From: Saccharospirillum sp.
GTDB lineage: Bacteria; Pseudomonadota; Gammaproteobacteria; Pseudomonadales; Natronospirillaceae
Length of the DNA stretch: 64,000 bases
Direction: 5' to 3'
NCBI GenBank assembly: GCA_018402545.1
Contig: JAGYIL010000004.1
Location: 124,001 to 188,000 of the forward strand
In this document: in pieces, positions 1 to 64,000 of the stretch
Numbering within the stretch: the first letter of the stretch is position 1
How the letters are laid out: each line of letters begins with the position of its first letter
The notes under the pieces: model-generated
Told to the model about the DNA's origin: nothing
The model's input: only the letters and a program-made list of their open reading frames with translations
Database searches by the model: none
Program-made: the position numbers and the translations under genes

Positions 1-963
1 CTAGAGGGGAGTATTCTAATCTACCCTTTAGAAGCGGAACCTGAAAAAAGCGAAGAAAAAAAGAAAATGAACATTCATGAATTAACTCATGAATTGGCCC
101 ACGAATTAGAGTGCTCAGGAAAAGTAGAGAATTTTTATAAAATTAAAAATCTGATTGATAATCCAAGTGAAGTTACAGGTTTGAAAGATGATACTTTGTT
201 TTGTTCACTGAAGTTCACGATTTCATGTAATGGGGTTGTTAAGCTTGGATATAATGATGATTCCTGCGAGCTTGATGACAATAGTGATTATATAATTGCG
301 AGACAAGCTTTTTACTACCTTAAGTACTCTATTCATAGTCACCGACATCATGTTGATGAACAAGATTCATTAACCACAATAACTCAGAATGATTCAGATG
401 CTGGTCTAAGGCTCGTTTGCCAATTGAAGAGAGAACTAACGTCATTGAGTAGAGAGCAAAAATTGGACAACCGTATTCATGCAACGAGTGATGCCAAAGG
501 TATTATTGCTTATTCAAAATCTTTGCTTTTAGGCTTGCGAGATGAAGGTCTACTTTCTAAAGACGGTGTTGAGAAAGAGCTGCTTTACTTTGAAAATATT
601 CTGAAATCATTTGAAGGGCTAGAGAATTCAATCTTGCGTACTGAGTTCAATACTGAGTCTATTAAATCAAAATCGAAGGTTATATTAGGCTTTATTTTGA
701 TTAGTCTCTGGGGGACAGCTAATTTTATCTTTGCTGCATCAGAGAAAATTAAGGTGGACACGCCTTTTTCATTTATGATTCCTGTCATGATGTTATTTTT
801 CGTGATTCTAGTATATTTCGCTATTAAAAGGTTCTATGCAATACTGACAGACGCTAAAAAGCTAGTGGAAGTGTACAGCATATCGCTGAAGAGTATTAGT
901 TTGCGAATTGGTTTGGCATTACTTTCGATCGTCGTCCTAATATTTATTGATTTGATGCAGTAG
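1..963 (+). CDS. Hypothetical membrane protein, 5' end probably cut by window edge
   Basis: I do not recognise this protein. The first ATG is at 67 (298 residues), but the frame is open back to base 1 and no good Shine-Dalgarno precedes that ATG, so the gene probably begins outside the window. From Met67, residues 1-200 are hydrophilic, with His- and Glu-rich segments. Three hydrophobic segments follow, at about 205-223, 234-252 and 279-296, which suggests a soluble N-terminal region anchored by a C-terminal membrane module. The gene is clearly AT-rich and uses A/T-ending codons unlike the rest of the window, which suggests horizontal acquisition. It stands alone. An alternative is a phage-defence or effector membrane protein, but no motif supports that. 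Confidence 0.6.
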   Translation, partial: LEGSILIYPLEAEPEKSEEKKKMNIHELTHELAHELECSGKVENFYKIKNLIDNPSEVTGLKDDTLFCSLKFTISCNGVVKLGYNDDSCELDDNSDYIIARQAFYYLKYSIHSHRHHVDEQDSLTTITQNDSDAGLRLVCQLKRELTSLSREQKLDNRIHATSDAKGIIAYSKSLLLGLRDEGLLSKDGVEKELLYFENILKSFEGLENSILRTEFNTESIKSKSKVILGFILISLWGTANFIFAASEKIKVDTPFSFMIPVMMLFFVILVYFAIKRFYAILTDAKKLVEVYSISLKSISLRIGLALLSIVVLIFIDLMQ

Positions 964-1437
964 TTTTTTGCTAGTGAATGTCTGAACTGAACCGGTAAAA
1001 ATCGAGATGTCAGACGTTATTTTTCCTTCATTTATTTGGCTTTCCCAGTCATGTTGATGGAAGGCAGTCGCATACCTTTTATGATTATCGTTTTCTCGTA
1101 ATTTTCGAGATAGTATGTAGTGTGTTGTAGCTTTTTAAAACTCTCTATCATCACAGCCTAATTCATTTTTTACTTGATCATTTGGTTTGGTTGACCTAGT
1201 TATTTCGTGAATGTACTTAGATCATATGGTAAGCCCGCATTCGCTGAAACACTTACTCCACGAAATTCAGTTGGTATTACAGGCTCTTTAAAAAAGTTCT
1301 CAAGTTACGCTTACATGACGTCATTGAAAGGGTCGCTGCGGGTTTTGAACTATTTGTCGTTTTTTGTCGCTATATTAGCGAACTGCAATGTTATTTAGAT
1401 AGAGTTATAATTTCAACTTGTTACTTAATTAACGATG
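964..1437. other. AT-rich gene-free region
   Basis: About 470 bp of AT-rich DNA between the left-edge gene and recD. A 63-codon frame at 1207-1398 on the plus strand has no recognisable motif and no convincing ribosome-binding site, so I do not call it a gene. An inverted GTCTGA...TCAGAC pair near 979-1013 followed by T-rich sequence could end transcription of the upstream gene. Base composition switches sharply to GC-rich at the recD stop, which marks a likely boundary of foreign DNA. Confidence 0.4.
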
Positions 1438-3438
1438 TTACAAAATTTTGTTGCTTTCACCTAATGTTGTTATATTTAAGGATAGACCTGAATATCTCTC
1501 AATCCTCCTCAGAACCCCCTCACACCAAACCCCCTCACCTCCAACAACAAACAATTCCCGCTTAGCCCGCGTCAACCCGGTATAAATCAACTCCCGGCTC
1601 AACAGCCCCATTGCCTGCTCAGGCAACACCATCGCCACTCGCTCGAACTCAGACCCCTGAGTTTTATGAATCGTCATCGCATACACGGTTTCGAACCGGG
1701 GCAGACGGCCAGGGGCCAAGGGGCGGTAGTCGGTGTCGCCAGTCTGGAACCAGGCCATTAGGTGGCCGCTGGTGTCGTCGGGCCAGATGAGGCCAATGTC
1801 TCCGTTGTAGAGGCCGATGCCGTAGTGGTTTTCGGTGATCATGATCGGTTGGCCCTTGAAGAAGGGGGCTCGGGTTGGGTTCAGGGTTTTGAGTATCCGT
1901 TCGTTCAGGGCTTCTACGCCCATGGGGCCTACGCGGGCGGGGCAGAGTAGCCGGAACTGGAACAGGGCGTTGAAGGCGTCGGCTTTGCTCGCGGCCGTGG
2001 CGATGGGGCGGTACCAGTGGTCGACCCAGTGGCTGATCTGTTGCTGGGCTTTTTCGGTGGGGATCCACGCCAGGTCTTCGGCGTCGCTTTGCAGGGTGGC
2101 GAGGCTGGCTTCGGCTTCGCCGTTGATGACCTGGGTGGCCAGGCGGCCGATGCCGCTGTGTTGGTGGAAGCGGCGGCTGTGTTTTAGGAAAGTTAGAAAG
2201 TCGGGAGCTGCGAGTTCTGAGCTGCGAGCTTCGAGCTTTGAGCTTCGAGTAGGAACCGTTAAGCCCAGAGTCTTGAGGGTTTTTGCTCTTTTTGGACTGT
2301 AGCCTGGGTGGGGGCGTTGGGCTAGGTCGGCTAGTACTGAGCCTGCGGCTACGCTCGGCAATTGGTCTGCGTCGCCCAGTAGGATGACTTTGGTGTGTTC
2401 CGGTAGGGCGCGGAACAGTCTTGTCATCATGGGTAAGTCGACCATGGAGACTTCGTCGACGAGCAGTACGTCGCAGTCGAGTGGGTTGCGTTCGTTGTGG
2501 CGGAAGTCGAGCCGGTTGGGGATGACGCCGAGTAGTCGGTGCAATGTGGTGGCTTCGTCGGGAATGCTGTTCAGGGCGAGCAGGTCGATGCGGCCGGCAA
2601 GCTCGCTTTTGGCATCGCGGATGGATTCGGCCAGGCGCTGGGCGGCTTTGCCGGTGGGGGCGGCCATGCGTATTTTGAGGTCGTGCGGGCTGGTCATCGC
2701 CAGTAGGGCAAGCAACCGGGTGACGGTGTAGGTTTTGCCGGTGCCGGGGCCGCCGGCGATGATGTTAAAGCCATTGAACAGGGCGTTGGCGGCGGCGATG
2801 GCTTGCCAGTCTGGTTCTGCGTTGGTGTCTTGCTTGGCGAGCGCCGGGAACAGGGTGTGCAGGGCGGTTTTTGCGGCTTTGGTATCGATGGCCTCCGCGT
2901 TTGCGTCGGTTTGCAGGCGCTGGCGCAGTTGGGTGGCCAGTTCCTGTTCGAATTTCCAGTAGCGGCGCAGGTAGAGGCGGTCGCCATCGAGCACGATGGG
3001 GGCGTTGTCTTCGGGGCCTATGGGCAGTTGGCTTAGCTGGGTCAGCCAGTCTTCCAGGGGTGGGAAGGTGTAGCCCGGTTTGTCGTCGCTGTGCCACTCG
3101 GTGCGGCCGGCCCAGGCGGGCAGGTAGAGGCAGCTGTGGCCTTGCTGCAGGGTGTGGCTGGCGCCGGCGATGCTGTGGAAGAGGTCGTCGGTGTGGGTGT
3201 TGAGCCAGTCGCAGAGTTGGGCGGCCAGGTGTAGGTCTAGTTGGGTTATGTTGGTTAGGCGCTGGCGCGCGGTTTTTAGCAGTGGTTGGGATGCTTCCTG
3301 TCGCCCAGAGGACTGGCCTCCCACATTGGGGGAGTTCTGTGGTTGGTTGGTTTCCTGTCGCCCAGGGGACTGGCCTCCCACATTGAGAGAGTTCCCAGGT
3401 TGGTTTGGAGATTGCCCATTGGTTGGTTCGGTGGTCAT
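1438..3438 (-). CDS. recD: RecBCD exonuclease subunit RecD (5'-3' helicase)
   Basis: Superfamily 1B helicase subunit of RecBCD, which unwinds along the 5'-ended strand during double-strand break repair. The start chosen is ATG at 3438, which overlaps the recB stop in an ATGA arrangement and gives 666 residues; the longer frame to 3759 is a shadow over recB. Visible motifs are Walker A GGPGTGKT (229-236), Walker B LLVDEVSMVD, GDADQLPSVAAGS, and the C-terminal TIHKTQGSEF and YTGLTRAKRE. Two oddities occur. The N-terminus carries a 19-residue tandem repeat (NQP..S.NVGGQS.GRQE) encoded by REP-like DNA. The loop after the GDADQ motif holds an insertion made of a heptamer DNA repeat (2204-2251), encoding a stretch like SSKLEARSSELAA. 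Both lie where family members vary in length, and the helicase motifs are intact, so the protein is probably functional. Confidence 0.93.
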   Translation of the reverse strand: MTTEPTNGQSPNQPGNSLNVGGQSPGRQETNQPQNSPNVGGQSSGRQEASQPLLKTARQRLTNITQLDLHLAAQLCDWLNTHTDDLFHSIAGASHTLQQGHSCLYLPAWAGRTEWHSDDKPGYTFPPLEDWLTQLSQLPIGPEDNAPIVLDGDRLYLRRYWKFEQELATQLRQRLQTDANAEAIDTKAAKTALHTLFPALAKQDTNAEPDWQAIAAANALFNGFNIIAGGPGTGKTYTVTRLLALLAMTSPHDLKIRMAAPTGKAAQRLAESIRDAKSELAGRIDLLALNSIPDEATTLHRLLGVIPNRLDFRHNERNPLDCDVLLVDEVSMVDLPMMTRLFRALPEHTKVILLGDADQLPSVAAGSVLADLAQRPHPGYSPKRAKTLKTLGLTVPTRSSKLEARSSELAAPDFLTFLKHSRRFHQHSGIGRLATQVINGEAEASLATLQSDAEDLAWIPTEKAQQQISHWVDHWYRPIATAASKADAFNALFQFRLLCPARVGPMGVEALNERILKTLNPTRAPFFKGQPIMITENHYGIGLYNGDIGLIWPDDTSGHLMAWFQTGDTDYRPLAPGRLPRFETVYAMTIHKTQGSEFERVAMVLPEQAMGLLSRELIYTGLTRAKRELFVVGGEGVWCEGVLRRIERYSGLSLNITTLGESNKIL
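2204..2251. repeat. Degenerate heptamer repeat (GAGCTNN) inside recD
   Basis: About seven consecutive 7-bp units of the form GAGCTGC, GAGCTTC or GAGCTTT sit in the recD coding sequence. Seven units of 7 bp stay in frame every third unit, so the array adds a Ser/Glu/Leu-rich loop without a frameshift. The same unit type recurs between ahcY and metK at 33499-33605, so this is a repeat family and not a chance codon pattern. Confidence 0.75.
3295..3408. repeat. 57-bp REP-like tandem duplication inside recD
   Basis: Two adjacent 57-bp units (3295-3351 and 3352-3408) both contain CCTGTCGCCCAG, a purine-rich spacer and GACTGGCCTCCCACA. Read on the minus strand this is GTGGGAGGCCAGTCC...CTGGGCGACAGG, a GGAG tetranucleotide followed by an imperfect palindrome. 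That layout is known from REP sequences mobilised by RAYT proteins. Each unit is 19 codons, so the RecD frame is kept. No RAYT gene is present in the window. Confidence 0.6.
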
Positions 3439-6400
3439 GCTGGGGTCTCCGTGCCGGTGAACAGGGTGTCCAGGGCGTGTAGGGCGGTTAGGTCCGGGTC
3501 GCGGTGGTAGATGCCTGTGGTTTGGCCCTGGGTCATGCCGCGCAGGTAGAGGTAGTGTACGCCGCCGAGGTGTTGTTCCGGGTTGTAGTCGGGCAGGCGG
3601 GTGCGCAGGTAGCGGTGCAGGGCCAGGGTGTAGAGCAGGTATTGCAGGTCGTAGAAGCTGGCGTGGACGCTCTCGGTCAGGGCAGTTGGGTTGTAGTCGC
3701 CCAGGCGTTCGCCGAGCCAGGTGGATTTGTAGTCGACCACGTAATAGCGGCCCTGCCATTGGTAAATCAGGTCGATGTAGCCGTGCATCATGCCTTTCAG
3801 GCGCGGCGGTTCGGGCAGGATGACGCCCGGGGTATTGCGGTGCCGGGCGAGGATGCGGGCCAGGCCCTGGCCTTTGCTGGCCATTGGGAAATAGAAAGCC
3901 GCTTCGCGTTGGGTGTGCGCCTGGCTCAGGTCTGCCAGGCGGGCGCCGCTGGGCAGTTCGGTGTTGAGGATGTCGCTGAGCCAGGTGGCGAGTGCCGGGC
4001 GCAGCGGGCTGATGCTGGGTGTTGCGGGTTCATGGTTGTTGGCCTGGTTGTTGGCTTGGGCGTCTTTCGGTAGCAGCGCGGGGTAGCGTTGTTCGGCCCA
4101 GGCGAGTTCGGTGGTGAAATCCGGGTTTTCGAAATCGAGCCGTTCGAGCAGATCGTGCAGCAGGTTACCGGCTTCGGCGCCCCGGGCCAGGCGGAACCGC
4201 AATGGCCGGTCTTGCGGGGCGGTGGGGGCTTGTTCGGGGTCGTCCTGGTCGCGGTCGGGCGTGGTCAGGCCGCCGTGGCGGGCGTTGCGGGTCAGCGCCG
4301 AGAAGGAGCTGAGCCACCAGTCGCGTTCGATACGGCCGTGGAACTGGGCGGCGCGGGCGGTGCTGGTGGTTGTGGCTTCGGGGGCTGCGGCGTCGGTCAG
4401 TGGGGTGTCGGGCAGGGTGAGTACGGCGCCGTTGCCCTGGTTGGCGAAGTCGGTCAGCTGTTCGGTCAGGGCGTCGAAGGTTTTTGTGTTCAGGCAGCGG
4501 GCCAGGGGTGAGCGGTCCAGTTCCCTGAACTCGGCGGCCATCACATAGAGGCGGCGTTCGGCGCGGGTGGCGGCGACGTACAGCAGGCGGATGTCTTCGG
4601 CGGCCTGTTCTTCTTCATAGAGGTCGCGTTCCTGGTCGCTCGGGTTCAGGGCGAGTACGGCGTTGTAGTCTTCGCGGTCGTGGTAGCGAATCAGCATCGG
4701 CGGTTGCTTGGGTTTGCTGCGGCCGTAGCTGACGAACGGCAGAAAGACGATGGGGTATTCCAGCCCCTTGGCGCCGTGCTGGGTGATCACCTGTATCAGG
4801 TTGGCGTCGCTTTCCAGGCGCAGCTGGGCGATGTTGGCCAGGGTGTCGTCTTGCCGGGCCTGGTCGAACCAGTGCAGCAGTTGCCAGGGTTGGCGGTGTT
4901 GCTGGCTGGCCTGTTGCAGCAGTTCGAGCAGGTGCAGGCTGTTGGTGAGCGTGCGTTCGTGGCGTTGCGGGTGCGGGCGCACGTGGCGCTGGAACAGCTG
5001 CAGCGCCATGCTCATCAGGCCCTGGCTGAACCAGCGCTCGCGCAGTTCGGTGAGTTCGAACAGGGCTTCAGCCCAGGCGTGTTCGTCTTGCTGCAGCTGG
5101 AACAGCCGTTCGGCATCAAAACCAAACCAGGGCGTGGCGAGCGCGGCGATCAGGGCGCGGTCGTTCTCCAGGTTCAGTATGCCGTTCAGGGCGCGGGCCA
5201 GGGTTTCGGCCTCGGCGCTTTGCAGTACGTTGTCGCGCGCGCTCAGGTAAACAGAGGCAAGCTGGTGTGTGCGCAGGGCGTTCTGAATGACTTCGGCTTC
5301 GTGTTTGCTGCGCACCAGCAGGGCGATGTCGCCGGGTTGTACCGGTTGGCCATCGAGTTTGGCCTCGGCGAGCAGGCGGCGGATCTCGCGGGCGGTCCAG
5401 TCGGCCAGTACCTCCAGGCCAGCGCGGGTGTAGCCTTTGGGGTCGTCTTCGGTGGCGGGCAGCAGGCACCATTGCACGGCGCCGCGACCGGCCGGGTCGT
5501 CGATGTCGGGCAGGTCGGTTTTGCCAGCTTTGACCGGCAGGTAATCGATGCCGAAGCCGAAGACCTCGGCGCTGGCCTTCCGGGTGAGTACCTCGCCGTC
5601 GGCATCGAGCGGGTGTTCGCCGTAGAACAGCCGGTTGTAACCCTGCACCACCGCCGGGTGGGAGCGGAAGTTGGTGTCCATGTGCCATTGCTGGTCGGCG
5701 TTGTCGCGGGCTTTGAGGTAGGCGAACACATCGCCGCCGCGAAAGCCGTAAATGGCCTGTTTCGGGTCGCCGATCATGCACAGCAGGCCGGGCTGACCTT
5801 TGGGGTACAGGGCATCGAGAATGGCGTACTGGTCCGGGTCGGTATCCTGAAATTCATCGACCAGGGCGACCGGGAACTGTTCGGCGAGTTTGGCGGCCAG
5901 GGCCGGGCCGGCGTCGGCATCCTGCAGGCGCTGGCGCAGTTGGATGATCAGGTCGTTGAAGTCGAGCTGGTCGAGCCGGTCTTTGCTGGCCAGCAGGTGC
6001 GCCCGGGCGAAGGTGATGCCTTGCCAGGCCCACCAGGCTTTAACGTCTTTCGCCATGCCGGCCAGTTGCTGCGCCAGGGTGTGCAGGTGCGGCAGGGCGG
6101 CTTCTTTTTTGGCGGTGCTGAAGGCGTCTTTGCTGAATTTGCCGGTAAACACCTCGGGTACTGCGCCGGGCCAGGGGTGTTGGGCCAATTCGGTCAGTTC
6201 ATCGAGTTTTGCCTGCCATTCGGCCGTGCTGGCTTCGCCCCGGCGGGGTTTGACGTTCAGGGTGTAAAAGGCTTCGGCCTCACTGGCCCAGTGCTGGCAG
6301 AAGGCGTTCCAGGCTTCGTGCGGTTCGGTCAGTTCCGGTTCGGCGACGGTTTCGCTGCCGCCGATGGTGCGGCCCCATTCTTTAGCGAAGTCGTCCGGTG

Positions 6401-6926
6401 TGGCCCAGTAGCTTTGCAGTTGTTCGAACTGTTCGCCGCGCGCTTCGCGCCGGTACCAGTCCTGCAGGGCTTCAAGAATGAGCGCGCTGCTGTCGGCTTC
6501 CATTTCGGCGTGAAAGCTAATGCCACTGGCGAAGGCCTGCTGGGTGAGGGCGCGTTTGCAGAAGCCGTGAATGGTATAAACGGCGGCTTCGTCGAGGTTG
6601 AGCAGGGCCTTGTGCAGCAGGGCGCGGGCTTTTTGCGGTTCGATGCGGTCGGCGAGTGTTTGAAAGAACGGTTCGTTGATTTCGCCCCAGTTATCGTGGG
6701 CATCGCGAATGAGTTGGCCCAGTCGGCCTTTCAGTTCGGCGGTGGCGGCCTTGGTGAAGGTCATCACCAGTATCTGTTCGACACTGAGTTGCTGTTCGAG
6801 CAGCAGGCGCAGATAAAGCCGGGTGATGTTGTACGTTTTGCCGGTGCCAGCGCTGGCCTCGATGAGTTGGCGGCCTTGAAGGGGCAGCGTCTCGGCTTTG
6901 AGTTGCTTGGGGGCTTGGTCCAACAT
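3435..6926 (-). CDS. recB: RecBCD exonuclease subunit RecB (helicase-nuclease)
   Basis: Superfamily 1A 3'-5' helicase and the sole nuclease of RecBCD. The 1163 residues are close to the usual 1180. Walker A is ASAGTGKT (24-31), followed by MTFTKAATAELKGR (motif Ia), VDEFQDTDPDQY (motif II), MIGDPKQAIYGFRGGD (motif III), ITQHGAKGLEYP (motif V) and LLYVAATRAERRLY (motif VI). The C-terminal nuclease domain is intact: GNLLHDLLERLDF, then about residues 1047-1070 with GYIDLIYQ and YYVVDYKS, which hold the catalytic Asp and Lys. The stop overlaps the recD start by four bases, implying translational coupling. Upstream is not recC, as is usual, but a repeat element and unrelated genes, so recBD must have its own promoter or be read from afar. 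Confidence 0.96.
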   Translation of the reverse strand: MLDQAPKQLKAETLPLQGRQLIEASAGTGKTYNITRLYLRLLLEQQLSVEQILVMTFTKAATAELKGRLGQLIRDAHDNWGEINEPFFQTLADRIEPQKARALLHKALLNLDEAAVYTIHGFCKRALTQQAFASGISFHAEMEADSSALILEALQDWYRREARGEQFEQLQSYWATPDDFAKEWGRTIGGSETVAEPELTEPHEAWNAFCQHWASEAEAFYTLNVKPRRGEASTAEWQAKLDELTELAQHPWPGAVPEVFTGKFSKDAFSTAKKEAALPHLHTLAQQLAGMAKDVKAWWAWQGITFARAHLLASKDRLDQLDFNDLIIQLRQRLQDADAGPALAAKLAEQFPVALVDEFQDTDPDQYAILDALYPKGQPGLLCMIGDPKQAIYGFRGGDVFAYLKARDNADQQWHMDTNFRSHPAVVQGYNRLFYGEHPLDADGEVLTRKASAEVFGFGIDYLPVKAGKTDLPDIDDPAGRGAVQWCLLPATEDDPKGYTRAGLEVLADWTAREIRRLLAEAKLDGQPVQPGDIALLVRSKHEAEVIQNALRTHQLASVYLSARDNVLQSAEAETLARALNGILNLENDRALIAALATPWFGFDAERLFQLQQDEHAWAEALFELTELRERWFSQGLMSMALQLFQRHVRPHPQRHERTLTNSLHLLELLQQASQQHRQPWQLLHWFDQARQDDTLANIAQLRLESDANLIQVITQHGAKGLEYPIVFLPFVSYGRSKPKQPPMLIRYHDREDYNAVLALNPSDQERDLYEEEQAAEDIRLLYVAATRAERRLYVMAAEFRELDRSPLARCLNTKTFDALTEQLTDFANQGNGAVLTLPDTPLTDAAAPEATTTSTARAAQFHGRIERDWWLSSFSALTRNARHGGLTTPDRDQDDPEQAPTAPQDRPLRFRLARGAEAGNLLHDLLERLDFENPDFTTELAWAEQRYPALLPKDAQANNQANNHEPATPSISPLRPALATWLSDILNTELPSGARLADLSQAHTQREAAFYFPMASKGQGLARILARHRNTPGVILPEPPRLKGMMHGYIDLIYQWQGRYYVVDYKSTWLGERLGDYNPTALTESVHASFYDLQYLLYTLALHRYLRTRLPDYNPEQHLGGVHYLYLRGMTQGQTTGIYHRDPDLTALHALDTLFTGTETPA

Positions 6927-7292
6927 CAGCGTTCGGGGTACCGGTAGCGTTCAGGGCATTCTGGCAAGGTGGGGGTGGGTGTGCAAATGAATTGGGAGGC
7001 TTGTTAAAACCAAGTTCGGTGGCAGCTTGCCATCTGGTGCCTGGAGGTCGTGTCAGGCACCGGGTATACCTCTCCGGGGTCGGCGTAGACCGGTACCAGC
7101 CCCATCCCTGGGGCTGGCCCTTACGGGCTCGCTTCGCTCATGCCAAAACGCTCCAGGCGTTTTGGTCCATGGGGCCTAGACTGAAGCATCCTTGCTTCAG
7201 ACTACCCCGGATAGACATACCCGGCACCTGACACTTGTTTGGTGGCTTCACCTGGATCGCAACATCCATAGTACGAACTACTTTTCAGAGGT
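6927..7292. other. Gene-free region holding repeat P1
   Basis: About 370 bp between the recB start and the VOC gene stop. Most of it is repeat element P1 (7052-7232). The recB promoter must lie in or beyond this stretch; no convincing -35/-10 pair is visible on the minus strand. I see no reading frame with gene character here. Confidence 0.4.
7052..7232. repeat. Cruciform repeat element P1
   Basis: Large imperfect inverted repeat with outer arms GTCAGGCACCGGGTAT... and ...ATACCCGGCACCTGAC, continuing inward to TCCGGGGT/ACCCCGGA. Inside lie three hairpins with clean stems: CCAGCCCCA-TCCC-TGGGGCTGG, CCAAAACGC-TCCAG-GCGTTTTGG and CTGAAGCA-TCCT-TGCTTCAG. It shares the core CCATGGGGCCTAGACTG with P3, P4 and P5, and the AAACGC hairpin with P2 and P6. 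It has no coding capacity and lies between recB and the VOC gene. Confidence 0.8.
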
Positions 7293-7778
7293 TCAGCCGC
7301 GACAAGCCGCTTCGATGGTGGCGATATCGATCTTTCTCATTTCCATCGTCGCTTCGAAGGCGCGTTTGGCGACGGCAGGGTCGGGGTTGGTGACTGCTTT
7401 CGTCAGCGCGACCGGCGTTATCTGCCACGACAGCCCCCACTTGTCCTTACACCAGCCGCACATGCTCTCCTCCCCGCCATTACCGACAATGGCGTTCCAG
7501 TAGCGATCCGTCTCGGCCTGGTCGTTGGTGGCTACCTGGAACGAAAAAGCCTCGCTTTGCTTAAATGCGGGCCCACCGTTAAGCCCGAGACACGGGATGC
7601 CCATGACGGTGAATTCCACGGTCAGTACATCGCCTTCTTTGCCGGATGGATTGTCCGCCGGGGCGCGATGCACCGCCTGCACTGATGAATCCGGAAAGGT
7701 CTCGGCGTAAAAACGGGCCGCTTCTTCGGCACCGCCGTCGTACCAGAGGCAAATTGTGTTTTTGGAGGGTGTGCTCAT
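7293..7778 (-). CDS. VOC superfamily protein, PhnB-like
   Basis: A 161-residue protein of the vicinal oxygen chelate fold, in the PhnB/3-demethylubiquinone-methyltransferase-like group of small soluble proteins with unknown substrates. The family look is clear in ICLWYDGGAEEAARFYAETFPDS near the N-terminus, FTVMGIPCLGLNGGP in the middle, and WCKDKWGLSWQITP before the C-terminal helix (AVAKRAFEATMEMRKIDIATIE). The start at 7778 has a good AAGGAGA box. It stands as a single gene between recB and the HAD gene. No catalytic role can be assigned; many paralogues are of unknown function. Confidence 0.85.
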   Translation of the reverse strand: MSTPSKNTICLWYDGGAEEAARFYAETFPDSSVQAVHRAPADNPSGKEGDVLTVEFTVMGIPCLGLNGGPAFKQSEAFSFQVATNDQAETDRYWNAIVGNGGEESMCGWCKDKWGLSWQITPVALTKAVTNPDPAVAKRAFEATMEMRKIDIATIEAACRG

Positions 7779-7976
7779 GGTGTATCTCCTTGCAGTGACA
7801 GTTCAGTGCATTCCAGCGCGGGGTCACCGCACCTGAATGGCGACAGGACGTCAGCGGGCTGGTTCCGCCGCGCCTCTTATCGGATAGTCGAACCGGCAGC
7901 CGCAAAATCGACAGAAAGATGAAAAAATTCTTTTAACCTGTGAACACTGGATAGACTAATGCTGCCACAGGTCCAC

Positions 7977-8636
7977 CTACGATAGCTGTGCCCAGTTGAC
8001 CGGGACACGGTGACCAGCGTCCATGAGCTGTTCGAACGCATTAAAAGACATCGGGCCCGTTTCAGAATTGGTTGGGGTTACGTGCAACCCGGACCAGCCA
8101 CAGGCAATTGCCGGAGCGATGTCTTTTTCCAGTGAGTCACCAATAAACAGGGCAGTGGCCGGATCAATCTCTTCTTTTTGCTCAAGCAACCGGATTAGCG
8201 CTTTATTCGGCTTTCTCATGGCAATGTTTGCGTCACCGCTCGAATACCAGAAATCAAACGTCTTATTCAGACCCAGGGCTTCAATGACACTGTGCTGAAA
8301 AACAGAGGGGCCGTTTGTCATGATGCCAACCCGGCACTGGTACTGTTCCCGCAACCGGTCTGGCAGGGAATGAACGCCCCGATACAGTGTTTGCACTTCC
8401 GCCCAGCGCTGAGTGAAGGTGGTAAACAATGCCTCCTTCTCTTTGTAGTCACGTTCAGGAAAACAGCTCTCAATGGCTTCGATTCCGGTGCAGGCTCCAT
8501 CGATGGAGACCATCTCCATCCAGGTGGGCATCACCGACTCCAAAGTCGTGCCGAATACGGTGTTGAACACATCATCAAAACGCTCCGTTGGGTAACAAAG
8601 CGTCATGTCGAGGTCAAAAACGATGGTTTTGAACAA
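7977..8636 (-). CDS. HAD-superfamily hydrolase (phosphatase)
   Basis: Haloacid dehalogenase-type phosphatase of subclass IA. Motif I is FDLDMTLCYPTE (nucleophile Asp and the DxD acid), motif II is IMTNGPS, motif III is the Lys in MRKPNKALI, and motif IV is LFIGDSLEKDI. The only ATG near the N-terminus is inside motif I, so the start must be a rare codon. TTG at 8636, with AAAGGAAA upstream, gives 219 residues; a TTG at 8729 would give 250. The gene is downstream of hipA on the same strand, so it may be co-transcribed with it. The closest known activities are YjjG/phosphoglycolate-type phosphatases; the substrate is unknown. Confidence 0.85.
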   Translation of the reverse strand: MFKTIVFDLDMTLCYPTERFDDVFNTVFGTTLESVMPTWMEMVSIDGACTGIEAIESCFPERDYKEKEALFTTFTQRWAEVQTLYRGVHSLPDRLREQYQCRVGIMTNGPSVFQHSVIEALGLNKTFDFWYSSGDANIAMRKPNKALIRLLEQKEEIDPATALFIGDSLEKDIAPAIACGWSGLHVTPTNSETGPMSFNAFEQLMDAGHRVPVNWAQLS

Positions 8637-8743
8637 AGCCGGGTTTCCTTTTGGCGGTTTTCGGGTGTGTTGGTAATGGAAACAATCAGCAAAGGTCACT
8701 GGCTGTTTCAATGGCGTCTGCGCAGGCAAGTAATTTGGGCTAT

Positions 8744-9967
8744 CTAGTGGCTGCCTTGGCTGAGGTATTGGTCGATATCTCTGGCACTGGTCTGAAAAAT
8801 CGCCTCCATGGCAGCCCCCACCTCGGAAAAACTAGGGTGGGATTGACGGTATTGCTGAATGAGCTGTGTATGCTGCTGAAGGCTTTTACCGGTGGTTTGC
8901 AGTGCGTTGCGAATCTCTGAGTGCGATAGACTGCATGAGCTACGGCCGAAAGCGACCAGGTAGCTTAGCGGCCACCAAACTTTGCGACCGGCCAATGTCA
9001 GGGCCGGTACGTCTTGGCTCAGGTAGGGCACGGTCGACACGATATCGTAGGTGGGTGCCAGTTGGCGTTCGCCGAAGGGCTGGTCGTATAGGATGCCGAA
9101 GTTTTTTAAGTGGGCGTCGCCATTACGAACTGCCCAGGAGACCAGGACCGACAGGAACAAGGCGTGCAATCCTCTTTTGCGATGTAAAGGCGAGAGGAAC
9201 GCGATGAGGGATTTCGACAGTTGCTCATAGCTGCCAGAGTATTTGTCTTCGGGTGCCCGGCCTTGCAGCACGCAGCCGTCTTCAAAGCCAAGCCATTGGC
9301 CGGTTCCGGTTCGGTCGAAGCGTTTCATGATGAATAGCTGACCGTCGGAGGATAAATCGAAATCGGGAACCGGCAGGCCAACCGCTTTGGCCAGGCTCAT
9401 GCAAAAATATTCGTTGGCGGCCAGTTCCGGGAAATCATCACCCCAGCTTTTTACGATGAAGCCGCCAGTTTTCAGAGTAGTTCGCTCAGCCGTCAGGGCT
9501 GGCACAATGACCTTGGGCTGAACGCCAGAAACACCGGAGCGCAGTGCGTATTTTTCGACCAACTCCTCGAACAACGCCCCGTTGTTGGAGTTTAGTAGCT
9601 CGTTGAGTGACTCGCCCTTTCCTTGTGTGGAATCGTCAGCTTTATCCGGATCGACGATTGCAACCCGACCGACTTGGAACCGGCCCAGGGCGGTAAGTAG
9701 CGTGAGGTCTCCGGGGCCATACAGTTTGGCGATGGTCTTTCGCAAGATGTCACCGAGATACCCTTCGGGCAGGTTTTGCGCAAAAACCGGATGCAGACCG
9801 TGATACAGGTAGGCATCCCTCTGCACGGGCATGGTAACTGACACCGCGTTGTCGGGCGCGGTGCCAGTGTTATAGAGAAAGACGGAAGGGTCCGGTCTCG
9901 CCGGGCTGGTCAGTTCACCCACGGGATGGTCATCGACGGTTACCTGAGCCCGGTGTTGAGTTGCCAT
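8744..9967 (-). CDS. hipA: HipA-family serine/threonine kinase toxin
   Basis: HipA-type protein kinase of 407 residues, the toxin half of a type II toxin-antitoxin pair; E. coli HipA phosphorylates glutamyl-tRNA synthetase. Features seen are an N-terminal couple_hipA-like region, a P-loop SGVSGVQPK (144-152), the ATP-binding Lys in GGFIVKSW (Lys173), MKRFDR (214-219), the catalytic NGDAHLKN (Asp284) and the Mg-binding TYD (Asp308). All key residues are present, so kinase activity is expected. It overlaps the upstream antitoxin gene by one base (TAATG), the usual hipBA coupling. The pair is inserted between recC and recB. The kinase target is unknown. Confidence 0.92.
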   Translation of the reverse strand: MATQHRAQVTVDDHPVGELTSPARPDPSVFLYNTGTAPDNAVSVTMPVQRDAYLYHGLHPVFAQNLPEGYLGDILRKTIAKLYGPGDLTLLTALGRFQVGRVAIVDPDKADDSTQGKGESLNELLNSNNGALFEELVEKYALRSGVSGVQPKVIVPALTAERTTLKTGGFIVKSWGDDFPELAANEYFCMSLAKAVGLPVPDFDLSSDGQLFIMKRFDRTGTGQWLGFEDGCVLQGRAPEDKYSGSYEQLSKSLIAFLSPLHRKRGLHALFLSVLVSWAVRNGDAHLKNFGILYDQPFGERQLAPTYDIVSTVPYLSQDVPALTLAGRKVWWPLSYLVAFGRSSCSLSHSEIRNALQTTGKSLQQHTQLIQQYRQSHPSFSEVGAAMEAIFQTSARDIDQYLSQGSH

Positions 9968-10221
9968 TACTGGCTCTCCCGATTCTGGCGTTGAAGGTCG
10001 TTAAGCGTTGGCAGGCCTTGAGCTTTCTGGGCTGTTAGTTCGAACCCCAGCACCGCTAATACCCGTTCCAGTTTGGCATATCCCATCTCCGGAAGGTGCT
10101 GGTTCTCCAGCTTCGACAGAGTGGTACGGTCGACACCGGCTACCTCAGCCAGAGACTGAATAGACAAGCCCGCCGCTTTGCGTTCTTTTCGGATAAACAA
10201 GCCAAGCTCGCTGAGCAACAT
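9967..10221 (-). CDS. hipB: HipB-like XRE-family antitoxin
   Basis: Small helix-turn-helix protein (84 residues from ATG 10221) with the XRE pattern IRKERKAAGLSIQSLAEVAGVDRTTLSKLEN, followed by a short tail. As in HipB, it should bind DNA, repress the operon and neutralise HipA. A longer frame from GTG 10275 (102 residues) exists, but it would translate the operator palindrome, so I prefer ATG 10221. The stop overlaps the hipA start. The recC stop is at 10292 on the same strand, so hipB lies immediately downstream of recC. Confidence 0.88.
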   Translation of the reverse strand: MLLSELGLFIRKERKAAGLSIQSLAEVAGVDRTTLSKLENQHLPEMGYAKLERVLAVLGFELTAQKAQGLPTLNDLQRQNRESQ

Positions 10222-10275
10222 GTGAATATACGCCACGTTTTGATCTAATAAGTAAGTATTGTAGCGTATATTCAC
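10222..10275 (-). promoter_or_regulatory. hipBA operator-promoter: perfect 12-bp inverted repeat
   Basis: GTGAATATACGC and its exact complement GCGTATATTCAC occupy 10222-10233 and 10264-10275, 12 of 12 bases paired, with 30 bp between. On the minus strand a -10-like TACAAT lies just inside the upstream arm, and the downstream arm ends one base before the hipB ATG. This is the expected geometry for an autoregulatory HipB operator bound by two dimers or by a HipBA complex. The recC stop codon is only 17 bp upstream, so read-through from recC is also possible. Confidence 0.7.
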
Positions 10276-10291
10276 GAAATAAGCGCATTTG

Positions 10292-13200
10292 CTAATCCTT
10301 TGCTACTTGCAGCGTCTCCTGCGCCCGGTGTTCAAACAGGGGCTCATAGAGCGGTGTTACCCCTTCGAACATTGCATCGTGTTCGGGTTGCTCGGGCCAG
10401 AACCAGGCTATGTAGGGGTCTTCGCTGAGGCCGTTGCTGAACCAGCCGTCGCCGTACCAGACTTTGTCGAAATCGCCCGGGTTGTACTCGCGGCGCTCGC
10501 GGGGTTTGGCCATTTCCATCGCGATGTCGGTGTGCCAGGGCAGGGGTTCGCACTGCCCGCGTCGCCAGAAGTCGAGCCAGCGGTTGAATTCGGTTCTGGC
10601 GGTGTCGGCGGTCATTGGGGCGAAGTTGATCGCGTAGACTTCGTCTTTTTTGCGTTCGCGGAAGACACCCATCGTGATCGTTTCCGATTGGGTGTTGGCC
10701 AGTAAGTGGTGGAGCCAGAGGCGCAGATGGTCTTTGCCTTTGGCATCGGCGAGGCGCCAGAACAGGAGTTCGCCGCCGGGTAGGCGCGGTAGGTTAGCGG
10801 TTACTTTTAGGGTGTCGTTGAAGACGCGTTCGGCCGGTTCGGTCACCAGTTGGGCGGCGCCGAGTGATAGTAAATGCTCACTAAAAGCGTCGGCCTGGGC
10901 TTGCCAGTCGGCCAGGGTGTCGTCTACCAGGGGGTTATCCGGTAGTCGGCCGGAGAGGCGGGCGGCCATGAGTTGGGTGTCGGCATCCGGCAGGGTTGGG
11001 TCGAAGCGGGTGGCGATCAGGTCTTGCTGTAGCTGGTAACGATCCAGGTGGTTGGCGGCGAAGGGTTCGGCGTCGGCCAGTTCGGGGGTGTCGTTCATGT
11101 CGAGAAACAGGCCCAGGCGTTGGCGGGCGAAGGCGCGGGCCGGGTGTTCGGCGAAGCGGAGCAGGTCTTCAATGCTCAGTTCTTCGGGCCAGTCGGGTTC
11201 GGCTAGCAACGGTGTGTTGTTGGGTGTTGGCAGCGGTTGGCCGAGGCGTAGCCAGCGGCTGTCGAAACTTGGCCAGGGGGTGGCGTTTTCTGACGCCGGG
11301 TCGGTGAGGTAGTTTTCCTGTGCGAAGGGCTGTAATGGTAGCGCCTGGATGCCGGTTTTGGCACGCCAGCCGGTTGCGCCTTCGAGATAGCTGAACAGTT
11401 CGGTCAGCACCAGGGAGGGCTGGCGTTCGGTGTTGGTGTTGACATCCCGGCCCTGGTAACTCAGGTAGAGGGCGTTGCGGGCCGAGAGCAGGGCTTCGAG
11501 AAAGAGGTAGCGGTCGTCGCCGCGGCGTGAACGGTCGCCCAGGCGGGGGCGGTCGTTGGCCATTAAGTCGAAGCCGAGTGGTGGCCGCTGGCGCGGGAAG
11601 TCGCCGTCGTTCAGGCCGAGTATGGCCAGTATTTTAAACGGCACCGAGCGCATTGGCACCATGGAGCACACAGTGATCTGGCCGGTCATGAACTGGCGGC
11701 CGGTGCGGGCCGGGCTGGCGAACATCTGTTGCAGGGCGTGGCGCACCACGGCCAGCGGCAGGGTGCCGGTGAAGCCAGCTTGCTGGCTGTGTTCGCTGAG
11801 GTCGCGCAGGGCATCGCGCAGGTCGTCCTGGGCGGCTTCGAAGCGGGCGTCGGTGGCGAACAGGGCCAGGCGGACTCGCTCTTGCAAAAAGCCTTGCCAG
11901 TCGCGGGCGGTGCGCGGGGTGTGCAGGTCGGCGGCGAGGTGTTTCAGGGCATCGACGAAGCCCGCGAGTTTGCCCAGCAGTTGAGCGTCGCTGCCTTCTA
12001 CGTTGGGCAGCAGCAGGCGCTGGCCCACCACGGTTTCGGTATCGCCCCAGGCGAAGCCGACGAGCAGGCGTTCCAGGCCCTGTTGCCAGCTGTAGGTGTC
12101 GTTGATGGCGTTGTCGCTGGATTGGATGTACTGGCGTTTGTGGGCGTCGTCCAACCCCCAGTGCACGCAGGCGGCGTTGAGCCAGCGGGCGAGGGGGTCG
12201 AGGTCGTCTTGCGTTAAACCGAACTGCTGCTGAATCGCCGGGACGCGCAGCCAGCCGATCACCTGCGTTACCTGGAAGCGGGCGTCGGGCAGGGTGAGCA
12301 GGTCGAGAAAGGCGGCGATGGTCGGGTCGGCGTCTTTTAAGTTGCGGTCGGCGATGGAGCAGGGCAAGGGCGGTACGTCTTCGCCGATGTCGTCGAAGCG
12401 GCGGGCGAACACGGCTTCTACAAAAGGCGCGTAATCTTCGACGTTGGGGCACATCACCAGCACGTCTTTCGGGGTGAGGGTTTTGTCGGCATTGAACTGG
12501 TGCAGCAGCCAGTCGTGCAGGCCCTGAACTTCGCGCAGGGCGCTGTGGGCACTGCGTACGCACAGGGAGTGATCGCTTACATCGCCTGCCTTTTCATTGG
12601 GCTGTTCGCGGCCATCTTTCAGTTTCAGCAGATCGCGTTGCAGTTGGTTGAGCAGGGTGTCGCCTTCGGGTTCTACGAACACCGGGGTTTCGATATCGGC
12701 GCGGTCGCTGAGCAGGTTGACGAAGGCCTGGCCCTGTTGGCCCAGGTTGCCGATTAACGGGTTGCCGACTTCGATGTTCAGGTCGTCGCTGTCGTGGCCC
12801 TGCAACACCCAGTCGGCTCGTTTTTTTTCGGCCTGTTTTTCGCTTTGGGTTTCGCCCCAGTACTCGTCGCTGGGGTTGAGGTGAAACAGGTGGATGTCCA
12901 GGCCGGCCTGGTCGGAGAGGCCTTTCAGGAAATCGAGCCAGAGCGGGGCCAGGCTGTTGATGCCGAAAATGAACAGCCGTTCGGGCAGCGGTTCGGCCGG
13001 GCTGTCGAGTTGTTGCATGGCGCGTTTCAGCAAGGCGAGCGGGTGGTTCGGGTTATCCCGCACCAGGTGACGCCAGAGTTGGGCTTGCCAGTGGTCTCCC
13101 TGGCCGGCTTCCCAGCTTTCTATCCAGTCGGGCCGGTACATTAAATATTGTTCGTACAAGTCGGCCAGTTGCTCGGCCAGTTGGAAGCGGCGCAGCGGTT

Positions 13201-13582
13201 GCTGACGGGCCGACTGGTTCTGCCAGTAGCGGCTGGGTTCGGCAAACATGGGGTCGGTGGTAATGAATCCCTGACCCAGCAGATCGTGCAGGCGCCAGAC
13301 CAGCACTTCGCGTCGGAAGGGGGACTGTTCTGGCACTTCGCTTGCACCCAGAACCTGGCGGATCAGCGTCCACATTTGCTGGATGGGCAGCGGAAAGGCC
13401 AGGTTCATGCTGATTTGGCGGCTGGGGTGATCGGCGAGTTTCATGTTCAGCCAGTGCGCCATGCCCTGATGCTGCACCAGAATGATGTCGGGTTGCAGTG
13501 GGTTGTCGACCGGCAGTGCAAGCAGGGTGGCGAGCGGGTCGATCAGAGTGTCGAGCTGGTTGCCGGGCAGAACGTGAAACAT
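10292..13582 (-). CDS. recC: RecBCD exonuclease subunit RecC
   Basis: RecC recognises Chi and splits the DNA strands in the RecBCD complex. From ATG 13582 the protein has 1096 residues (usual about 1120) and begins MFHVLPGNQLDTLIDPLA. Family landmarks are VQHQGMAHWLNMKLAD, NLAFPLPIQQMW, RLFIFGINSLAPLWLDFL, VLVMCPNVEDYAPFVEAVF, PMRSVPFKILAILGLNDGDFPRQ and DRSRRGDDRYLFLEALLSAR. The frame stays open to 13831, but that extension translates repeat R1 and is rejected. The gene runs minus-strand toward hipBA, and recB begins 3.4 kb further on, so the normally contiguous recC-recB-recD order is interrupted. Confidence 0.95.
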   Translation of the reverse strand: MFHVLPGNQLDTLIDPLATLLALPVDNPLQPDIILVQHQGMAHWLNMKLADHPSRQISMNLAFPLPIQQMWTLIRQVLGASEVPEQSPFRREVLVWRLHDLLGQGFITTDPMFAEPSRYWQNQSARQQPLRRFQLAEQLADLYEQYLMYRPDWIESWEAGQGDHWQAQLWRHLVRDNPNHPLALLKRAMQQLDSPAEPLPERLFIFGINSLAPLWLDFLKGLSDQAGLDIHLFHLNPSDEYWGETQSEKQAEKKRADWVLQGHDSDDLNIEVGNPLIGNLGQQGQAFVNLLSDRADIETPVFVEPEGDTLLNQLQRDLLKLKDGREQPNEKAGDVSDHSLCVRSAHSALREVQGLHDWLLHQFNADKTLTPKDVLVMCPNVEDYAPFVEAVFARRFDDIGEDVPPLPCSIADRNLKDADPTIAAFLDLLTLPDARFQVTQVIGWLRVPAIQQQFGLTQDDLDPLARWLNAACVHWGLDDAHKRQYIQSSDNAINDTYSWQQGLERLLVGFAWGDTETVVGQRLLLPNVEGSDAQLLGKLAGFVDALKHLAADLHTPRTARDWQGFLQERVRLALFATDARFEAAQDDLRDALRDLSEHSQQAGFTGTLPLAVVRHALQQMFASPARTGRQFMTGQITVCSMVPMRSVPFKILAILGLNDGDFPRQRPPLGFDLMANDRPRLGDRSRRGDDRYLFLEALLSARNALYLSYQGRDVNTNTERQPSLVLTELFSYLEGATGWRAKTGIQALPLQPFAQENYLTDPASENATPWPSFDSRWLRLGQPLPTPNNTPLLAEPDWPEELSIEDLLRFAEHPARAFARQRLGLFLDMNDTPELADAEPFAANHLDRYQLQQDLIATRFDPTLPDADTQLMAARLSGRLPDNPLVDDTLADWQAQADAFSEHLLSLGAAQLVTEPAERVFNDTLKVTANLPRLPGGELLFWRLADAKGKDHLRLWLHHLLANTQSETITMGVFRERKKDEVYAINFAPMTADTARTEFNRWLDFWRRGQCEPLPWHTDIAMEMAKPRERREYNPGDFDKVWYGDGWFSNGLSEDPYIAWFWPEQPEHDAMFEGVTPLYEPLFEHRAQETLQVAKD

Positions 13583-13943
13583 GAAGCAGACTCGTGGGGT
13601 TTTGGACAGTGTAGCAAGGTGGCCGGGTTTGTAGGAGTTGAAGGATGAATCCGATGTTAGTTGTGCTCCCCAAGGCCCTTCGACAGGCTCAGGGCGAACG
13701 GGAGTTGGAGTAAGTTGCCTCAGCGCTTCATTCCGTTCGGGGTGAGCTTGTCGAACCCCCTTGGGGAATTGATTAAACCCTTGATTTAAGCCCTGGTAAA
13801 TCCACTGGAAGCCGGTAACTGAACAGGGCATTCTGTTGTGCTTTCAATAAATTGTACTGTCTAACAATAAGGTGTTCGGTTGGGTTGGCCTGAATTCGGG
13901 CCGGTGACGTACCTATCCCATCCGATTTTTAAGGAGTAGTGGC
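13583..13943. other. Divergent intergenic region recC/RND adaptor with repeat R1
   Basis: About 360 bp separating the divergently transcribed recC and the RND adaptor gene. It contains repeat R1 (13667-13767), 85 bp upstream of the recC start. The adaptor gene has AAGGAG at 13931, twelve bases before its ATG. No regulator gene or clear operator is visible for the pump. Confidence 0.4.
13667..13767. repeat. Inverted repeat element R1 (TTCGACA family)
   Basis: Roughly 35-bp arms with about 30 bp between: TCCCCAAGG-CC-CTTCGACAGGCTCA-GGG-CGAACGG on one side and its near complement CCGTTCGGGGTGAGCTTGTCGAA-CCCCCTTGGGGA on the other. The two arms differ at a few paired positions (CC/GG and GGG/CCC runs), which are inverted and not complementary. 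R2 and R3 elsewhere in the window have the same design. Similar TTCGACAAGCTCAGG sequences are scattered in many proteobacterial genomes. This copy lies upstream of recC. Confidence 0.75.
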
Positions 13944-15056
13944 ATGTCTCTCTGGAAACAAAGTGCGCTGGCGCTGGCGTTAATTGCATTGGCCGGTGGC
14001 GGTTGGTTGGTCTGGCATCCGGCTGGAGAAGGCACGCGCGTGCAGCTGGGTCTGGCTGAGGCGTCTGAATCCAGTGGTGGCGGGCGGCCTGGCTTTGGGT
14101 TTGGCGGTGGTGGCGGGACGCTGGTGGTGACGGACCAGGTGGGTGAAGGTGTCATTAATGACCGGCTGACCGCTATTGGCGATGGCGCTGCGTTGCGGTC
14201 GGTGTCGATTAACCCTGAAGTCAGCGGGCGCATTACCGAGGTGTTGCGTGGCTCGGGTGATCGGGTGGAAGCCGGGGATGTGATTGCCCGTATGGACGCA
14301 AGCTCTGAACGAATTGCGCTCGACCGGGCCCGGTTGGCGGTGCGCGATGCTGAAAACCGGGTGGAGCGGTTAACGCGGATGCAACAGGGTAATTCCATTA
14401 CTCAGGTTGAGCGGGTGGAAGCCGAGTCTGCATTGGAGTCGGCCCGGCTGGCTGTGCGTGAGGCTGAGCTGGCATTGTCACGCCGTACCATAACGGCACC
14501 ATTCGGTGGGGTGCTGGGAATCATGTCGCTGGAGCCGGGCAGTCTGGTTGGCTCGCAGGATGAAGTGGCGCGGCTGGATGACCGGTCGGATCTACTGGTC
14601 GAGTTCCGGGTGCCGGAGCGGTTTGTGGGGGCCATTGCTGTTGGGCGTGCCATTGATGTAACGCCGGTGTCGAACCCGGCGTTGGAAGTGACTGGTGAAA
14701 TTACGGCGATCGACAGCCGGCTGGAAGCCGATTCCCGCACGCTTCGGGTGCAGGCCCGGGTCGATAACGAAGCCGACCGGTTGCGTCCGGGCATGTCGTT
14801 TATTCTGGATCTGCAGTTCGCTGGTGACACCTTCCCAACGGTGAACCCGTTGGCGGTTCAGTGGCGGTCGGAAGGCGCTTACGTCTGGCGCGTTAATAGC
14901 GAGGGCGAAGCTGAGCAGGTGCCGGTGCGCATTATTCAGCGCAATTCGGATGCGGTGCTGGTCGATGCGCCGTTGCAGCCAGGTGACGAGGTAGTGACCG
15001 AAGGCGTGCAATCGGTTCGTGCCGGTGCGGCCGTGCGCCAGGCGGGGGGTAGCTGA
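13944..15056 (+). CDS. RND efflux periplasmic adaptor subunit (membrane fusion protein)
   Basis: Inner-membrane-anchored periplasmic adaptor, 370 residues. A hydrophobic N-terminal segment (about residues 7-24) is followed by a Gly-rich linker. The biotinyl-lipoyl-like half motifs are VSGRITEVLRGSGDRVEAGDVIARMD and ITAPFGGVLGIMSLEPGSLVGSQ. A coiled-coil hairpin (ALDRARLAVRDAENRVERLTRMQ and ESALESARLAVREAELALSRR) lies between them, and a beta-barrel domain with RPGMSFILDLQF follows. The start has an AAGGAG box. The pump gene begins two bases after the stop, so the two form an operon. No outer-membrane TolC gene is adjacent, so the pump probably shares a genomic TolC. The substrate is unknown. 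Confidence 0.92.
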   Translation: MSLWKQSALALALIALAGGGWLVWHPAGEGTRVQLGLAEASESSGGGRPGFGFGGGGGTLVVTDQVGEGVINDRLTAIGDGAALRSVSINPEVSGRITEVLRGSGDRVEAGDVIARMDASSERIALDRARLAVRDAENRVERLTRMQQGNSITQVERVEAESALESARLAVREAELALSRRTITAPFGGVLGIMSLEPGSLVGSQDEVARLDDRSDLLVEFRVPERFVGAIAVGRAIDVTPVSNPALEVTGEITAIDSRLEADSRTLRVQARVDNEADRLRPGMSFILDLQFAGDTFPTVNPLAVQWRSEGAYVWRVNSEGEAEQVPVRIIQRNSDAVLVDAPLQPGDEVVTEGVQSVRAGAAVRQAGGS

Positions 15057-15058
15057 GT

Positions 15059-18000
15059 ATGTCTGCGGAACCCAGAATGGCCCGGATGGGCGGTTTTACG
15101 GCCTTGTTTGTGCGGCGCCCGGTGCTGGCGCTGGTGGTCAGTGCGCTGATTGTGGTGACTGGCTTTGCCGGTTTATCCGGCGTGGAAATTCGCGAATTGC
15201 CGTCGGTCGATTCGCCGGTGGTGACCATCGTAGCCTCCTATTCCGGCGCCGCGCCTGAAACAATTGACCGGGAAGTGACCGGCGTGCTGGAAGGTGCGGT
15301 GGCCCGGGTCTCCGGCATTAATGCCATTTCTTCCAGTTCCAGTTTTGGCCGCAGCCGAATCACGCTGGAATTTCGCAGCGATACCAATCTGGATACCGCA
15401 ACCTCCGACATTCGCGATGCCATTGGCCGCGTGGTTGGCCGTTTGCCCAGTGGCGTCGATGACCCGCAAATTATTAAGGCAGACTCCGATGCATCGCCGG
15501 TGATGCGGTTATCAGTAACATCGGCAGAGTTATCCATTCAGGATCTGTCGTTGCTGGTTGAAAACGATGTGCTGGATCGCCTGGCCGCTGTGCCGGGTGT
15601 GGCTGATTTACAAGTATTTGGTGCCCGTGAACGCATTTTCCGGGTCGATATCGACCAGTACCGGCTTGCCAGCTTTGGCTTGACCGTGGCGGATGTGCGC
15701 CAGGCGTTGAGCGACGTGTCGTTTGATTCACCCGCCGGTGCGCTGTCGAGCAACGACCAGAGCCTGGTGGTGCGGACCTCGGCGCAAATCGCCGAGACGG
15801 AAGATTTTATGAACCTGCGCATCCGGCCGGATGTGCGCATTCGCGATGTCGCCACCGTGACCCTGGGTGAAGACCCGGGCGACAGTATTTTGCGTGCCAA
15901 CGGCGCCGCCGGTGTGGGCATTGGCATTGTGCGACAGGCACAGTCGAATACACTGGAAATTTCTTCGGCGGTTCGCAATGCGGTTGACGACATTCGCGGC
16001 ATTCTGCCAGAGGGCGTTAACATTCGGGTGTCGAGTGATGATGCTACTTATATAGGCGGGGCGATCTCCGAGGCTGTAAAAACGCTGCTGATGGCGGTGG
16101 CGATTGTCACGCTGATTATCTTCGTTTTCTTGCGCGACTGGCGCGCAACGCTGATTCCGGCCATCACCATTCCGGTGGCACTGATCGGTACGCTGGCGGC
16201 GATTTACATGGCCGGGTTTTCGGTGAACATTCTGACCTTGCTGGCCTTGGTATTGGCGACTGGCATGGTGGTCGACGACACCATTGTGGTGCTGGAAAAC
16301 ATTGTGCGTAAACGCAACCAGGGCATGGGCTCGCGTGCAGCAGCCGTGCTCGGTGTGCAGCAGGTATTTTTTGCCGTCGTCACCACAACAGCGACGCTGG
16401 CTGCTGTGTTTATTCCGCTGTCGTTTTTGCCCGGGCAAGCAGGTGGCCTGTTCCGCGAGTTCGGTTTTACGCTGGCGATGGCGGTGGTGCTGAGTTCCGT
16501 TGTGGCGTTGACGCTGTGCCCGATGCTGTCATCACGTTTGTTGCGGGCTCATGTTGAACCAAAAGAAGGTGAGCGACGCAGTCGGGGCTTGTTTGATGTC
16601 ATCGGTGATGCACTGCAGGCACTCTTTGTTCGCATCCTGCATTTTTCGTTGCGGGCACCGCTGGTGATTCTGACCATCTCGATACTGGTGTTTGCGCTGG
16701 CGATCAGCCTGTGGGGTCAGCTGGATCAGGAGGTGACGCCCCAGGAAGACCGGTCCGTTGCCTTACTGTCGGTCTCGGCACCGCAGGGGGTGAGTCTGGA
16801 TTACACGAACCAGCAAATGCGCCGCGTCGAGCAACTGATGCAACCCTTGCTGGCTTCCGGTGAAGTGGAGAATACCTTTTCAATTACCGGGATTGGCTCG
16901 GGCAACCGGGGTTTTATGGTGATGGGGCTGGCGCCGCAGGAAGAACGTGAGCGCAGCCAGCAGGAAATCGTTGGCGAAATTAACGGCTTGCTGGCCACCG
17001 TTCCCGGCATTCGTGCCTTTGCCATTCAGCCCAACAGTTTGGGCATTCGGGGTGCCGGCCAGGGGTTGCGGTTTGCGGTGGTAGGCAGCAATTACGATCG
17101 TCTGGGTGAATCGGCCGAGGCTCTGGTGGCTGAGCTGGAACAGGACCGCCGTTTCGGCCGCATCAGTATGTCATATGAAACCACTCAGCCCCAGTTATCA
17201 GTGACCATCGATCGGGACCGGGCAGACGACCTGGGCATTAACATCAATGGCCTGGCCGAGGCCATGCAGGCCTTGCTCGAAGGCCGGGAAGTGGGGTCGG
17301 TGTTTATTGAAGACCGCAGCTTTGCGATGAAGATGCTGTCGACCACGCACCCGGTGCGGGACCCGACCGACTTGCAGAACATTTTTCTGCGCACCGGTGA
17401 TGGCCGCATGGTACCGATGGCGACGGTGGTGTCTCTGGAAGAGCAAGCCGTTGCGCCTTCGTTGAGCCGTGAATCCCAACTGCGTTCCGTTGCCATAACC
17501 GCCAGCCTGTCGCCGGGCTTTGCGCTGGGCGATGCGTTGCAACAGGCCGAGCAAATTGCTGAACCGCTGTTGCAGGATGGCATGCGTATATTGCCACTGT
17601 CGGAAGCGGCGACCCTCGATGAAACGTCGAATGCGCTGGTGCTCACCTTTGGCTTTGCGTTGCTGATTGTGTTTCTCGTTCTGGCAGCTCAGTTTGAAAG
17701 TTTTGTCAGTGCATTGATCGTTATTTTTACGGTGCCGTTCGGGCTGGCTTGTGCGATTTTTGCCTTGTTGTTTGCCGGCATCAGCCTAAATGTGTACAGC
17801 CAGATCGGGCTGGTGTTGCTGGTGGGCGTGATGGCCAAAAACGGGATCTTGATGGTCGAGTTTGCCAACCAGCTGCGTAACCGGGGGTATCAGGTTCGTG
17901 AAGCGATTGAAGAAGCCGCCATTATTCGCTTGCGCCCGGTAATGATGACCATGACGTCTACGGTGCTGGGTGCGCTGCCACTGGTGTTGTCGACCGGCCC

Positions 18001-18184
18001 GGGCGCCGAGGCCCGCGAAGCCCTGGGGTGGGTGATTGTGCTGGGGCTGGGCATGGCGTCGGTGGCGACCTTGTTTTTAACGCCCGTTGCCTACTTGCTG
18101 CTGGCTCGTTTCAGCAAACCGCAGCAGGAAGAGCAAGACCGGCTGGATCGGGAACTGGCGGTGGCCGACGAGCAACTGGCCTGA
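15059..18184 (+). CDS. RND-family multidrug efflux permease (AcrB/HAE-1 type)
   Basis: Proton-driven inner-membrane pump of 1041 residues, the usual length for the hydrophobe/amphiphile efflux family. It has TM1 near residues 13-31, a first large periplasmic loop, then TM2-TM7. TM4 carries the proton-relay pair in GMVVDDTIVVLENI (Asp406 and Asp407). A second periplasmic loop starts near QLDQEVTPQEDRS, and the C-terminal half includes SQIGLVLLVGVMAKNGILMVEFANQLRNRG and RLRPVMMTMTSTVLGALPL. All hallmarks are present. It follows the adaptor gene with a two-base gap. It may belong to the MexF/OqxB-like or VexF-like branches; substrate specificity cannot be read from sequence. Confidence 0.94.
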   Translation: MSAEPRMARMGGFTALFVRRPVLALVVSALIVVTGFAGLSGVEIRELPSVDSPVVTIVASYSGAAPETIDREVTGVLEGAVARVSGINAISSSSSFGRSRITLEFRSDTNLDTATSDIRDAIGRVVGRLPSGVDDPQIIKADSDASPVMRLSVTSAELSIQDLSLLVENDVLDRLAAVPGVADLQVFGARERIFRVDIDQYRLASFGLTVADVRQALSDVSFDSPAGALSSNDQSLVVRTSAQIAETEDFMNLRIRPDVRIRDVATVTLGEDPGDSILRANGAAGVGIGIVRQAQSNTLEISSAVRNAVDDIRGILPEGVNIRVSSDDATYIGGAISEAVKTLLMAVAIVTLIIFVFLRDWRATLIPAITIPVALIGTLAAIYMAGFSVNILTLLALVLATGMVVDDTIVVLENIVRKRNQGMGSRAAAVLGVQQVFFAVVTTTATLAAVFIPLSFLPGQAGGLFREFGFTLAMAVVLSSVVALTLCPMLSSRLLRAHVEPKEGERRSRGLFDVIGDALQALFVRILHFSLRAPLVILTISILVFALAISLWGQLDQEVTPQEDRSVALLSVSAPQGVSLDYTNQQMRRVEQLMQPLLASGEVENTFSITGIGSGNRGFMVMGLAPQEERERSQQEIVGEINGLLATVPGIRAFAIQPNSLGIRGAGQGLRFAVVGSNYDRLGESAEALVAELEQDRRFGRISMSYETTQPQLSVTIDRDRADDLGININGLAEAMQALLEGREVGSVFIEDRSFAMKMLSTTHPVRDPTDLQNIFLRTGDGRMVPMATVVSLEEQAVAPSLSRESQLRSVAITASLSPGFALGDALQQAEQIAEPLLQDGMRILPLSEAATLDETSNALVLTFGFALLIVFLVLAAQFESFVSALIVIFTVPFGLACAIFALLFAGISLNVYSQIGLVLLVGVMAKNGILMVEFANQLRNRGYQVREAIEEAAIIRLRPVMMTMTSTVLGALPLVLSTGPGAEAREALGWVIVLGLGMASVATLFLTPVAYLLLARFSKPQQEEQDRLDRELAVADEQLA

Positions 18185-18211
18185 TGTTGTTTAACCGGTG
18201 GCGGATTTTGC

Positions 18212-18312
18212 TCCCCAAGGCCCTTCGACAAGCTCAGGGCGAACGGGAGTTGAAGTAAGTTGCCACCGGGCTTCATTCCGTTCGGGGTGAGCTTGTCGAA
18301 CCCTCTCGGGGA
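18212..18312. repeat. Inverted repeat element R2 (TTCGACA family)
   Basis: Same architecture and orientation as R1: TCCCCAAGG-CC-CTTCGACAAGCTCA-GGG-CGAACGG, about 30 bp of spacer, then CCGTTCGGGGTGAGCTTGTCGAA-CCCTCTCGGGGA. R1 and R2 also share spacer sequence (GGGAGTTGRAGTAAGTTGCC), so the whole unit was copied and not just the arms. It sits 27 bp after the RND pump stop and could serve as a weak terminator. Confidence 0.75.
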
Positions 18313-18398
18313 TGCAAAGCGACCAGCGCCTGTCTCGCCATATCCTGTGTAGTCGATGTTGGCTACACTCTGCGTACAACTTGCAGATAAGCACCTTC

Positions 18399-19679
18399 AT
18401 GGATTTAACCACGCTGTCCTCACTGTCAGAAACCGACCTGGCGTTTCGCTTACTCGCCGCCCTGTTGCTTGGTGCCCTGATTGGCCTGCAACGGGGCTGG
18501 GTTGCGCGGCATTTGGCGGCGGGTGAACGCATAGCGGGCATTCGTACTCATGCTCTGGTGGGGCTGCTGGGCGGTTTCTCGGCCGTGCTGTCAGCTGTAC
18601 TGACGCCCTGGGTATTTCCGGTCGCTTTTATTGGCGTGGCCGCCATTGCGCTGGTGGCTTACCGGGCGCGCTTGCAGCATGAGCGTAATTTCAGCATTAC
18701 CGGCCTGATCGGTCTGTTGCTGACCTTTATGCTCGGCGCCATTGCGCTCTCGGTCAGTGTCTTCCTGGCCGCCGCCGGTGCTGTGGTGACCGCGCTGATT
18801 CTGGACTACAAAGCCGAAATTCACGGGCTGCTCGCCAAACTGGAAGAGCATGAACTGGATGCCGGGCTTAAGCTGCTGCTGATTTCAGTGGTGATATTGC
18901 CGCTGCTACCCAATCAGGGTTACGGGCCGGGCGCGGCGATAAACCCCTATGAGATCTGGTGGCTGGTGGTGCTGATCGCCGGTATTTCCTTTGTGGGTTA
19001 TTTTGCCGTACGCATGGCCGGTGCGCGGCGGGGCATTCTGTTTACCAGTTTATTTGCCGGGCTCAGTTCAACGACGGCACTCACCCTGAATTTTGCCCGG
19101 CTCTCACGCCAGGCGCCGGAAGCCAGCCGGTTGCTGGCCGCCGGTATACTGATCGCCTGCGGTACCATGTTTCCCCGCCTGCTGGTTTATGCCTACCTGA
19201 TCAACCCGGAGCTGATTGGGCTGTTGCTGGTGCCGGTCATCGCCATGGCGCTTGCCCTGTATGTGCCTGCTGTTTTTATCTGGCGGGGCATCGAACAAAC
19301 CGTCAGTCTCGAAAAGCCCGTGCTGGAACGCAACCCGCTTGACCTGAGTGCGGCGTTGTATTTTGCGGTGCTGATCACCGTCATTCTGCTGCTGGGTGAA
19401 TGGCTGCGCAGCACAGTTGGCGATGCCGGCATTTATCTGCTGGCGGCGGCCTCCGGCGTTGCCGATGTCGATGCCATTACCCTGTCACTGACCCGCTTGT
19501 CTGTGAATGGCATTGGGCTCGATACGGCTGTGCTGGGTATTGTGATCGCCTCGGCGGTGAATAACCTGGTAAAGGCCGGGCTAACGGTATGGCTGGGGAG
19601 CGCCCGGTTGTGGCGCCTGGTCATTGTGCCGATGGTGGCATCGCTGTTACTTGGGTTGCTGGTGGCTTTACTGGCGTAA
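18399..19679 (+). CDS. MgtC/SapB-type DUF4010 integral membrane protein
   Basis: A polytopic membrane protein with about 11-12 hydrophobic segments. The N-terminal third looks like the MgtC/SapB family (AALLLGALIGLQRGW, IAGIRTHALVGLLGG). The rest matches the DUF4010 pattern (GLSSTTALTLNFARLSRQ, ASGVADVDAITLSLTRLS, GIVIASAVNNLVKAGLTVWLG). The start was set at ATG 18399 (426 residues) since the longer frame reads back into repeat R2. The function is uncharacterised. The family is presumed to take part in ion or small-molecule transport. It is monocistronic between R2 and the amylase gene. Confidence 0.85.
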   Translation: MDLTTLSSLSETDLAFRLLAALLLGALIGLQRGWVARHLAAGERIAGIRTHALVGLLGGFSAVLSAVLTPWVFPVAFIGVAAIALVAYRARLQHERNFSITGLIGLLLTFMLGAIALSVSVFLAAAGAVVTALILDYKAEIHGLLAKLEEHELDAGLKLLLISVVILPLLPNQGYGPGAAINPYEIWWLVVLIAGISFVGYFAVRMAGARRGILFTSLFAGLSSTTALTLNFARLSRQAPEASRLLAAGILIACGTMFPRLLVYAYLINPELIGLLLVPVIAMALALYVPAVFIWRGIEQTVSLEKPVLERNPLDLSAALYFAVLITVILLLGEWLRSTVGDAGIYLLAAASGVADVDAITLSLTRLSVNGIGLDTAVLGIVIASAVNNLVKAGLTVWLGSARLWRLVIVPMVASLLLGLLVALLA

Positions 19680-19967
19680 GCTGAATTAACCCGCCAGCCA
19701 GAACGCCCGGGATCCAGTTAGCCCGGGGTGGAAAATATCGGGCGATTCGATTGCGGATAATCAGGCATTGTCTGCGCTGCTGTCGGGCCCAAAAGTGCCG
19801 TGCAGTTCACATTTAAACCCTGTTCGGCGTGCAAGAAACCCATCCCTCCTCTTTTTCAGCCTCCCTTTTACTGGCTGCTTGTTGAAGACTGTTCCGGCTG
19901 TAATTTCCCATCTCTGCTGAGCGCCGCTCAGTGAAACCGTCTAACAACAAAAAAGTCGAGGGACAGG
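19680..19967. other. Intergenic leader of the GH13 lipoprotein gene
   Basis: 288 bp without a reading frame of interest. A CCCGGG-rich inverted pair near 19708-19728 may end the upstream gene. A pyrimidine-rich stretch follows near 19843-19865. No operator could be recognised with confidence; GAGGGAC just before 19968 serves as ribosome-binding site for the next gene. Confidence 0.35.
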
Positions 19968-22900
19968 ATGACCATGCTGACGCACAATTCAGGCAAGCCC
20001 CTACTACCACTTGGAAAGCTACCAATCAGAAAACTGGCCGTTGTAACGGCTTTGTCGGCTGCCATTTTGGTGGCAGGTTGCAAGCCGCCTCAGGACCTGG
20101 CGCCCTACCAGGAACGCGATATACGTGACGATGTGTTCTATTTTGTCATGCCAGACCGCTTCAGTAACGGCAGCCCGGCCAACGATTACGGGGACCTGGG
20201 GGGCGACAAGTACACCCACGGGTTCGACCCGACCGATAAGGCGTTTTACCACGGTGGTGACCTGGTCGGCCTGGTCGACAAACTCGATTATCTGGAAGGC
20301 CTGGGTGTTACAGCCATCTGGATGACCCCGATTCTCAAGAACAAAGCCGTGCAAGGCACACCGCCGAATGCCAGTGCGGCGCACCATGGCTACTGGACAC
20401 TCGATTTCACGCAGATCGACCCGCATCTGGGCACCAACGAAGAGCTAAGAGAACTGATTGATGCCGCTCACGAGCGGGATATTAAAATATTCTTCGACAT
20501 CATCACCAACCATACGGCCGATGTGATCAAGTACGAAGAGTGTCACGACAGCGAGGGCAATCTTCCCGAAGGCCAGACACTGTGCGATTACAAATCCCTT
20601 GAAGACCTGGCCGCAGGCGATACCTACACACCCTTTTTGCCCGCTGCTGAAGCCAATGCCAAAGTACCGGCCTGGTTGAACGACCCCCGGTATTATCACA
20701 ACCAGGGTGACAGCCTGTTCTCCGGTGAAAACTCGGTGTATGGGGATTTTGTAGGGCTGGATGACCTGGCAACGTCTGACCCTGCGGTCATCGAAGGCAT
20801 GACCGAAATCTTCAAAAACATCGTTACAGACTTCAAACCCGATGGCTTCCGCATCGATACCGTAAAGCACGTTCATACTGAATTCTGGCAAGAATTTTCG
20901 CCGGCCATCATCGAGCATGCCCGCAGTGAGGGCATTGAAAACTTCACGCTCTTTGGTGAAGTCTACAGTGCCGATACCGATCTGCTGAGCATGTACACCA
21001 CTGAAGGTAAATTGCCATCGGTGCTGGATTTTGGTTTCCAGGCAGCGGTGTCGGCAACGGTCTCCGGCGGCGACGCACCGGTTACGCTGGCCAGCCTGTT
21101 TCGTGATGACGATAAATACAGCGATGCCGACAGCGATGCATCAACCCTGATGACCTTCACCGGCAATCACGACATGGGTCGTTTTGGTTATTTTCTGGGT
21201 GAAACGGATACGCCCGAAAATCTCGCAAAAATGAAACTGGCACACGCCATGATGTATTTTCTGCGCGGCGTACCCGTTATTTATTACGGCGATGAACAGG
21301 GCTTTACCGGCACCGGTGGCGACCAGGCATCGCGCCAAAACATGTTTCCCTCCCAGGTGGATGAGTACCTGGCGAACGACAACATAGGTACGTCCGCCAC
21401 GCCGGGTGATGATAATTTTGATACCGAACACCCGCTGTACCAGGCCTTTGCTGAATACGCCGAAGTACTGCGTGCCCACCCGGCGTTGCGGCGCGGTGTG
21501 CAGCATGAGCGTTATGTCGAAACCGGGGGCAAAGGCGCCTTCGTTGTATCCCGTGTGTATGAGCGTGAAGAGTATCTGGTCGCGTTCAATACGTCGGCCG
21601 AACCGGTTGTGGTCAGCCTGCCTGCAGTTGCCAAAGCCTATCTGGGGGTTTACCCGGAGCGGGCGGCTGCAAGGCGCAATGGCGACCAGGTTGAACTGGA
21701 ACTTGAACCCTTTGGCATGGCCATTTACCGGGGCAATAAGCCTGTGCCGGTGTCTCCTGCCCCCGAGGTTGAATTGACGGGTTTTAATGCTGACGAACCG
21801 CTTACCGGCCGTGTCACCTTGCTGGCTGACATTGACGGGCTTGAGGATATTGCACTGCCCGACTACGAAGCACGTTTTGAGTATTCCACCGATGACGGCC
21901 ACAGCTGGCATCGCATTGCGGATGATTTCGATGCGCCGTACCGCGCCTATTTCCGCCTGAACGAGTTTGCAGACGGCACCGATGTTCAGGTGCAGGTAAC
22001 CGTCAGCAATGGCGATGGCGACATGAGTACCGCAACCCGTACACTGCGGGTAGACAGTCGCTACCCGGAAACGGTCACACTCGATTACGCCAACGCCAAC
22101 CAGCGGGATGCCTTGTACGCGGTCAGCAACAGTGGTCGTTTTCAGGGACCCATTGTTGAAGAAGATGGCGTTTATTCGATCTCATGGGGCCCGACCGATA
22201 CCCGACAAACACTGACCTGGGCAACTCTGGATGACACCACCGGCGTAGCAGAACTGGACCAGCCGTTTGCGCTGACGCGCAGTGCCGTGTTTGCAGTGGC
22301 AGAAGAGGATGGTGCGGGTGGCCTAACCGCTCATTTGACGGTAGACGCACAGCCAGAACTGAGCCAGAGCGGGACCCGGGTCGATCAACTGGTTGAACAG
22401 GCGAGAGTGTCTGACGACAGTATCGATGGCCTTAACCTGCGCGGTGGTATTGTCGGCTGGGACCAGGGCAGTGCGGTTGACATGAACAACACCGAATACA
22501 GCACTTACCACACCGAAGCGTTCGTGTTGCGCGGAGACGGTGAATTCAAGTTTGCCGATGACCTCTGGGCGGCGATAAATCTTGGTGCGCCGGTTACCGA
22601 CATGGGCCTTACCTGGGGCGCAAACCCGGCCAATCTGCTCAGCTTTTTTGAAGCCGATTCGGTCTACGATTTCTGGGTGATTGGTGCCGATGAAGACGCC
22701 GATGGCGAGCTCGATCGAATAATACCCATCGTGGCCATCGATGCCGGTGTACTTGCAGAACCGGTGTATTTGCGAGGCACGCTGACTGACTGGAACGAGG
22801 GACGTCGCCTGGCGCATCTCGGTGATGACCGCTATGAACTGATACTGACCGATCTGGCCGCAGGCGAGTATGAGTTTAAATTCGCCGACGGCGACTGGGC

Positions 22901-23780
22901 AGATATTAACCTCGGCTATGGTGACGTAACGGTCAGTGCCGACTCAATCGGCATCACCAACCCCGGAAACGGAAACATTGGCCTGTCGGTTCCCGCTGCG
23001 AACGACTACACCTTTGTGCTGGATGCCAGCGACCCGGCCAACACTGTGTTGTCGGTGACATCCAGCGAGGTGGCTCCGTATCAGGCTCAGGGTGCGTTGT
23101 ATTTGAAGGGCGAACTGAACGGCTGGGCAAACTTGCCCGCCTATCGGTTTGATTATGTCGGCGCAGGTTTGTACCGCACTACGGTCGGTATTGACCCTGC
23201 CGTCATTGACTACAGCGGTGACGATGCCAGCGCCATAGATTTCGCCATTGCCAACGCAGGCTGGGGGTTCAAGCTGGCCGGCGCAGGTGACGTGCTTACG
23301 ACAGGTGCCAGCGTCACGCTGAGCGATACCGTAGGCAGCAATAACCGCCTGGATGCCAGTCTTAGCCCGGCCTATTACGACCTGTTGCTGGATGCATCAG
23401 CCAATGCCAGTGCGCCCACTCTCAGCCTTTCTGCCAACACAGAATTCACCTACGGCGACCGCTTTGGCCAGCCGATGTATCTGCGCGGGAACTTTAATGG
23501 CTGGAGCAACAGTGTGCCGGTGGAGCAGGACGGGGTTCAGTACAGTGATACGCTAACACTGCCCGCGGGCGAAGCCCTGTTTAAACTGGTAAACGACGAC
23601 TGGAGTTTGCAAATACAGTTTGCCAGCGTTGAACAAAACGGCGGGTTACCACTGAGCAGTGAAGATGATGGCTTTGGTGGCCTGAACATCGCTGCGACTA
23701 TTCCGGTAGCGGGTGATTACCGCTTCACTTTCGATGCCACCAACCCCAGCCGGCTAATGCTGACGCTGGAAGCGCAATAG
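19968..23780 (+). CDS. Lipoprotein alpha-amylase family (GH13) with four C-terminal carbohydrate-binding-like repeats
   Basis: Secreted glycoside hydrolase family 13 enzyme of 1270 residues acting on alpha-glucans at the cell surface. A lipobox (ILVAGC, Cys38) with Lys at +2 indicates a lipoprotein, likely outer-membrane. The catalytic (beta/alpha)8 barrel covers about 50-480, with DGFRIDTVKH (nucleophile Asp297), FGEVYS (acid/base Glu331) and FTGNHDMGRF (Asp402). A beta-domain lies near 500-580 and an Ig-like segment near 590-690. Four related units follow, each with a pattern like LYLKGELNGW then EFKFADGDW (about 820-900, 925-1010, 1040-1150, 1165-1265). These resemble pullulanase/SusE-type starch-binding E-set domains. 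No sus-like transporter or MalT is adjacent. The closest activity could be alpha-amylase, neopullulanase or cyclomaltodextrinase. Confidence 0.88.
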   Translation: MTMLTHNSGKPLLPLGKLPIRKLAVVTALSAAILVAGCKPPQDLAPYQERDIRDDVFYFVMPDRFSNGSPANDYGDLGGDKYTHGFDPTDKAFYHGGDLVGLVDKLDYLEGLGVTAIWMTPILKNKAVQGTPPNASAAHHGYWTLDFTQIDPHLGTNEELRELIDAAHERDIKIFFDIITNHTADVIKYEECHDSEGNLPEGQTLCDYKSLEDLAAGDTYTPFLPAAEANAKVPAWLNDPRYYHNQGDSLFSGENSVYGDFVGLDDLATSDPAVIEGMTEIFKNIVTDFKPDGFRIDTVKHVHTEFWQEFSPAIIEHARSEGIENFTLFGEVYSADTDLLSMYTTEGKLPSVLDFGFQAAVSATVSGGDAPVTLASLFRDDDKYSDADSDASTLMTFTGNHDMGRFGYFLGETDTPENLAKMKLAHAMMYFLRGVPVIYYGDEQGFTGTGGDQASRQNMFPSQVDEYLANDNIGTSATPGDDNFDTEHPLYQAFAEYAEVLRAHPALRRGVQHERYVETGGKGAFVVSRVYEREEYLVAFNTSAEPVVVSLPAVAKAYLGVYPERAAARRNGDQVELELEPFGMAIYRGNKPVPVSPAPEVELTGFNADEPLTGRVTLLADIDGLEDIALPDYEARFEYSTDDGHSWHRIADDFDAPYRAYFRLNEFADGTDVQVQVTVSNGDGDMSTATRTLRVDSRYPETVTLDYANANQRDALYAVSNSGRFQGPIVEEDGVYSISWGPTDTRQTLTWATLDDTTGVAELDQPFALTRSAVFAVAEEDGAGGLTAHLTVDAQPELSQSGTRVDQLVEQARVSDDSIDGLNLRGGIVGWDQGSAVDMNNTEYSTYHTEAFVLRGDGEFKFADDLWAAINLGAPVTDMGLTWGANPANLLSFFEADSVYDFWVIGADEDADGELDRIIPIVAIDAGVLAEPVYLRGTLTDWNEGRRLAHLGDDRYELILTDLAAGEYEFKFADGDWADINLGYGDVTVSADSIGITNPGNGNIGLSVPAANDYTFVLDASDPANTVLSVTSSEVAPYQAQGALYLKGELNGWANLPAYRFDYVGAGLYRTTVGIDPAVIDYSGDDASAIDFAIANAGWGFKLAGAGDVLTTGASVTLSDTVGSNNRLDASLSPAYYDLLLDASANASAPTLSLSANTEFTYGDRFGQPMYLRGNFNGWSNSVPVEQDGVQYSDTLTLPAGEALFKLVNDDWSLQIQFASVEQNGGLPLSSEDDGFGGLNIAATIPVAGDYRFTFDATNPSRLMLTLEAQ

Positions 23781-23795
23781 CCCAACGGACCATTA

Positions 23796-23840
23796 AGCCC
23801 TTCGGGTGAGACCAGAACTCTGATCTCTGCTCGAAGGGCT
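23796..23840. terminator. Bidirectional terminator between convergent genes
   Basis: AGCCCTTCG at 23796-23804 pairs perfectly with CGAAGGGCT at 23832-23840, with a second inner pairing (AGACCAGA/TCTGATCT). It lies between the stops of the plus-strand GH13 gene (23780) and the minus-strand metallohydrolase (23850), so it can serve both. T-tracts are short on both sides. Confidence 0.6.
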
Positions 23841-23849
23841 ACTCCTGTC

Positions 23850-25253
23850 TTAAAAGACCGCGGTTTGCCCCTGTTTCGGAATGGTGGCCGCTATCTCATG
23901 GCGTTTCCACAATTCACTGGCAAGGGCATCCTGAGCACCGGGTTCGCCGTGCACCAGGTAGAGATCCGGCTGGTTGGTGAAGCTGGCTGCCCAGTTCAAC
24001 AGTTCTTTCTGGCCGGCGTGGGCAGAGAAGCCGCCAATGGTTTCGATGCGGGCGTTAACCACGAATTCATCGCCAAACATTTTGATGGTTTTCAGACCGT
24101 CGACCAGCAGTCGGCCCAGGGTGCCCCGAGCCTGATAGCCACAAAAAACAACGGTGGTTTTGCGATCCCAGATTCTGTTTTTAAAGTGGTGCCGTATGCG
24201 GCCACCGGTGCACATGCCGCTGCCGGCGATGATCAGCGCGCCGCTTTTTATCCGGTTGATGGCCATGGAATCATCAGTGCTGGACGTAACCGACAGCCTG
24301 GGCAGGAAGTCTTTCAGGAAGCTGATGTCAGTGTCGCACAGCTTCTTAACTCTGCCGCAATCGAGGGTGTGCAACCAGTGGTCATAGACTTCTGTCACTT
24401 TGTGGGCCATGGGGCTATCGAGGTAGATTTGCCAGCCATCGAGCGTGCCGCGCTGATGCATGGCGCCCAGGTGGTACAGAACTTCCTGGGTGCGGCCAAC
24501 GGCGAAGGCCGGAATCAGCACATTGCCGCCCTGTTCCCAGGTTTCTTTGAGTATCTGCTCCATCTGCAAAATGGAATCGGGCAGAGAACGGTGATTCCTG
24601 TCGCCGTAGGTGCTTTCCATTAACACAATACTGGCGTCCGTCAGATGGGTTGGGTCGTTCATCAGTGGCGTGTCTTTCTTGCCGAGGTCACCGCTGAAAA
24701 CCAGTTTCTTAGACTGGTTTCGTTCGCTGAATTCAAGCTGCACGATGGCCGAGCCCAGAATATGGCCCGCATCGAACAGGGTGACTGAAAGGCCGGGCAA
24801 CAGCGAAAACGGCTCATCATAGGGTTGTCCGACGCACAGCGAGAAGACGGTCTCCAGATCGGCCTGGGTGTACAACGGTTCGATGGGTGGCTTGCCTTTG
24901 CGCAGCAGTTTCCGGTTTTTGCGTTCGAGGTCTCGCTCGTAAAGCCCGGCGGCATCTTCGAGCATGATCGGCAACAGCTCAACGGTCTCTGCCGTACACA
25001 GAATGGGGCCGCGAAACCCCTGTTTGGCGAGCAATGGCAACAGGCCGGAATGGTCCATATGGGCATGGGAAAGCACCAGTGCATCGATGCTGGCGGCATC
25101 AAACTCAAAGGTTTCATCCCCCAGCCGGTCGACGGCATCGCCACCCTGGTGCATGCCGCAATCGAGCAGAACCCGGCCGATGCCGGGCATGGTCACCAGA
25201 TGGCAGGATCCGGTGACCTCCTGAGCGGCACCGAGAAATTGAACCGTAGCCAT
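23850..25253 (-). CDS. Beta-CASP metallo-beta-lactamase-fold RNA hydrolase
   Basis: A 467-residue protein of the CPSF73/YSH1-like beta-CASP group, which cleaves RNA with two zinc ions. The metal motif is LSHAHMDHSGLLP (HxHxDH). Further ligands lie in FDAGHILGSA and FSGDLGKKDTPLM, with beta-CASP motifs STYGDRNHR, IPAFAVGRTQEVLYHL, IIAGSGMCTGGRIRHHF and GGFSAHAGQKELLNW. The start at 25253 is kept, as MATVQFLGAAQEVTGSCH is the family's usual opening. It is convergent with the GH13 gene and 27 bp downstream of a HAD gene on the same strand, so the two may be co-transcribed. The RNA substrate in bacteria is not established for this subgroup. Confidence 0.92.
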   Translation of the reverse strand: MATVQFLGAAQEVTGSCHLVTMPGIGRVLLDCGMHQGGDAVDRLGDETFEFDAASIDALVLSHAHMDHSGLLPLLAKQGFRGPILCTAETVELLPIMLEDAAGLYERDLERKNRKLLRKGKPPIEPLYTQADLETVFSLCVGQPYDEPFSLLPGLSVTLFDAGHILGSAIVQLEFSERNQSKKLVFSGDLGKKDTPLMNDPTHLTDASIVLMESTYGDRNHRSLPDSILQMEQILKETWEQGGNVLIPAFAVGRTQEVLYHLGAMHQRGTLDGWQIYLDSPMAHKVTEVYDHWLHTLDCGRVKKLCDTDISFLKDFLPRLSVTSSTDDSMAINRIKSGALIIAGSGMCTGGRIRHHFKNRIWDRKTTVVFCGYQARGTLGRLLVDGLKTIKMFGDEFVVNARIETIGGFSAHAGQKELLNWAASFTNQPDLYLVHGEPGAQDALASELWKRHEIAATIPKQGQTAVF

Positions 25254-25280
25254 GACCTGTCCTTGCTAATGTCTGTACAC

Positions 25281-25886
25281 TCAGTCTAGCTGGTAACGAC
25301 TCAGTTGCTGGCGAATGTCCTCTGGTCCAAAGACCTGTTCGGCGTGCCAGCCCAGCGCACGGGCCGCTTCGACGTTTTTAAGGCCATCATCAAAAAACAG
25401 GATGGTTTCCGGCTTCGCATTCAAGGCTGACTGCACCGCTTCATAAATAGCCGGGTCGGGCTTCATAACGCCCAGGGTCATGCTGGTGAAGTGGTGTTCG
25501 ATCAATGGCAGAAAAGTATTTCGGTCCACCAGCATCTGCCAGTGACAGGGGTTGGTGTTGCTGAGCAGGCTCAGGGTGTAACGCTTGCGCAGGCGGTGCA
25601 GTAAGTCGGTAATACCAGGGAAGTCGTCATCGAGGATGTTGCGAAACGTTGTCTGGAACGTTTCACGGTCGAGCGCGGGTTTGAATTCATCGATAAAGGC
25701 ATCGGTGAAGGCTTCAAAGTCGAGCTGGCCGGTCTCGAAGGCGTGGGTCGAGTAGGCGTTACCCCAGAGGGCGTGAATCTGCTCGAACGGCACGTCTTTC
25801 TGCAAAATACGGCTGACTTCCTGGTGCCAGTGAATGCGCACCAGCACGCCACCCATGTCGAAAACGAGGTGTTTGATCGGGGTCAT
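25281..25886 (-). CDS. HAD-IA family hydrolase (YihX-like)
   Basis: Phosphatase-fold protein of 201 residues from ATG 25886, preceded by AGAGG; the longer frame (215 residues) lacks a start signal. Motif I is HLVFDMGGVLVRI, where the second acid position is Gly rather than the usual Asp (DxGGVL). That pattern is typical of the YihX and epoxide-hydrolase N-terminal-like branch. Motif II is LLSNTN, motif III the Lys in GVMKPDPAIYEAV, and motif IV ILFFDDGLKNVEAARALGW. The gene is divergent from tatD and upstream of the beta-CASP gene. YihX of E. coli dephosphorylates alpha-glucose-1-phosphate; whether this one does is unknown. Confidence 0.87.
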   Translation of the reverse strand: MTPIKHLVFDMGGVLVRIHWHQEVSRILQKDVPFEQIHALWGNAYSTHAFETGQLDFEAFTDAFIDEFKPALDRETFQTTFRNILDDDFPGITDLLHRLRKRYTLSLLSNTNPCHWQMLVDRNTFLPLIEHHFTSMTLGVMKPDPAIYEAVQSALNAKPETILFFDDGLKNVEAARALGWHAEQVFGPEDIRQQLSRYQLD

Positions 25887-26051
25887 GAGGCCTCTTTGGA
25901 ATCTGAAACACGGAAATTTAAACGTCATTTGGGCCAGTTTACGGCATACCCGTCAGGCGGTGCCATTATTCGCCTTTTATCGATTGGCGTTACGGTGTTC
26001 GGATCATTACACTGGCGGCCCTCCACCCAAGCTACCCGATCGAGGCCTCTG

Positions 26052-26858
26052 ATGAGCCGAAACAAGCGCGATATACCGGTGTTTGATCACCCGATCATCG
26101 AAACCCATTGTCATCTCGATTACCTGAAAGACGAGGCCCTGACCGAGGTGCTGGCCCAGGCGCGCGCCGTCGGCGTTGAGCGGGTGGTGACCATCGCGGT
26201 ATCGCCGGATAACCTGGCCAGAGTGCGGGAGCTGCGCGACCTCGACCCAATGATTCACGCCACTCAGGGCGTGCACCCGCACGATGCCGAGGCTTACACC
26301 GCCGAGACAGCGGCAGAGCTGCGCGCCCACGGTCGCGACGAGCGCATTGTGGCCATTGGCGAGATCGGGCTCGATTATTACTACGATCATGCCGACCGGG
26401 AAGTTCAGCGCCGGGTGTTTGCCGAGCAACTGGCCATTGCCGCCGAGCTCGATCAGCCCGTGGTCATCCACACCCGCGAAGCCGATGCCGATACCCAGGC
26501 CATTTTGAAGGAGTTCGCGCCCAGTCTGGCGAAGAAGGGCGTGATTCACAGCTTTACCTCGGGTTTGGAGCTGGGGCAGTTCTGTCTTGAACAGGGCTTT
26601 ATGCTGGGTTTCAACGGCATTATCACCTTCAACAAAGCAGAAAACGTGCGCGAAGTGCTGGCGGCGACTCCAATGGACCAGTTGGTTGTTGAAACCGACG
26701 CCCCCTTCCTCACGCCCGCCCCCTACCGGGGCCGTGAGAATGCGCCCAAGTATTTGCCGTTTATTATTGAGAAAATCGCGGATGTGAAACAGGTTCCGGT
26801 CGCTGAGGTGCTGCGCCAGAGCTACGCCAACGCGCGCCGGTTGTTTGCCTTTCAGTAA
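26052..26858 (+). CDS. TatD-family metal-dependent hydrolase
   Basis: Amidohydrolase-fold DNase-like protein of 268 residues from ATG 26052. The longer frame overlaps the divergent HAD gene and is not credible. Metal ligands are in ETHCHLDYL (HxH), the Glu in VAIGEIGLDYYYD, HTREAD, the His in VIHSFTSG, and Asp in VVETDAPFLTP. TatD proteins are 3'-5' exonucleases implicated in DNA repair and turnover; YcfH and YjjV are close paralogues, so the exact orthologue is open. The gene is single and followed by repeat P2. Confidence 0.9.
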   Translation: MSRNKRDIPVFDHPIIETHCHLDYLKDEALTEVLAQARAVGVERVVTIAVSPDNLARVRELRDLDPMIHATQGVHPHDAEAYTAETAAELRAHGRDERIVAIGEIGLDYYYDHADREVQRRVFAEQLAIAAELDQPVVIHTREADADTQAILKEFAPSLAKKGVIHSFTSGLELGQFCLEQGFMLGFNGIITFNKAENVREVLAATPMDQLVVETDAPFLTPAPYRGRENAPKYLPFIIEKIADVKQVPVAEVLRQSYANARRLFAFQ

Positions 26859-26886
26859 TACCTAAGTGTGGAGATCGCAATAGACT

Positions 26887-27072
26887 AGCGCCGGGTGGCA
26901 GGGCTGCTTTTGCGGGGGTATCTGAGGCATGGACTAAAACGCCGGGAGCGTTTTAGCATGAGCGAAGCGAGCCCGGAGGGTGGATCCCATGGATGGGATT
27001 CATATCCCGAAGTTAAGCCTACACGGATGTATTTATGGCGCCCCCGCAGGAGCAGCCCTGCCACCCAGCGCG
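26887..27072. repeat. Cruciform repeat element P2
   Basis: Outer arms of about 30 bp read GCGCCGGGTGGCAGGGCTGC... and ...GCAGCCCTGCCACCCAGCGC, continuing to TTTTGCGGGGG/CCCCCGCAGGA. This arm sequence differs from P1, P3, P5 and P6 beyond the CCGGGT start, yet both sides have changed together. The interior has hairpins CTAAAACGC-CGGGA-GCGTTTTAG and GGATCCCAT-GG-ATGGGATTC, nearly identical to P6. It lies between tatD and the small coiled-coil gene. Confidence 0.8.
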
Positions 27073-27127
27073 GGTTCAGGGCACCAAACTAAATTTAAGC
27101 TACAAGCCGCACCAGGCCCGAATGGCG

Positions 27128-27349
27128 TTAGCCATGGCGCAGGGCGTCGATGTCCTGGCGTAGCTGGGATTTGTCGTCAGTCAGAATGCGCTCCAGTGTG
27201 GCGACGCGCTCTTCCAGTTTGTCGATGCGGGCCTGCTGGTCGGCACCGGCGGCATTGTCCATCTTGCGGCGCTGCTTCATCTGTTCCTTGATCAGTCCGG
27301 CGATGGTGGTGATGATGATAATGGCGAGTACAAATACAAAAACATCCAT
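27128..27349 (-). CDS. Small membrane coiled-coil protein, PspB-like
   Basis: A 73-residue protein with an N-terminal transmembrane helix (about residues 2-20, VFVFVLAIIIITTIAGLI). A basic stretch follows (KEQMKQRRKM), then a predicted coiled coil (RIDKLEERVATLERIL). This is the layout of phage-shock protein B, but the true pspB lies at 58367 in the psp operon, and this protein lacks the PIWLxLHY-like motif. It therefore looks like a PspB-related orphan. It lies downstream of rsmE and argC on the same strand with a 71-bp gap. Function is unknown. Confidence 0.7.
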   Translation of the reverse strand: MDVFVFVLAIIIITTIAGLIKEQMKQRRKMDNAAGADQQARIDKLEERVATLERILTDDKSQLRQDIDALRHG

Positions 27350-27420
27350 GCGGGTGCCTCCCTGTTAGTCAGTATCCGACAGTCTAACCAAGCAACGCTA
27401 ACCCGGCCAGACGCCATAGG

Positions 27421-28149
27421 TCACGACAAGTCGCCCCAACGGTGCTGAAGAATGGCCAGCATGGCCAGCGGCGCGGTCTCAGTTCTTAGAATGCGCTGCC
27501 CCAGTTGCCAGCTTTGAAAGCCCTGTTGCCGGGCGTAGGCAACCTCATCGTCAGTTAAACCGCCTTCGGGGCCGACCAGAAAGGCGACGGATTCCGGGGC
27601 TTCACCTGGCCAGTCTGGCCGCTGGGCGGCGGTATGCAGCACCAGTTTGAGCGGCTGTTGCCGGGTGCTGGCCCAGTCGTGTAATGAGGTAATGGGGTGC
27701 AGAACCGGCAGGGTATCCTGGCCGCATTGTTCACAGGCGCTGGTGATGACGCCGTGCCAGTGTTGCTGTTTTTTATCCTGCCGGTCGGCCTTCAGGCGCA
27801 AGTCACAACGTTCACTGGTCAGCGGTGTGATCTCGGTGACGCCGAGTTCGGTCGCTTTCTGCAGGGCGATGTCCATGCGGTCGCCCTTCGACATTACCAG
27901 GCCCAGGTGCGTTGCCAGTGGCGAGGGTGCAACGGGCTCAAGCCGTTGTGCCAGGCTGACCGACGCGCTGCGTTTGGAGACTTCAGCAAGCGTTGCCGCA
28001 AAGCGCTCGCCACGACCATTGAACACCTCAACCGGTGCGCCATCGCCCAGGCGCAGCACACGCACGAGATGGCCATGGGCACCCTCGGGCAAGGGCAACA
28101 GGGTGCCCGGGCCGTCGGCGTCGGGCAGGTAGATTCGGGAGATTCTCAT
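27421..28149 (-). CDS. rsmE: 16S rRNA (uracil(1498)-N(3))-methyltransferase RsmE
   Basis: Methylates U1498 of 16S rRNA using S-adenosylmethionine. The 242-residue length is normal. Landmarks are the N-terminal PUA-like part (MRISRIYLPD, HLVRVLRLGDGAPVEVFNGRGE), KGDRMDIALQKATELGV, ITPLTSERCDLR and the SPOUT trefoil-knot motifs VAFLVGPEGGLTDDEV and LGQRILRTETAPLAMLAILQ. It begins 15 bp after argC on the same strand, so the two probably share a transcript. Confidence 0.95.
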   Translation of the reverse strand: MRISRIYLPDADGPGTLLPLPEGAHGHLVRVLRLGDGAPVEVFNGRGERFAATLAEVSKRSASVSLAQRLEPVAPSPLATHLGLVMSKGDRMDIALQKATELGVTEITPLTSERCDLRLKADRQDKKQQHWHGVITSACEQCGQDTLPVLHPITSLHDWASTRQQPLKLVLHTAAQRPDWPGEAPESVAFLVGPEGGLTDDEVAYARQQGFQSWQLGQRILRTETAPLAMLAILQHRWGDLS

Positions 28150-28164
28150 CGTATGGTCAGCGCG

Positions 28165-29109
28165 TTACAGCAGGCCTGTGGTCTCATCGAGCCCCAGGCG
28201 CAGGTTCATGTTTTGTACCGCCGCACCGGATGCGCCTTTGCCCAGGTTATCGAGCCGCGCCATCAGCATGATCAGGCCGTTGTCGGCCGCATAGACGAAC
28301 AGTTCAATCCGGTTGGTGCCGTTACAGGCGGTGGGCTTCAGGAAGCCGTCTTCAAGCTGGGACTGATCATTCAGCGGGAACAGGTGTACGAAGGGCTCAC
28401 CGCCATAGGTGGCGGCCAGGCGCTCATGAAGGGCTGTTGCCGGGCCACCCAGCAGGCGGGCGTGCAACGGCACCTGAACGATCATGCCCTGCTCGAAATT
28501 ACCGACGGTGGGCACGAACACGGGCGGGAACTGGAAGCCCGGTATGCGCTGCATTTCGGGCAGATGCTTGTGCATCAGGTCGAGGTTTTTGGGCCGGGCG
28601 GCAATGTCTTCAAGGTCTGCGCCGCTGCGGCTTTTGTAGTCAGCGATCATGGCCTTGCCACCGCCGCTGTAGCCGGTAATGGCATGAACCGCGAGTGGGT
28701 AGTCTTTGGGAATCAGATCGGCATCGACCAGCGGCTTGGTCAGCAACGTCATGCCCGTCGGGTAGCAGCCCGGGTTGGCAATGCGGTTGCTGTTGAGCAG
28801 CAATTCACGCTGACCGGGCAGTTCCGGCACGCCGTATACCCAGTCCGGTGACACCCGGTGGGCACTTGAGGCATCGATGATGACGGTATCGGGGTTGGTA
28901 ACCAGGCCCACCGCTTCGCGCGCGGCATCGTCTGGCAGACACAGAAACACCACATCGGCTTCGTTCAGGCATTCATCGCGCAGCAGGGCATCGCGGCGTT
29001 TATCCTGCGGGACGGTCAGCAGGTCGACGTCGGGGTGAGCTTCAAGACGCTGTTGGATTTGCAGGCCGGTGGTGCCGTACTGTCCGTCGATGAATACCTT
29101 GTGTGCCAT
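28165..29109 (-). CDS. argC: N-acetyl-gamma-glutamyl-phosphate reductase (short type 2)
   Basis: Third step of arginine synthesis: NADPH-dependent reduction of N-acetylglutamyl phosphate. From ATG 29109 (MAHKVFIDGQYGTTGLQ) it has 314 residues, matching the short ArgC type 2. NAD(P)-binding GQYGTTGLQ lies at the start, the catalytic Cys in NSNRIANPGCYPTG, and a conserved HAITGYSGGGK and GTNRIELFVY later. The frame extends to 29142, but the ATG at 29109 fits the family. rsmE follows 15 bp downstream. No other arg gene is adjacent. Confidence 0.93.
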   Translation of the reverse strand: MAHKVFIDGQYGTTGLQIQQRLEAHPDVDLLTVPQDKRRDALLRDECLNEADVVFLCLPDDAAREAVGLVTNPDTVIIDASSAHRVSPDWVYGVPELPGQRELLLNSNRIANPGCYPTGMTLLTKPLVDADLIPKDYPLAVHAITGYSGGGKAMIADYKSRSGADLEDIAARPKNLDLMHKHLPEMQRIPGFQFPPVFVPTVGNFEQGMIVQVPLHARLLGGPATALHERLAATYGGEPFVHLFPLNDQSQLEDGFLKPTACNGTNRIELFVYAADNGLIMLMARLDNLGKGASGAAVQNMNLRLGLDETTGLL

Positions 29110-29288
29110 GCGAGAATTCCGTGCCAGTGAACCAGACGCCAAGGGTACTATTGATTGGCCTGCGGCGGTAGCCGGGCAGGGTGAATGGAGCGTGCAAAGC
29201 CGGCCGGTGGGTGCCGGACCGTTGCTTGTTCAGCCCCCCTGCAGACAATGGTAGACTGACGACATAGTGATAATACCAAGAGGCTTCG

Positions 29289-30848
29289 GTGACGACCGAT
29301 ACAGAGGGTGAGTTTGTAACCAAAGAGGCCGATATTCTGCGTATGTTTCGACAGGCGAAGCAGCAGATGGCCCCGGTTACGCTGGTGTTCCCCGAACGAC
29401 ATCGCAGCCTGACCACCTACCTGGTGGAGATCAGGCCCCGCGAGCGCATGCTGGTGCTCGATGAGCCCATTCCCAAAGTCATGGCCCGCTACCTGGCGGC
29501 AGGCGAGTCGTTTACGCTCGAAACCTATTTCGACGGCGTGCGCATTCGTGCCCGCCAGTTACAGGCAAAATCGATCGGTACCGAGGCAGACCCGCGCTAC
29601 CAATGCCCCCTGCCTTCAGAACTGTATTACCTGCAACGCCGCAAAAGCTTCCGCGCGCTGGCCCGGCGCAGCCTGATCATCGACGCCCGGGCGCTCAATG
29701 AAAGCGGTGAGGTACGCTACGGCGTGCTGCGCGATATGTCGGTAGAAGGTTGCCGGCTGGAGTTTGAGGGCGACCTGACCGAGCTTTATGACACGCAGGG
29801 CGAAACGCTGTCGGTCGAACTGACCTTTCCCAACGAAACACAGCTGAGTTTTCAGGCGGATATGCTGCGCTCAGACTACGATGATTCGACCGGCGTGACC
29901 GGCATAGGTTGCAAGTACACCGCGCTGCTGCCACAAACCGAAGTGCAACTTTCAGCGGTCGTGACCGACCTGCAGCGCGACCACATCAACTTCGTTAAAA
30001 ACGGCGGTAACCGGGATGAAATCCCCGCCCGGTTTCTGTTGCCCAATGGCGAGGTGCCGGTGCGCTTTAAACCGCACAGCAACAAGGCAGCGCCCACGTC
30101 CAGGGCAACCTCAAAAACACCGGAACTGACGGGAACACTCGACATCGCCGCGACCTGGCGCAATGCCCTGGCCGCCGTGCGCAAACAGCAGGCGCATAAC
30201 AAGGCCGAAGCCAGTACCGAGTTGGTCGAGTCGCTGCGAACGCTCAGCCAGGTCTGGCACCAGGACCGCTGCGGCTTGCTGGTACACAGCCGAATTCGCA
30301 GCGAAGAGAATTCCGACATTGAACAGCGCCTGGCGATCAGCCTGGTGCAGGCCGACCATCAGGTGCGGTCTCCCTCGTCAAAAAACGCCTATGCCGATGC
30401 GGGCATCACCCCCTGGATGACGCATGCATTGTTGCGTCGGTTGGGTGCCAAAGAGCAGCCCATGGCAAAGCTGATAGCAGCGGTGGATCGACTGGCCTAC
30501 AAGGTGGTGGATGAGCAGGTATTTTACCGGCCGACGGCGGCGCTTGGTGCGCTGCACAAGCAGGCGACTTTCGATGCACGGCTGATTCAACAATTGATCG
30601 CGACTCAGGGTCTCTACCCGCTCGGGTCCTGTGTTCGGCTAAGCAATGGGTGCGCCGGGCTTGTGTTGCGACACAATGATAAAAACCAGCCCAGCTGGGT
30701 GCGTCAGCTGTACAAGCTGAGCGAACAGTCGCCCCTGCCACCCAAAGACATCGATATCGAAGCAGAGGGCATTTCCGTGGAAGGGCCGGCAGACCCGGTC
30801 AAGCTGGGGCTGCCGGTCGAACTGTTGCGGCCGGCGGTAAGGGCTTAA
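29289..30848 (+). CDS. PilZ-domain protein with C-terminal HD-GYP remnant
   Basis: A 519-residue cytosolic protein. Residues about 15-110 resemble the YcgR/PilZN flagellar-brake domain. Residues about 115-225 form a PilZ domain with the c-di-GMP-binding pair RRKSFRALARR and DMSVEGCRLEF, so binding is expected. After a linker, the last 200 residues end with MAKLIAAVDRLAYKV, RPTAALGALHKQA and LYPLGSCVRLSNGCAGLVLRHN. The last two segments are how HD-GYP phosphodiesterases end, yet the HD and GYP catalytic motifs are missing. The start is GTG 29289; its AAGAGG box sits five bases upstream. I read it as a c-di-GMP receptor with a degenerate output domain. It is monocistronic between argC and metF. 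Confidence 0.8.
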   Translation: MTTDTEGEFVTKEADILRMFRQAKQQMAPVTLVFPERHRSLTTYLVEIRPRERMLVLDEPIPKVMARYLAAGESFTLETYFDGVRIRARQLQAKSIGTEADPRYQCPLPSELYYLQRRKSFRALARRSLIIDARALNESGEVRYGVLRDMSVEGCRLEFEGDLTELYDTQGETLSVELTFPNETQLSFQADMLRSDYDDSTGVTGIGCKYTALLPQTEVQLSAVVTDLQRDHINFVKNGGNRDEIPARFLLPNGEVPVRFKPHSNKAAPTSRATSKTPELTGTLDIAATWRNALAAVRKQQAHNKAEASTELVESLRTLSQVWHQDRCGLLVHSRIRSEENSDIEQRLAISLVQADHQVRSPSSKNAYADAGITPWMTHALLRRLGAKEQPMAKLIAAVDRLAYKVVDEQVFYRPTAALGALHKQATFDARLIQQLIATQGLYPLGSCVRLSNGCAGLVLRHNDKNQPSWVRQLYKLSEQSPLPPKDIDIEAEGISVEGPADPVKLGLPVELLRPAVRA

Positions 30849-30855
30849 GAGCCAG

Positions 30856-31686
30856 CTACAGCCGGTCGATAATCGCCAGTGATGGTTCGGACCGGTTCAT
30901 GGTGTAAAAGTGCAGGGCCGGGGCGCCGGCATTGATCAGTTCGCGGCACAAACTGCTCACCACTTCCAAACCAATCGACTGAATACGGGCGCTGTCATCG
31001 CCGCAGGCTTCCAGTTGCTTGCGTAGCCAGCGTGGTATGTCGGCACCGCAGGCGTCGGAGAAACGAATCAGGTTCGATACCTGGGTGATCGGCATAATGC
31101 CGGGCACAATATCGATGTAACATTCGCGCTTGCGCACTTCACTGACGAAATGCACATAGGCATCGACGCTGTAAAAATACTGCGTAATGGCCGTGTTGGC
31201 ACCGGCATTGGCTTTTGCCACGAAGTTATCGACATCGCGATCAAAATTGGGCGCCTGCGGATGCATTTCCGGGTAGGCAGCCACTTCCAGCTTGAACGTA
31301 TCGTCGTAGCGTTCACGAATAAACCGCACCAGATCGGCAGCGTAGCGGAAATCACCGCCGGTACCGCCCATACCCGAAGGCAGGTCACCACGCAGTGCAA
31401 CAATGCGACGAATGCCAGCGTCTTTGTAACGGTCGAGCAGGTCAGTCAGCGTCGCTTCAGTCGCACCAATGCACGACAAATGCGGAGCCGTTTGCACGCC
31501 GCGCTGGTTCAGTTCAATCACCGTGCTGATGGTACGCTCCTGAGTGGAGCCACCGGCACCGTAGGTAACCGAAAAAAATTCAGGATCAGCAGCCTTCAGT
31601 TCACTGTGAACGTTCAGCAGTTTTTCGTAGCCAGCGTCTGTCTTCGGTGGAAAAAACTCGAAGCTGACAGGAACGGAATTAGGCAT
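30856..31686 (-). CDS. metF: Methylenetetrahydrofolate reductase
   Basis: Makes 5-methyltetrahydrofolate for methionine synthesis, using FAD. It has 276 residues, like other bacterial MetF proteins. Motifs are SFEFFPPKT (the catalytic Glu), FFSVTYGAGGST, HLSCIGAT, IVALRGDLP (Asp near FAD), EVAAYPEMHPQA and ITQYFYSVDAYVHF with PGIMPI. It is the last of the sahR-metK-ahcY-metF series on the minus strand, separated from ahcY by 389 bp that hold two P elements. It is convergent with the PilZ gene (8 bp between stops). Confidence 0.96.
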   Translation of the reverse strand: MPNSVPVSFEFFPPKTDAGYEKLLNVHSELKAADPEFFSVTYGAGGSTQERTISTVIELNQRGVQTAPHLSCIGATEATLTDLLDRYKDAGIRRIVALRGDLPSGMGGTGGDFRYAADLVRFIRERYDDTFKLEVAAYPEMHPQAPNFDRDVDNFVAKANAGANTAITQYFYSVDAYVHFVSEVRKRECYIDIVPGIMPITQVSNLIRFSDACGADIPRWLRKQLEACGDDSARIQSIGLEVVSSLCRELINAGAPALHFYTMNRSEPSLAIIDRL

Positions 31687-31729
31687 GAGTTATCTTCTCT
31701 GGTCATTCCTGCTAAGGAGTCAGGAGTCC

Positions 31730-31856
31730 GTGACAGCCACCGGTATGCCTATCCGGGGTCGGCGTGAACCCGTCCATGGGGCCTAGACCGCAGCCGAGGC
31801 GTCGGACCGATCCATACTGCGGACTTCCCCGGATAGGCACACCCGGCAGCTGTCAC
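31730..31856. repeat. Cruciform repeat element P3
   Basis: Outer arms GTGACAGCCACCGG.ATGCC and GGCACACCCGGCAGCTGTCAC, continuing to TATCCGGGG/CCCCGGATA. The core has CCATGGGGCCTAGACCG and an inner CCGCAG...CTGCGG stem with a longer loop than in P5. It lies just upstream of the metF start. Confidence 0.78.
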
Positions 31857-31922
31857 TATGCTGGGTGCTAGCATCAAATGTTAGCTTAGTTTCTGAACTT
31901 TTAGGGCTCGCCAGGGAGACCA

Positions 31923-32034
31923 GCAGCGGGTACCGGGTGTGTCCCTGTGGGGTAGTCCGCAACTTGGATGTTGCGGTCTAGGCTCCATGGACGGATCTAC
32001 GCCGACCCCACAGGGGCATACCCGGTGGCCGCTG
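31923..32034. repeat. Cruciform repeat element P4 (inverted relative to P3)
   Basis: Outer arms GCAGCGGGTACCGGGTGTG and CATACCCGGTGGCCGCTGC, continuing to TCCCTGTGGGGT/ACCCCACAGGGG. An inner hairpin CCGCAAC-TTGGAT-GTTGCGG lies beside the core, which reads CCATGGAGCCTAGACCG on the minus strand. The inner part of the arms (CCCTGTGGGG) differs from P3 (CCTATCCGGGG), with matching changes on both sides. Confidence 0.8.
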
Positions 32035-32075
32035 CGGGCAAACACCTCCCAGGCAACCCAAACGCCAGCCTCGAC

Positions 32076-33476
32076 TCAGTATTTGTAGTCGTTTGGTTTG
32101 AAGGGGCCTTCAACCGGTACCCGGATGTATTTGGCCTGGGTTTCGGTCAGGGTGGTGATGACACCGCCAAAACCGCGCACCATTTCTGCCGCTACTTCTT
32201 CGTCGAGCTTCTTCGGCAGAATTTTCACGTACAGCTTTTCAGCTTTCTGATCGGCCGGCAGGTCGGCAAATTTTTGCTCGTACAGGTACATCTGGGCCAG
32301 TACCTGGTTGGCAAAAGAACCGTCCATGATGCGGCTCGGGTGACCGGTGGCGTTACCAAGGTTTACCAGACGGCCTTCGGACAGCAGAATCAGATAGTCA
32401 TCGGCGTCGTCGGAACGGAAAATCTGGTGGACCTGGGGTTTGATTTCATCCCAGCGCCAGTTCTTGCGCATGTAGGCTGTGTCGATCTCGTTGTCGAAGT
32501 GACCGATGTTGCTGACCACAGCACCGTTCTTCAATGCTTTGAGCATATTGGCGTCGCAGACATTGGTGTTGCCGGTGGTGGTGACGATCAGATCGGTGGT
32601 GCCGAGAACGTCGGTATTGATGCTGGCTTCGGTGCCGTCGTTGATGCCGTTTTTGTACGGTGATACCACTTCGAAACCGTCCATGCAGGCCTGCATCGCG
32701 CAGATCGGGTCGATTTCGGTGACCTTGACGATCATGCCTTCCTGACGCAGCGATGCGGCTGAGCCTTTGCCCACATCACCGTAGCCGATGACCAGGGCTT
32801 TCTTGCCGGCCAGCAGGTGGTCGGTGGCGCGCTTGATCGCATCGTTCAGCGAGTGGCGGCAGCCGTACTTGTTGTCGTTCTTTGATTTGGTGACGGCGTC
32901 GTTGACGTTGATCGCCGGTACTTTCAGCGTGCCTGCTTCCAGCATTTCCAGCAGACGGTGAACGCCGGTTGTGGTTTCTTCCGAAATGCCGTGAATGTCG
33001 TTCAGCAGTTGCGGGTATTTGCTGTGAACCATCTCGGTCAGGTCACCGCCGTCGTCGAGAATCAGGTTGGCGTTCCAGACTTCACTGCTTTCTTTTTCAG
33101 CCAGAATGGTCTGCTCGATGCACCACAGGAACTCTTCTTCGGTTTCGCCTTTCCAGGCGAAGACCGGAATGCCGGCAGCGGCGATGGCGGCAGCGGCGTG
33201 ATCCTGAGTCGAGAAAATGTTGCAGGATGACCAGCGCACTTCGGCACCCAGTTCGACCAGAGTTTCGATCAGTACGGCGGTTTGAATGGTCATGTGAATG
33301 CAGCCCATGATGCGCGCATCCTTGAGCGGCTGGTCGGCCTTGTACTTGTTGCGCAGGGCCATCAGCGCCGGCATTTCACGTTCGGCGATGTTGATTTCTT
33401 TACGGCCATAGGCGGCCAGCGAAATATCAGCGACTTTATAGTCGGTGAAGGTGTTCAGATTCACGGCAGTAGTCAT
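32076..33476 (-). CDS. ahcY: Adenosylhomocysteinase
   Basis: NAD-dependent hydrolysis of S-adenosylhomocysteine to adenosine and homocysteine, which relieves inhibition of methyltransferases. The 466 residues include the usual proteobacterial insertion. Motifs are [27 protein letters not shown], the substrate site [19 protein letters not shown]-like region, NAD-binding [20 protein letters not shown] and the C-terminal PFKPNDYKY. It is preceded by metK with the heptamer repeat array between. Expected to be under SahR control through the sahR promoter. Confidence 0.97.
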
Positions 33477-33498
33477 AGTAATCTCCTGAAAAGAAAGT

Positions 33499-33605
33499 TT
33501 TGAGCTGCGAGTATTTAGCTGCGAGCTGCGAGCTGCGAGTCTTGAGCTAACAGCTAACAGCTAACAGCTAACAGCTAACAGCTCGTAGCTCTTAGCTTAG
33601 AGCTT
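33499..33605. repeat. Heptamer repeat array (NAGCTNN) between ahcY and metK
   Basis: About fifteen 7-bp units run through the gap: GAGCTGC-type units first, then five CAGCTAA units in a row, then TAGCTNN units. The array runs into the end of metK, so the last codons (Lys-Leu-stop) are made of repeat. AGCT is itself a palindrome, so the array can fold many ways. The same family sits inside recD at 2204-2251. Confidence 0.85.
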
Positions 33606-34751
33606 GGCAGCGGCCTTTAGCGCCGCTGCCTTATCCGTGGCTTCCCAGCTGAAGCCTTCGCGGCCGAAGTGGCCATAGGCTGCAGTGGGTCGATAAATGG
33701 GGCGCAGCAGGTCGAGCATTTCGATAATGCCGCGCGGACGCAGGTCGAAATGTTCGCGTACCAGGTCGCTGATCAGCTTTTCATCAACCTTGTTGGTGCC
33801 AAAGGTGTTGATCGAGATCGAGGTCGGTTCGGATACACCGATCGCGTAGGAAACCTGAATCTCGCACTTGTCGGCCAGGCCTGCAGCGACAATGTTCTTG
33901 GCGACGTAGCGTCCGGCATAGGCAGCAGAACGGTCTACTTTCGACGGGTCTTTGCCGGAGAAAGCGCCGCCACCGTGGCGGGCCATGCCACCGTAGGTGT
34001 CGACGATGATCTTGCGACCGGTCAGGCCACAGTCGCCTACCGGGCCGCCGATCACGAAGTTGCCGGTCGGGTTGATGTGGTAGCGGGTGTCGCTGTGCAG
34101 CCATTCGGCCGGCAGCACCGGCTTGATGATGTGATCCATCACCGCTTCGCGCAGGTCGGACAGGCTGATTTCCGGGTTGTGCTGGGTCGACAACACCACT
34201 GCGTCGACGGCTACTGGAAGGCCGTTCTCGTAGCGCAGGGTGACCTGGGATTTGGCATCAGGCCGCAACCAGGGCAGCACGCCGTTTTTGCGCAGCTTGG
34301 CCTGATGTTCAACCAGGCGGTGGCTGTAATAAATAGGGGCGGGCATGTAAGAGTCGGTTTCGTTGGTGGCATAACCGAACATCAGGCCCTGGTCGCCGGC
34401 GCCGAGGTCTTTGTTGTCGGCTTCGTCAACGCCCTGGGCGATGTCGGACGACTGCTTGCCGATGGCGTTCAGTACCGCACAGGAAGCACCATCGAAACCG
34501 ACGTCGGAGCTGTCGTAACCGATGTCGAGAATCACGCCGCGGACGATGTCTTCGAGATCGACATAGGTGTCGGTGCGCACTTCACCGGCGATGATCGCCA
34601 TGCCGGTCTTGACCATGGTCTCAACCGCTACGCGGGCGTTTTTGTCTTCCGTCAGAATGGCGTCCAGAACGGCATCGGATATCTGGTCGGCCATTTTGTC
34701 CGGATGGCCTTCAGAGACCGATTCGGAGGTAAAGAGGCTGTACTCGCTCAT
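33597..34751 (-). CDS. metK: S-adenosylmethionine synthase
   Basis: Makes S-adenosylmethionine from methionine and ATP. It has 384 residues, as usual. Motifs are [21 protein letters not shown] near the start, [59 protein letters not shown] and the C-terminal [16 protein letters not shown]. The start codon lies 12 bp after the sahR stop, showing an operon. The last residues (AAKL) are encoded by the heptamer repeat, so the tail may be longer or shorter in relatives. Confidence 0.97.
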
Positions 34752-34763
34752 GGGCTGTGTTCC

Positions 34764-35768
34764 TCAGTTCAGCGACGTGAGTGGGTGTCCAGCAGCGGCT
34801 TTTGCCTCGCTGGTATCAGTAAAAAGCGGTGTTTGCGGCGGCTTGCGGTAGACCTGGGTCTGCACCTGAAAACCGTTGCGCAGGGCCAGAAAGCGCCCCT
34901 GTTCGTGATCCAGCCCGGCCGAGTCGGCCCACTGGTGCAGTTCATCCGGCTCGAAACCAAGCCACTGGTCACCACACTGGTGGTGTGCCCATTCCTGGTC
35001 GTGACGGCACAGGTCGGTAATTACCAGCAAGGCCCCCGGTGCCATAAGGTGTGCACAATTGACCACTTCCTGGCCGGGTGCGGGCACGTGATGCAGCACC
35101 ATGTTATAGACCACGACATCGAACTGTTCATCCTCTGCCATCAGGCTCTCGGTATCGCCTTCGCGCAGCTCCACATGATTCAGCTGCTGTGCCGGAATGC
35201 GTGCCTGCTCCAGCATGGCGGCTGAAATATCAATGCCGACTACCTGGCGAAAGCGGTCGTTCAGCGCGGTCAGGAACTCCCCTTTGCCGGGCCCGACCTC
35301 AAGTGCGCGCTGGTGCGATTGCTGGCGGCAGCTGTCCAGCAGCTGCAGTGTCTCCGGGCCGTACTGGTGGAACAGGGCGATGCGCTCCTGGTGCAGTTCA
35401 AACTCGTCGGCGTGGTTGGCAAAGAACGCCTGGGCCGCGTTCAGGCGGGCCGCGCGTATGTCGGCGAGTTTACGTTGCAAATCGTCAGGCAGTTCATACT
35501 GGTCGAGCTCCCGGAACAGTTGCTGCTGAATCGACAGCGCATCGCCAAGCGACCGGCGGTAATAAATGCTGTTGCCTTCGCGGCGGCTTTCCACCCAGCC
35601 GGCCTTGCTCAGTATCTTAAGATGATGGCTCATACCGGACTGGCGAACGTCGAGCAGGTCGCTCAGTTCAAGCACGCCAAAGGCCCCGTGGCCCAGCGCC
35701 TGCAGGACGGTCAGGCGGGTCGGGTCACCGATGGCTTTAAAGAAAGACGGTACGAGGTCTAGTTTCAT
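34764..35768 (-). CDS. sahR: ArsR-family regulator fused to a methyltransferase domain (SahR type)
   Basis: Transcription factor of 334 residues from ATG 35768. Residues 1-75 form an ArsR winged helix (FFKAIGDPTRLTVLQAL, LSDLLDVRQSGMSHHLKILSKAGWV). Residues about 150-300 form a class I methyltransferase fold with ALEVGPGKG (motif I, 155-163) and VVYNMVLHHV. SahR proteins of this design sense S-adenosylhomocysteine and control ahcY, metK and metF in Proteobacteria. Gene order here (sahR, metK, ahcY, metF) and an AT-rich palindrome upstream fit that role. The longer frame to 35804 is less likely. It is divergent from tkt. Confidence 0.87.
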   Translation of the reverse strand: MKLDLVPSFFKAIGDPTRLTVLQALGHGAFGVLELSDLLDVRQSGMSHHLKILSKAGWVESRREGNSIYYRRSLGDALSIQQQLFRELDQYELPDDLQRKLADIRAARLNAAQAFFANHADEFELHQERIALFHQYGPETLQLLDSCRQQSHQRALEVGPGKGEFLTALNDRFRQVVGIDISAAMLEQARIPAQQLNHVELREGDTESLMAEDEQFDVVVYNMVLHHVPAPGQEVVNCAHLMAPGALLVITDLCRHDQEWAHHQCGDQWLGFEPDELHQWADSAGLDHEQGRFLALRNGFQVQTQVYRKPPQTPLFTDTSEAKAAAGHPLTSLN

Positions 35769-35808
35769 GGCGGCAAGACTAGCAGTGCCCCCCGGCTTTC
35801 TCAATAAC

Positions 35809-35830
35809 TATATCAATATATTTTGATATA
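35809..35830 (-). promoter_or_regulatory. Putative SahR operator palindrome
   Basis: TATATCAA at 35809-35816 and its exact complement TTGATATA at 35823-35830, separated by 6 bp. It is an AT-rich palindrome about 40 bp upstream of the sahR start, the form typical of ArsR-family operators, and it stands out in GC-rich DNA. It probably controls sahR-metK-ahcY and perhaps metF. It also lies within 135 bp of the tkt start, so an effect on tkt is possible. Confidence 0.65.
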
Positions 35831-35962
35831 GATTTATGCGATTAATCAGCACGGATGCGTCAGACGCTTTGCCCCCACCGGTTATTTTTGGGACAATTCA
35901 CGCCCTTTCCCGCTTACCCGGGTGTTTGCCGCGCCCGAAAACCAACAGCCGAGGACTTTTCG

Positions 35963-37954
35963 ATGCCGTCACGTAGTGAACTTGCCAATGCCATCCGTGC
36001 CCTGAGTATGGATGCCGTGCAGAAAGCCAAATCCGGACATCCGGGCATGCCGATGGGCATGGCCGATATCGCTCAGGTGCTGTGGTGCGACCACCTCAAG
36101 CACAACCCGACCAACCCGAAGTGGGTTGATCGCGACCGCTTTATCCTGTCCAACGGCCATGGCTCAATGCTGCAATATTCACTGCTGCACCTGGCAGGCT
36201 ACGACCTGGGCATTGACGATCTGAAACAGTTCCGCCAGTTGCATTCACGCACCCCGGGCCACCCCGAATACGGTTATACGCCGGGCGTAGAGACCACCAC
36301 CGGCCCGCTGGGTCAGGGCCTGGCCAATGCGGTTGGCTTTGCCATGGCAGAGAAAACCCTGGCGGCTCAGTTCAACCGCAAGGGTCACACCATTGTTGAC
36401 CACAACACCTACGTCTTCCTCGGTGACGGCTGTCTGATGGAAGGGGTGTCTCACGAGGTGTCTTCACTGGCAGGGACACTGGGGCTGGGCAAACTGATTG
36501 CGTTTTATGACGACAACGGCATTTCGATTGATGGCGAAGTCGCTGGCTGGTTTACCGATGATACCGTTAAGCGGTTTGAAGCTTACGGCTGGCAAGTGAT
36601 TCCGCGGGTGAACGGTCACGACCCGGAAGAGATTCAACAGGCCATCGAAACCGCTCGGGAAAACACCGACCAGCCAACGCTGATCTGCTGCAAGACCATC
36701 ATCGGCTTCGGTTCACCCAATAAAGAAGGCAAGGAATCCAGCCACGGTGCGCCCCTGGGTGACGACGAAATCGTGCTGGCCCGCAAGAAGCTGGGCTGGA
36801 CTCACGGCTCCTTTGAAATCCCGCAAGACATCTATGACGCCTGGGATGCCCGTGGCAAGGGCCGCAAGGCCGAGGCAGAGTGGGATGACCGTTTCGCCGA
36901 GTACAAAGCAGCCTATCCGGACCTGGCGGCTGAATTTGAGCGCCGCATGAAAGGTGACCTGCCAGCCGATTTCGACAAGATCGCCAACGACTATATCGCC
37001 AGCGTCAACGAGAAGGCGGAAACCATCGCCAGCCGCAAGGCGTCGCAAAACGCCATTGAAGCACTGGCGCCCAACCTGCCTGAACTACTGGGCGGGTCAG
37101 CTGACCTGGCCGGTTCCAACCTGACATTGTGGAGCGGCGCGCGTGGCATCAGCCAGGCCGAGCCGGATGGCAACTACTGCTTCTATGGTGTGCGTGAATT
37201 CGGCATGACCGCCATCATGAACGGCCTGGCTCTGCACGGCGGCTTCCGCCCCTATGGCGCTACCTTCCTGATTTTCATGGAATACGCCCGCAACGCGGTT
37301 CGTATGTCGGCATTGATGAAGCAGCCGCTGATTCACGTCTACACCCACGATTCGATCGGCCTGGGCGAAGACGGCCCGACGCACCAGCCGGTTGAACAGC
37401 TGTCGTCACTGCGTCTGACGCCGAACCTGGATACCTGGCGCCCGGCCGATGCGGTGGAGAGTGCCGTTGCCTGGAAATCGGCGATACAAAGCAGCGACCG
37501 GCCAAGTGCCCTGGTGTTCTCCCGTCAGGGGCTGACGCACCAAAAACGGTCAGCGCAGCAGCTGGCTGACATCGAACGGGGCGGTTACGTGCTCAAAGAC
37601 AGCAACGGTACGCCGGCTGCGGTTCTGATCGCCACCGGTTCCGAAGTGGGTTTGGCGGTTGAAGCCGCTGAAGCTCTGGAAGCGAAGGGTGTGGCGACAC
37701 GCGTTGTCTCAATGCCTTGCACCGAGCGGTTCGACGCCCAGGACGCCGCCTACCGCGATGCCGTCTTGCCACAGGGCATCAAGCGCTTTGCAGTTGAAGC
37801 CGGCATTGCCGACTACTGGTACAAGTACGTGGGTCTCGATGGGGCTGTGCTGGGTATGACCAGCTTTGGTGAGTCGGCTCCCGCCGGTGATCTGTATGCC
37901 CATTTTGGCATAACATCTGACTCATTGGTCAACTTGGTACAATCCTCGCTTTAA
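35963..37954 (+). CDS. tkt: Transketolase
   Basis: Thiamine-diphosphate enzyme of the non-oxidative pentose phosphate pathway. The start at ATG 35963 ([22 protein letters not shown]) gives 663 residues, the same as E. coli TktA; the longer frame is upstream noise. Motifs are [33 protein letters not shown], the TPP-binding [25 protein letters not shown], and in the second half [20 protein letters not shown] and [18 protein letters not shown]. Divergent from sahR, followed by a strong terminator, so it is monocistronic. Confidence 0.97.
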
Positions 37955-37970
37955 AAATCCCGCCCAACGG

Positions 37971-37998
37971 AAAGGGCCAGCCGATCGGCTGGCCCTTT
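37971..37998 (+). terminator. Rho-independent terminator of tkt
   Basis: Perfect hairpin AAAGGGCCAGCC-GATC-type self-complementary centre-GGCTGGCCCTTT, followed by CTTATT, 17 bp after the tkt stop. It separates tkt from the nucleoside transporter cluster. Confidence 0.85.
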
Positions 37999-38183
37999 CT
38001 TATTGAAAACCGACTGAACCTAATTGATAGACCCGGATTCCTGCACCTGGGTGCGGCTGTTGTGAGCACGCCCTTTATCTGCCGGAGTTGTCGCTGATTA
38101 TTGTTGTCGACAAGGCTCGATCAGGCAGACAAGAGTCCTTATACTGTGTAAAAACTAACCGCTAGGTCAAATATGAGGTTTGC

Positions 38184-39191
38184 ATGAAATTGGTTCGTAT
38201 GTTCAGTGTTGTTCTGGCTGTAAGCGTTAGTTGGGCAAGCGCCGAGGTATTGCCTGCCGTGGCCTACTCCGACGGTGTTAAGTTTGATAACTCCTTTAAC
38301 GAAGCGGTGTTCCGCGAAGGGGTGACCCGGTTTCAGTCCACCTACGATATCGATGTTGTGGAGGTAAACCCCTCGACCGCCGACGCCTTTGAGTCGGCCC
38401 TGCGGGACCTCGCCAGCCAGGGGCGCAGCCCGATCGTCGCGGTTGGCTTCTCCTACGCCCCTGCACTGACTACCGTGGCTCCTGAATTTCCGGATATCCA
38501 GTTCACCATCATTGATGCCGTGGTCGATGCGCCGAACGTTCAGTCACTGATCTTCAAAGAGTGGGAAGGGTCGTTTCTGGTTGGCGCGCTCTCGGCAATG
38601 AGAACCGACGGTGCGCCGCTGGGGTTTGTCGGCGGTATGGATCTGCCCTTTATCCGTGGCTTCGCCTGCGGCTATGCCCAGGGCGCGCATTACGTCGACG
38701 ATGATTCCCAGGTTATGGTGCGCATGATCGGCGATACTCCCCAGGCCTGGTCGAACCCCGATCGTGGCAACGAGCTGGCGCTGGAGCTGGTTGAACGGGG
38801 CGCCGAAGTGATTTACGCGGCCGCCGGTGGCAGCGGCGTGGGTGTGTACCGGGCCGCCAAAGACAGTGGCACGCTGGCTATTGCGGTCGACTCCAGCCAG
38901 AACTACCTGCATCTGGGCACCATGCTGACCTCCATGGTCAAGCGGGTGGGCGTTGCGGCCTACACCAGTTGGGAGCAGGCCGTTAACGGCCAGTGGCAGC
39001 CTGGTGTGCAACAGCTGGGCCTGGCAGAAAACGGTGTGGACTGGTCGCTGGATATTTTCAATCGCCAGCTGGTCACGCTGGATATGGAAAAAGAGATGGC
39101 GCAGTTGCGTGAGCGCATCATTAACGGTCGTATTCAGGTGCACGACTATGCCTCCAACAACCAGTGCCCGGTGCCCTTGCTGGGAGGTTGA
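38184..39191 (+). CDS. BMP-family substrate-binding protein (nucleoside ABC transport), copy 1
   Basis: Periplasmic binding protein of the basic membrane protein/PnrA family, which delivers purine nucleosides or bases to an ABC importer. It has 335 residues. A Sec signal peptide (VLAVSVSWASA, cut near residue 20) precedes the family start VLPAVAYSDGVKFDNSFNEAVFREG. Conserved blocks are PIVAVGFSYAPAL, IIDAVVDAPNVQSLIFKEWEGSFLVGAL, GFVGGMDLPFIRGFACGY and AVDSSQNYLHLGTMLTSMVKRVGVA. It is closely related to the next gene, so it is a tandem duplicate. A -10-like TATACT lies near 38140. Confidence 0.9.
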   Translation: MKLVRMFSVVLAVSVSWASAEVLPAVAYSDGVKFDNSFNEAVFREGVTRFQSTYDIDVVEVNPSTADAFESALRDLASQGRSPIVAVGFSYAPALTTVAPEFPDIQFTIIDAVVDAPNVQSLIFKEWEGSFLVGALSAMRTDGAPLGFVGGMDLPFIRGFACGYAQGAHYVDDDSQVMVRMIGDTPQAWSNPDRGNELALELVERGAEVIYAAAGGSGVGVYRAAKDSGTLAIAVDSSQNYLHLGTMLTSMVKRVGVAAYTSWEQAVNGQWQPGVQQLGLAENGVDWSLDIFNRQLVTLDMEKEMAQLRERIINGRIQVHDYASNNQCPVPLLGG

Positions 39192-39280
39192 CTAAGCCAC
39201 GGGTGCCGGGGCTGTTCGCGATAGATGAATCCAGGATGAATCAGCTGTGATTCTAGCGATGTAACGCCGAGGCGGCTGTG

Positions 39281-39316
39281 TATAATGCAACAGTTTGTTG
39301 CAAACGAGCTTTGCGG
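39281..39316 (+). promoter_or_regulatory. Promoter with possible LacI-type operator upstream of BMP copy 2
   Basis: A consensus -10 TATAAT is at 39281-39286. It is followed by TTGCAAACGAGCTTTGCGG (39298-39316), a near-palindrome with GCAAA...TTTGC spacing like operators of the LacI/PurR group. A second weaker pair, TTGACC-17 bp-TAGAGT, lies about 37 bp downstream. The promoter shows that copy 2 can be expressed separately from copy 1. No regulator gene is nearby. Confidence 0.4.
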
Positions 39317-39424
39317 GGTTGACCAAACGGTCAGCTTTGCCTAGAGTGCTTCCAATGACCCCTCGAGGGGTTCGTTGGGCGTATGCAAAACAACCATAAC
39401 ATTAACGCTGAAAGGGGATTCACC

Positions 39425-40426
39425 ATGAAACCAATGCTGAAAGCGGCTGCTGCAGCTGTGCTGTCCTTTTCTGCTGCCATCGCCGCAGCGGAAGATTTCC
39501 AACCTGCGGTCGTTTATGACACAGCAGGCAAGTTCGACAAATCCTTTAACGAAGCGGTCTATCGCAACGGTGCCGAGAAGTTCACCATGGACAAGGGCAT
39601 TGCCGTCCGTGAATTTGAACCGCAGAACGAAGAGCAGCGTGAGCAGGGCCTGCGTCGTCTGGCCGATCGTGGCTTTAGCCCGATCGTCGCGGTAGGCTTC
39701 AACTACTCATCCTCGGTTGAGAAAGTAGCGGCTGAGTATCCGGATGTTCAGTTCTCCATCATCGACTCTGTTGTTGATCTGCCAAACGTTCAGTCCATCG
39801 TCTTCGCCGAGCATCAGGGTTCTTTCCTGGTCGGTGCGCTGGCTGCCATGGCGTCCGAGAACGGCGCGGTTGGTTTTGTCGGTGGCATGGACATTCCGCT
39901 GATTCGCAAGTTCGCCTGTGGTTACCAGCAAGGCGCCCAGTACGTGAACAGCGACATCGAGTACTTCGAGAACATGACCGGTTCAACCCCGGCGGCGTTT
40001 AACGACCCGGCCCGTGGTTCTGAACTGGCCAAGTCACAGATTTCCCAGGGTGCAGACGTGATCTTCGCTGCGGCCGGTGGTACCGGTATCGGTGTTTACC
40101 AGGCAGCGGCTGACGAAGGCGTTTACGCCATCGGCGTCGACTCTAACCAGAACTACCTGCAGCCCGGCACCATGCTGACCTCCATGGTCAAGCGTGTGGG
40201 TGTTGCGGCTTACGCCTCCTGGGAAGAAGCTCAGGCCGGTGAGTGGGAAGGTGGCATCAAGGTGCTGGATCTGGGTGCCAACGGCGTTGACTGGGCACTG
40301 GATGAGTTCAACGAAGACCTGATCACCGAAGAAATGCAGACTCGTATGGCTGAAATCCGCGCCGGTATTGTGGACGGTTCCATCAACGTTCACGATTACA
40401 GCGCGACTGGCAGCTGCGATATCTGA
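39425..40426 (+). CDS. BMP-family substrate-binding protein (nucleoside ABC transport), copy 2
   Basis: Periplasmic nucleoside-binding protein of 333 residues from ATG 39425, with AAAGGGG upstream; the longer frame from 39383 lacks a ribosome-binding site. The signal peptide (AAAAVLSFSAAIAAAED) is followed by the same framework as copy 1 (PAVVYDTAGKFDKSFNEAVYRNG, FVGGMDIPLIRKFACGY, GTMLTSMVKRVGVAAYASWEEA). Identity to copy 1 is high over the whole length and includes DNA-level identity in the GTMLTSMVKRVGVA part. A terminator hairpin follows, so strong expression of the binding protein over the membrane parts is expected, as is usual for ABC importers. Confidence 0.92.
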   Translation: MKPMLKAAAAAVLSFSAAIAAAEDFQPAVVYDTAGKFDKSFNEAVYRNGAEKFTMDKGIAVREFEPQNEEQREQGLRRLADRGFSPIVAVGFNYSSSVEKVAAEYPDVQFSIIDSVVDLPNVQSIVFAEHQGSFLVGALAAMASENGAVGFVGGMDIPLIRKFACGYQQGAQYVNSDIEYFENMTGSTPAAFNDPARGSELAKSQISQGADVIFAAAGGTGIGVYQAAADEGVYAIGVDSNQNYLQPGTMLTSMVKRVGVAAYASWEEAQAGEWEGGIKVLDLGANGVDWALDEFNEDLITEEMQTRMAEIRAGIVDGSINVHDYSATGSCDI

Positions 40427-40444
40427 TCACAGCTCAATGCTGTT

Positions 40445-40474
40445 AAAAGCACCTGCCTGTCGGCAAGTGCTTTT
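40445..40474 (+). terminator. Terminator/attenuator after BMP copy 2
   Basis: AAAAGCACCTGCC-TGTC-GGCAAGTGCTTTT forms a stem with one mismatch and is followed by TTATT. It lies 19 bp after the stop of BMP copy 2 and before the ABC ATPase gene, where it can reduce read-through into the downstream transporter genes. Confidence 0.8.
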
Positions 40475-40499
40475 TTATTGGGGTGGTGATGCTTGTCCG

Positions 40500-40701
40500 T
40501 CACATCCCTTTCGGCCGGTTCCCGGGCCTGCCCCGGTTCCGGCCGACGTATTATTAACGCCCTCCCCCTGGAGTCTGTCGGATCCCAGGAGGAGGGCGAC
40601 GTCCGGTTCGGACGATTTCCGAACCGAGTGAGACCCGACGCGTGTTCGGCTACTCTCAGAGCATACAGCGTTTCCATTAACCTCTACTGACCGGGTGACC
40701 C
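40500..40701 (+). promoter_or_regulatory. Structured leader before the nucleoside ABC ATPase, candidate cis-regulatory RNA
   Basis: Three strong structures: hairpin 1 at 40511-40546 (TCGGCCGG/CCGGCCGA plus inner CCGGG/CCCGG), hairpin 2 at 40558-40598 (15 bp CGCCCTCC.CCTGG stem with one mismatch), and two mutually exclusive hairpins, 3a at 40600-40614 (CGTCCG-GTT-CGGACG) and 3b at 40604-40626 (CGGTTCGG/CCGAACCG). Switching between 3a and 3b is the sort of choice seen in attenuators and riboswitches. I do not recognise a known riboswitch class. Confidence 0.45.
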
Positions 40702-42279
40702 ATGACTGCCCAGACCCACTCTGCTGCAGAATACGCCCTTGAGCTGCGCGGCATCGACAAGCACTTTGGTGCGGTACATGCCAATAAAAACATCGATCTG
40801 AAGGTCGAAAAAGGCACCATTCACGGCATCGTCGGCGAAAACGGTGCTGGCAAGTCCACGCTGATGAGCATCATCTATGGCTTTTACGAAGCCGACCAGG
40901 GTGACATTGCCATCGATGGCCAGGTGCTGAAGATCAAAGATTCCAAAACCGCCATCGCGTCGGGCATAGGTATGGTCCATCAGCATTTCATGCTGATTCA
41001 GAACTTTACCGCGCTGGAGAACGTCGTTCTGGGCGCCGAGAGCGGTGAACTGATTGACGACAGCCTCGATAAAGCCCGCACTGAACTGAACCGCTTGTCG
41101 GATGAATTCGGCTTGTCGGTGCCGCTGGACCAGCCCGTTGAAGAATTATCGGTCGGGTTTCAGCAGCGCATCGAAATTCTCAAGGCGCTGTACCGCGGCG
41201 CGCGAATTCTGATTCTGGACGAACCCACCGGCGTGCTGACCCCACAGGAAACCGAGCATCTGTTCAAGGTTCTCGACTCGCTGAAGGCTCAGGGCACCAC
41301 GGTTATTCTGATTACCCACAAATTACGCGAGATTCTGGCGGCGACCGACAACGTATCGGTTATGCGTCGCGGTGAGATGGTCGCCCACGTTAAAACGGCC
41401 GAGACCACCCAGGAAGATCTGGCGGAACTGATGGTCGGGCGCAAGGTATTGTTGCGCGTCGACAAAGGCGATTCCGCACCGGGTGATGTAAAACTGTCTG
41501 TGCGTAATTTAAGCATGACTGACAGTGCCGGGGTTAAACGCCTCGATAACGTCTCACTGGATGTGCGTGCCGGCGAGATCGTCGGTATTGCCGGCGTTTC
41601 CGGCAATGGCCAGTCCGAGCTGCTAGAGACGCTTGCGGGCATTACCCCGGTCGACAGTGGCACCATCGATTTGAACGGCCATACGCTCGATGCCCAACAC
41701 CCGATGAACCCTTCGCAGGTGCGCAAGGCCGGCATCGGGCATATTCCGGAAGACCGGCATCGCATGGGTCTGATCAATACGTTTTCGGCTTATGAAGCCT
41801 TTGTGCTGGGCTACCACCGCAACCATGAATACAACGGTGCCCTGCAAATGAAGCAAGGCGCCATTATTGAAGACTGTAAGGAAAAGATGGAGCGCTGGGA
41901 TGTTCGCCCGCAGGATCCCTATCTGAAAACAGCCAACTTCTCCGGGGGTAATCAGCAAAAGCTGGTGATTGCCCGTGAAATTGAACAAAACCCGGATGTC
42001 CTGCTGATCGGGCAACCGACACGGGGCGTCGACATCGGCGCGATCGAATCCATCCACAAACGTATTCTTGAAATGCGCGATGCGGGCAAGGCCATATTGC
42101 TGGTCTCGGTTGAGCTGGATGAAATTCGCTCATTGTCGGACCGTATTCTGGTGATGTTCGACGGTACCATCGTCGGTGAAGTACCGGCTGACAAAGCTGA
42201 CGAACGGACCCTTGGCCTGATGATGGCCAACATTGTTCCCGATGAAATCAAGGCGTTGCAGGCGGAGGAATCAGCATGA
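40702..42279 (+). CDS. Nucleoside ABC transporter ATP-binding protein (two ATPase domains)
   Basis: Cytosolic ATPase of a BMP-type sugar/nucleoside importer, 525 residues with two fused nucleotide-binding domains as in the RbsA/NupO group. Domain 1 has GENGAGKSTLMS (Walker A), LSVGFQQRIEILKAL (signature) and ILILDEPTGVLTPQE (Walker B). Domain 2 has a degenerate Walker A (GVSGNGQSELLE), signature FSGGNQQKLVIAREI and IGQPTRGVDIGAIE. The stop overlaps the next start (ATGA). With the two BMP proteins and two permeases it forms a complete importer. Confidence 0.95.
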   Translation: MTAQTHSAAEYALELRGIDKHFGAVHANKNIDLKVEKGTIHGIVGENGAGKSTLMSIIYGFYEADQGDIAIDGQVLKIKDSKTAIASGIGMVHQHFMLIQNFTALENVVLGAESGELIDDSLDKARTELNRLSDEFGLSVPLDQPVEELSVGFQQRIEILKALYRGARILILDEPTGVLTPQETEHLFKVLDSLKAQGTTVILITHKLREILAATDNVSVMRRGEMVAHVKTAETTQEDLAELMVGRKVLLRVDKGDSAPGDVKLSVRNLSMTDSAGVKRLDNVSLDVRAGEIVGIAGVSGNGQSELLETLAGITPVDSGTIDLNGHTLDAQHPMNPSQVRKAGIGHIPEDRHRMGLINTFSAYEAFVLGYHRNHEYNGALQMKQGAIIEDCKEKMERWDVRPQDPYLKTANFSGGNQQKLVIAREIEQNPDVLLIGQPTRGVDIGAIESIHKRILEMRDAGKAILLVSVELDEIRSLSDRILVMFDGTIVGEVPADKADERTLGLMMANIVPDEIKALQAEESA

Positions 42280-43406
42280 GCCAACAGCGTATACCCGCCT
42301 GGATCACCGTAGGGGTCATCCCTCTGGCCAACGTGGCCATGTCTGCCCTGGCAGCGGCTCTGGTCTTCTGGTATCTGAACATTAACCCGCTCGATGCCTT
42401 GCAGGCCATGGTCTATGGTGCCTTTGGCAGCTCCTATGGCTGGGGCTACACTCTCTATTACATGACCAGTTACATCTTTACCGGGCTGGCTGTGGCAGTG
42501 GTATTTCAGGCCGGTATGTTCAACATCGGCGGTGAAGGCCAGGCTTATATTGGCGCACTGGGCGTAGGCCTGGTCTGTCTGGGGCTCGGCGGTCATGTTC
42601 CGTTTATTGTGTTGCTGCCGATCAGCATCATCGCGGCCTTTGTGTTCGGCGGTCTGTGGGCACTGATTCCCGCCTGGCTGCAAGCCAAGCGCGGTTCGCA
42701 CATCGTGATTACCACCATCATGTTCAATTTCATCGCCGCCTCGCTGATGAACTACCTGCTGATCAACTTTATGAAGCCGGCCGGCACCATGTCGGTGGAA
42801 AGTGCGGTCTTTGATCCGTCTTCCTGGATTCCAAAGATGCATGAAGTGTTGGCGTTGATTGGTATTTCCATTGATCGCTCACCGCTTAACCTGTCGATGT
42901 TCTGGGCGCTGTTTGTTGCCTTTGCCGTCTGGTTCTTTCTCTGGCGAACCCGCTGGGGCTATGAAGTACGGGCCATGGGCAGCAACGCCTCCGGTGCCCA
43001 GTACGGCGGCATCAGCATTCCGGGAACCGTCATCATGATCATGATCATTGGCGGTGGCCTGGCCGGCTTTATGGCACTGAATGTGGTGCAGGGGGAAGCG
43101 CACCAGATCAAGCTGAACCTGGTGAACCAGATGGGCTTTACCGGCATTGCGGTGGCGCTGATGGGGCGTAACCACCCCGTCGGCATCGTGATCGCCAGTT
43201 TGCTGTTCGGCTTTCTCACCCAGGGCGGCAGTGAATTGCAATTCGAATACTCGGTGGACGCACGCATTGTCGTGGTGTTGCAGGGGCTGGTAATCCTGTT
43301 CTCGGGCGCCTTGCAGAACATGATGAAGCATCCGATTGAACGGCTCTATTTGCGGTTATCCAGTAACCGCAGAAAGACCTCTGAAGAATTCGCGGCGGAG
43401 GCCTGA
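42276..43406 (+). CDS. Nucleoside ABC transporter permease 1
   Basis: Inner-membrane permease of the BPD_transp_2 family, 376 residues with about 8-9 hydrophobic segments. Family signature segments are FQAGMFNIGGEGQAYIGALG and GFTGIAVALMGRNHPVGIVIASLLFG. The start overlaps the ATPase stop by four bases. The second permease follows with a two-base gap, so the three genes are translationally linked. The substrate is inferred to be a nucleoside or purine from the BMP partners. Confidence 0.93.
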   Translation: MSQQRIPAWITVGVIPLANVAMSALAAALVFWYLNINPLDALQAMVYGAFGSSYGWGYTLYYMTSYIFTGLAVAVVFQAGMFNIGGEGQAYIGALGVGLVCLGLGGHVPFIVLLPISIIAAFVFGGLWALIPAWLQAKRGSHIVITTIMFNFIAASLMNYLLINFMKPAGTMSVESAVFDPSSWIPKMHEVLALIGISIDRSPLNLSMFWALFVAFAVWFFLWRTRWGYEVRAMGSNASGAQYGGISIPGTVIMIMIIGGGLAGFMALNVVQGEAHQIKLNLVNQMGFTGIAVALMGRNHPVGIVIASLLFGFLTQGGSELQFEYSVDARIVVVLQGLVILFSGALQNMMKHPIERLYLRLSSNRRKTSEEFAAEA

Positions 43407-43408
43407 TC

Positions 43409-44395
43409 ATGGAACTATTCGACAGTATTATTCTGATTCTGGACGCCACTCTGCGTAATGCCACGCCGCTGATTTTTGCCGCTCTGGCCGGCATGTTTTC
43501 CGAACGTTCTGGCATTGTGAACATTGCACTGGAAGGCAAGATTCTGATCAGTGCCTTCGCCGGTGCCTCGGCGGCTTATTACACCGGCTCGCCGTGGATG
43601 GGCCTGCTGGCGGGCATCATGGCTTCGGTTGTGTTCGCTCAACTGCACGCCTTTGCCACCGTCACCCACAACGGTGACCATGTGGTCTCGGGTCTGGCCA
43701 TTAACATTCTGGCCGCGGGCCTGACGGCGGCGGTGGGGAATTACTGGTTCAGCCAGGGCGGCAATACCCCCAACCTTGTCAGCCGGGCCGAGGAACTGAA
43801 CGCCCGCTTCGAGCCGATCGTGTTCCCCTTCGCCGAAGCGCTCTCCGATGTACCTATTATCGGTGGTATTTATTCCGAGCTGCTCAGTGGCCATTACATT
43901 CTGGTGTATCTGGCCTTTCTGGCGGTGCCGCTGTGCTGGTTCGTGCTGTTTCGTACCCGCTTCGGGTTGCGCTTGCGGGCCACGGGTGAAAACCCCCAGG
44001 CCGTTGATACGGCCGGTATTTCCGTAACCCAGGTGCGCTACCTTGCCTTGCTGGTGTGTGGCGTGCTGGCTGGTTTTGCCGGGGTGTATCTGGCCGTGGC
44101 ACTGACCGCCCAGTTCTCGCCGAACATGAGCGCCGGTAAAGGCTACATGGCGCTGGCAGCACTGATTTTCGGCAAGTGGCGGCCCAAAACCACCATGCTG
44201 GCCTGTTTGCTGTTCGGGGCTTTGCTGGCCATTGCCGACCGCAGCCAGGGGGCCGTTATCCTTGGCTTTGAAGTGCCGGTTCAGTTGGTAGAGGCGTTGC
44301 CGTATATCCTCACCGTTGTGTTGCTGGGTGGCTTTATCGGCCGCGCTATTGCGCCCAAGGCCATTGGCAAGCCCTACGTGAAAGAACGTGCCTGA
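43409..44395 (+). CDS. Nucleoside ABC transporter permease 2
   Basis: Second BPD_transp_2-type permease, 328 residues. Conserved parts are LRNATPLIFAALAGMFSERSGIVNIALEGKILISAFAG, SGLAINILAAGLTA, RTRFGLRLRATGENPQAVDTAGI and MSAGKGYMALAALIFGKWRP. It pairs with permease 1 to make the channel. It is the last transporter gene; a 176-bp structured gap separates it from the oxygenase gene. Confidence 0.93.
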   Translation: MELFDSIILILDATLRNATPLIFAALAGMFSERSGIVNIALEGKILISAFAGASAAYYTGSPWMGLLAGIMASVVFAQLHAFATVTHNGDHVVSGLAINILAAGLTAAVGNYWFSQGGNTPNLVSRAEELNARFEPIVFPFAEALSDVPIIGGIYSELLSGHYILVYLAFLAVPLCWFVLFRTRFGLRLRATGENPQAVDTAGISVTQVRYLALLVCGVLAGFAGVYLAVALTAQFSPNMSAGKGYMALAALIFGKWRPKTTMLACLLFGALLAIADRSQGAVILGFEVPVQLVEALPYILTVVLLGGFIGRAIAPKAIGKPYVKERA

Positions 44396-44396
44396 T

Positions 44397-44571
44397 CATC
44401 GGGCCGGGTGATACCCGGCCGGGTCAGTCACACACTTGAGATCAGAAGGCGAATAAACGCCTCGCCCGACAAGATTCGGGATCTCACTGAGACCATCCCC
44501 CGCTTCGGCAATGCGACCGTGGTGGGGGATAACCGTATTATCAGGCATCGCCTGAACGAGAGACTTCCGAT
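44397..44571 (+). promoter_or_regulatory. Structured leader before the oxygenase gene, candidate riboswitch-like RNA
   Basis: Dense secondary structure: GGCCGGGT-GAT-ACCCGGCC (44402-44420); a closing stem TGAGATC/GATCTCA (44437-44443 with 44480-44486) around a small AGGCG-AATAAA-CGCCT hairpin; ATCCCCC/GGGGGAT (44495-44501 with 44524-44530); and TCAGGC-ATC-GCCTGA (44541-44555), which ends 16 bp before the ATG. The last hairpin is close enough to the ribosome-binding site to influence translation. No known riboswitch class matched; the TGAGA string is not a TPP riboswitch. Confidence 0.45.
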
Positions 44572-45501
44572 ATGAATGCCATTCCTACGCTCGATTTACG
44601 CCGTTTTAAAACCGATCCCGAAGGCTTTGTTCAGGAAATGGGCGCGGCCTATCAGGCCTGGGGCTTTGCCGGCATTACTGGCCATGGCATCGATTCCTCG
44701 GTAGCCATTAACGCCCTGCGTGCGGCCGAAAAAGTCTTCGCGCTGCCCGATGAAACCAAGAAAGCCTATTTCAAAAACAACGGTGGCACCCGGGGCTATA
44801 CCCCTTTTGGTACCGAGATTGCCAAGAACGCTGAACACGTCGACCTGAAAGAGTTCTGGCATGTGGGCCGCGAGATCGAAGGCGAAGCCCCACACAAAGA
44901 CCTGACCCCGAATGTCTGGCCGGAAGAAGTGCCGGAATTCAAAGACGCCATGCTGCGGCTTTACTACGAGCTGGATGCGCTGTCGCAGGAACTGCTGCAG
45001 GCTTTTGCCCTGTTTATCGGCGAAGACCGGCACTATTTCGACGAAAAGGTGAACTACGGCAACAGCATTCTCCGGCCGCTGCACTATCCGCCGATCACTG
45101 ATCCGAATCTGCCCAATGTGCGCGCAGGTGCGCACGAAGACATCAACCTGATCACACTGCTGGTCGGCTCCGAGCAGGAAGGTCTTGAAGTGAAAAACAT
45201 GCGCGGCGAGTGGGTCGGCATTTCGATGATTGAAGGCACCATCATCTGCAACGTGGGCGACATGCTGCAGCGCCTGACCAACCACGTGCTGCCTTCAACC
45301 ACGCACCGTGTGGTTAATCCCAAAGGCGAGGCCGGGAAGGTATCGCGGTTCTCCATTCCGTTCTTTGTCCACCCGAACCCGGGTACTTCGCTGGATGCAC
45401 TGCCACAGTGCGTCACCGAGGACAACCCGAAACGCTACCCGGCCATCACCAGCGATGAGTACCTGATGGAGCGGTTGCGCGAGATTGGGCTTGTCAAGTA
45501 A
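44572..45501 (+). CDS. 2-oxoglutarate/Fe(II)-type oxygenase, isopenicillin N synthase-like
   Basis: Non-haem iron oxygenase of 309 residues. The N-terminal DIOX_N-like part (IPTLDLRRF, AWGFAGITGHGID) leads to the jelly-roll core. The iron triad is His188 and Asp190 in AGAHEDINLITLL and His245 in PSTTHRVVNP. The co-substrate pair Arg259-x-Ser261 lies in KVSRFSIPFF, all intact. It follows the purine/nucleoside transporter genes on the same strand, so the oxygenase may act on an imported base or nucleoside, as other dioxygenases do in purine or thymine catabolism. This link is inference. Isopenicillin N synthase itself is not implied. Confidence 0.88.
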   Translation: MNAIPTLDLRRFKTDPEGFVQEMGAAYQAWGFAGITGHGIDSSVAINALRAAEKVFALPDETKKAYFKNNGGTRGYTPFGTEIAKNAEHVDLKEFWHVGREIEGEAPHKDLTPNVWPEEVPEFKDAMLRLYYELDALSQELLQAFALFIGEDRHYFDEKVNYGNSILRPLHYPPITDPNLPNVRAGAHEDINLITLLVGSEQEGLEVKNMRGEWVGISMIEGTIICNVGDMLQRLTNHVLPSTTHRVVNPKGEAGKVSRFSIPFFVHPNPGTSLDALPQCVTEDNPKRYPAITSDEYLMERLREIGLVK

Positions 45502-45626
45502 ACTTCGCCAGGTTGTCACGTTAGAAGCAAGCTAAGACCATCAGGTCAGGTTTTGATCACTACTGGCCGTGAAAAATCTTGTTGATGCTGGCCGCTGGTA
45601 GAAGTCTGTCCTTGTCCATTTAATTT

Positions 45627-47057
45627 ATGATAGAGGTCATCATCATCGGTGATGTTACAGGGCCCAGTATACTTTTCATAGGCAACGACACGGGCGGGCT
45701 TGCGCTTACGTCTGCTCTCACTAACAGTGTTCACAGATACCCTTCGTTTAGTGCCTTTAAGAATTCTGGTTTAGCTTCCCCTGATGGGATTGTGCTGGCG
45801 CTTGCGGATGAGACAGAGGCTGTCGATATAGCCATGGCCATCCGTCAAGACGAGGCGTTGTGGTTGCTTCCGGTTTACAGTTGCGTTTCTGTAGACACCC
45901 AGTCACTTTTGTATCCACTCATCGATGGGGTTGTGTCCACGCTGGACGCCGCGATCCAGTCTGCGGCCGCAATTAATGAGCGGACTGGTCAATTGTCTAT
46001 TGATCCAACTTTGGATATTGATAATCGAGTATTGGCCTTTCTGGCGTCCCGACCCGAAGGGGTTCTCAGGCCGATACCTTTCTGGCAATCCCCTAGGTTG
46101 TATCGTTACCCACTGTTGGAAGCGCTGGGCGGGCGGGATATTGACTGCTGGGCCTGGCTTGGTCGGCTTCAGAACCGGGGTTGGTTGACGCGTGTCAAGT
46201 TGATAGACCGGGTCCGTGATTGTAAACAGTGTGGGGCTGCACATCAGGTGTTCGTCGATACTTGCCCAAACTGCCACGACCTCGATATTCAGCAGGTTCC
46301 GTTCATTCACTGCTTTACATGTGGAAACGTTGCGCCGCAGCGCGATTTCATGGCAACCGGGCGATTAACCTGCGCGCGTTGCCAGACGAAGTTGAGACAC
46401 ATTGGCAGTGATTACGACCGGCCGCTTGAAGATCATGAATGCCAAGTCTGCCATTTCGCCTTCAGTGAGCCGGAAGTTATCGCGCGGTGTGCACACTGTG
46501 ATCATCGGCAAACTCCGTCTGATCTGGTAGTAAGAGACGTGCTGTCTATGACAGTTTCTGATCAGGGCCGTCTGGTGGCAGAATATGGTCGAAGCCAAGA
46601 CCTGTTAGATGTATTTGATCAGGTCAATTTTGCTCGCCCCTCTGTTTTCAGGTTTTCCCTGGACTGGATGTTGGCACTGGAGCATCGTCACGCCGCGCTG
46701 GAGTTTAGCGTTGTCTTGCTGCGTATCCGCGATATCCAAAAACTGATCGACTCCATCGGCCCGGCACGGGTATCCATGCTATTGCATGGTTTTGCAGACC
46801 GACTACGTGATCTCATCCGAACGACCGATGTCTGCACCCGGACATCTGAAAACCAGTTTTGGTTGCTGCTCCCGTTCACTGATGGCAAAGCCGGTTCGGG
46901 TTTGCTCGAGCGGCTCAAGACGTTCCAGCAACAAACTCAGCAAAGTAGCGGTGTTTCGCTCGAACTGGATATAGAGTTCTTTGCCAGCGACCTTGTTGAA
47001 GACCCACCCCATGAAGCCGAGGTGCTGATGGCAGAGATGACAGGACGGCTTGAGTGA
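45627..47057 (+). CDS. Zinc-ribbon (TackOD1-like) protein with degenerate GGDEF domain
   Basis: A 476-residue cytosolic protein in three parts. Residues 1-115 look like a receiver-like or Rossmann fold without a clear phosphoacceptor. Residues about 130-295 carry six CxxC pairs (Cys199/202, 213/216, 229/232, 249/252, 272/275, 288/291) plus HIGSDYDRP, resembling the TackOD1 output domain described first from archaea. Residues about 340-470 look like a diguanylate cyclase fold, but the GGDEF signature is replaced by SENQF (407-411), so no cyclase activity is expected. The start codon has a weak ribosome-binding site. Its end overlaps the glycosyltransferase gene (GTGA), so it is part of that operon, perhaps as a regulator that senses c-di-GMP or zinc. 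Confidence 0.75.
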   Translation: MIEVIIIGDVTGPSILFIGNDTGGLALTSALTNSVHRYPSFSAFKNSGLASPDGIVLALADETEAVDIAMAIRQDEALWLLPVYSCVSVDTQSLLYPLIDGVVSTLDAAIQSAAAINERTGQLSIDPTLDIDNRVLAFLASRPEGVLRPIPFWQSPRLYRYPLLEALGGRDIDCWAWLGRLQNRGWLTRVKLIDRVRDCKQCGAAHQVFVDTCPNCHDLDIQQVPFIHCFTCGNVAPQRDFMATGRLTCARCQTKLRHIGSDYDRPLEDHECQVCHFAFSEPEVIARCAHCDHRQTPSDLVVRDVLSMTVSDQGRLVAEYGRSQDLLDVFDQVNFARPSVFRFSLDWMLALEHRHAALEFSVVLLRIRDIQKLIDSIGPARVSMLLHGFADRLRDLIRTTDVCTRTSENQFWLLLPFTDGKAGSGLLERLKTFQQQTQQSSGVSLELDIEFFASDLVEDPPHEAEVLMAEMTGRLE

Positions 47058-48385
47058 TTTCGCTCGTTTCCGATGTCATCGAAACACTGGCAGAGATATT
47101 GTTCATGGCAGATTCCGGTATGGAATTCGCCATGAGGTTTGTTCCCTTTATTCTGTTTATTGAAGTCCCATTTTACAGCCTGGTACTGCTGGGGCTGGCT
47201 AAATACATCACTCGCCAGCATTTTAGTACTCCCCGGCAAGTCAACTTTCGACCGACGGTAAGCTGCATTGTGCTCTGTTACTCTGAGGGTGAAGGTATAT
47301 TGGCGAGTATACGTTCACTGGTTGAGCAGCAATACTCAGGTCATGTTCAGATTATAGTGGTGATTGACGGTGCTGTTCAGAATGACACCACCTATCAGGT
47401 GGCCTTGTCGGCCCAAAAGCGGTTCAAACACTGGCCGCAACGAGACATTATACTCGTGCCAAAATGGCAGCGCGGAGGTAGGGTATCGTCCATTAATGCA
47501 GGTTTTAACAAGTGTCGGGGCCTGGTAACCATGGTCCTGGACGGCGATACATCTTTTGATAACGACATGATCGCCAATAGCGTTCCGCATTTTTCCAACG
47601 AAAACATTGTTGCCGTTTCAGGCTCTCTTAGGGTCCGCAACGTGGACGCCAGCTGGGTAACCCGGCTGCAGGCGATTGAGTACCTGATATCCATACATAC
47701 CAGCAAAGTGGGCCTGAGTGAGTTTAACGTTGTAAACAACATATCGGGCGCGTTTGGGATCTTTCGTACTGAGTTTATTAGGGCTGTCGGTGGATGGGAT
47801 GCAGGAACGGCGGAAGATCTTGATTTAACAATGCGCATCAAGCAGTACTTTGGCCGCCATAAAAATTTACGGATTATCTTCGAACCCAAGGCTATCGGGC
47901 ATACCGATGTTCCCGAGACCATGCGTGATTTCCTTCTGCAGCGGCTGAGATGGGATGGGGATCTGTATTGGTTGTACTTTCGTAAACATTCGTCCGGATT
48001 TGTACCTCGACTTCTGGGGTGGGCGAATTTTATTGGCATTCTCTGGTACGGCGTTCTGTTTCAAATAGTCATGCCATTTATGATCCTGATATATCTTGTC
48101 TATTCATTCTTTGTCTATCAATTGCCTCAGGTAGTGGCCATTTTACTGCTTGTTTATGGATTCTATTTGCTCGTTACCACGGTATTTTACACAGTGGGCG
48201 TGGCTGGCATTTCTGAGCGACCACGAGCCGACCTTAAGCAGACCTGGCTGGTTCCTATCTTTCCTGCGTTCATGCTGGTTATTCGGCTTTGGGCAACCGT
48301 TGCGGTGCTATCAGAGCTTTTTTTGCACAATAGCCGGTATTCAACGATGGCTCCTTTTTGGGTGCTCAAGCGGAATAAATACTAA
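47054..48385 (+). CDS. Membrane glycosyltransferase family 2 (polysaccharide synthase)
   Basis: Processive GT2 synthase of 443 residues, like PgaC/hyaluronan/cellulose synthases. An N-terminal TM (about 28-50) is followed by the catalytic domain with VVIDG (Asp105), VLDGDTSFD (Asp163 and Asp165), GTAEDLDLTMR (catalytic base Asp255) and QRLRW (296-300). C-terminal TMs cover about 320-435. All canonical motifs are present, so polymerisation and membrane passage of a polysaccharide are expected. The start is GTG, overlapping the upstream stop. The next gene starts within 10 bp. The sugar is unknown; UDP-GlcNAc or UDP-glucose are typical. Confidence 0.9.
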   Translation: MISLVSDVIETLAEILFMADSGMEFAMRFVPFILFIEVPFYSLVLLGLAKYITRQHFSTPRQVNFRPTVSCIVLCYSEGEGILASIRSLVEQQYSGHVQIIVVIDGAVQNDTTYQVALSAQKRFKHWPQRDIILVPKWQRGGRVSSINAGFNKCRGLVTMVLDGDTSFDNDMIANSVPHFSNENIVAVSGSLRVRNVDASWVTRLQAIEYLISIHTSKVGLSEFNVVNNISGAFGIFRTEFIRAVGGWDAGTAEDLDLTMRIKQYFGRHKNLRIIFEPKAIGHTDVPETMRDFLLQRLRWDGDLYWLYFRKHSSGFVPRLLGWANFIGILWYGVLFQIVMPFMILIYLVYSFFVYQLPQVVAILLLVYGFYLLVTTVFYTVGVAGISERPRADLKQTWLVPIFPAFMLVIRLWATVAVLSELFLHNSRYSTMAPFWVLKRNKY

Positions 48386-48388
48386 GGG

Positions 48389-50554
48389 TTGGATGTGAGA
48401 CGGATTTACAAAAGCAAATGCATGCTGGTTCGCACTGGTGTTTTTCTGCTTGGCTGCGTCGTTATGCTAAGTAGCCAGGCCGAGCCAGTTACACTGGAAC
48501 AGTTGGAAGGTGAGTTACTGCGTGCACCTTCTGTGCGAGCAGCTCAGGCTGAACTGGACTACAGGACCAGTCTGCTGTCCAGGGATTTGGCTGGCGCAGG
48601 TTGGTCCGTTATCAGCGGTGTTTCATTGTCTCACCAGATCGATCGCGTTATTGACAGTGAGTGGAACAACAGCCAACCCGCACGTGCTTACATTGGGCTA
48701 TCGGTTCCCTTACTGGGATCGAGAGCTGAAGAACGGCGAGCCTTGACTGAATCGGCGCAAGACGTGGCGATACAGTCGTCTCAGGTTGACCTACAGACCG
48801 GTGCAAGTCTGCGATCGCTGCGCGATTACTATGTGATTTATTGGACAAGTCAGCAGCAATTGGCCGCACTGGACCGACTCCAGGCGTCTTTTACCCGCTA
48901 TGACCAACAGTTGCAGGCCCGATTGGATGCCCAATTGTTGCTGGCCTCAGAGTACTATGAATTCCGCGCCGTGATGGCTCGAATCGACCGTGAGCGTGCC
49001 GCATTTGAGCTCAGCAGCCAACGCGCTCTGGCACAGATGAATTGGCTGACCACTGGAACATTAACGGAGTTTGATGCTCGGGCACCGGATTATCCTGCCG
49101 TGTGCGTGGATGTGCAGGCCGTGCAAGCGTATTGGCTCGCTGAGGCACCCCGGCTCAAACAGGCCGAAGAGGAGCTCATTTACCAGGCAAACAGGGTCGC
49201 AGATAGTCGTTGGTCAGGTGTCGACAGCCAGTTCTCTCTGGTTCAGAGTTTTGAACATCGGTTTCAGAATCGGCAAGACGACACTGAGCAATCGGAGCTC
49301 CGGGCCAGCTTCGATATTACGTTCCCGTTAAACTGGAATCAGTATCGACGCGACGCTGCCCGCAGTCGCATCGATGCCTGGGTGGCGGGACGTACAGCGC
49401 TTGAGGCGGAGCAGGTAAGTCAGTTGGAACGAGTGTTTAACGGCTACGAGAATCTTTCCCAGCAGCGTTATCGTTACCGAACCTCATTGAAGCAACTCCT
49501 GGCTCAAAATGAGCTGTTGCGTGAAGTACAACTGCGTTTTGATGCTTCTCAATCGATAGAACTGGTGGATTTCATTAATGCACATGTGGGTTATTACCAG
49601 GCCGTTATAGGCTGGTTGGACGCGCGTTCAGGTCTGGCACTGGCAGTAAATCAGTGGCGCCCAATGGCTGAGTTTCGTTGTCAGGATCAATGGCAATTCA
49701 ACCCGACTACGAGTTTGGGTGACCTGACGGTGGCCGAGCTGAGGGTGGGACGGGCTCCCCAACTGGTGGGGATTGATCCAGGTGGGTATCAGTCGCGGGG
49801 GCTCCTGGTCTGGAAAGCGACGGACTGGCTCGCCAGACTGGAAGCGGATCCAACGCTGTTCACGCAGTTGCGTCGAGACTCGGGTGTGACGTCAGTGTCT
49901 ATCTCATTCACGTCAGAGGAACTGGGAACTTTTTCAGGCCAGCCCTTCAAGCTGATGCCTTTATTTCTTGAAGCAGAAAAAGCAGGAGTGACGGTGAATT
50001 TGCTGTTGGGTGAGCCCCTCTGGATACTGCCAGAGGGGCGGCAGGATCTACTTGATATCCTGGGTCAACTCAAAGGTCTTCCGTTCGAACGGCTCTATCT
50101 TGATTTGGAGCTCAATCAACTGGCTCCTGAAGGGCAGCTGGAGGGTGAAGGGCATTGGCGCGAATTGGTGGAGACGCTCACCGTCGTCGTTAAAGAATCC
50201 GATTGGCCCGTGGCTTGGATTACGCATGATCGTTATCTCTCAGGGACTGACGATGAGTGCCGGTTGTGTACCATTGAAACCACGGGAGTGGAGGAAGTCG
50301 CCTTGATGATATTCTCCACCGCCCCTGAGACAGTGATTCGTAGAGCACAATCATTGCTGAACGCACCGTCAGTGATGACGTTCAGTCTCGTAGTCAGCGT
50401 AGAATCTGAGCTACCGGCCGAGAACAGTTTTTACAGTAGCGGCATGGTAGCGTTAGAGCTTGGACTGGCTCGTATAGCCGGCGGACTGACGTCACCTCGA
50501 TTTGTCGGTTTTCATCTTCAGAGCTGGGACAGTTTCAGGATGATGGCACCGTGA
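48389..50554 (+). CDS. TolC-family outer-membrane protein fused to a C-terminal TIM-barrel-like domain
   Basis: A 721-residue protein. A signal peptide ends near SSQA-EP. Residues about 35-445 are TolC-like: long alpha-helical segments (SLRSLRDYYVIYWTSQQQLAALDRL, and the repeat around QVSQLERVFNGYENLSQQRYRYRTSLKQLL) with beta segments between. Residues about 470-721 are unlike TolC and look like a beta/alpha barrel (VSISFTS, VTVNLLLGEPLWIL, ERLYLDLELNQL, WPVAWITHDRYL). The start is uncertain: TTG 48389, GTG 48395 (GGG spacing is best) or ATG 48422. The end overlaps the adaptor gene (GTGA). I know no named family with this fusion; a glycosidase-like role at the exit pore is a guess. Confidence 0.75.
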   Translation: MDVRRIYKSKCMLVRTGVFLLGCVVMLSSQAEPVTLEQLEGELLRAPSVRAAQAELDYRTSLLSRDLAGAGWSVISGVSLSHQIDRVIDSEWNNSQPARAYIGLSVPLLGSRAEERRALTESAQDVAIQSSQVDLQTGASLRSLRDYYVIYWTSQQQLAALDRLQASFTRYDQQLQARLDAQLLLASEYYEFRAVMARIDRERAAFELSSQRALAQMNWLTTGTLTEFDARAPDYPAVCVDVQAVQAYWLAEAPRLKQAEEELIYQANRVADSRWSGVDSQFSLVQSFEHRFQNRQDDTEQSELRASFDITFPLNWNQYRRDAARSRIDAWVAGRTALEAEQVSQLERVFNGYENLSQQRYRYRTSLKQLLAQNELLREVQLRFDASQSIELVDFINAHVGYYQAVIGWLDARSGLALAVNQWRPMAEFRCQDQWQFNPTTSLGDLTVAELRVGRAPQLVGIDPGGYQSRGLLVWKATDWLARLEADPTLFTQLRRDSGVTSVSISFTSEELGTFSGQPFKLMPLFLEAEKAGVTVNLLLGEPLWILPEGRQDLLDILGQLKGLPFERLYLDLELNQLAPEGQLEGEGHWRELVETLTVVVKESDWPVAWITHDRYLSGTDDECRLCTIETTGVEEVALMIFSTAPETVIRRAQSLLNAPSVMTFSLVVSVESELPAENSFYSSGMVALELGLARIAGGLTSPRFVGFHLQSWDSFRMMAP

Positions 50555-51642
50555 AAATAAAGTTTCATTCTGAAAAGCAACGTGACCCGGGCAGTGAAAA
50601 CGGAATTAAGGTTCCCTACGGTCCGGGGCGCAAGAAACTGCCCAGAGTCCGGTGGTGGCTGATTTTGCTGGCCGTTTTTAGTCCATTGATTTACTTCGTC
50701 TGGACCTTGGTAAGAGACGTTGCGCTGATCGAAGTGCCTGGCAATATTGCGTTTCCCTCTCAAACGTATCGCGCCAGTACCGGGGGCGTAGTGGAGGTGC
50801 TGTTTGTGGAGGCCAGTGATCGTGTGATGGCTGACCAGCCTCTTGTGCAACTTTCAGATCAAAATCTAAACCGTGAAATTCGTCAGCTTTTGGTTGAGCA
50901 AAACAGTTTGAATACCTGGATTGATCAGCGTTTTGTTCAGGATAGGACAAGTACTGTAACCGACTATCAATATGAGCAAGCCATCCGGTCATTTAATAAT
51001 CAGAAATCGTATTTGGACACGATTACTCGATTGCTTGAGATTGGAGCCGCGACAAGAACCGAGTTGCTGGCGGCTGAGCGAGCTTTGCTCGAAGCAGAAC
51101 AACGAGTAGCCGTGCTTCAGGAAAGGCAGCAAGCGGATGTGCGACAGTCGCTCGTTGAAGCAAGGCAGGACGCAGAACAGGCGTTTGGAAATTCACAGCG
51201 CCTTGCGTTGCTGAGCGAACGGCTAAGGGGCCTTTATGACCAGCGATCAGAGTTGCTTGTTGAAAGTCAAAGTGCCGGTCAGATATTGAATGTCAGTGTG
51301 GTCGAAGGGGAGGTTGTGGGGCCTGGAACCTTGCTCCTTGAAATTGGAAACCGTGACCAGATTGAGGTTCGAGTCTATATTCCCACTGAACACATTGCTT
51401 ACGCCAATCTTGGTCAGGAAGGTACTGTCTCGCTCGCGAACGATGCATCCTTCCGGGCACGTATCGTTCGTTTGCCGCAAACTGCGGCAAGGGTTCCAAG
51501 TGAATTCAGTGGACCGTTTGGCGAGCGACCCAGTGGCATCATGGCTACGATGGAACCGTTGGAACCTATTGCTGAGCAATGGGCCGTCAATGGCTTGCCC
51601 GTCAGTGTGAGGCTTGATCGTCATTGGTCGGTCATGAGGTAG
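50551..51642 (+). CDS. HlyD-type periplasmic adaptor of the polysaccharide operon
   Basis: A 363-residue adaptor with one N-terminal membrane anchor (about 34-52, WWLILLAVFSPLIYFVWTLV), a lipoyl-like half motif around GGVVEVLFVEASDRVMADQPLVQL, a long coiled coil (LNREIRQLLVEQNSL through QDAEQAFGNSQRLALLSERLRGL), the second half (AGQILNVSVVEGEVVGPGTLLLEIG) and a beta domain (RVYIPTEHIAYANLGQEGTVSL). It should bridge the GT2 synthase in the inner membrane and the TolC fusion protein. The start is GTG at 50551, coupled to the previous stop. No RND or ABC pump gene is present, so the synthase may itself export the chain. Confidence 0.87.
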   Translation: MKIKFHSEKQRDPGSENGIKVPYGPGRKKLPRVRWWLILLAVFSPLIYFVWTLVRDVALIEVPGNIAFPSQTYRASTGGVVEVLFVEASDRVMADQPLVQLSDQNLNREIRQLLVEQNSLNTWIDQRFVQDRTSTVTDYQYEQAIRSFNNQKSYLDTITRLLEIGAATRTELLAAERALLEAEQRVAVLQERQQADVRQSLVEARQDAEQAFGNSQRLALLSERLRGLYDQRSELLVESQSAGQILNVSVVEGEVVGPGTLLLEIGNRDQIEVRVYIPTEHIAYANLGQEGTVSLANDASFRARIVRLPQTAARVPSEFSGPFGERPSGIMATMEPLEPIAEQWAVNGLPVSVRLDRHWSVMR

Positions 51643-51704
51643 AGTCACTAGAATTTATAAGGTGCGGGCTCAGGCGCATTTGCATTACTAACGTGGAGTT
51701 TACT

Positions 51705-52595
51705 ATGCCATCCATCAAGCACATAGCCATCACTGGCGGTACTCACGGTAATGAACTTACCGGGGTGCATTTGCTCAAACACTGGCGCAATAATCCCGAA
51801 GAAATCTGCCGGGACGGGCTGGTGACCGAGTTGCATCTGGCCAACCCCAAGGCCAATGGCTGCAACCGGCGCTACCTGGATCAGGATCTTAACCGGCAGT
51901 TCAGCTGGGCAGACCTCTCCGACCACAGCCTCTGTGGCTACGAGCAGAACCGGGCCAAATCACTGAACACTTTGCTGGGCCCAAAAGACGCTCCCCGCGT
52001 CGATTTCATCATCGATCTGCACACTACCACTGCCAACATGGGCACTACTCTGGTGATCAAATCAGACGATGCGCTGGTGGTGGGCATGGCGTTCTACATC
52101 AAACAGCAGATGCCTGAGGTCACGCTGTTTTATGAACCGGAAGATCGCCTGAGCGATAACTTCCTGATCTCCCTGGGCAAACATCATGGTTTGCTGGTGG
52201 AAGTGGGCCCAGTGCCACAGGGCATGCTGCGCTGGGATGTGTTTGACAAAACGCGCCAGGCTACCCGCTTTGGGCTGGACTATCTGGCGGCGGTGCGAGC
52301 GGGCAATCAGCCGGAATTGCCCGCGTCTCTGCCGGGGTTCCAATTCGTCGAAAAGCTGAAACTGCCGGAAAACGAACGTGGTGAACTGACGGCGATGATT
52401 CATCCCGATCGGCAAGACACCGACTACCAGCCCATTCAACCGGGCGACCCGCTGTTCATTACGCTGGAGGGTGAAGCCCTGAACTATGAAGGCACCGAAA
52501 CCTTGTACGGGGCCTTCATCAATGAAGCGGCTTACTATGATCAGCACATCGGGCTTAGCCTGATGCGTAAGATTGAAATCCAATTGCCGGGTTAA
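51705..52595 (+). CDS. Aspartoacylase/succinylglutamate desuccinylase family protein
   Basis: Zinc carboxypeptidase-fold amidohydrolase of 296 residues from ATG 51705, with GTGGAGTTT upstream. The longer frame overlaps the adaptor gene. The zinc motif is GGTHGNELTG (His and Glu), the third ligand is in FIIDLHTTTANMG, and the catalytic Glu is in LLVEVGPVPQG. It resembles aspartoacylase (ACY2), which deacetylates N-acetylaspartate or N-acetyl aromatic amino acids. The substrate could be one of several N-acyl amino acids, including ectoine-pathway intermediates. It ends tail to tail with the next gene, with the stop codons overlapping. Confidence 0.88.
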   Translation: MPSIKHIAITGGTHGNELTGVHLLKHWRNNPEEICRDGLVTELHLANPKANGCNRRYLDQDLNRQFSWADLSDHSLCGYEQNRAKSLNTLLGPKDAPRVDFIIDLHTTTANMGTTLVIKSDDALVVGMAFYIKQQMPEVTLFYEPEDRLSDNFLISLGKHHGLLVEVGPVPQGMLRWDVFDKTRQATRFGLDYLAAVRAGNQPELPASLPGFQFVEKLKLPENERGELTAMIHPDRQDTDYQPIQPGDPLFITLEGEALNYEGTETLYGAFINEAAYYDQHIGLSLMRKIEIQLPG

Positions 52596-53197
52596 ATCTG
52601 CCCGAACTGGAAGCTGATGAATACGCTGGGGCCGGAAATGTCGCTGGCATCCAGGTTGTCGATCAGTGGTTCGCTGGTCAGCCGGTAGGCACCGCCGATG
52701 CCGATTTCCAGAAAATCGGTCACATTGACCTCGCCTGAGAGGCTGAATTCGCTGACCAGAAAGTTGGCATCTTCATCGTTGCCGCCACCGGTTTCAACGA
52801 TGGACACGTTTCCCGCCCCGAGCAATACCTTGCTTTCCCAGTGCACGACCCGGTCGGGCTGATGGGTATAGCCCATCAACAAGCCCGCATAACCCATCTC
52901 AAGCTTGCGCCCGGTGTCGTCCCATTCCAGCTCGTTGACCAGTCCATAACCGGCACCGCCGATGATCAGTGAATGGGGGCCGGAAGTGAAGGTTGCTCCA
53001 CCCTCGCCACCGATCATCACGGCATTATCACCGTTGATCGTTCCCAGCTTGACCACAGGCCCGCCAAAGCCCCCAGAACGCGCATCCTCCATATCGATCA
53101 GGGCGGTTTTTGAGTGGTCAGTTGCGTTGGCAGACAGGCTTAGCATCAATAAGGCAGTGCCGGCCAGGGCCGGGGCGATCAACGGGTTAGTGCGCAT
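52592..53197 (-). CDS. Secreted outer-membrane beta-barrel-like protein, unknown function
   Basis: A 201-residue protein with a clear signal peptide (ALAGTALLMLSLSANA, cleavage near residue 25) and alternating hydrophobic patterns over the rest. Examples are HSLIIGGAGYGLVNELEW, KLEMGYAGLLMGYTH and FLEIGIGGAYRL, with the C-terminal aromatic FISFQFGQI. The length fits an 8-10-stranded barrel. I cannot assign a family. The stop overlaps the aspartoacylase stop by three bases, so the two genes are convergent. Confidence 0.75.
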   Translation of the reverse strand: MRTNPLIAPALAGTALLMLSLSANATDHSKTALIDMEDARSGGFGGPVVKLGTINGDNAVMIGGEGGATFTSGPHSLIIGGAGYGLVNELEWDDTGRKLEMGYAGLLMGYTHQPDRVVHWESKVLLGAGNVSIVETGGGNDEDANFLVSEFSLSGEVNVTDFLEIGIGGAYRLTSEPLIDNLDASDISGPSVFISFQFGQI

Positions 53198-53267
53198 TGT
53201 GTCTCTCCGCTAGGAACCAGATGTCAGTGAGTGTAGGCGAGTGCCTGGCCCGGGCCAGTGGCGGAAG

Positions 53268-53516
53268 TCACGGCTTGAGCCGGCTTTCCAGATCGGCCAG
53301 CTGTTGCTCAAGGTCGGCCAGTTGCTCGCGCGTGCGCTGCAGCACGGCCTGTTGCGCTTCGAACTCCTCGCGGCTGACGACGTCGAGTTTGCTCAGTTGC
53401 GCTTGCATCAGGCTGCGCAGGTTCTGGCGCACCTCGCTGCGGGCCTGCTGGCCCTGGCTGAACAGTTCACTTGCCTGGCGGCTGATCTGGTCGAGTAGGT
53501 CTTCGGGCAGTTTCAT
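53268..53516 (-). CDS. ubiK: Ubiquinone biosynthesis accessory factor UbiK (YqiC/BMFP family)
   Basis: An 82-residue coiled-coil protein from ATG 53516, starting MKLPEDLLDQISRQASEL as in the family. The two helices are ARSEVRQNLRSLMQAQLSKLDVVSREEFEAQQAVLQ and RTREQLADLEQQLADLESRLK, which matches the YqiC fold. It assists the aerobic ubiquinone pathway by bringing Ubi proteins and lipids together. The longer frame from 53552 is unlikely. It is divergent from glnK. Confidence 0.88.
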   Translation of the reverse strand: MKLPEDLLDQISRQASELFSQGQQARSEVRQNLRSLMQAQLSKLDVVSREEFEAQQAVLQRTREQLADLEQQLADLESRLKP

Positions 53517-53643
53517 GGCTGTGCTCCATCGGGGTGCTTTCATACCGCACACTTATTGTGCAGCGCTCCAAATCAGTGCATCACAACTCGGTATGTGACG
53601 CAGTTCAATAGCTAACTGCTTGATATTAAAGGGTTAGTCGAGT

Positions 53644-53659
53644 TGGCACGGGCTTCGCT
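53644..53659 (+). promoter_or_regulatory. Sigma-54 promoter of glnK-amtB
   Basis: TGGCACGGGCTTCGCT matches the -24/-12 layout GG-N10-GC exactly. It lies about 150 bp upstream of the glnK ATG. Sigma-54 control through NtrC is usual for glnK-amtB under nitrogen limitation; no strong NtrC palindrome was identified. Confidence 0.75.
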
Positions 53660-53678
53660 ATAGACCCTCCACGGATGA

Positions 53679-54149
<471 letters not shown>

Positions 54150-54179
54150 GCCGGGTTGACTAACGGGAGAGACTGAACA

Positions 54180-55394
54180 ATGAACGAATTGACGCAAGTA
54201 CAATACGCACTCGATACCTTTTACTTTCTGATCTGCGGCGCTCTGGTGATGTGGATGGCCGCGGGCTTCTCCATGCTCGAAGCCGGCCTGGTCCGCGCCA
54301 AGAACACCACAGAAATTCTGACCAAGAACGTGGCGCTGTATTCCATTTCCTGCACCATGTACCTGATCTGCGGTTACGCCATCATGTACGACGGTGGCCT
54401 GTTCCTGACCGGCATTACTGAAATTGGCGACGGCTACTACTCACCGTCTTCCGACTTCTTCTTCCAGGTGGTGTTTGTTGCCACGGCCATGTCGATCATC
54501 TCCGGTGCAGTTGCCGAGCGGATGAAGCTGTGGGCCTTCCTGGTGTTTGCCGTTGTGATGACCGGCGTGATCTACCCGCTGGAAGGTTCCTGGACCTGGG
54601 GTGGTCAGGCCGTGTTTGGCATGTACACCCTGGGCGACCTGGGCTTCAGTGACTTCGCTGGCTCTGGCATCGTGCACATGGCAGGCGCGTCTGCTGCACT
54701 GGCCGGTGTTCTGCTGCTAGGTGCTCGTAAGGGCAAATATGGCAAGAGCGGCGAAATCAATGCCATTCCGGGCTCCAACCTGCCGCTGGCTACCCTGGGT
54801 ACCTTTATCCTGTGGATGGGCTGGTTCGGCTTCAACGGCGGTTCCGTACTGAAAGTGGCTGACGCCGAAAGCGCCAACGCCGTTGCCCTGGTGTTCCTGA
54901 ACACCAACGCTGCTGCCGCTGGTGGGTCTGTTGCCGCCCTGATCCTGGCACGCCTGTGGTTCAAGAAAGCGGACCTGACCATGGCTCTGAACGGTGCCCT
55001 GGCTGGCCTGGTTGCCATTACCGCTGAACCTTCAACACCAACCCCGCTGGTCGCCACGCTGTTTGGTGCCCTGGGTGGCCTGGTTGTGGTCTTCAGCATC
55101 GTGACACTCGACAAGATGAAGATTGACGATCCTGTTGGTGCCATCTCTGTTCATGGTGTCGTGGGTCTGCTGGGTCTGTTGCTGGTGCCGTTCACCAACG
55201 ATGGTGCAACCTTCACCGGCCAGATCATCGGCGCGCTGACCATCTTCATCTGGGTATTCGTTGCCTCACTGGTTGTCTGGGGAATCCTCAAGGCGGTTAT
55301 GGGCATTCGTGTCACCGAGGAAGAAGAATACGAAGGCGTCGACATTGCCGAGTGCGGCATGGACGCTTACCCGGAATTCACCGGCTCCAAGTGA
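54180..55394 (+). CDS. amtB: Ammonium transporter AmtB
   Basis: Inner-membrane ammonium channel of 404 residues with 11 hydrophobic segments. Family blocks are AGFSMLEAGLVRAKNT, GAVAERMKLWAF, the ammonium-site Trp/Phe region GGSWTW-like LEGSWTWGGQAVF, GIVHMAGASAALAG, GTFILWMGWFGFNGGS and VHGVVGLLGLLL with the twin-His region. No cleavable N-terminal signal is needed in this branch. It is coupled to glnK, and a strong terminator follows. Confidence 0.96.
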   Translation: MNELTQVQYALDTFYFLICGALVMWMAAGFSMLEAGLVRAKNTTEILTKNVALYSISCTMYLICGYAIMYDGGLFLTGITEIGDGYYSPSSDFFFQVVFVATAMSIISGAVAERMKLWAFLVFAVVMTGVIYPLEGSWTWGGQAVFGMYTLGDLGFSDFAGSGIVHMAGASAALAGVLLLGARKGKYGKSGEINAIPGSNLPLATLGTFILWMGWFGFNGGSVLKVADAESANAVALVFLNTNAAAAGGSVAALILARLWFKKADLTMALNGALAGLVAITAEPSTPTPLVATLFGALGGLVVVFSIVTLDKMKIDDPVGAISVHGVVGLLGLLLVPFTNDGATFTGQIIGALTIFIWVFVASLVVWGILKAVMGIRVTEEEEYEGVDIAECGMDAYPEFTGSK

Positions 55395-55419
55395 TCTCCG
55401 GCAAGTTGATCTAAACTCC

Positions 55420-55443
55420 AAAAGGGCCTTCGGGCCCTTTTTT
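55420..55443 (+). terminator. Rho-independent terminator of glnK-amtB
   Basis: AAAAGGGCC-TTCG-GGCCC TTTT with a UUCG tetraloop and a run of six T, 26 bp after the amtB stop. Confidence 0.92.
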
Positions 55444-55507
55444 GTTGGCGGCTATACTGAGCGCCGGTTTTGACAGGTGTTTGAAATCTGCTTAACTTGA
55501 ATTGTGA

Positions 55508-55912
<405 letters not shown>

Positions 55913-56052
55913 CGTCTCATTTTGCATTAGGCCGGTCCGCTGCCTGACTGTTTCCCCTGGTTAGGTATTAACGGCTGCCTGTTTTGCTGCAGTACCTCGC
56001 CGTTCCCCCTGAGCCTGTTTGGAGGTATGACAAACCACCGGTTAAACCCTGG

Positions 56053-56184
56053 CCCCAAGGGGGTTCGACAGGCTCACCCCGAACGGAATGGTGCACGGCG
56101 ACCGCAACTACACCCTTAACGGAATTAGCAGGTGGTACTCAACACCACCCCCGTTCGCCCTGAGCTTGTCGAAGGGTCCCGGGG
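56053..56184. repeat. Inverted repeat element R3 (TTCGACA family, opposite orientation)
   Basis: Arms CCCCAAGGGGGTTCGACAGG-CTCACCCCGAACGG and CCGTTCGCCCTGAGCTTGTC-GAAGGGTCCCGGGG, here with a longer spacer (about 65 bp) than R1 and R2 and in reverse order of the two arm types. It fills most of the gap between the convergent second PII gene and pspF and ends eight bases before the pspF stop. Confidence 0.75.
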
Positions 56185-56191
56185 AAACTGT

Positions 56192-57202
56192 TTAATCACG
56201 AAACCGGCCCCCAGCCTTTTTCTCTATCAACCCATGCTTACGCAACTGGCTGCGAAACTGATGGTAACTAAGCCCCAGCGCTTCAGCCGCCCGCCCCTGG
56301 TGGCGGCCATTGGCATCCAGTGCGCCCTCCAGTAATGCCACTTCGTAACGACTGACCTGTTCACTGAAACTCTCGCCCGGGTTGGCTGAAAAGCCAGTCT
56401 CTGTTCTCTCCGGTGCGGGTTGCCAGGGTGAGTGAAAGGGGTCGAGCACCAGGTCGTCGATGGGTTCGGCTTCATTGCCCCAGCGGTAAACACTGCGCTC
56501 GATGGCGTTTTTGAGTTCGCGGACATTACCGTAGAAGGGGTGTCTGGTTAGCTGCTCCAGTGCCCGGCCGGTAAACCCCGGAAAGACCTCCCAGCCCAGT
56601 TCACTGCTCATCTGAATGCCGAATTGATCGGCAAGCAGGGTGATGTCGTCGTGGCGGTGGCGCAGTGGCGGCAGGGTGAGTACGTCGAAGGCGAGGCGGT
56701 CGAGCAGGTCGGCGCGGAAGCGGCCTTCTGCGGCGAGCCCCGGCAGGTGTTCGTTGGTGGCGGCGATGATGCGAACGTCGACGGTCAGGGTTTGCTGGCC
56801 GCCGAGGCGTTCGAATTCGCCGTATTCGATCAGCCGCAGCAATTTTTCCTGTAACGCCTGCGACATGTTGCCCACTTCATCCAGAAACAGGGTGCCTTCG
56901 TGCGCGCGCTCGAAGCGGCCTTTATGCAGCCGGGTAGCGCCAGTAAAGGCGCCGGGTTCGTAGCCGAACAGGTCGGCATCGAGCAGGGATTCGCTGATGG
57001 CGCCGCAGTTGATTTTCAGAAACGGCTGTTGCCAGCGTTGCGACAGAAAATGCAGCCGTTCGGCGATCAGTTCCTTGCCCGTACCCCGTTCGCCGATGAC
57101 CAGTACAGGGCGGTTGAGCGGGGCGACCTGGGATACCCGGTCTAACAGGTCAGACAGGGCCGGGCTTTCGCCAAGGATTCGCTGTGGGCTGCGCTCGGTC
57201 AT
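56192..57202 (-). CDS. pspF: Phage shock protein operon transcriptional activator PspF
   Basis: Sigma-54 enhancer-binding protein of 336 residues without a receiver domain. The AAA+ domain has Walker A GERGTGKE (37-44), GAFTGA (84-89) for sigma-54 contact, Walker B TLFLDEVGNM, and the second region FYGNVRELKNAIERSVYRW. A Fis-type helix-turn-helix ends the protein (GRAAEALGLSYHQFRSQLRKHG). In E. coli PspA inhibits PspF until membrane stress releases it. It is divergent from the psp operon, whose sigma-54 promoter is at 57321. Confidence 0.94.
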   Translation of the reverse strand: MTERSPQRILGESPALSDLLDRVSQVAPLNRPVLVIGERGTGKELIAERLHFLSQRWQQPFLKINCGAISESLLDADLFGYEPGAFTGATRLHKGRFERAHEGTLFLDEVGNMSQALQEKLLRLIEYGEFERLGGQQTLTVDVRIIAATNEHLPGLAAEGRFRADLLDRLAFDVLTLPPLRHRHDDITLLADQFGIQMSSELGWEVFPGFTGRALEQLTRHPFYGNVRELKNAIERSVYRWGNEAEPIDDLVLDPFHSPWQPAPERTETGFSANPGESFSEQVSRYEVALLEGALDANGRHQGRAAEALGLSYHQFRSQLRKHGLIEKKAGGRFRD

Positions 57203-57320
57203 GTCTTTTCTCGATATATTGGTTTATATGGCTAAATAAATTAGCCCTGGAGGCTAATAAAGTCTAGCGCTGTGTGAGGTGAAATCCATAAAGTTGCTAT
57301 AAATCAATGGGTTACCGACT

Positions 57321-57336
57321 TGGCACGGTATCTGTA
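57321..57336 (+). promoter_or_regulatory. Sigma-54 promoter of the psp operon
   Basis: TGGCACGGTATCTGTA has the -24 GG and the -12 dinucleotide at N10 spacing; the -12 is GT where the consensus has GC, which is tolerable in psp promoters. It lies about 90 bp before the small ORF at 57410 and is preceded by the divergent pspF gene, so PspF enhancer sites are expected in 57203-57310. Confidence 0.7.
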
Positions 57337-57409
57337 ATAGCAATGGTGTAACGCAACCAATCACTGACGATTTGCTGTAGCCAGGGATTATCAGGCAGAG
57401 GGACACACC

Positions 57410-57577
57410 ATGTTTATGTTGAACCCGCGCGCACCACTGTATATGGGCATGATTACGCTGAGCAGCGCCCTGGCCGTCGTGACGCACCTGGGCATCGGAA
57501 TATTGACGTTCGTCTGGATGACCTTGCTCTACGAGAGCATTACGCATCTGTTCGGGCGGTCGTCCGACGAACGCTAG
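57410..57577 (+). CDS. Small membrane protein at the head of the psp operon
   Basis: A 55-codon frame (MFMLNPRAPLY...) too short for common cut-offs. AGAGGGA lies 7 bases upstream of the ATG. Residues about 9-41 are hydrophobic (LYMGMITLSSALAVV and IGILTFVWMTLLY) and give one or two membrane helices, with a charged C-terminal tail (GRSSDER). It is the first gene after the sigma-54 promoter and ends 65 bp before pspA, so it should be induced with pspA during envelope stress. It could be a PspD/PspG-like factor, but the sequence does not match what I remember of either. Confidence 0.6.
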   Translation: MFMLNPRAPLYMGMITLSSALAVVTHLGIGILTFVWMTLLYESITHLFGRSSDER

Positions 57578-57642
57578 AACAACGCTGGACGCTTGTTTCA
57601 GCCAGCTTAGTTAAGACTATTTGGTAATCAGGAGTACGAGCT

Positions 57643-58317
57643 ATGGGTATATTTTCAAGACTGACCGACATCATTAATTCCAATCTGACCGCCTTACTGG
57701 ACCGGGCTGAAGATCCGCAGAAGATGATTCGGCTGATCATTCAGGAAATGGAAGAAACGCTGGTGGAAGTGCGCAGCAGTTCTGCGCGTATCATTGCCGA
57801 CAAGAAAGACGCCCAGCGCCGGCTCGACCGCTTGCATGCGGAAGTGGCTGAATGGGAAGCCAAGGCGACCCTGGCGCTGGAGAAAAACCGTGAGGATCTG
57901 GCTCGTGCTGCGCTGGCGGAAAAACAGGTCTTACAGGAAGAAGAGGCTATTATTGAGCAGGAATTCAAGGCGCTGGATGAGCATCTGAAGCAGTTGTCCG
58001 GAGAGATCGGGCAGTTGCAGCAGAAGCTGACCGACGCCAAAGCGAAGCAGAAGTCCATGGTTATGCGGCATCAGACGGTGTCGACGCGTCGCCGGGCGAA
58101 AGAGCAACTGTCGCGCGAGTCGCTGCAGGATGCCTTTGACAAGTTCGAGCGCTACGAACGCCGCATGGATTCGATGGAAAGCGAGATCGAAGCGATGGAT
58201 TTGGGCAAGAGCGACCGCACAGATCTGGCCGGCGAAATCGACAGCCTGGTTCGGGACGACAGCATCAATCTTGAGCTGGAACGCCTCAAGGCAAAAATGA
58301 AAAATCGCCCGGAATAA
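57643..58317 (+). CDS. pspA: Phage shock protein A
   Basis: Peripheral membrane-binding coiled-coil protein of 224 residues. It starts MGIFSRLTDIINSNLTALLDRAEDPQKMIRLIIQEME, the conserved PspA/IM30 N-terminus with its amphipathic helix. Long coiled coils follow (ARIIADKKDAQRRLDRLHAEVAEWEAKA, EEEAIIEQEFKALDEHLKQLSGEI and AMDLGKSDRTDLAGEIDSL). It protects damaged inner membranes and inhibits PspF. It is preceded by the 55-codon gene and followed by pspB and pspC. Confidence 0.95.
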   Translation: MGIFSRLTDIINSNLTALLDRAEDPQKMIRLIIQEMEETLVEVRSSSARIIADKKDAQRRLDRLHAEVAEWEAKATLALEKNREDLARAALAEKQVLQEEEAIIEQEFKALDEHLKQLSGEIGQLQQKLTDAKAKQKSMVMRHQTVSTRRRAKEQLSRESLQDAFDKFERYERRMDSMESEIEAMDLGKSDRTDLAGEIDSLVRDDSINLELERLKAKMKNRPE

Positions 58318-58366
58318 TACTGAGCCGCGGGCCGGCCTGATTGGTTGGCCTACAAGGAGTTAAGGC

Positions 58367-58600
58367 ATGCATTTCTTTGAATTCTTGTTTGTCCCAACCA
58401 TTCTGTTTTTGGTAGTGGTGATGCCAATCTGGCTGGTGCTGGACTATCGCCACAAGGGGCGAACCCGACAGGGGCTGTCTGAGGATGACCAGGTTAAGTT
58501 GGATGACCTGCTGCGCACCCTCGATAAGGTTGTCGACCGGGTCGATGCCCTGGAAGGTATTTTGGATGAACGCAGCCCCCGCTGGAAGCGGGAACGCTGA
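58367..58600 (+). CDS. pspB: Phage shock protein B
   Basis: A 77-residue protein with an N-terminal TM (FVPTILFLVVVMPIWLVLDYRH, containing the PIWLxLxY motif of the family) and a C-terminal coiled coil (DQVKLDDLLRTLDKVVDRVDALEGILDER). It ends SPRWKRER as PspB proteins do. PspB acts with PspC to relieve PspA inhibition of PspF. It lies between pspA (49-bp gap) and pspC (18-bp gap). Confidence 0.93.
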   Translation: MHFFEFLFVPTILFLVVVMPIWLVLDYRHKGRTRQGLSEDDQVKLDDLLRTLDKVVDRVDALEGILDERSPRWKRER

Positions 58601-58618
58601 TACGTCGGAGAGACTCTA

Positions 58619-59056
58619 ATGACTAAGAAAGAATTCTGGCAGCGTCGCCGCGAAGGCTTCGGCATGAACCTGTACCGGAACAAGAAAGACGGCTGGCTCG
58701 GCGGTGTTTGTGCGGGTCTGGCCGACCACTTTAACATTGAACCCTGGATTGCCCGGTTGATCGTGGTGGCGGGATTTATGTTTTTTGGATTCCTGACCAT
58801 GCTGGCCTACATCGGCGCCTGTGTCGCCATGGCACCTCGTCCCAAAGGCCCGGTGCAACAGGAATACCAGTACGACGAGAACAGCCATCAGGACCGGCCG
58901 CGGAACCTGTTTCGCTATGGTGAAAGCCCCAGCGAACGGCTCAGTACGGCTCAGGAGCGTCTGAACCGTGTGCTGAGCCGGGTCGAACGAATGGAGCAGT
59001 ATGTGACCTCCAGGCGCTACGAACTGGACCGGGAATTCTCCAGAATTCAGGATTAA
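58619..59056 (+). CDS. pspC: Phage shock protein C
   Basis: A 145-residue membrane sensor. The PspC domain is seen in LYRNKKDGWLGGVCAGLADHFNIEPWIARLIVVAGFMFFGFLTML, with one TM that may be polytopic. A C-terminal coiled coil follows (ERLSTAQERLNRVLSRVERMEQYVTSRRYELDREF). It partners PspB in sensing envelope stress. It is the fourth gene of the operon. Confidence 0.93.
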   Translation: MTKKEFWQRRREGFGMNLYRNKKDGWLGGVCAGLADHFNIEPWIARLIVVAGFMFFGFLTMLAYIGACVAMAPRPKGPVQQEYQYDENSHQDRPRNLFRYGESPSERLSTAQERLNRVLSRVERMEQYVTSRRYELDREFSRIQD

Positions 59057-59145
59057 CGGGCATGGCAGTCTGACTGGCCCGTGCCCGTGCATTGCGGTAA
59101 AGTGCGGCCAGTCCATTCAAGCCCGTCTGCCAAAGAGAATCCACT

Positions 59146-59700
59146 GTGTCGAACCGCCCCGATGATCCGCCAGCCGACCGCGCCCCGGTCACCGGCTGGC
59201 GCGATACCATACGCCGGCCCACCTTCTGGGTTGTGGTCGTTTTACTGGTCGGCTTTGTCTATCTGCAATGGCCGACCCGCCTGAAACCAGTTGATCAGCC
59301 CGACTACGTGACGACCACGATCGACGACGCCATTGTCGTTGAATGGGAAGCTCCGCCCAGTGCCCAGCCGGATGCGGACAACGACGCCTGGTTTTTACGG
59401 CGCCGGGGGATGGATTTTCTGGTGCAAACCGGCGATCTGACTCAGCCTCTGCCCGAATTGGCAGGCCGCATGCTGGAGATTGACCGCGAGCAAGTGGCGG
59501 GAAGCGTATACGAGCCACTGCAAAGCAGTGCATCGACCGCCCGCTACGCTCTGTTTGACGCCGAAAACCGGATTCAACGCCACCGGCTCTATGCGGTCGA
59601 CTCAGGCTGGGTAAAAATATCGGTCTTGTACAAAGGCCAGAATGAAGAGCGTGAAGCCCGGGCTCAGCGGTTTATGAACCGGGTTACGCCTCTGCAATGA
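59146..59700 (+). CDS. Single-pass membrane protein downstream of pspC, unknown function
   Basis: A 184-residue protein starting at GTG 59146. A short cytosolic N-terminus precedes one TM at about 26-43 (PTFWVVVVLLVGFVYLQW), and the rest (residues 45-184) is a soluble periplasmic domain with no motif known to me. It follows pspC by 89 bp on the same strand, so it may belong to the psp regulon. The start could be further in, but the TM supports this one. Confidence 0.7.
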   Translation: MSNRPDDPPADRAPVTGWRDTIRRPTFWVVVVLLVGFVYLQWPTRLKPVDQPDYVTTTIDDAIVVEWEAPPSAQPDADNDAWFLRRRGMDFLVQTGDLTQPLPELAGRMLEIDREQVAGSVYEPLQSSASTARYALFDAENRIQRHRLYAVDSGWVKISVLYKGQNEEREARAQRFMNRVTPLQ

Positions 59701-59779
59701 GCGCCTGGCTGGTGTCAGCATCTGAATAACCGCGCGCATCCTAACCAACAACAAGAAGGGTCCCGAGTGACCCCGGGGA

Positions 59780-60799
59780 ATGCCCTGCATGAACCATGAC
59801 TCCTCCTCTAAAATCTATCGCTGGGCCGTTGTAGGCACCGGTGGCATGGCCGACCAGTTTGTTGCTGATGCCCGGCACGGAAACGGCGGTGAGTTTGTCG
59901 CCGTATGCTCGCGCTCCAAGGCCAGCGCACAGACCTTTGCCGACCGCCATGGAATCGCACTGGCGTTCGACGACCTCGATACCCTGCTGGCGCGGGATGA
60001 CATCGATGTGGTTTACATCGCCAGCCCCCATACCCAGCATCGCCAGCAGGCCCTGGCGGCCATGGAGGCGGGCAAGGCCGTACTGGTCGAAAAGCCGGCC
60101 ACCGTGAACGCGGCCCAGACCAGAAGCCTGTATGAGACCGCCGAACGGTGCCAGGTGCTGTGCGTTGAGGCGCTGTGGACGCGCTTCAGTCCGGTTTACC
60201 GGTCGGTTCTGGCGGATCTGAGATCCGGCCGTATCGGCCAGGTGCGTCATTGCCAGGCCAGCTTCGGTTTTGCGGCACCGGCCGACCCGAATCATCGACT
60301 GAACGCCCCGGAACTCGCCGGTGGCGCACTGCTGGATATCGGCATTTACCCCCTGTTGTTGCCACTGGATCTGTTCGGTGCGCCTGCGGACATTGAAGGT
60401 GACGTGACGCTTGGTGTTCGCGGTGTCGACCGCTCGGCCGATCTGGTGTTGCGGTATTCAGACGGGGCGCGTGCATCACTGTCGTACAGCCTGGACTTTC
60501 CGTTGCCGACGCAGGCGACCATCAGTGGTGAAGACGGCTGGGTAGAAATCAAAGCGCCCTGGTTTGCCAGCCAGGCGGCCCGCTGGCAGGTCGGTAAGGC
60601 ACCGGTCAGTCAGCAGCAATACCCATTGCTGGGGCGCGGCTATCACTATGAATTTAGTGCGGTGAACCGCAGTCTGGCGGCTGGTTTGCAGCAATGTGAA
60701 GAACACAGCTGGGCCGATTCTCTGGCCCTGGCCGAGGTGATGGACCGCATTCGCAAGCGCTGGGGGCCGGATTACGGCGCCGAGCTGGAAGGCATCTGA
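59780..60799 (+). CDS. Gfo/Idh/MocA-family NAD(P)-dependent oxidoreductase
   Basis: A 339-residue oxidoreductase. The N-terminal Rossmann fold has WAVVGTGGMADQFVADARH (GxGxxA), IDVVYIASPHTQH and the EKP motif in VLVEKPATVNAAQ. The C-terminal sugar-binding domain follows, with ELAGGALLDIGIYPLLLPLDLFG. The start at 59780 or the Met four codons later (59789) are both possible. Members act on sugars, inositols or trans-1,2-dihydrobenzene-1,2-diol, and a GH13 glucosidase lies convergent 240 bp away. The substrate is unknown. Confidence 0.9.
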   Translation: MPCMNHDSSSKIYRWAVVGTGGMADQFVADARHGNGGEFVAVCSRSKASAQTFADRHGIALAFDDLDTLLARDDIDVVYIASPHTQHRQQALAAMEAGKAVLVEKPATVNAAQTRSLYETAERCQVLCVEALWTRFSPVYRSVLADLRSGRIGQVRHCQASFGFAAPADPNHRLNAPELAGGALLDIGIYPLLLPLDLFGAPADIEGDVTLGVRGVDRSADLVLRYSDGARASLSYSLDFPLPTQATISGEDGWVEIKAPWFASQAARWQVGKAPVSQQQYPLLGRGYHYEFSAVNRSLAAGLQQCEEHSWADSLALAEVMDRIRKRWGPDYGAELEGI

Positions 60800-61039
60800 C
60801 GGGGGTAGATGATCGTCAGGTAGTCGGTTCTCGTCGGAAAACGGGGCATGGTTGTCGCCGGTGCCAGCCAAATCGTCGGAGCAGGTTCAACCCATGCAGC
60901 CGCCTGTGAAAACCCCAGTAGAATGCCAAGTGCCAGCCCCTTGAGTGCAGGGCGGGGAAGGCGTTAGGAGCAGGGTATAGTGCGATGCTTCCGGTCGTCA
61001 GACATCGCGCTCACTTCGGTTCGTCTTCGGTTAAACCTG

Positions 61040-62737
61040 TTACGCATGGTCTGCTCCGCTAATCCGGTACACCCGTGCTTCGAAAGGCGCCAATGCTAAT
61101 GACTGGCGTGCATCGTCGGTTGGCAGATTCCCAAGCACCAGAGCCGCGCTGTCCAGTTGAACCAATGCCGGGTCGATGTCTGCGGGTCGGTCACTCAGGT
61201 TGCACAGCACAATGAAATGCTCGTCACCGCTGCGACGGTAGGCAAAAATCTGCGGGTGCTCTGCCAGCAACAAGTCATATTGCCCATAAATAAGCGTTGG
61301 GTGTTCGCGACGCAAACGAATCAGTTGCTGGTAATAAGCCAATACCGAATTCGGGTCCTGCTGTTGCGTGGCGACGTTGATATCCCGGGTATTGGGGTTT
61401 ACGGCCAGCCAGGGGGTGCCGGTGGTAAAGCCGCCGTGTTCGCTGCTGTTCCATTGCATGGGGGTGCGTGAATTATCGCGGGCGTTGTCGCGAATGCTGG
61501 TGAGAATATCCTCTTCGCCCCAGCCCTGTTCGCGGCGCTGCCGGGCCAGGTTGTGAATGGCGACGTCGTCGAATTGCTGCAATTCGGTGAAGGGGTAGTT
61601 GGTCATCCCCAGTTCCTGGCCCTGGTAAATGAAGGGCGTACCCTGCATCAGAAAATACAGGGTAGCGATGGCGGTGGCGCTTTCGCGCCAGTAACACTGG
61701 TCGTCGCCCCAGGTTGAAACAATGCGCGGTATGTCGTGATTTTCGACAAACAAGGCATTCCAGCCCTGGCCTTCCAACCCTTTTTGCCAGCGCGTCAGCA
61801 CCTGTTTCAGGTGCGGCAGGTCGAGCCCGGCAGCACCGTCGGTTTGCCAGAGTTTGAGCTGTTCGAACTGAAACAGCATGTTGAAATTGCGTTGTTCGGG
61901 CGCGACCCACTCGGGCGCCTGGTCGACGTTGACGCCATTGGCTTCGCCAACGGTCATGATGTCGTAGTGGGCAAAGGTGTTGGCGCATAGGTCACTGATG
62001 TAATCCATCACGCCGTCGACGTTCATGTGGCCGGCGGCGGAGGGCACGGTCGGCAACCCTTTGGGGTTCGGCATGTCTGGCAAACCCGGCTGCTTTCGAA
62101 TATGGGAGATGGCATCAATCCTAAAACCGTCGACGCCCTTGTCGAGCCACCAGCGCACCATGTCGTACAAGGCGGCGCGCATCTCGGTGTTTTCCCAGTT
62201 CAGGTCGGGCTGTTTGCGTGAAAACACGTGCATGAAATATTCGTCGGTCGCGGCATCGTATTCCCACACCGATTCGTTAAAAATGCTTTCCCAGTTATTG
62301 GGCGGCTGGCCATTCTTGCCTTCGCGCCAGATGTACCAGTCCCGTTTCGGGTTGGTTTTCGATGAGCGTGATTCAAGAAACCAGGGGTGTTCATCACTGC
62401 TGTGGTTCAACACCAGGTCGAGCAAAATACGCAAGCCGCGTTTGTGGGCTTCCTCCAGCAGTCGATCGAAATCAGCAAGCGTACCGAAGTCGGCCATGAT
62501 GTCCTGATAGTCACTGATGTCATACCCATTGTCGTCGTTCGGTGACGAGAAAATCGGGCACAACCAGAGCACGGTAACCCCAAGTTCCTGCAAGTAGTCG
62601 AGCTTGCTGATAATGCCGTTCAGATCACCAATGCCATCGCCATTGCTGTCCATAAAGCTGCGCGGGTAAATCTGATACACCACGGCTTCTTTCCACCAGG
62701 TGCGATCGTATGTCTGAGTTGGGAGAGCTGTATTCAA
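61040..62737 (-). CDS. GH13 alpha-glucosidase (oligo-1,6-glucosidase type)
   Basis: Cytosolic glycoside hydrolase of 565 residues without a signal peptide. It opens WWKEAVVYQIYPRSFMDSNGDGIGDLNGI, the GH13_23/30-type start. The catalytic triad is Asp208 (VDGFRIDAIS), Glu265 (TVGEANGV) and Asp335 (VENHDIPR). It also has GYDISDYQDIMADFG and SRTPMQWN. Substrates are probably maltose, isomaltose or sucrose-derived oligosaccharides. The specificity residue after the nucleophile is Ala (DAIS), typical of alpha-1,4 versus alpha-1,6 selection debates, so I leave it open. It may complete glucan use begun by the lipoprotein amylase at 19968. Confidence 0.93.
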   Translation of the reverse strand: MNTALPTQTYDRTWWKEAVVYQIYPRSFMDSNGDGIGDLNGIISKLDYLQELGVTVLWLCPIFSSPNDDNGYDISDYQDIMADFGTLADFDRLLEEAHKRGLRILLDLVLNHSSDEHPWFLESRSSKTNPKRDWYIWREGKNGQPPNNWESIFNESVWEYDAATDEYFMHVFSRKQPDLNWENTEMRAALYDMVRWWLDKGVDGFRIDAISHIRKQPGLPDMPNPKGLPTVPSAAGHMNVDGVMDYISDLCANTFAHYDIMTVGEANGVNVDQAPEWVAPEQRNFNMLFQFEQLKLWQTDGAAGLDLPHLKQVLTRWQKGLEGQGWNALFVENHDIPRIVSTWGDDQCYWRESATAIATLYFLMQGTPFIYQGQELGMTNYPFTELQQFDDVAIHNLARQRREQGWGEEDILTSIRDNARDNSRTPMQWNSSEHGGFTTGTPWLAVNPNTRDINVATQQQDPNSVLAYYQQLIRLRREHPTLIYGQYDLLLAEHPQIFAYRRSGDEHFIVLCNLSDRPADIDPALVQLDSAALVLGNLPTDDARQSLALAPFEARVYRISGADHA

Positions 62738-63230
62738 GTGGTGTTCCTGTGAGGTTATGGCGTTGCGTTTAAGTGACCGGTGATAAGAACGCGCGCAGGT
62801 TAAACAAGTTCGGGACTGTGGTTGCTTTTAACCCGTTGGCTGAAAGTCGTGCCAGACACTGGGTAGGCCTATCCGGGGTCGGGCGGAATGCCGCCCACTC
62901 AATCCTTCCATGGAGCCTAGACCGCAGCATCCCTGCTGCGGACTACCCCGGATAGGCCTACCCAGCGCCTGTCACTTGGAGCGTCATCAAATTCAACTCC
63001 GGAATTCAAATAATAGGGCCACCGGTGACTGATCTGAAAGCCAAGTTGAGCGCAGGGTAATGAAGCTGCCCCGGAAAATGAAGCCTCCATCGCTCAACCT
63101 TGTGCAGAATCAACCCCAGAAAGGGTGATATAAAGGTGCGGATCCGAAAGCGACTATTGTGAGGCGGGTCCTGAACATTTGACGCTTGAATGGTTATACT
63201 CCGGGCTCATTCATCCGTTAAGGAAGACCC
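62738..63230. other. Gene-free region with repeat P5
   Basis: About 490 bp between the divergent glucosidase start and the secreted protein start. Element P5 takes up 62859-62965 (with imperfect flanks to 62850-62974). The stretch 62980-63180 holds no reading frame or motif I can support. GGAAGACCC before 63231 is the ribosome-binding site of the next gene. Confidence 0.4.
62859..62965. repeat. Cruciform repeat element P5
   Basis: Perfect outer stem of 21 bp (CTGGGTAGGCCTATCCGGGG and its complement CCCCGGATAGGCCTACCCAG). Inside are GGGCGG-AATG-CCGCCC, the core CCATGGAGCCTAGACCG and a perfect CCGCAGCA-TCCC-TGCTGCGG hairpin. This copy has the most regular pairing and is a good model for the family. 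Confidence 0.85.
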
Positions 63231-63704
63231 ATGAAACCGATTGTAAAGCTCACCGCAGGCCTGTTCATCGCCTCACTGGCCCCTCTGGCGCTGGCTGAGC
63301 CCGACCCTGATCTGCTGGTGGGCACCTGGAACTGTGATTACTCGGAAACCACCGAAGGCGTGGAGCTCGAGTTGCAGTTGAAGGTTAATTATCGCGCTGA
63401 CCGGACCGCTGTCTATGACATGACCATGAACATGGAACAGCCGTCGATGGCCCCGATGAACCTGGGCGTGGCTGGCAGCGGCAACTGGTCGCTGCGGGGC
63501 GATCAGCTGACCACGACCACCACGGAAGTCAGCGCCAGAAACCTGGGTGAACCCAACCCCATGGTGGATATGATGATTCCGCAGATGGAAGCCGGCATGA
63601 TGCAGGAGTCCGAATCGGTACGCACCATTGTTGAACTGACCCGGAATCGTCTTGTAGAACGGACTAATGAAGCCGATGCGACGACGGTGGCCTGTACTCG
63701 TTAG
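63231..63704 (+). CDS. Secreted protein of unknown function
   Basis: A 157-residue exported protein. The signal peptide (LTAGLFIASLAPLALA, cut near residue 22) is followed by a compact beta-rich domain with DLLVGTWNCDYSETTEGVELELQLKVNY and WSLRGDQLTTTTTEVSARN. Cys residues in the mature part (WNCDYS and VACTR at the end) may form a disulfide. It resembles small lipocalin-like or META-type envelope proteins, but I cannot assign a family. It is monocistronic. Confidence 0.8.
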   Translation: MKPIVKLTAGLFIASLAPLALAEPDPDLLVGTWNCDYSETTEGVELELQLKVNYRADRTAVYDMTMNMEQPSMAPMNLGVAGSGNWSLRGDQLTTTTTEVSARNLGEPNPMVDMMIPQMEAGMMQESESVRTIVELTRNRLVERTNEADATTVACTR

Positions 63705-63768
63705 TGGTTATTGCCGTTGAACACTGCTTTGCCGATATTTAATTTAACCCCTGAGCCAAGTGCTGAGC

Positions 63769-63947
63769 ACCGGGTAGGCCTGAGCGGGGCAGTCTGAGGC
63801 ATGGACTAAAACGCCGGGAGCGTTTTACATGAGCGTAGCGAGCCCGGAGGGTGAATCCCATGGAGGGGATTCATATCCCGAAGCCTAGGCCCCATGGAAG
63901 GGTTGAGTGGGCGGCATTCCGCCCGACCCCGCTCAGGCCTACCCGGT
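63769..63947. repeat. Cruciform repeat element P6
   Basis: Outer stem ACCGGGTAGGCCTGAGCGGG with exact complement CCCGCTCAGGCCTACCCGGT. Inside are CTAAAACGC-CGGGA-GCGTTTTA, TGAATCCC-ATGGA-GGGGATTCA, the core in reverse orientation (GGCCCCATGG) and GGGCGG-CATT-CCGCCC. It combines the interior of P2 with an outer stem close to P5, which shows modular exchange. It lies downstream of the secreted protein gene near the window end. Confidence 0.82.
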
Positions 63948-64000
63948 GGTCCGCACGAATTCCCCGCCACTGAATAGAACCGCGCCGCAACGAAGGCAGC

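Follow-up and report, generated by a model that had tools for sequence, protein, structure and literature searches.

A predicted Mxd-type exopolysaccharide operon whose TolC-like channel carries a glycosidase-like barrel

In a 64,000-nucleotide stretch of Saccharospirillum DNA, hereafter called the window, we describe a four-gene operon (A-B-D-C) that is real in its gene order, coupling and conservation. We consider it probable that the operon encodes a horizontally acquired, c-di-GMP-gated, synthase-dependent exopolysaccharide (EPS) machine of the Mxd type. In the proposed mechanism, A, whose own cyclase is dead, would bind c-di-GMP at its RxxD I-site and switch on B, an inner-membrane GT2 enzyme that would polymerise a nucleotide sugar and extrude the chain. 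The HlyD-type protein C would span the periplasm as a bridge, and the polymer would exit through the outer membrane by D, a TolC-like trimeric duct, whose barrel would lie in the periplasm at the waist of the duct and would probably cut or trim the polymer. We hold more tentatively, as somewhat short of an even prospect, the fuller picture in which duct and periplasmic polymer-cutting glycosidase form one polypeptide, with three barrels per trimer, the cassette being mobile, switched by c-di-GMP at the I-site and responsible for a matrix polymer not yet described.

Results

Operon layout

The four intact genes occupy positions 45627-51642 of the + strand (Table 1). A and B overlap by 4 bases (GTGA, 47054-47057) and so do D and C (GTGA, 50551-50554), the stop of B is separated from the start of D by a 3-base gap, and 62 bases lie between C and the next gene. 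No nucleotide-sugar gene was found within the four-gene operon. The original prediction had described this four-gene content with its overlaps and short gap, and the open reading frames, junctions and domains agree with it.

Table 1. Features of the operon and its flanks (positions in the window).
Feature	Position	Strand	Description or basis
Left flank, 2OG-Fe(II) oxygenase	44572..45501	+	in 5/5 other same-genus genomes; outside the system
Gene A	45627..47057	+	476 aa; N-terminal region, TackOD1 and degenerate GGDEF
TackOD1 domain, aa 131-308	46017..46550	+	Pfam PF18551, E 1e-58
RxxD I-site motif, R398 and D401	46818..46829	+	alignment of relatives
Degenerate GGDEF motif SENQF, aa 407-411	46845..46859	+	sequence, alignment of relatives
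Gene B	47054..48385	+	membrane-bound GT2 synthase, 443 aa; starts at a GTG that overlaps the stop of A
Gene D	48389..50554	+	721 aa; predicted channel of the outer membrane, ending in a C-terminal barrel
TolC-fold channel part, about aa 33-445	48485..49723	+	VIA structural match
(beta/alpha)8 barrel, aa 466-721, glycosidase-like	49784..50551	+	predicted model, eight strands
D572-x-E574, putative catalytic pair where strand 4 of the barrel ends	50102..50110	+	alignment of relatives
Gene C	50551..51642	+	363 aa HlyD-type adaptor; starts at a GTG that overlaps the stop of D
Right flank, aspartoacylase	51705..52595	+	adjoins the oxygenase in the operon-less genome G001; outside the system

Gene A as a predicted c-di-GMP receptor

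Both recognised domains of A scored above their Pfam cut-offs, TackOD1 with 198.4 bits (gathering cut-off 32) and GGDEF with 33.6 bits (cut-off 23.8). Judged from its sequence, the cyclase site of A is lost, SENQF standing in place of GGDEF. The I-site, on the other hand, is kept: while the GGDEF letters drift among the relatives of A, RxxD is retained in 25 of the 26 rows of alignment A3. This alignment leaves out eight of the 34 A-bearing loci (L043, L049, L052, L053, L054, L072, L109 and L110), and the count was therefore repeated with those eight and four plasmid loci. RxxD was then present in 34 of the 37 rows with letters there, the exceptions being L059, the plasmid locus L129 and the broken L053. 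A retained RxxD beside drifting GGDEF letters is the logic reported for PelD in the accessible part of that literature, which counts in favour of an I-site receptor. Accordingly, the degenerate GGDEF protein that had been foreseen as a regulator is likely a cytosolic c-di-GMP receptor, and c-di-GMP would control the system through it.

It could be argued that A is a zinc-dependent scaffold or a transcription regulator rather than a c-di-GMP receptor, with RxxD as a relic. TackOD1 is indeed the better-conserved part of A, with 11 Cys and His228 invariant in all 26 aligned relatives, its function is described as obscure in the accessible text of PMC5847659, and three rows lack RxxD. Considering, however, that the motif persists in the other rows despite the drift of the GGDEF letters, and that c-di-GMP binding is reported for MxdA of Shewanella in the accessible descriptions, we regard this reading as improbable. 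Most structural matches of the predicted receptor span about aa 327-476. The N-terminal region appears receiver-like by predicted secondary structure and by matches that reach it at high rmsd.

Gene B as a predicted EPS-type synthase

GT2 families scored above cut-off in the domain scan of B, and the motifs DG (105), DGD (163), TAED (252) and QRLRW (296) are present, which bears out the expected EPS-type GT2 synthase with intact motifs. The best NCBIfam match is PgaC/IcaA (TIGR03937) at 118.2 bits, well below the equivalog cut-off of 422.3; NodC (88 bits) and the other GT2 models are likewise below cut-off. On sequence, B is too distant from known families for the product to be named from it, and a polymer would be its presumed product. 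B might instead make a short oligosaccharide or glycolipid in the manner of NodC, exported by C and D as efflux with no matrix polymer. The NodC score would allow this, and the best-known cargoes of TolC-HlyD conduits are small molecules and proteins. The best match of B is nevertheless a polymer synthase, and mxd mutants of Shewanella are described, in the accessible portions of the reports, as deficient in aggregation and three-dimensional biofilm. We consequently give the oligosaccharide reading little chance.

Genes C and D as the predicted export route

HlyD_3 and HlyD_D23 are above cut-off in C. This protein has a cytosolic juxtamembrane motif and, near aa 36-54, its one transmembrane segment; judged by eye, its GTG start falls in line with the initial Met in many relatives. 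The start of D is put at TTG 48389, with ATG 48422 as an alternative, and the protein models as a TolC-type channel fused to a glycosidase-like barrel (mean pLDDT 86). By VIA, the model aligns with crystal structure 1ek9 over 391 residues (Z 24.4, 3.9 A). Pfam OEP gave 14.0 bits on D of the present genome, below the cut-off of 22. Of four TolC-barrel relatives that were scanned, three exceeded this cut-off, with up to 58 bits. The TolC-fold model and the HlyD domains are consistent with the prediction that a TolC-HlyD type conduit takes the role of a PgaA/BcsC porin. An extra domain on the TolC-like protein had also been seen correctly, its nature being left unidentified; it can now be modelled as the barrel.

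VIA placed Cwp19 first for the barrel (Z 19.0), with the GH18 structure 6k7z at Z 17.1. In sequence, the barrel matched the solved relative PDB 10yv_A, titled 'Putative GH97' (E 1.1e-17), and, weakly, a GH18 chitinase (E 0.019). The Foldseek ranking of PDB entries was unlike that of VIA: the beta-eliminase 8bvk came first, and lyase and mutase barrels had E-values near that of Cwp19, so the fold alone is no proof of a glycosidase.

The conserved residues bear on this question. D-x-E is present in 25 of 25 D homologue rows with letters there, as expected of an active site, and in all 23 rows of alignment A4, where W475, W545, D572, E574 and M640 are all invariant; these rows include five stand-alone barrel relatives. 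(The D alignment A2, of 24 rows, lacks L043, L049 and L056 (broken frames), L054 (a near copy of L055) and L110; A4 additionally leaves out L072.) Within the same EPS machine, the barrel could instead lack catalysis and serve as a collar that binds sugar or has a structural role. Many enzymes of this type should have a second acid, here E672 on strand 7. A collar would fit with its distribution, as it is found in only 16 of the 23 A4 rows and is absent from all seven DCAB rows among them. A collar would fit as well with the non-glycosidase barrels at similar E in Foldseek, with Pfam glycoside hydrolase families, where the only match was an uninformative GH76 hit in one member (E 0.27), and with the divergent L072, which fails to align at D-x-E. 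Against it stand the five invariant positions and the complete retention of D-x-E. We consider a dead collar rather unlikely, and a periplasmic barrel that acts on the polymer the better reading of the model.

Among the 390 genomes of the same order, 92 had matches to the D profile; eight of these span both domains and most others cover the TolC part only. A limited literature search found no report of a TolC-glycosidase fusion, and a search for a TolC/glycosidase EPS exporter gave nothing relevant, judged by title.

Distribution and mobility

The co-occurrence search that the original prediction had proposed found the gene set conserved beyond the present genome. The sample of 369 genomes of the class contains 17 strong TackOD1 loci; B and C were present in 16 of them, with B adjoining A in 16, and D in 10. 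Thirteen plasmid records hold A (E 1e-10), and 12 of them have B (E 1e-30) within about 1 kb. With these counts, the pairing of A and B is more than chance. In one family of the class sample, TackOD1 occurs in 3 of 59 genomes.

The 36 loci examined are arranged as ABDC (14), DCAB (9), ABC (8) or incomplete (5), and A-B-C order also occurs in three plasmids. The eight ABC loci have no adjoining D, and whole-genome searches in seven of these cases gave no D match, which indicates that the A-B-C core can do without the barrel. Sugar genes adjoin C in some loci: GH16 (L041), galE (L129) and an epimerase-family gene (L059). A 217-223 aa gene after C was considered as MxdD and dropped; of three examined by eye, two are alike but sit at the next gene position along, and the third looks unlike them.

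The operon is absent from the five same-genus genomes examined, and in one of them, G001, an empty site brings the oxygenase directly beside the aspartoacylase; for these reasons the operon looks acquired by insertion in the present genome. It also looks mobile: the full cassette lies on a mobilizable plasmid of Aeromonas caviae. Conserved neighbourhoods had been expected in marine bacteria. Conservation was found, and by name the holders are not only marine, since they include Comamonadaceae, Zoogloeaceae, Aeromonas and Plesiomonas. The trees omit L049, L038, L052, L053, L102 and L112. A single-protein query of genome contigs gave six close relatives, none from Shewanella, and the Shewanella marker NF051473 was above cut-off in none of the 369 class genomes.

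Discussion

The operon and its relatives show what one complete Mxd-type machine may contain, namely a c-di-GMP receptor, a GT2 synthase, an adaptor of the HlyD type and a TolC duct that has a glycosidase-like domain of its own. The purified barrel would offer a handle on the polymer, its substrate probably being the product itself or something closely related. The cassette on the mobilizable Aeromonas plasmid suggests that such biofilm capacity can move between species.

The original prediction knew of no characterised product. It overlooked the published mxdABCD of Shewanella oneidensis MR-1, a putative EPS cluster and the closest known system, in which mxdA is SO4180 and adjoins the other three genes; the accessible parts of the published descriptions, on the other hand, name no product. 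In these descriptions, MxdA has a degenerate GGDEF and is termed a c-di-GMP effector, deletion of mxdA or mxdB impairs aggregation, MxdC resembles an efflux pump, and MxdD is given only as a conserved hypothetical protein. One paper has c-di-GMP levels controlled indirectly by MxdA, and a review has c-di-GMP act on MxdB. We judge the kinship from these descriptions and set it apart from sequence orthology. On this basis, the first protein of both systems has a degenerate GGDEF and both have a GT2 gene, here the second. The efflux-pump-like gene may correspond to the HlyD gene, fourth here but third in ABC loci. Where Mxd has the hypothetical MxdD, the present operon has a gene for a TolC-barrel fusion, located upstream of the HlyD gene. 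A glycosidase-like domain within the exit duct would be new relative to the accessible Mxd descriptions.

Compared with Pga, B is most like PgaC/IcaA, yet far below its cut-off. In both systems a glycosidase-like barrel is attached to the export route, and PgaB is among the top structural relatives of the GHL10 protein Cwp19 (PMC5765458, in its accessible text), but no PgaA porin, PgaB deacetylase domain or PgaD is found among the four genes. As far as the accessible text of PMC8461298 goes, PelD is a c-di-GMP receptor for an EPS synthase with a degenerate GGDEF and RxxD, a logic that A shares, and Pel uses the GT4 enzyme PelF where a GT2 is found here. A has TackOD1, whereas PelD has transmembrane helices and a GAF domain. 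The alginate proteins Alg8/Alg44 combine a GT2 with an inner-membrane protein that has an HlyD-type part, and a GT2 and an HlyD-type part are likewise found here. Alg44, as partially accessible reports describe it, senses c-di-GMP by a PilZ domain, whereas B and C gave no PilZ match at E up to 1; by this result they also differ from bacterial cellulose systems, where a synthase or co-polymerase with PilZ would be expected. Residues 33-445 of D have the same predicted fold as TolC/OprM, but D adds the fused 256-residue C-terminal barrel. In other EPS systems, the polymer-cutting or trimming enzymes PgaB, PelA, AlgL and BcsZ are separate.

Operon organization and conservation

As the original prediction held, four open reading frames lie at 45627-51642 on the forward strand, and the coordinates of each are collected in the table. 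In the sequence itself, the A-B and D-C junctions are both four-base overlaps (GTGA, 47054-47057 and 50551-50554), and three bases separate B from D. Compared by eye, many relatives have their initiator Met at the position of C's GTG start. D has two candidate starts, TTG 48389 and ATG 48422, the latter directly 5' of a signal-peptide-like stretch.

The families also co-occur across genomes. Of 369 class genomes, 27 had a match to TackOD1, the zinc-ribbon domain of A, at E<=0.001, and in 19 it exceeded the cut-off. Seventeen loci, counting the one in the window, had E <1e-50; B and C adjoin A in 16 of them and D does so in 10. G258 carries A alone, and reading frames are broken in the G284 and G065 loci. 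The 36 loci examined, each recruited through A, B or D and hence not a random sample, showed the arrangements ABDC (14), DCAB (9) and ABC (8), with 5 incomplete. On trees of A and B (30 rows each), the DCAB loci form one branch (100/100), and the three arrangements need three changes, where shuffled labels require 13.5 (A) and 13.8 (B). D was absent from 7/7 ABC genomes by whole-genome search, and a match spanning both of its domains occurred in 8 of 390 own-order genomes. The A-B-C core can do without the barrel. Orphan members were also seen within the stretches examined: L038 has A without B, C and D, and L112 has D without A, B and C.

Coordinates of the operon genes and of related features
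Feature	Locus	Position
A, TackOD1 and degenerate GGDEF	window	45627-47057
B, GT2 synthase	window	47054-48385
D, TolC-like channel and barrel	window	48389-50554
C, HlyD-type adaptor	window	50551-51642
Stretch with juxtamembrane motif of C	window	50551-50720
D homologue, additional N-terminal AMIN domain	L039	10935-13439
Stand-alone barrel protein	L103	8433-9425
Stand-alone barrel protein	L104	8816-10225
Stand-alone barrel protein	L105	8689-10089
Stand-alone barrel protein	L106	8635-9981
Stand-alone barrel protein	L107	8047-9393
Complete ABDC operon	L126 (NZ_AP024139.1, Aeromonas caviae pKAM329_3)	8941-14763
galE, after A-B-C	L129 (Rhodobacteraceae plasmid)	9451-10461
GH16 gene beside operon	L041	13795-14706
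Epimerase-family gene beside operon	L059	12591-14063
Nucleotide-sugar dehydrogenase gene beside operon	L070	7562-8809

Structural features of the four proteins

Protein A matches Pfam TackOD1 (E 1e-58) and GGDEF (E 4e-8). TackOD1 is described as an archaeal output domain of obscure function that some bacteria also possess and in which 11 Cys are conserved (PMC5847659); in A and its relatives, 11 Cys and one His are invariant (26 aligned). The GGDEF fold is backed by a model (mean pLDDT 87.6) that matches solved GGDEF domains at VIA Z ~16 over 141-142 residues. The catalytic letters are lost (SENQF in the window, other letters in relatives), and the RxxD just upstream is present in 25/26 rows of that alignment and in 34/37 rows with letters there across all loci and four plasmids; L059, L129 and the broken L053 have lost it. 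This pattern is that of PelD (PMC8461298), and the sequence argues well for c-di-GMP binding by A.

Protein B belongs to GT2 and has the motifs typical of that family, and its nearest NCBIfam model is PgaC/IcaA, at 118 bits, far under the cut-off of 422. C is of the HlyD type with one predicted TM region. By eye, C and many homologues, mainly in ABDC and ABC sets, share a cytosolic juxtamembrane motif, approximately Y-A-P-x-K-R-x(3)-K/R-x-R-W-Y, which we would guess to be a docking site for A or B.

D was modelled with AlphaFold2 from a 24-row alignment (mean pLDDT 86, pTM 0.59). Residues 34-445 match TolC (1ek9; VIA Z 24.4, 391 aligned, 3.9 Å). Residues 467-721, with eight barrel strands in order, match Cwp19 of Clostridium difficile (5oq2; Z 19.0, 244 aligned, 3.8 Å), GH18 chitinase 6k7z (Z 17.1) and several GH1 beta-glucosidases (Z ~17). 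The Foldseek ranking was less clear: beta-eliminase 8bvk (E 2.8e-4) came first, a phosphorylmutase second and Cwp19 third (E 4.4e-4), and lyases followed closely. Cwp19 is reported to hydrolyse peptidoglycan and to belong to family GHL10, and its top structural relatives are said to include PgaB (PMC5765458). The barrel profile also reached PDB 10yv_A (E 1.1e-17), which has the same LD-x-E and is titled 'Putative GH97 from Cellulomonas fimi', its function given by title only; Pfam gave scattered weak matches, each in one to three of 23 members.

W475, W545, D572, E574 and M640 are invariant in a 23-row barrel alignment that leaves out L072. The D-x-E of D572/E574 is kept in 25/25 D rows with letters there; in the 24-row alignment L072 has S and T in their place, and in the wider count it does not align at this site. 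The second acid of the barrel, E672, lies where strand 7 ends and is not universal: 16/23 rows keep it and 7/7 DCAB rows lack it. Since both termini of the TolC chain are periplasmic, the barrel is expected in the periplasm, where it may putatively trim the polymer.

The barrel domain also exists by itself, as five stand-alone proteins in four own-order genomes, with secreted-looking N-termini (by eye) and without the TolC part or adjoining A-B-C. None of the four scanned whole had a Pfam match above cut-off. One D homologue, in L039, carries an AMIN domain.

Genomic context and plasmids

The operon was probably acquired by this genome. TackOD1 matched in 0/5 same-genus genomes, and weakly, below cut-off, in 1/16 same-family genomes. 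The flanking oxygenase occurs in all six genomes of the genus (own included). In G001, whose oxygenase is 98% identical, it adjoins the aspartoacylase with ~330 bases between, and in the remaining four genomes the spacing or the orientation varies. GC is 51.8% in the operon versus 57.1% nearby. Of 176 stretches of equal length from the rest of the 64 kb, none had so low a value, a count that excludes the first 2 kb (41% GC). These positions 1-2000, against ~58% elsewhere, may be a second acquired stretch.

On plasmids, A was found in 13 of 72,556 records (E 1e-10), with B within ~1 kb in 12; in the remaining record, from Roseibium, nothing matched B at E 1e-30. Two records, both Aeromonas caviae, have D. 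The full set lies on pKAM329_3 (29 kb, MOBP, mobilizable), annotated only as diguanylate cyclase, glycosyltransferase, TolC and HlyD, and A-B-C lies on plasmids of Plesiomonas, Photobacterium and a Rhodobacteraceae. The sugar genes adjoining relatives' operons (table) are possible hints to the polymer.

Comparison with known systems

In our best reading, in which we infer all function, the operon would encode an EPS machine of the synthase-dependent type, gated by c-di-GMP and equipped with a TolC-HlyD conduit. Among described systems, mxdABCD of Shewanella oneidensis comes closest. Its MxdA carries a degenerate GGDEF (PMC3409153) and is named a c-di-GMP effector or binding protein (PMC7666153, PMC11395469); another account has MxdA controlling c-di-GMP levels indirectly (PMC3691769), and a review gives MxdB as the enzyme contacted by c-di-GMP (PMC8683041). 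MxdB is a GT2, MxdC efflux-pump-like and MxdD a conserved hypothetical, and deletion of mxdA or of mxdB impairs aggregation (PMC3691769). By architecture, rather than by proven orthology, the operon may be placed with the Mxd kind, and its novelty would lie in the exit duct fused to a barrel.
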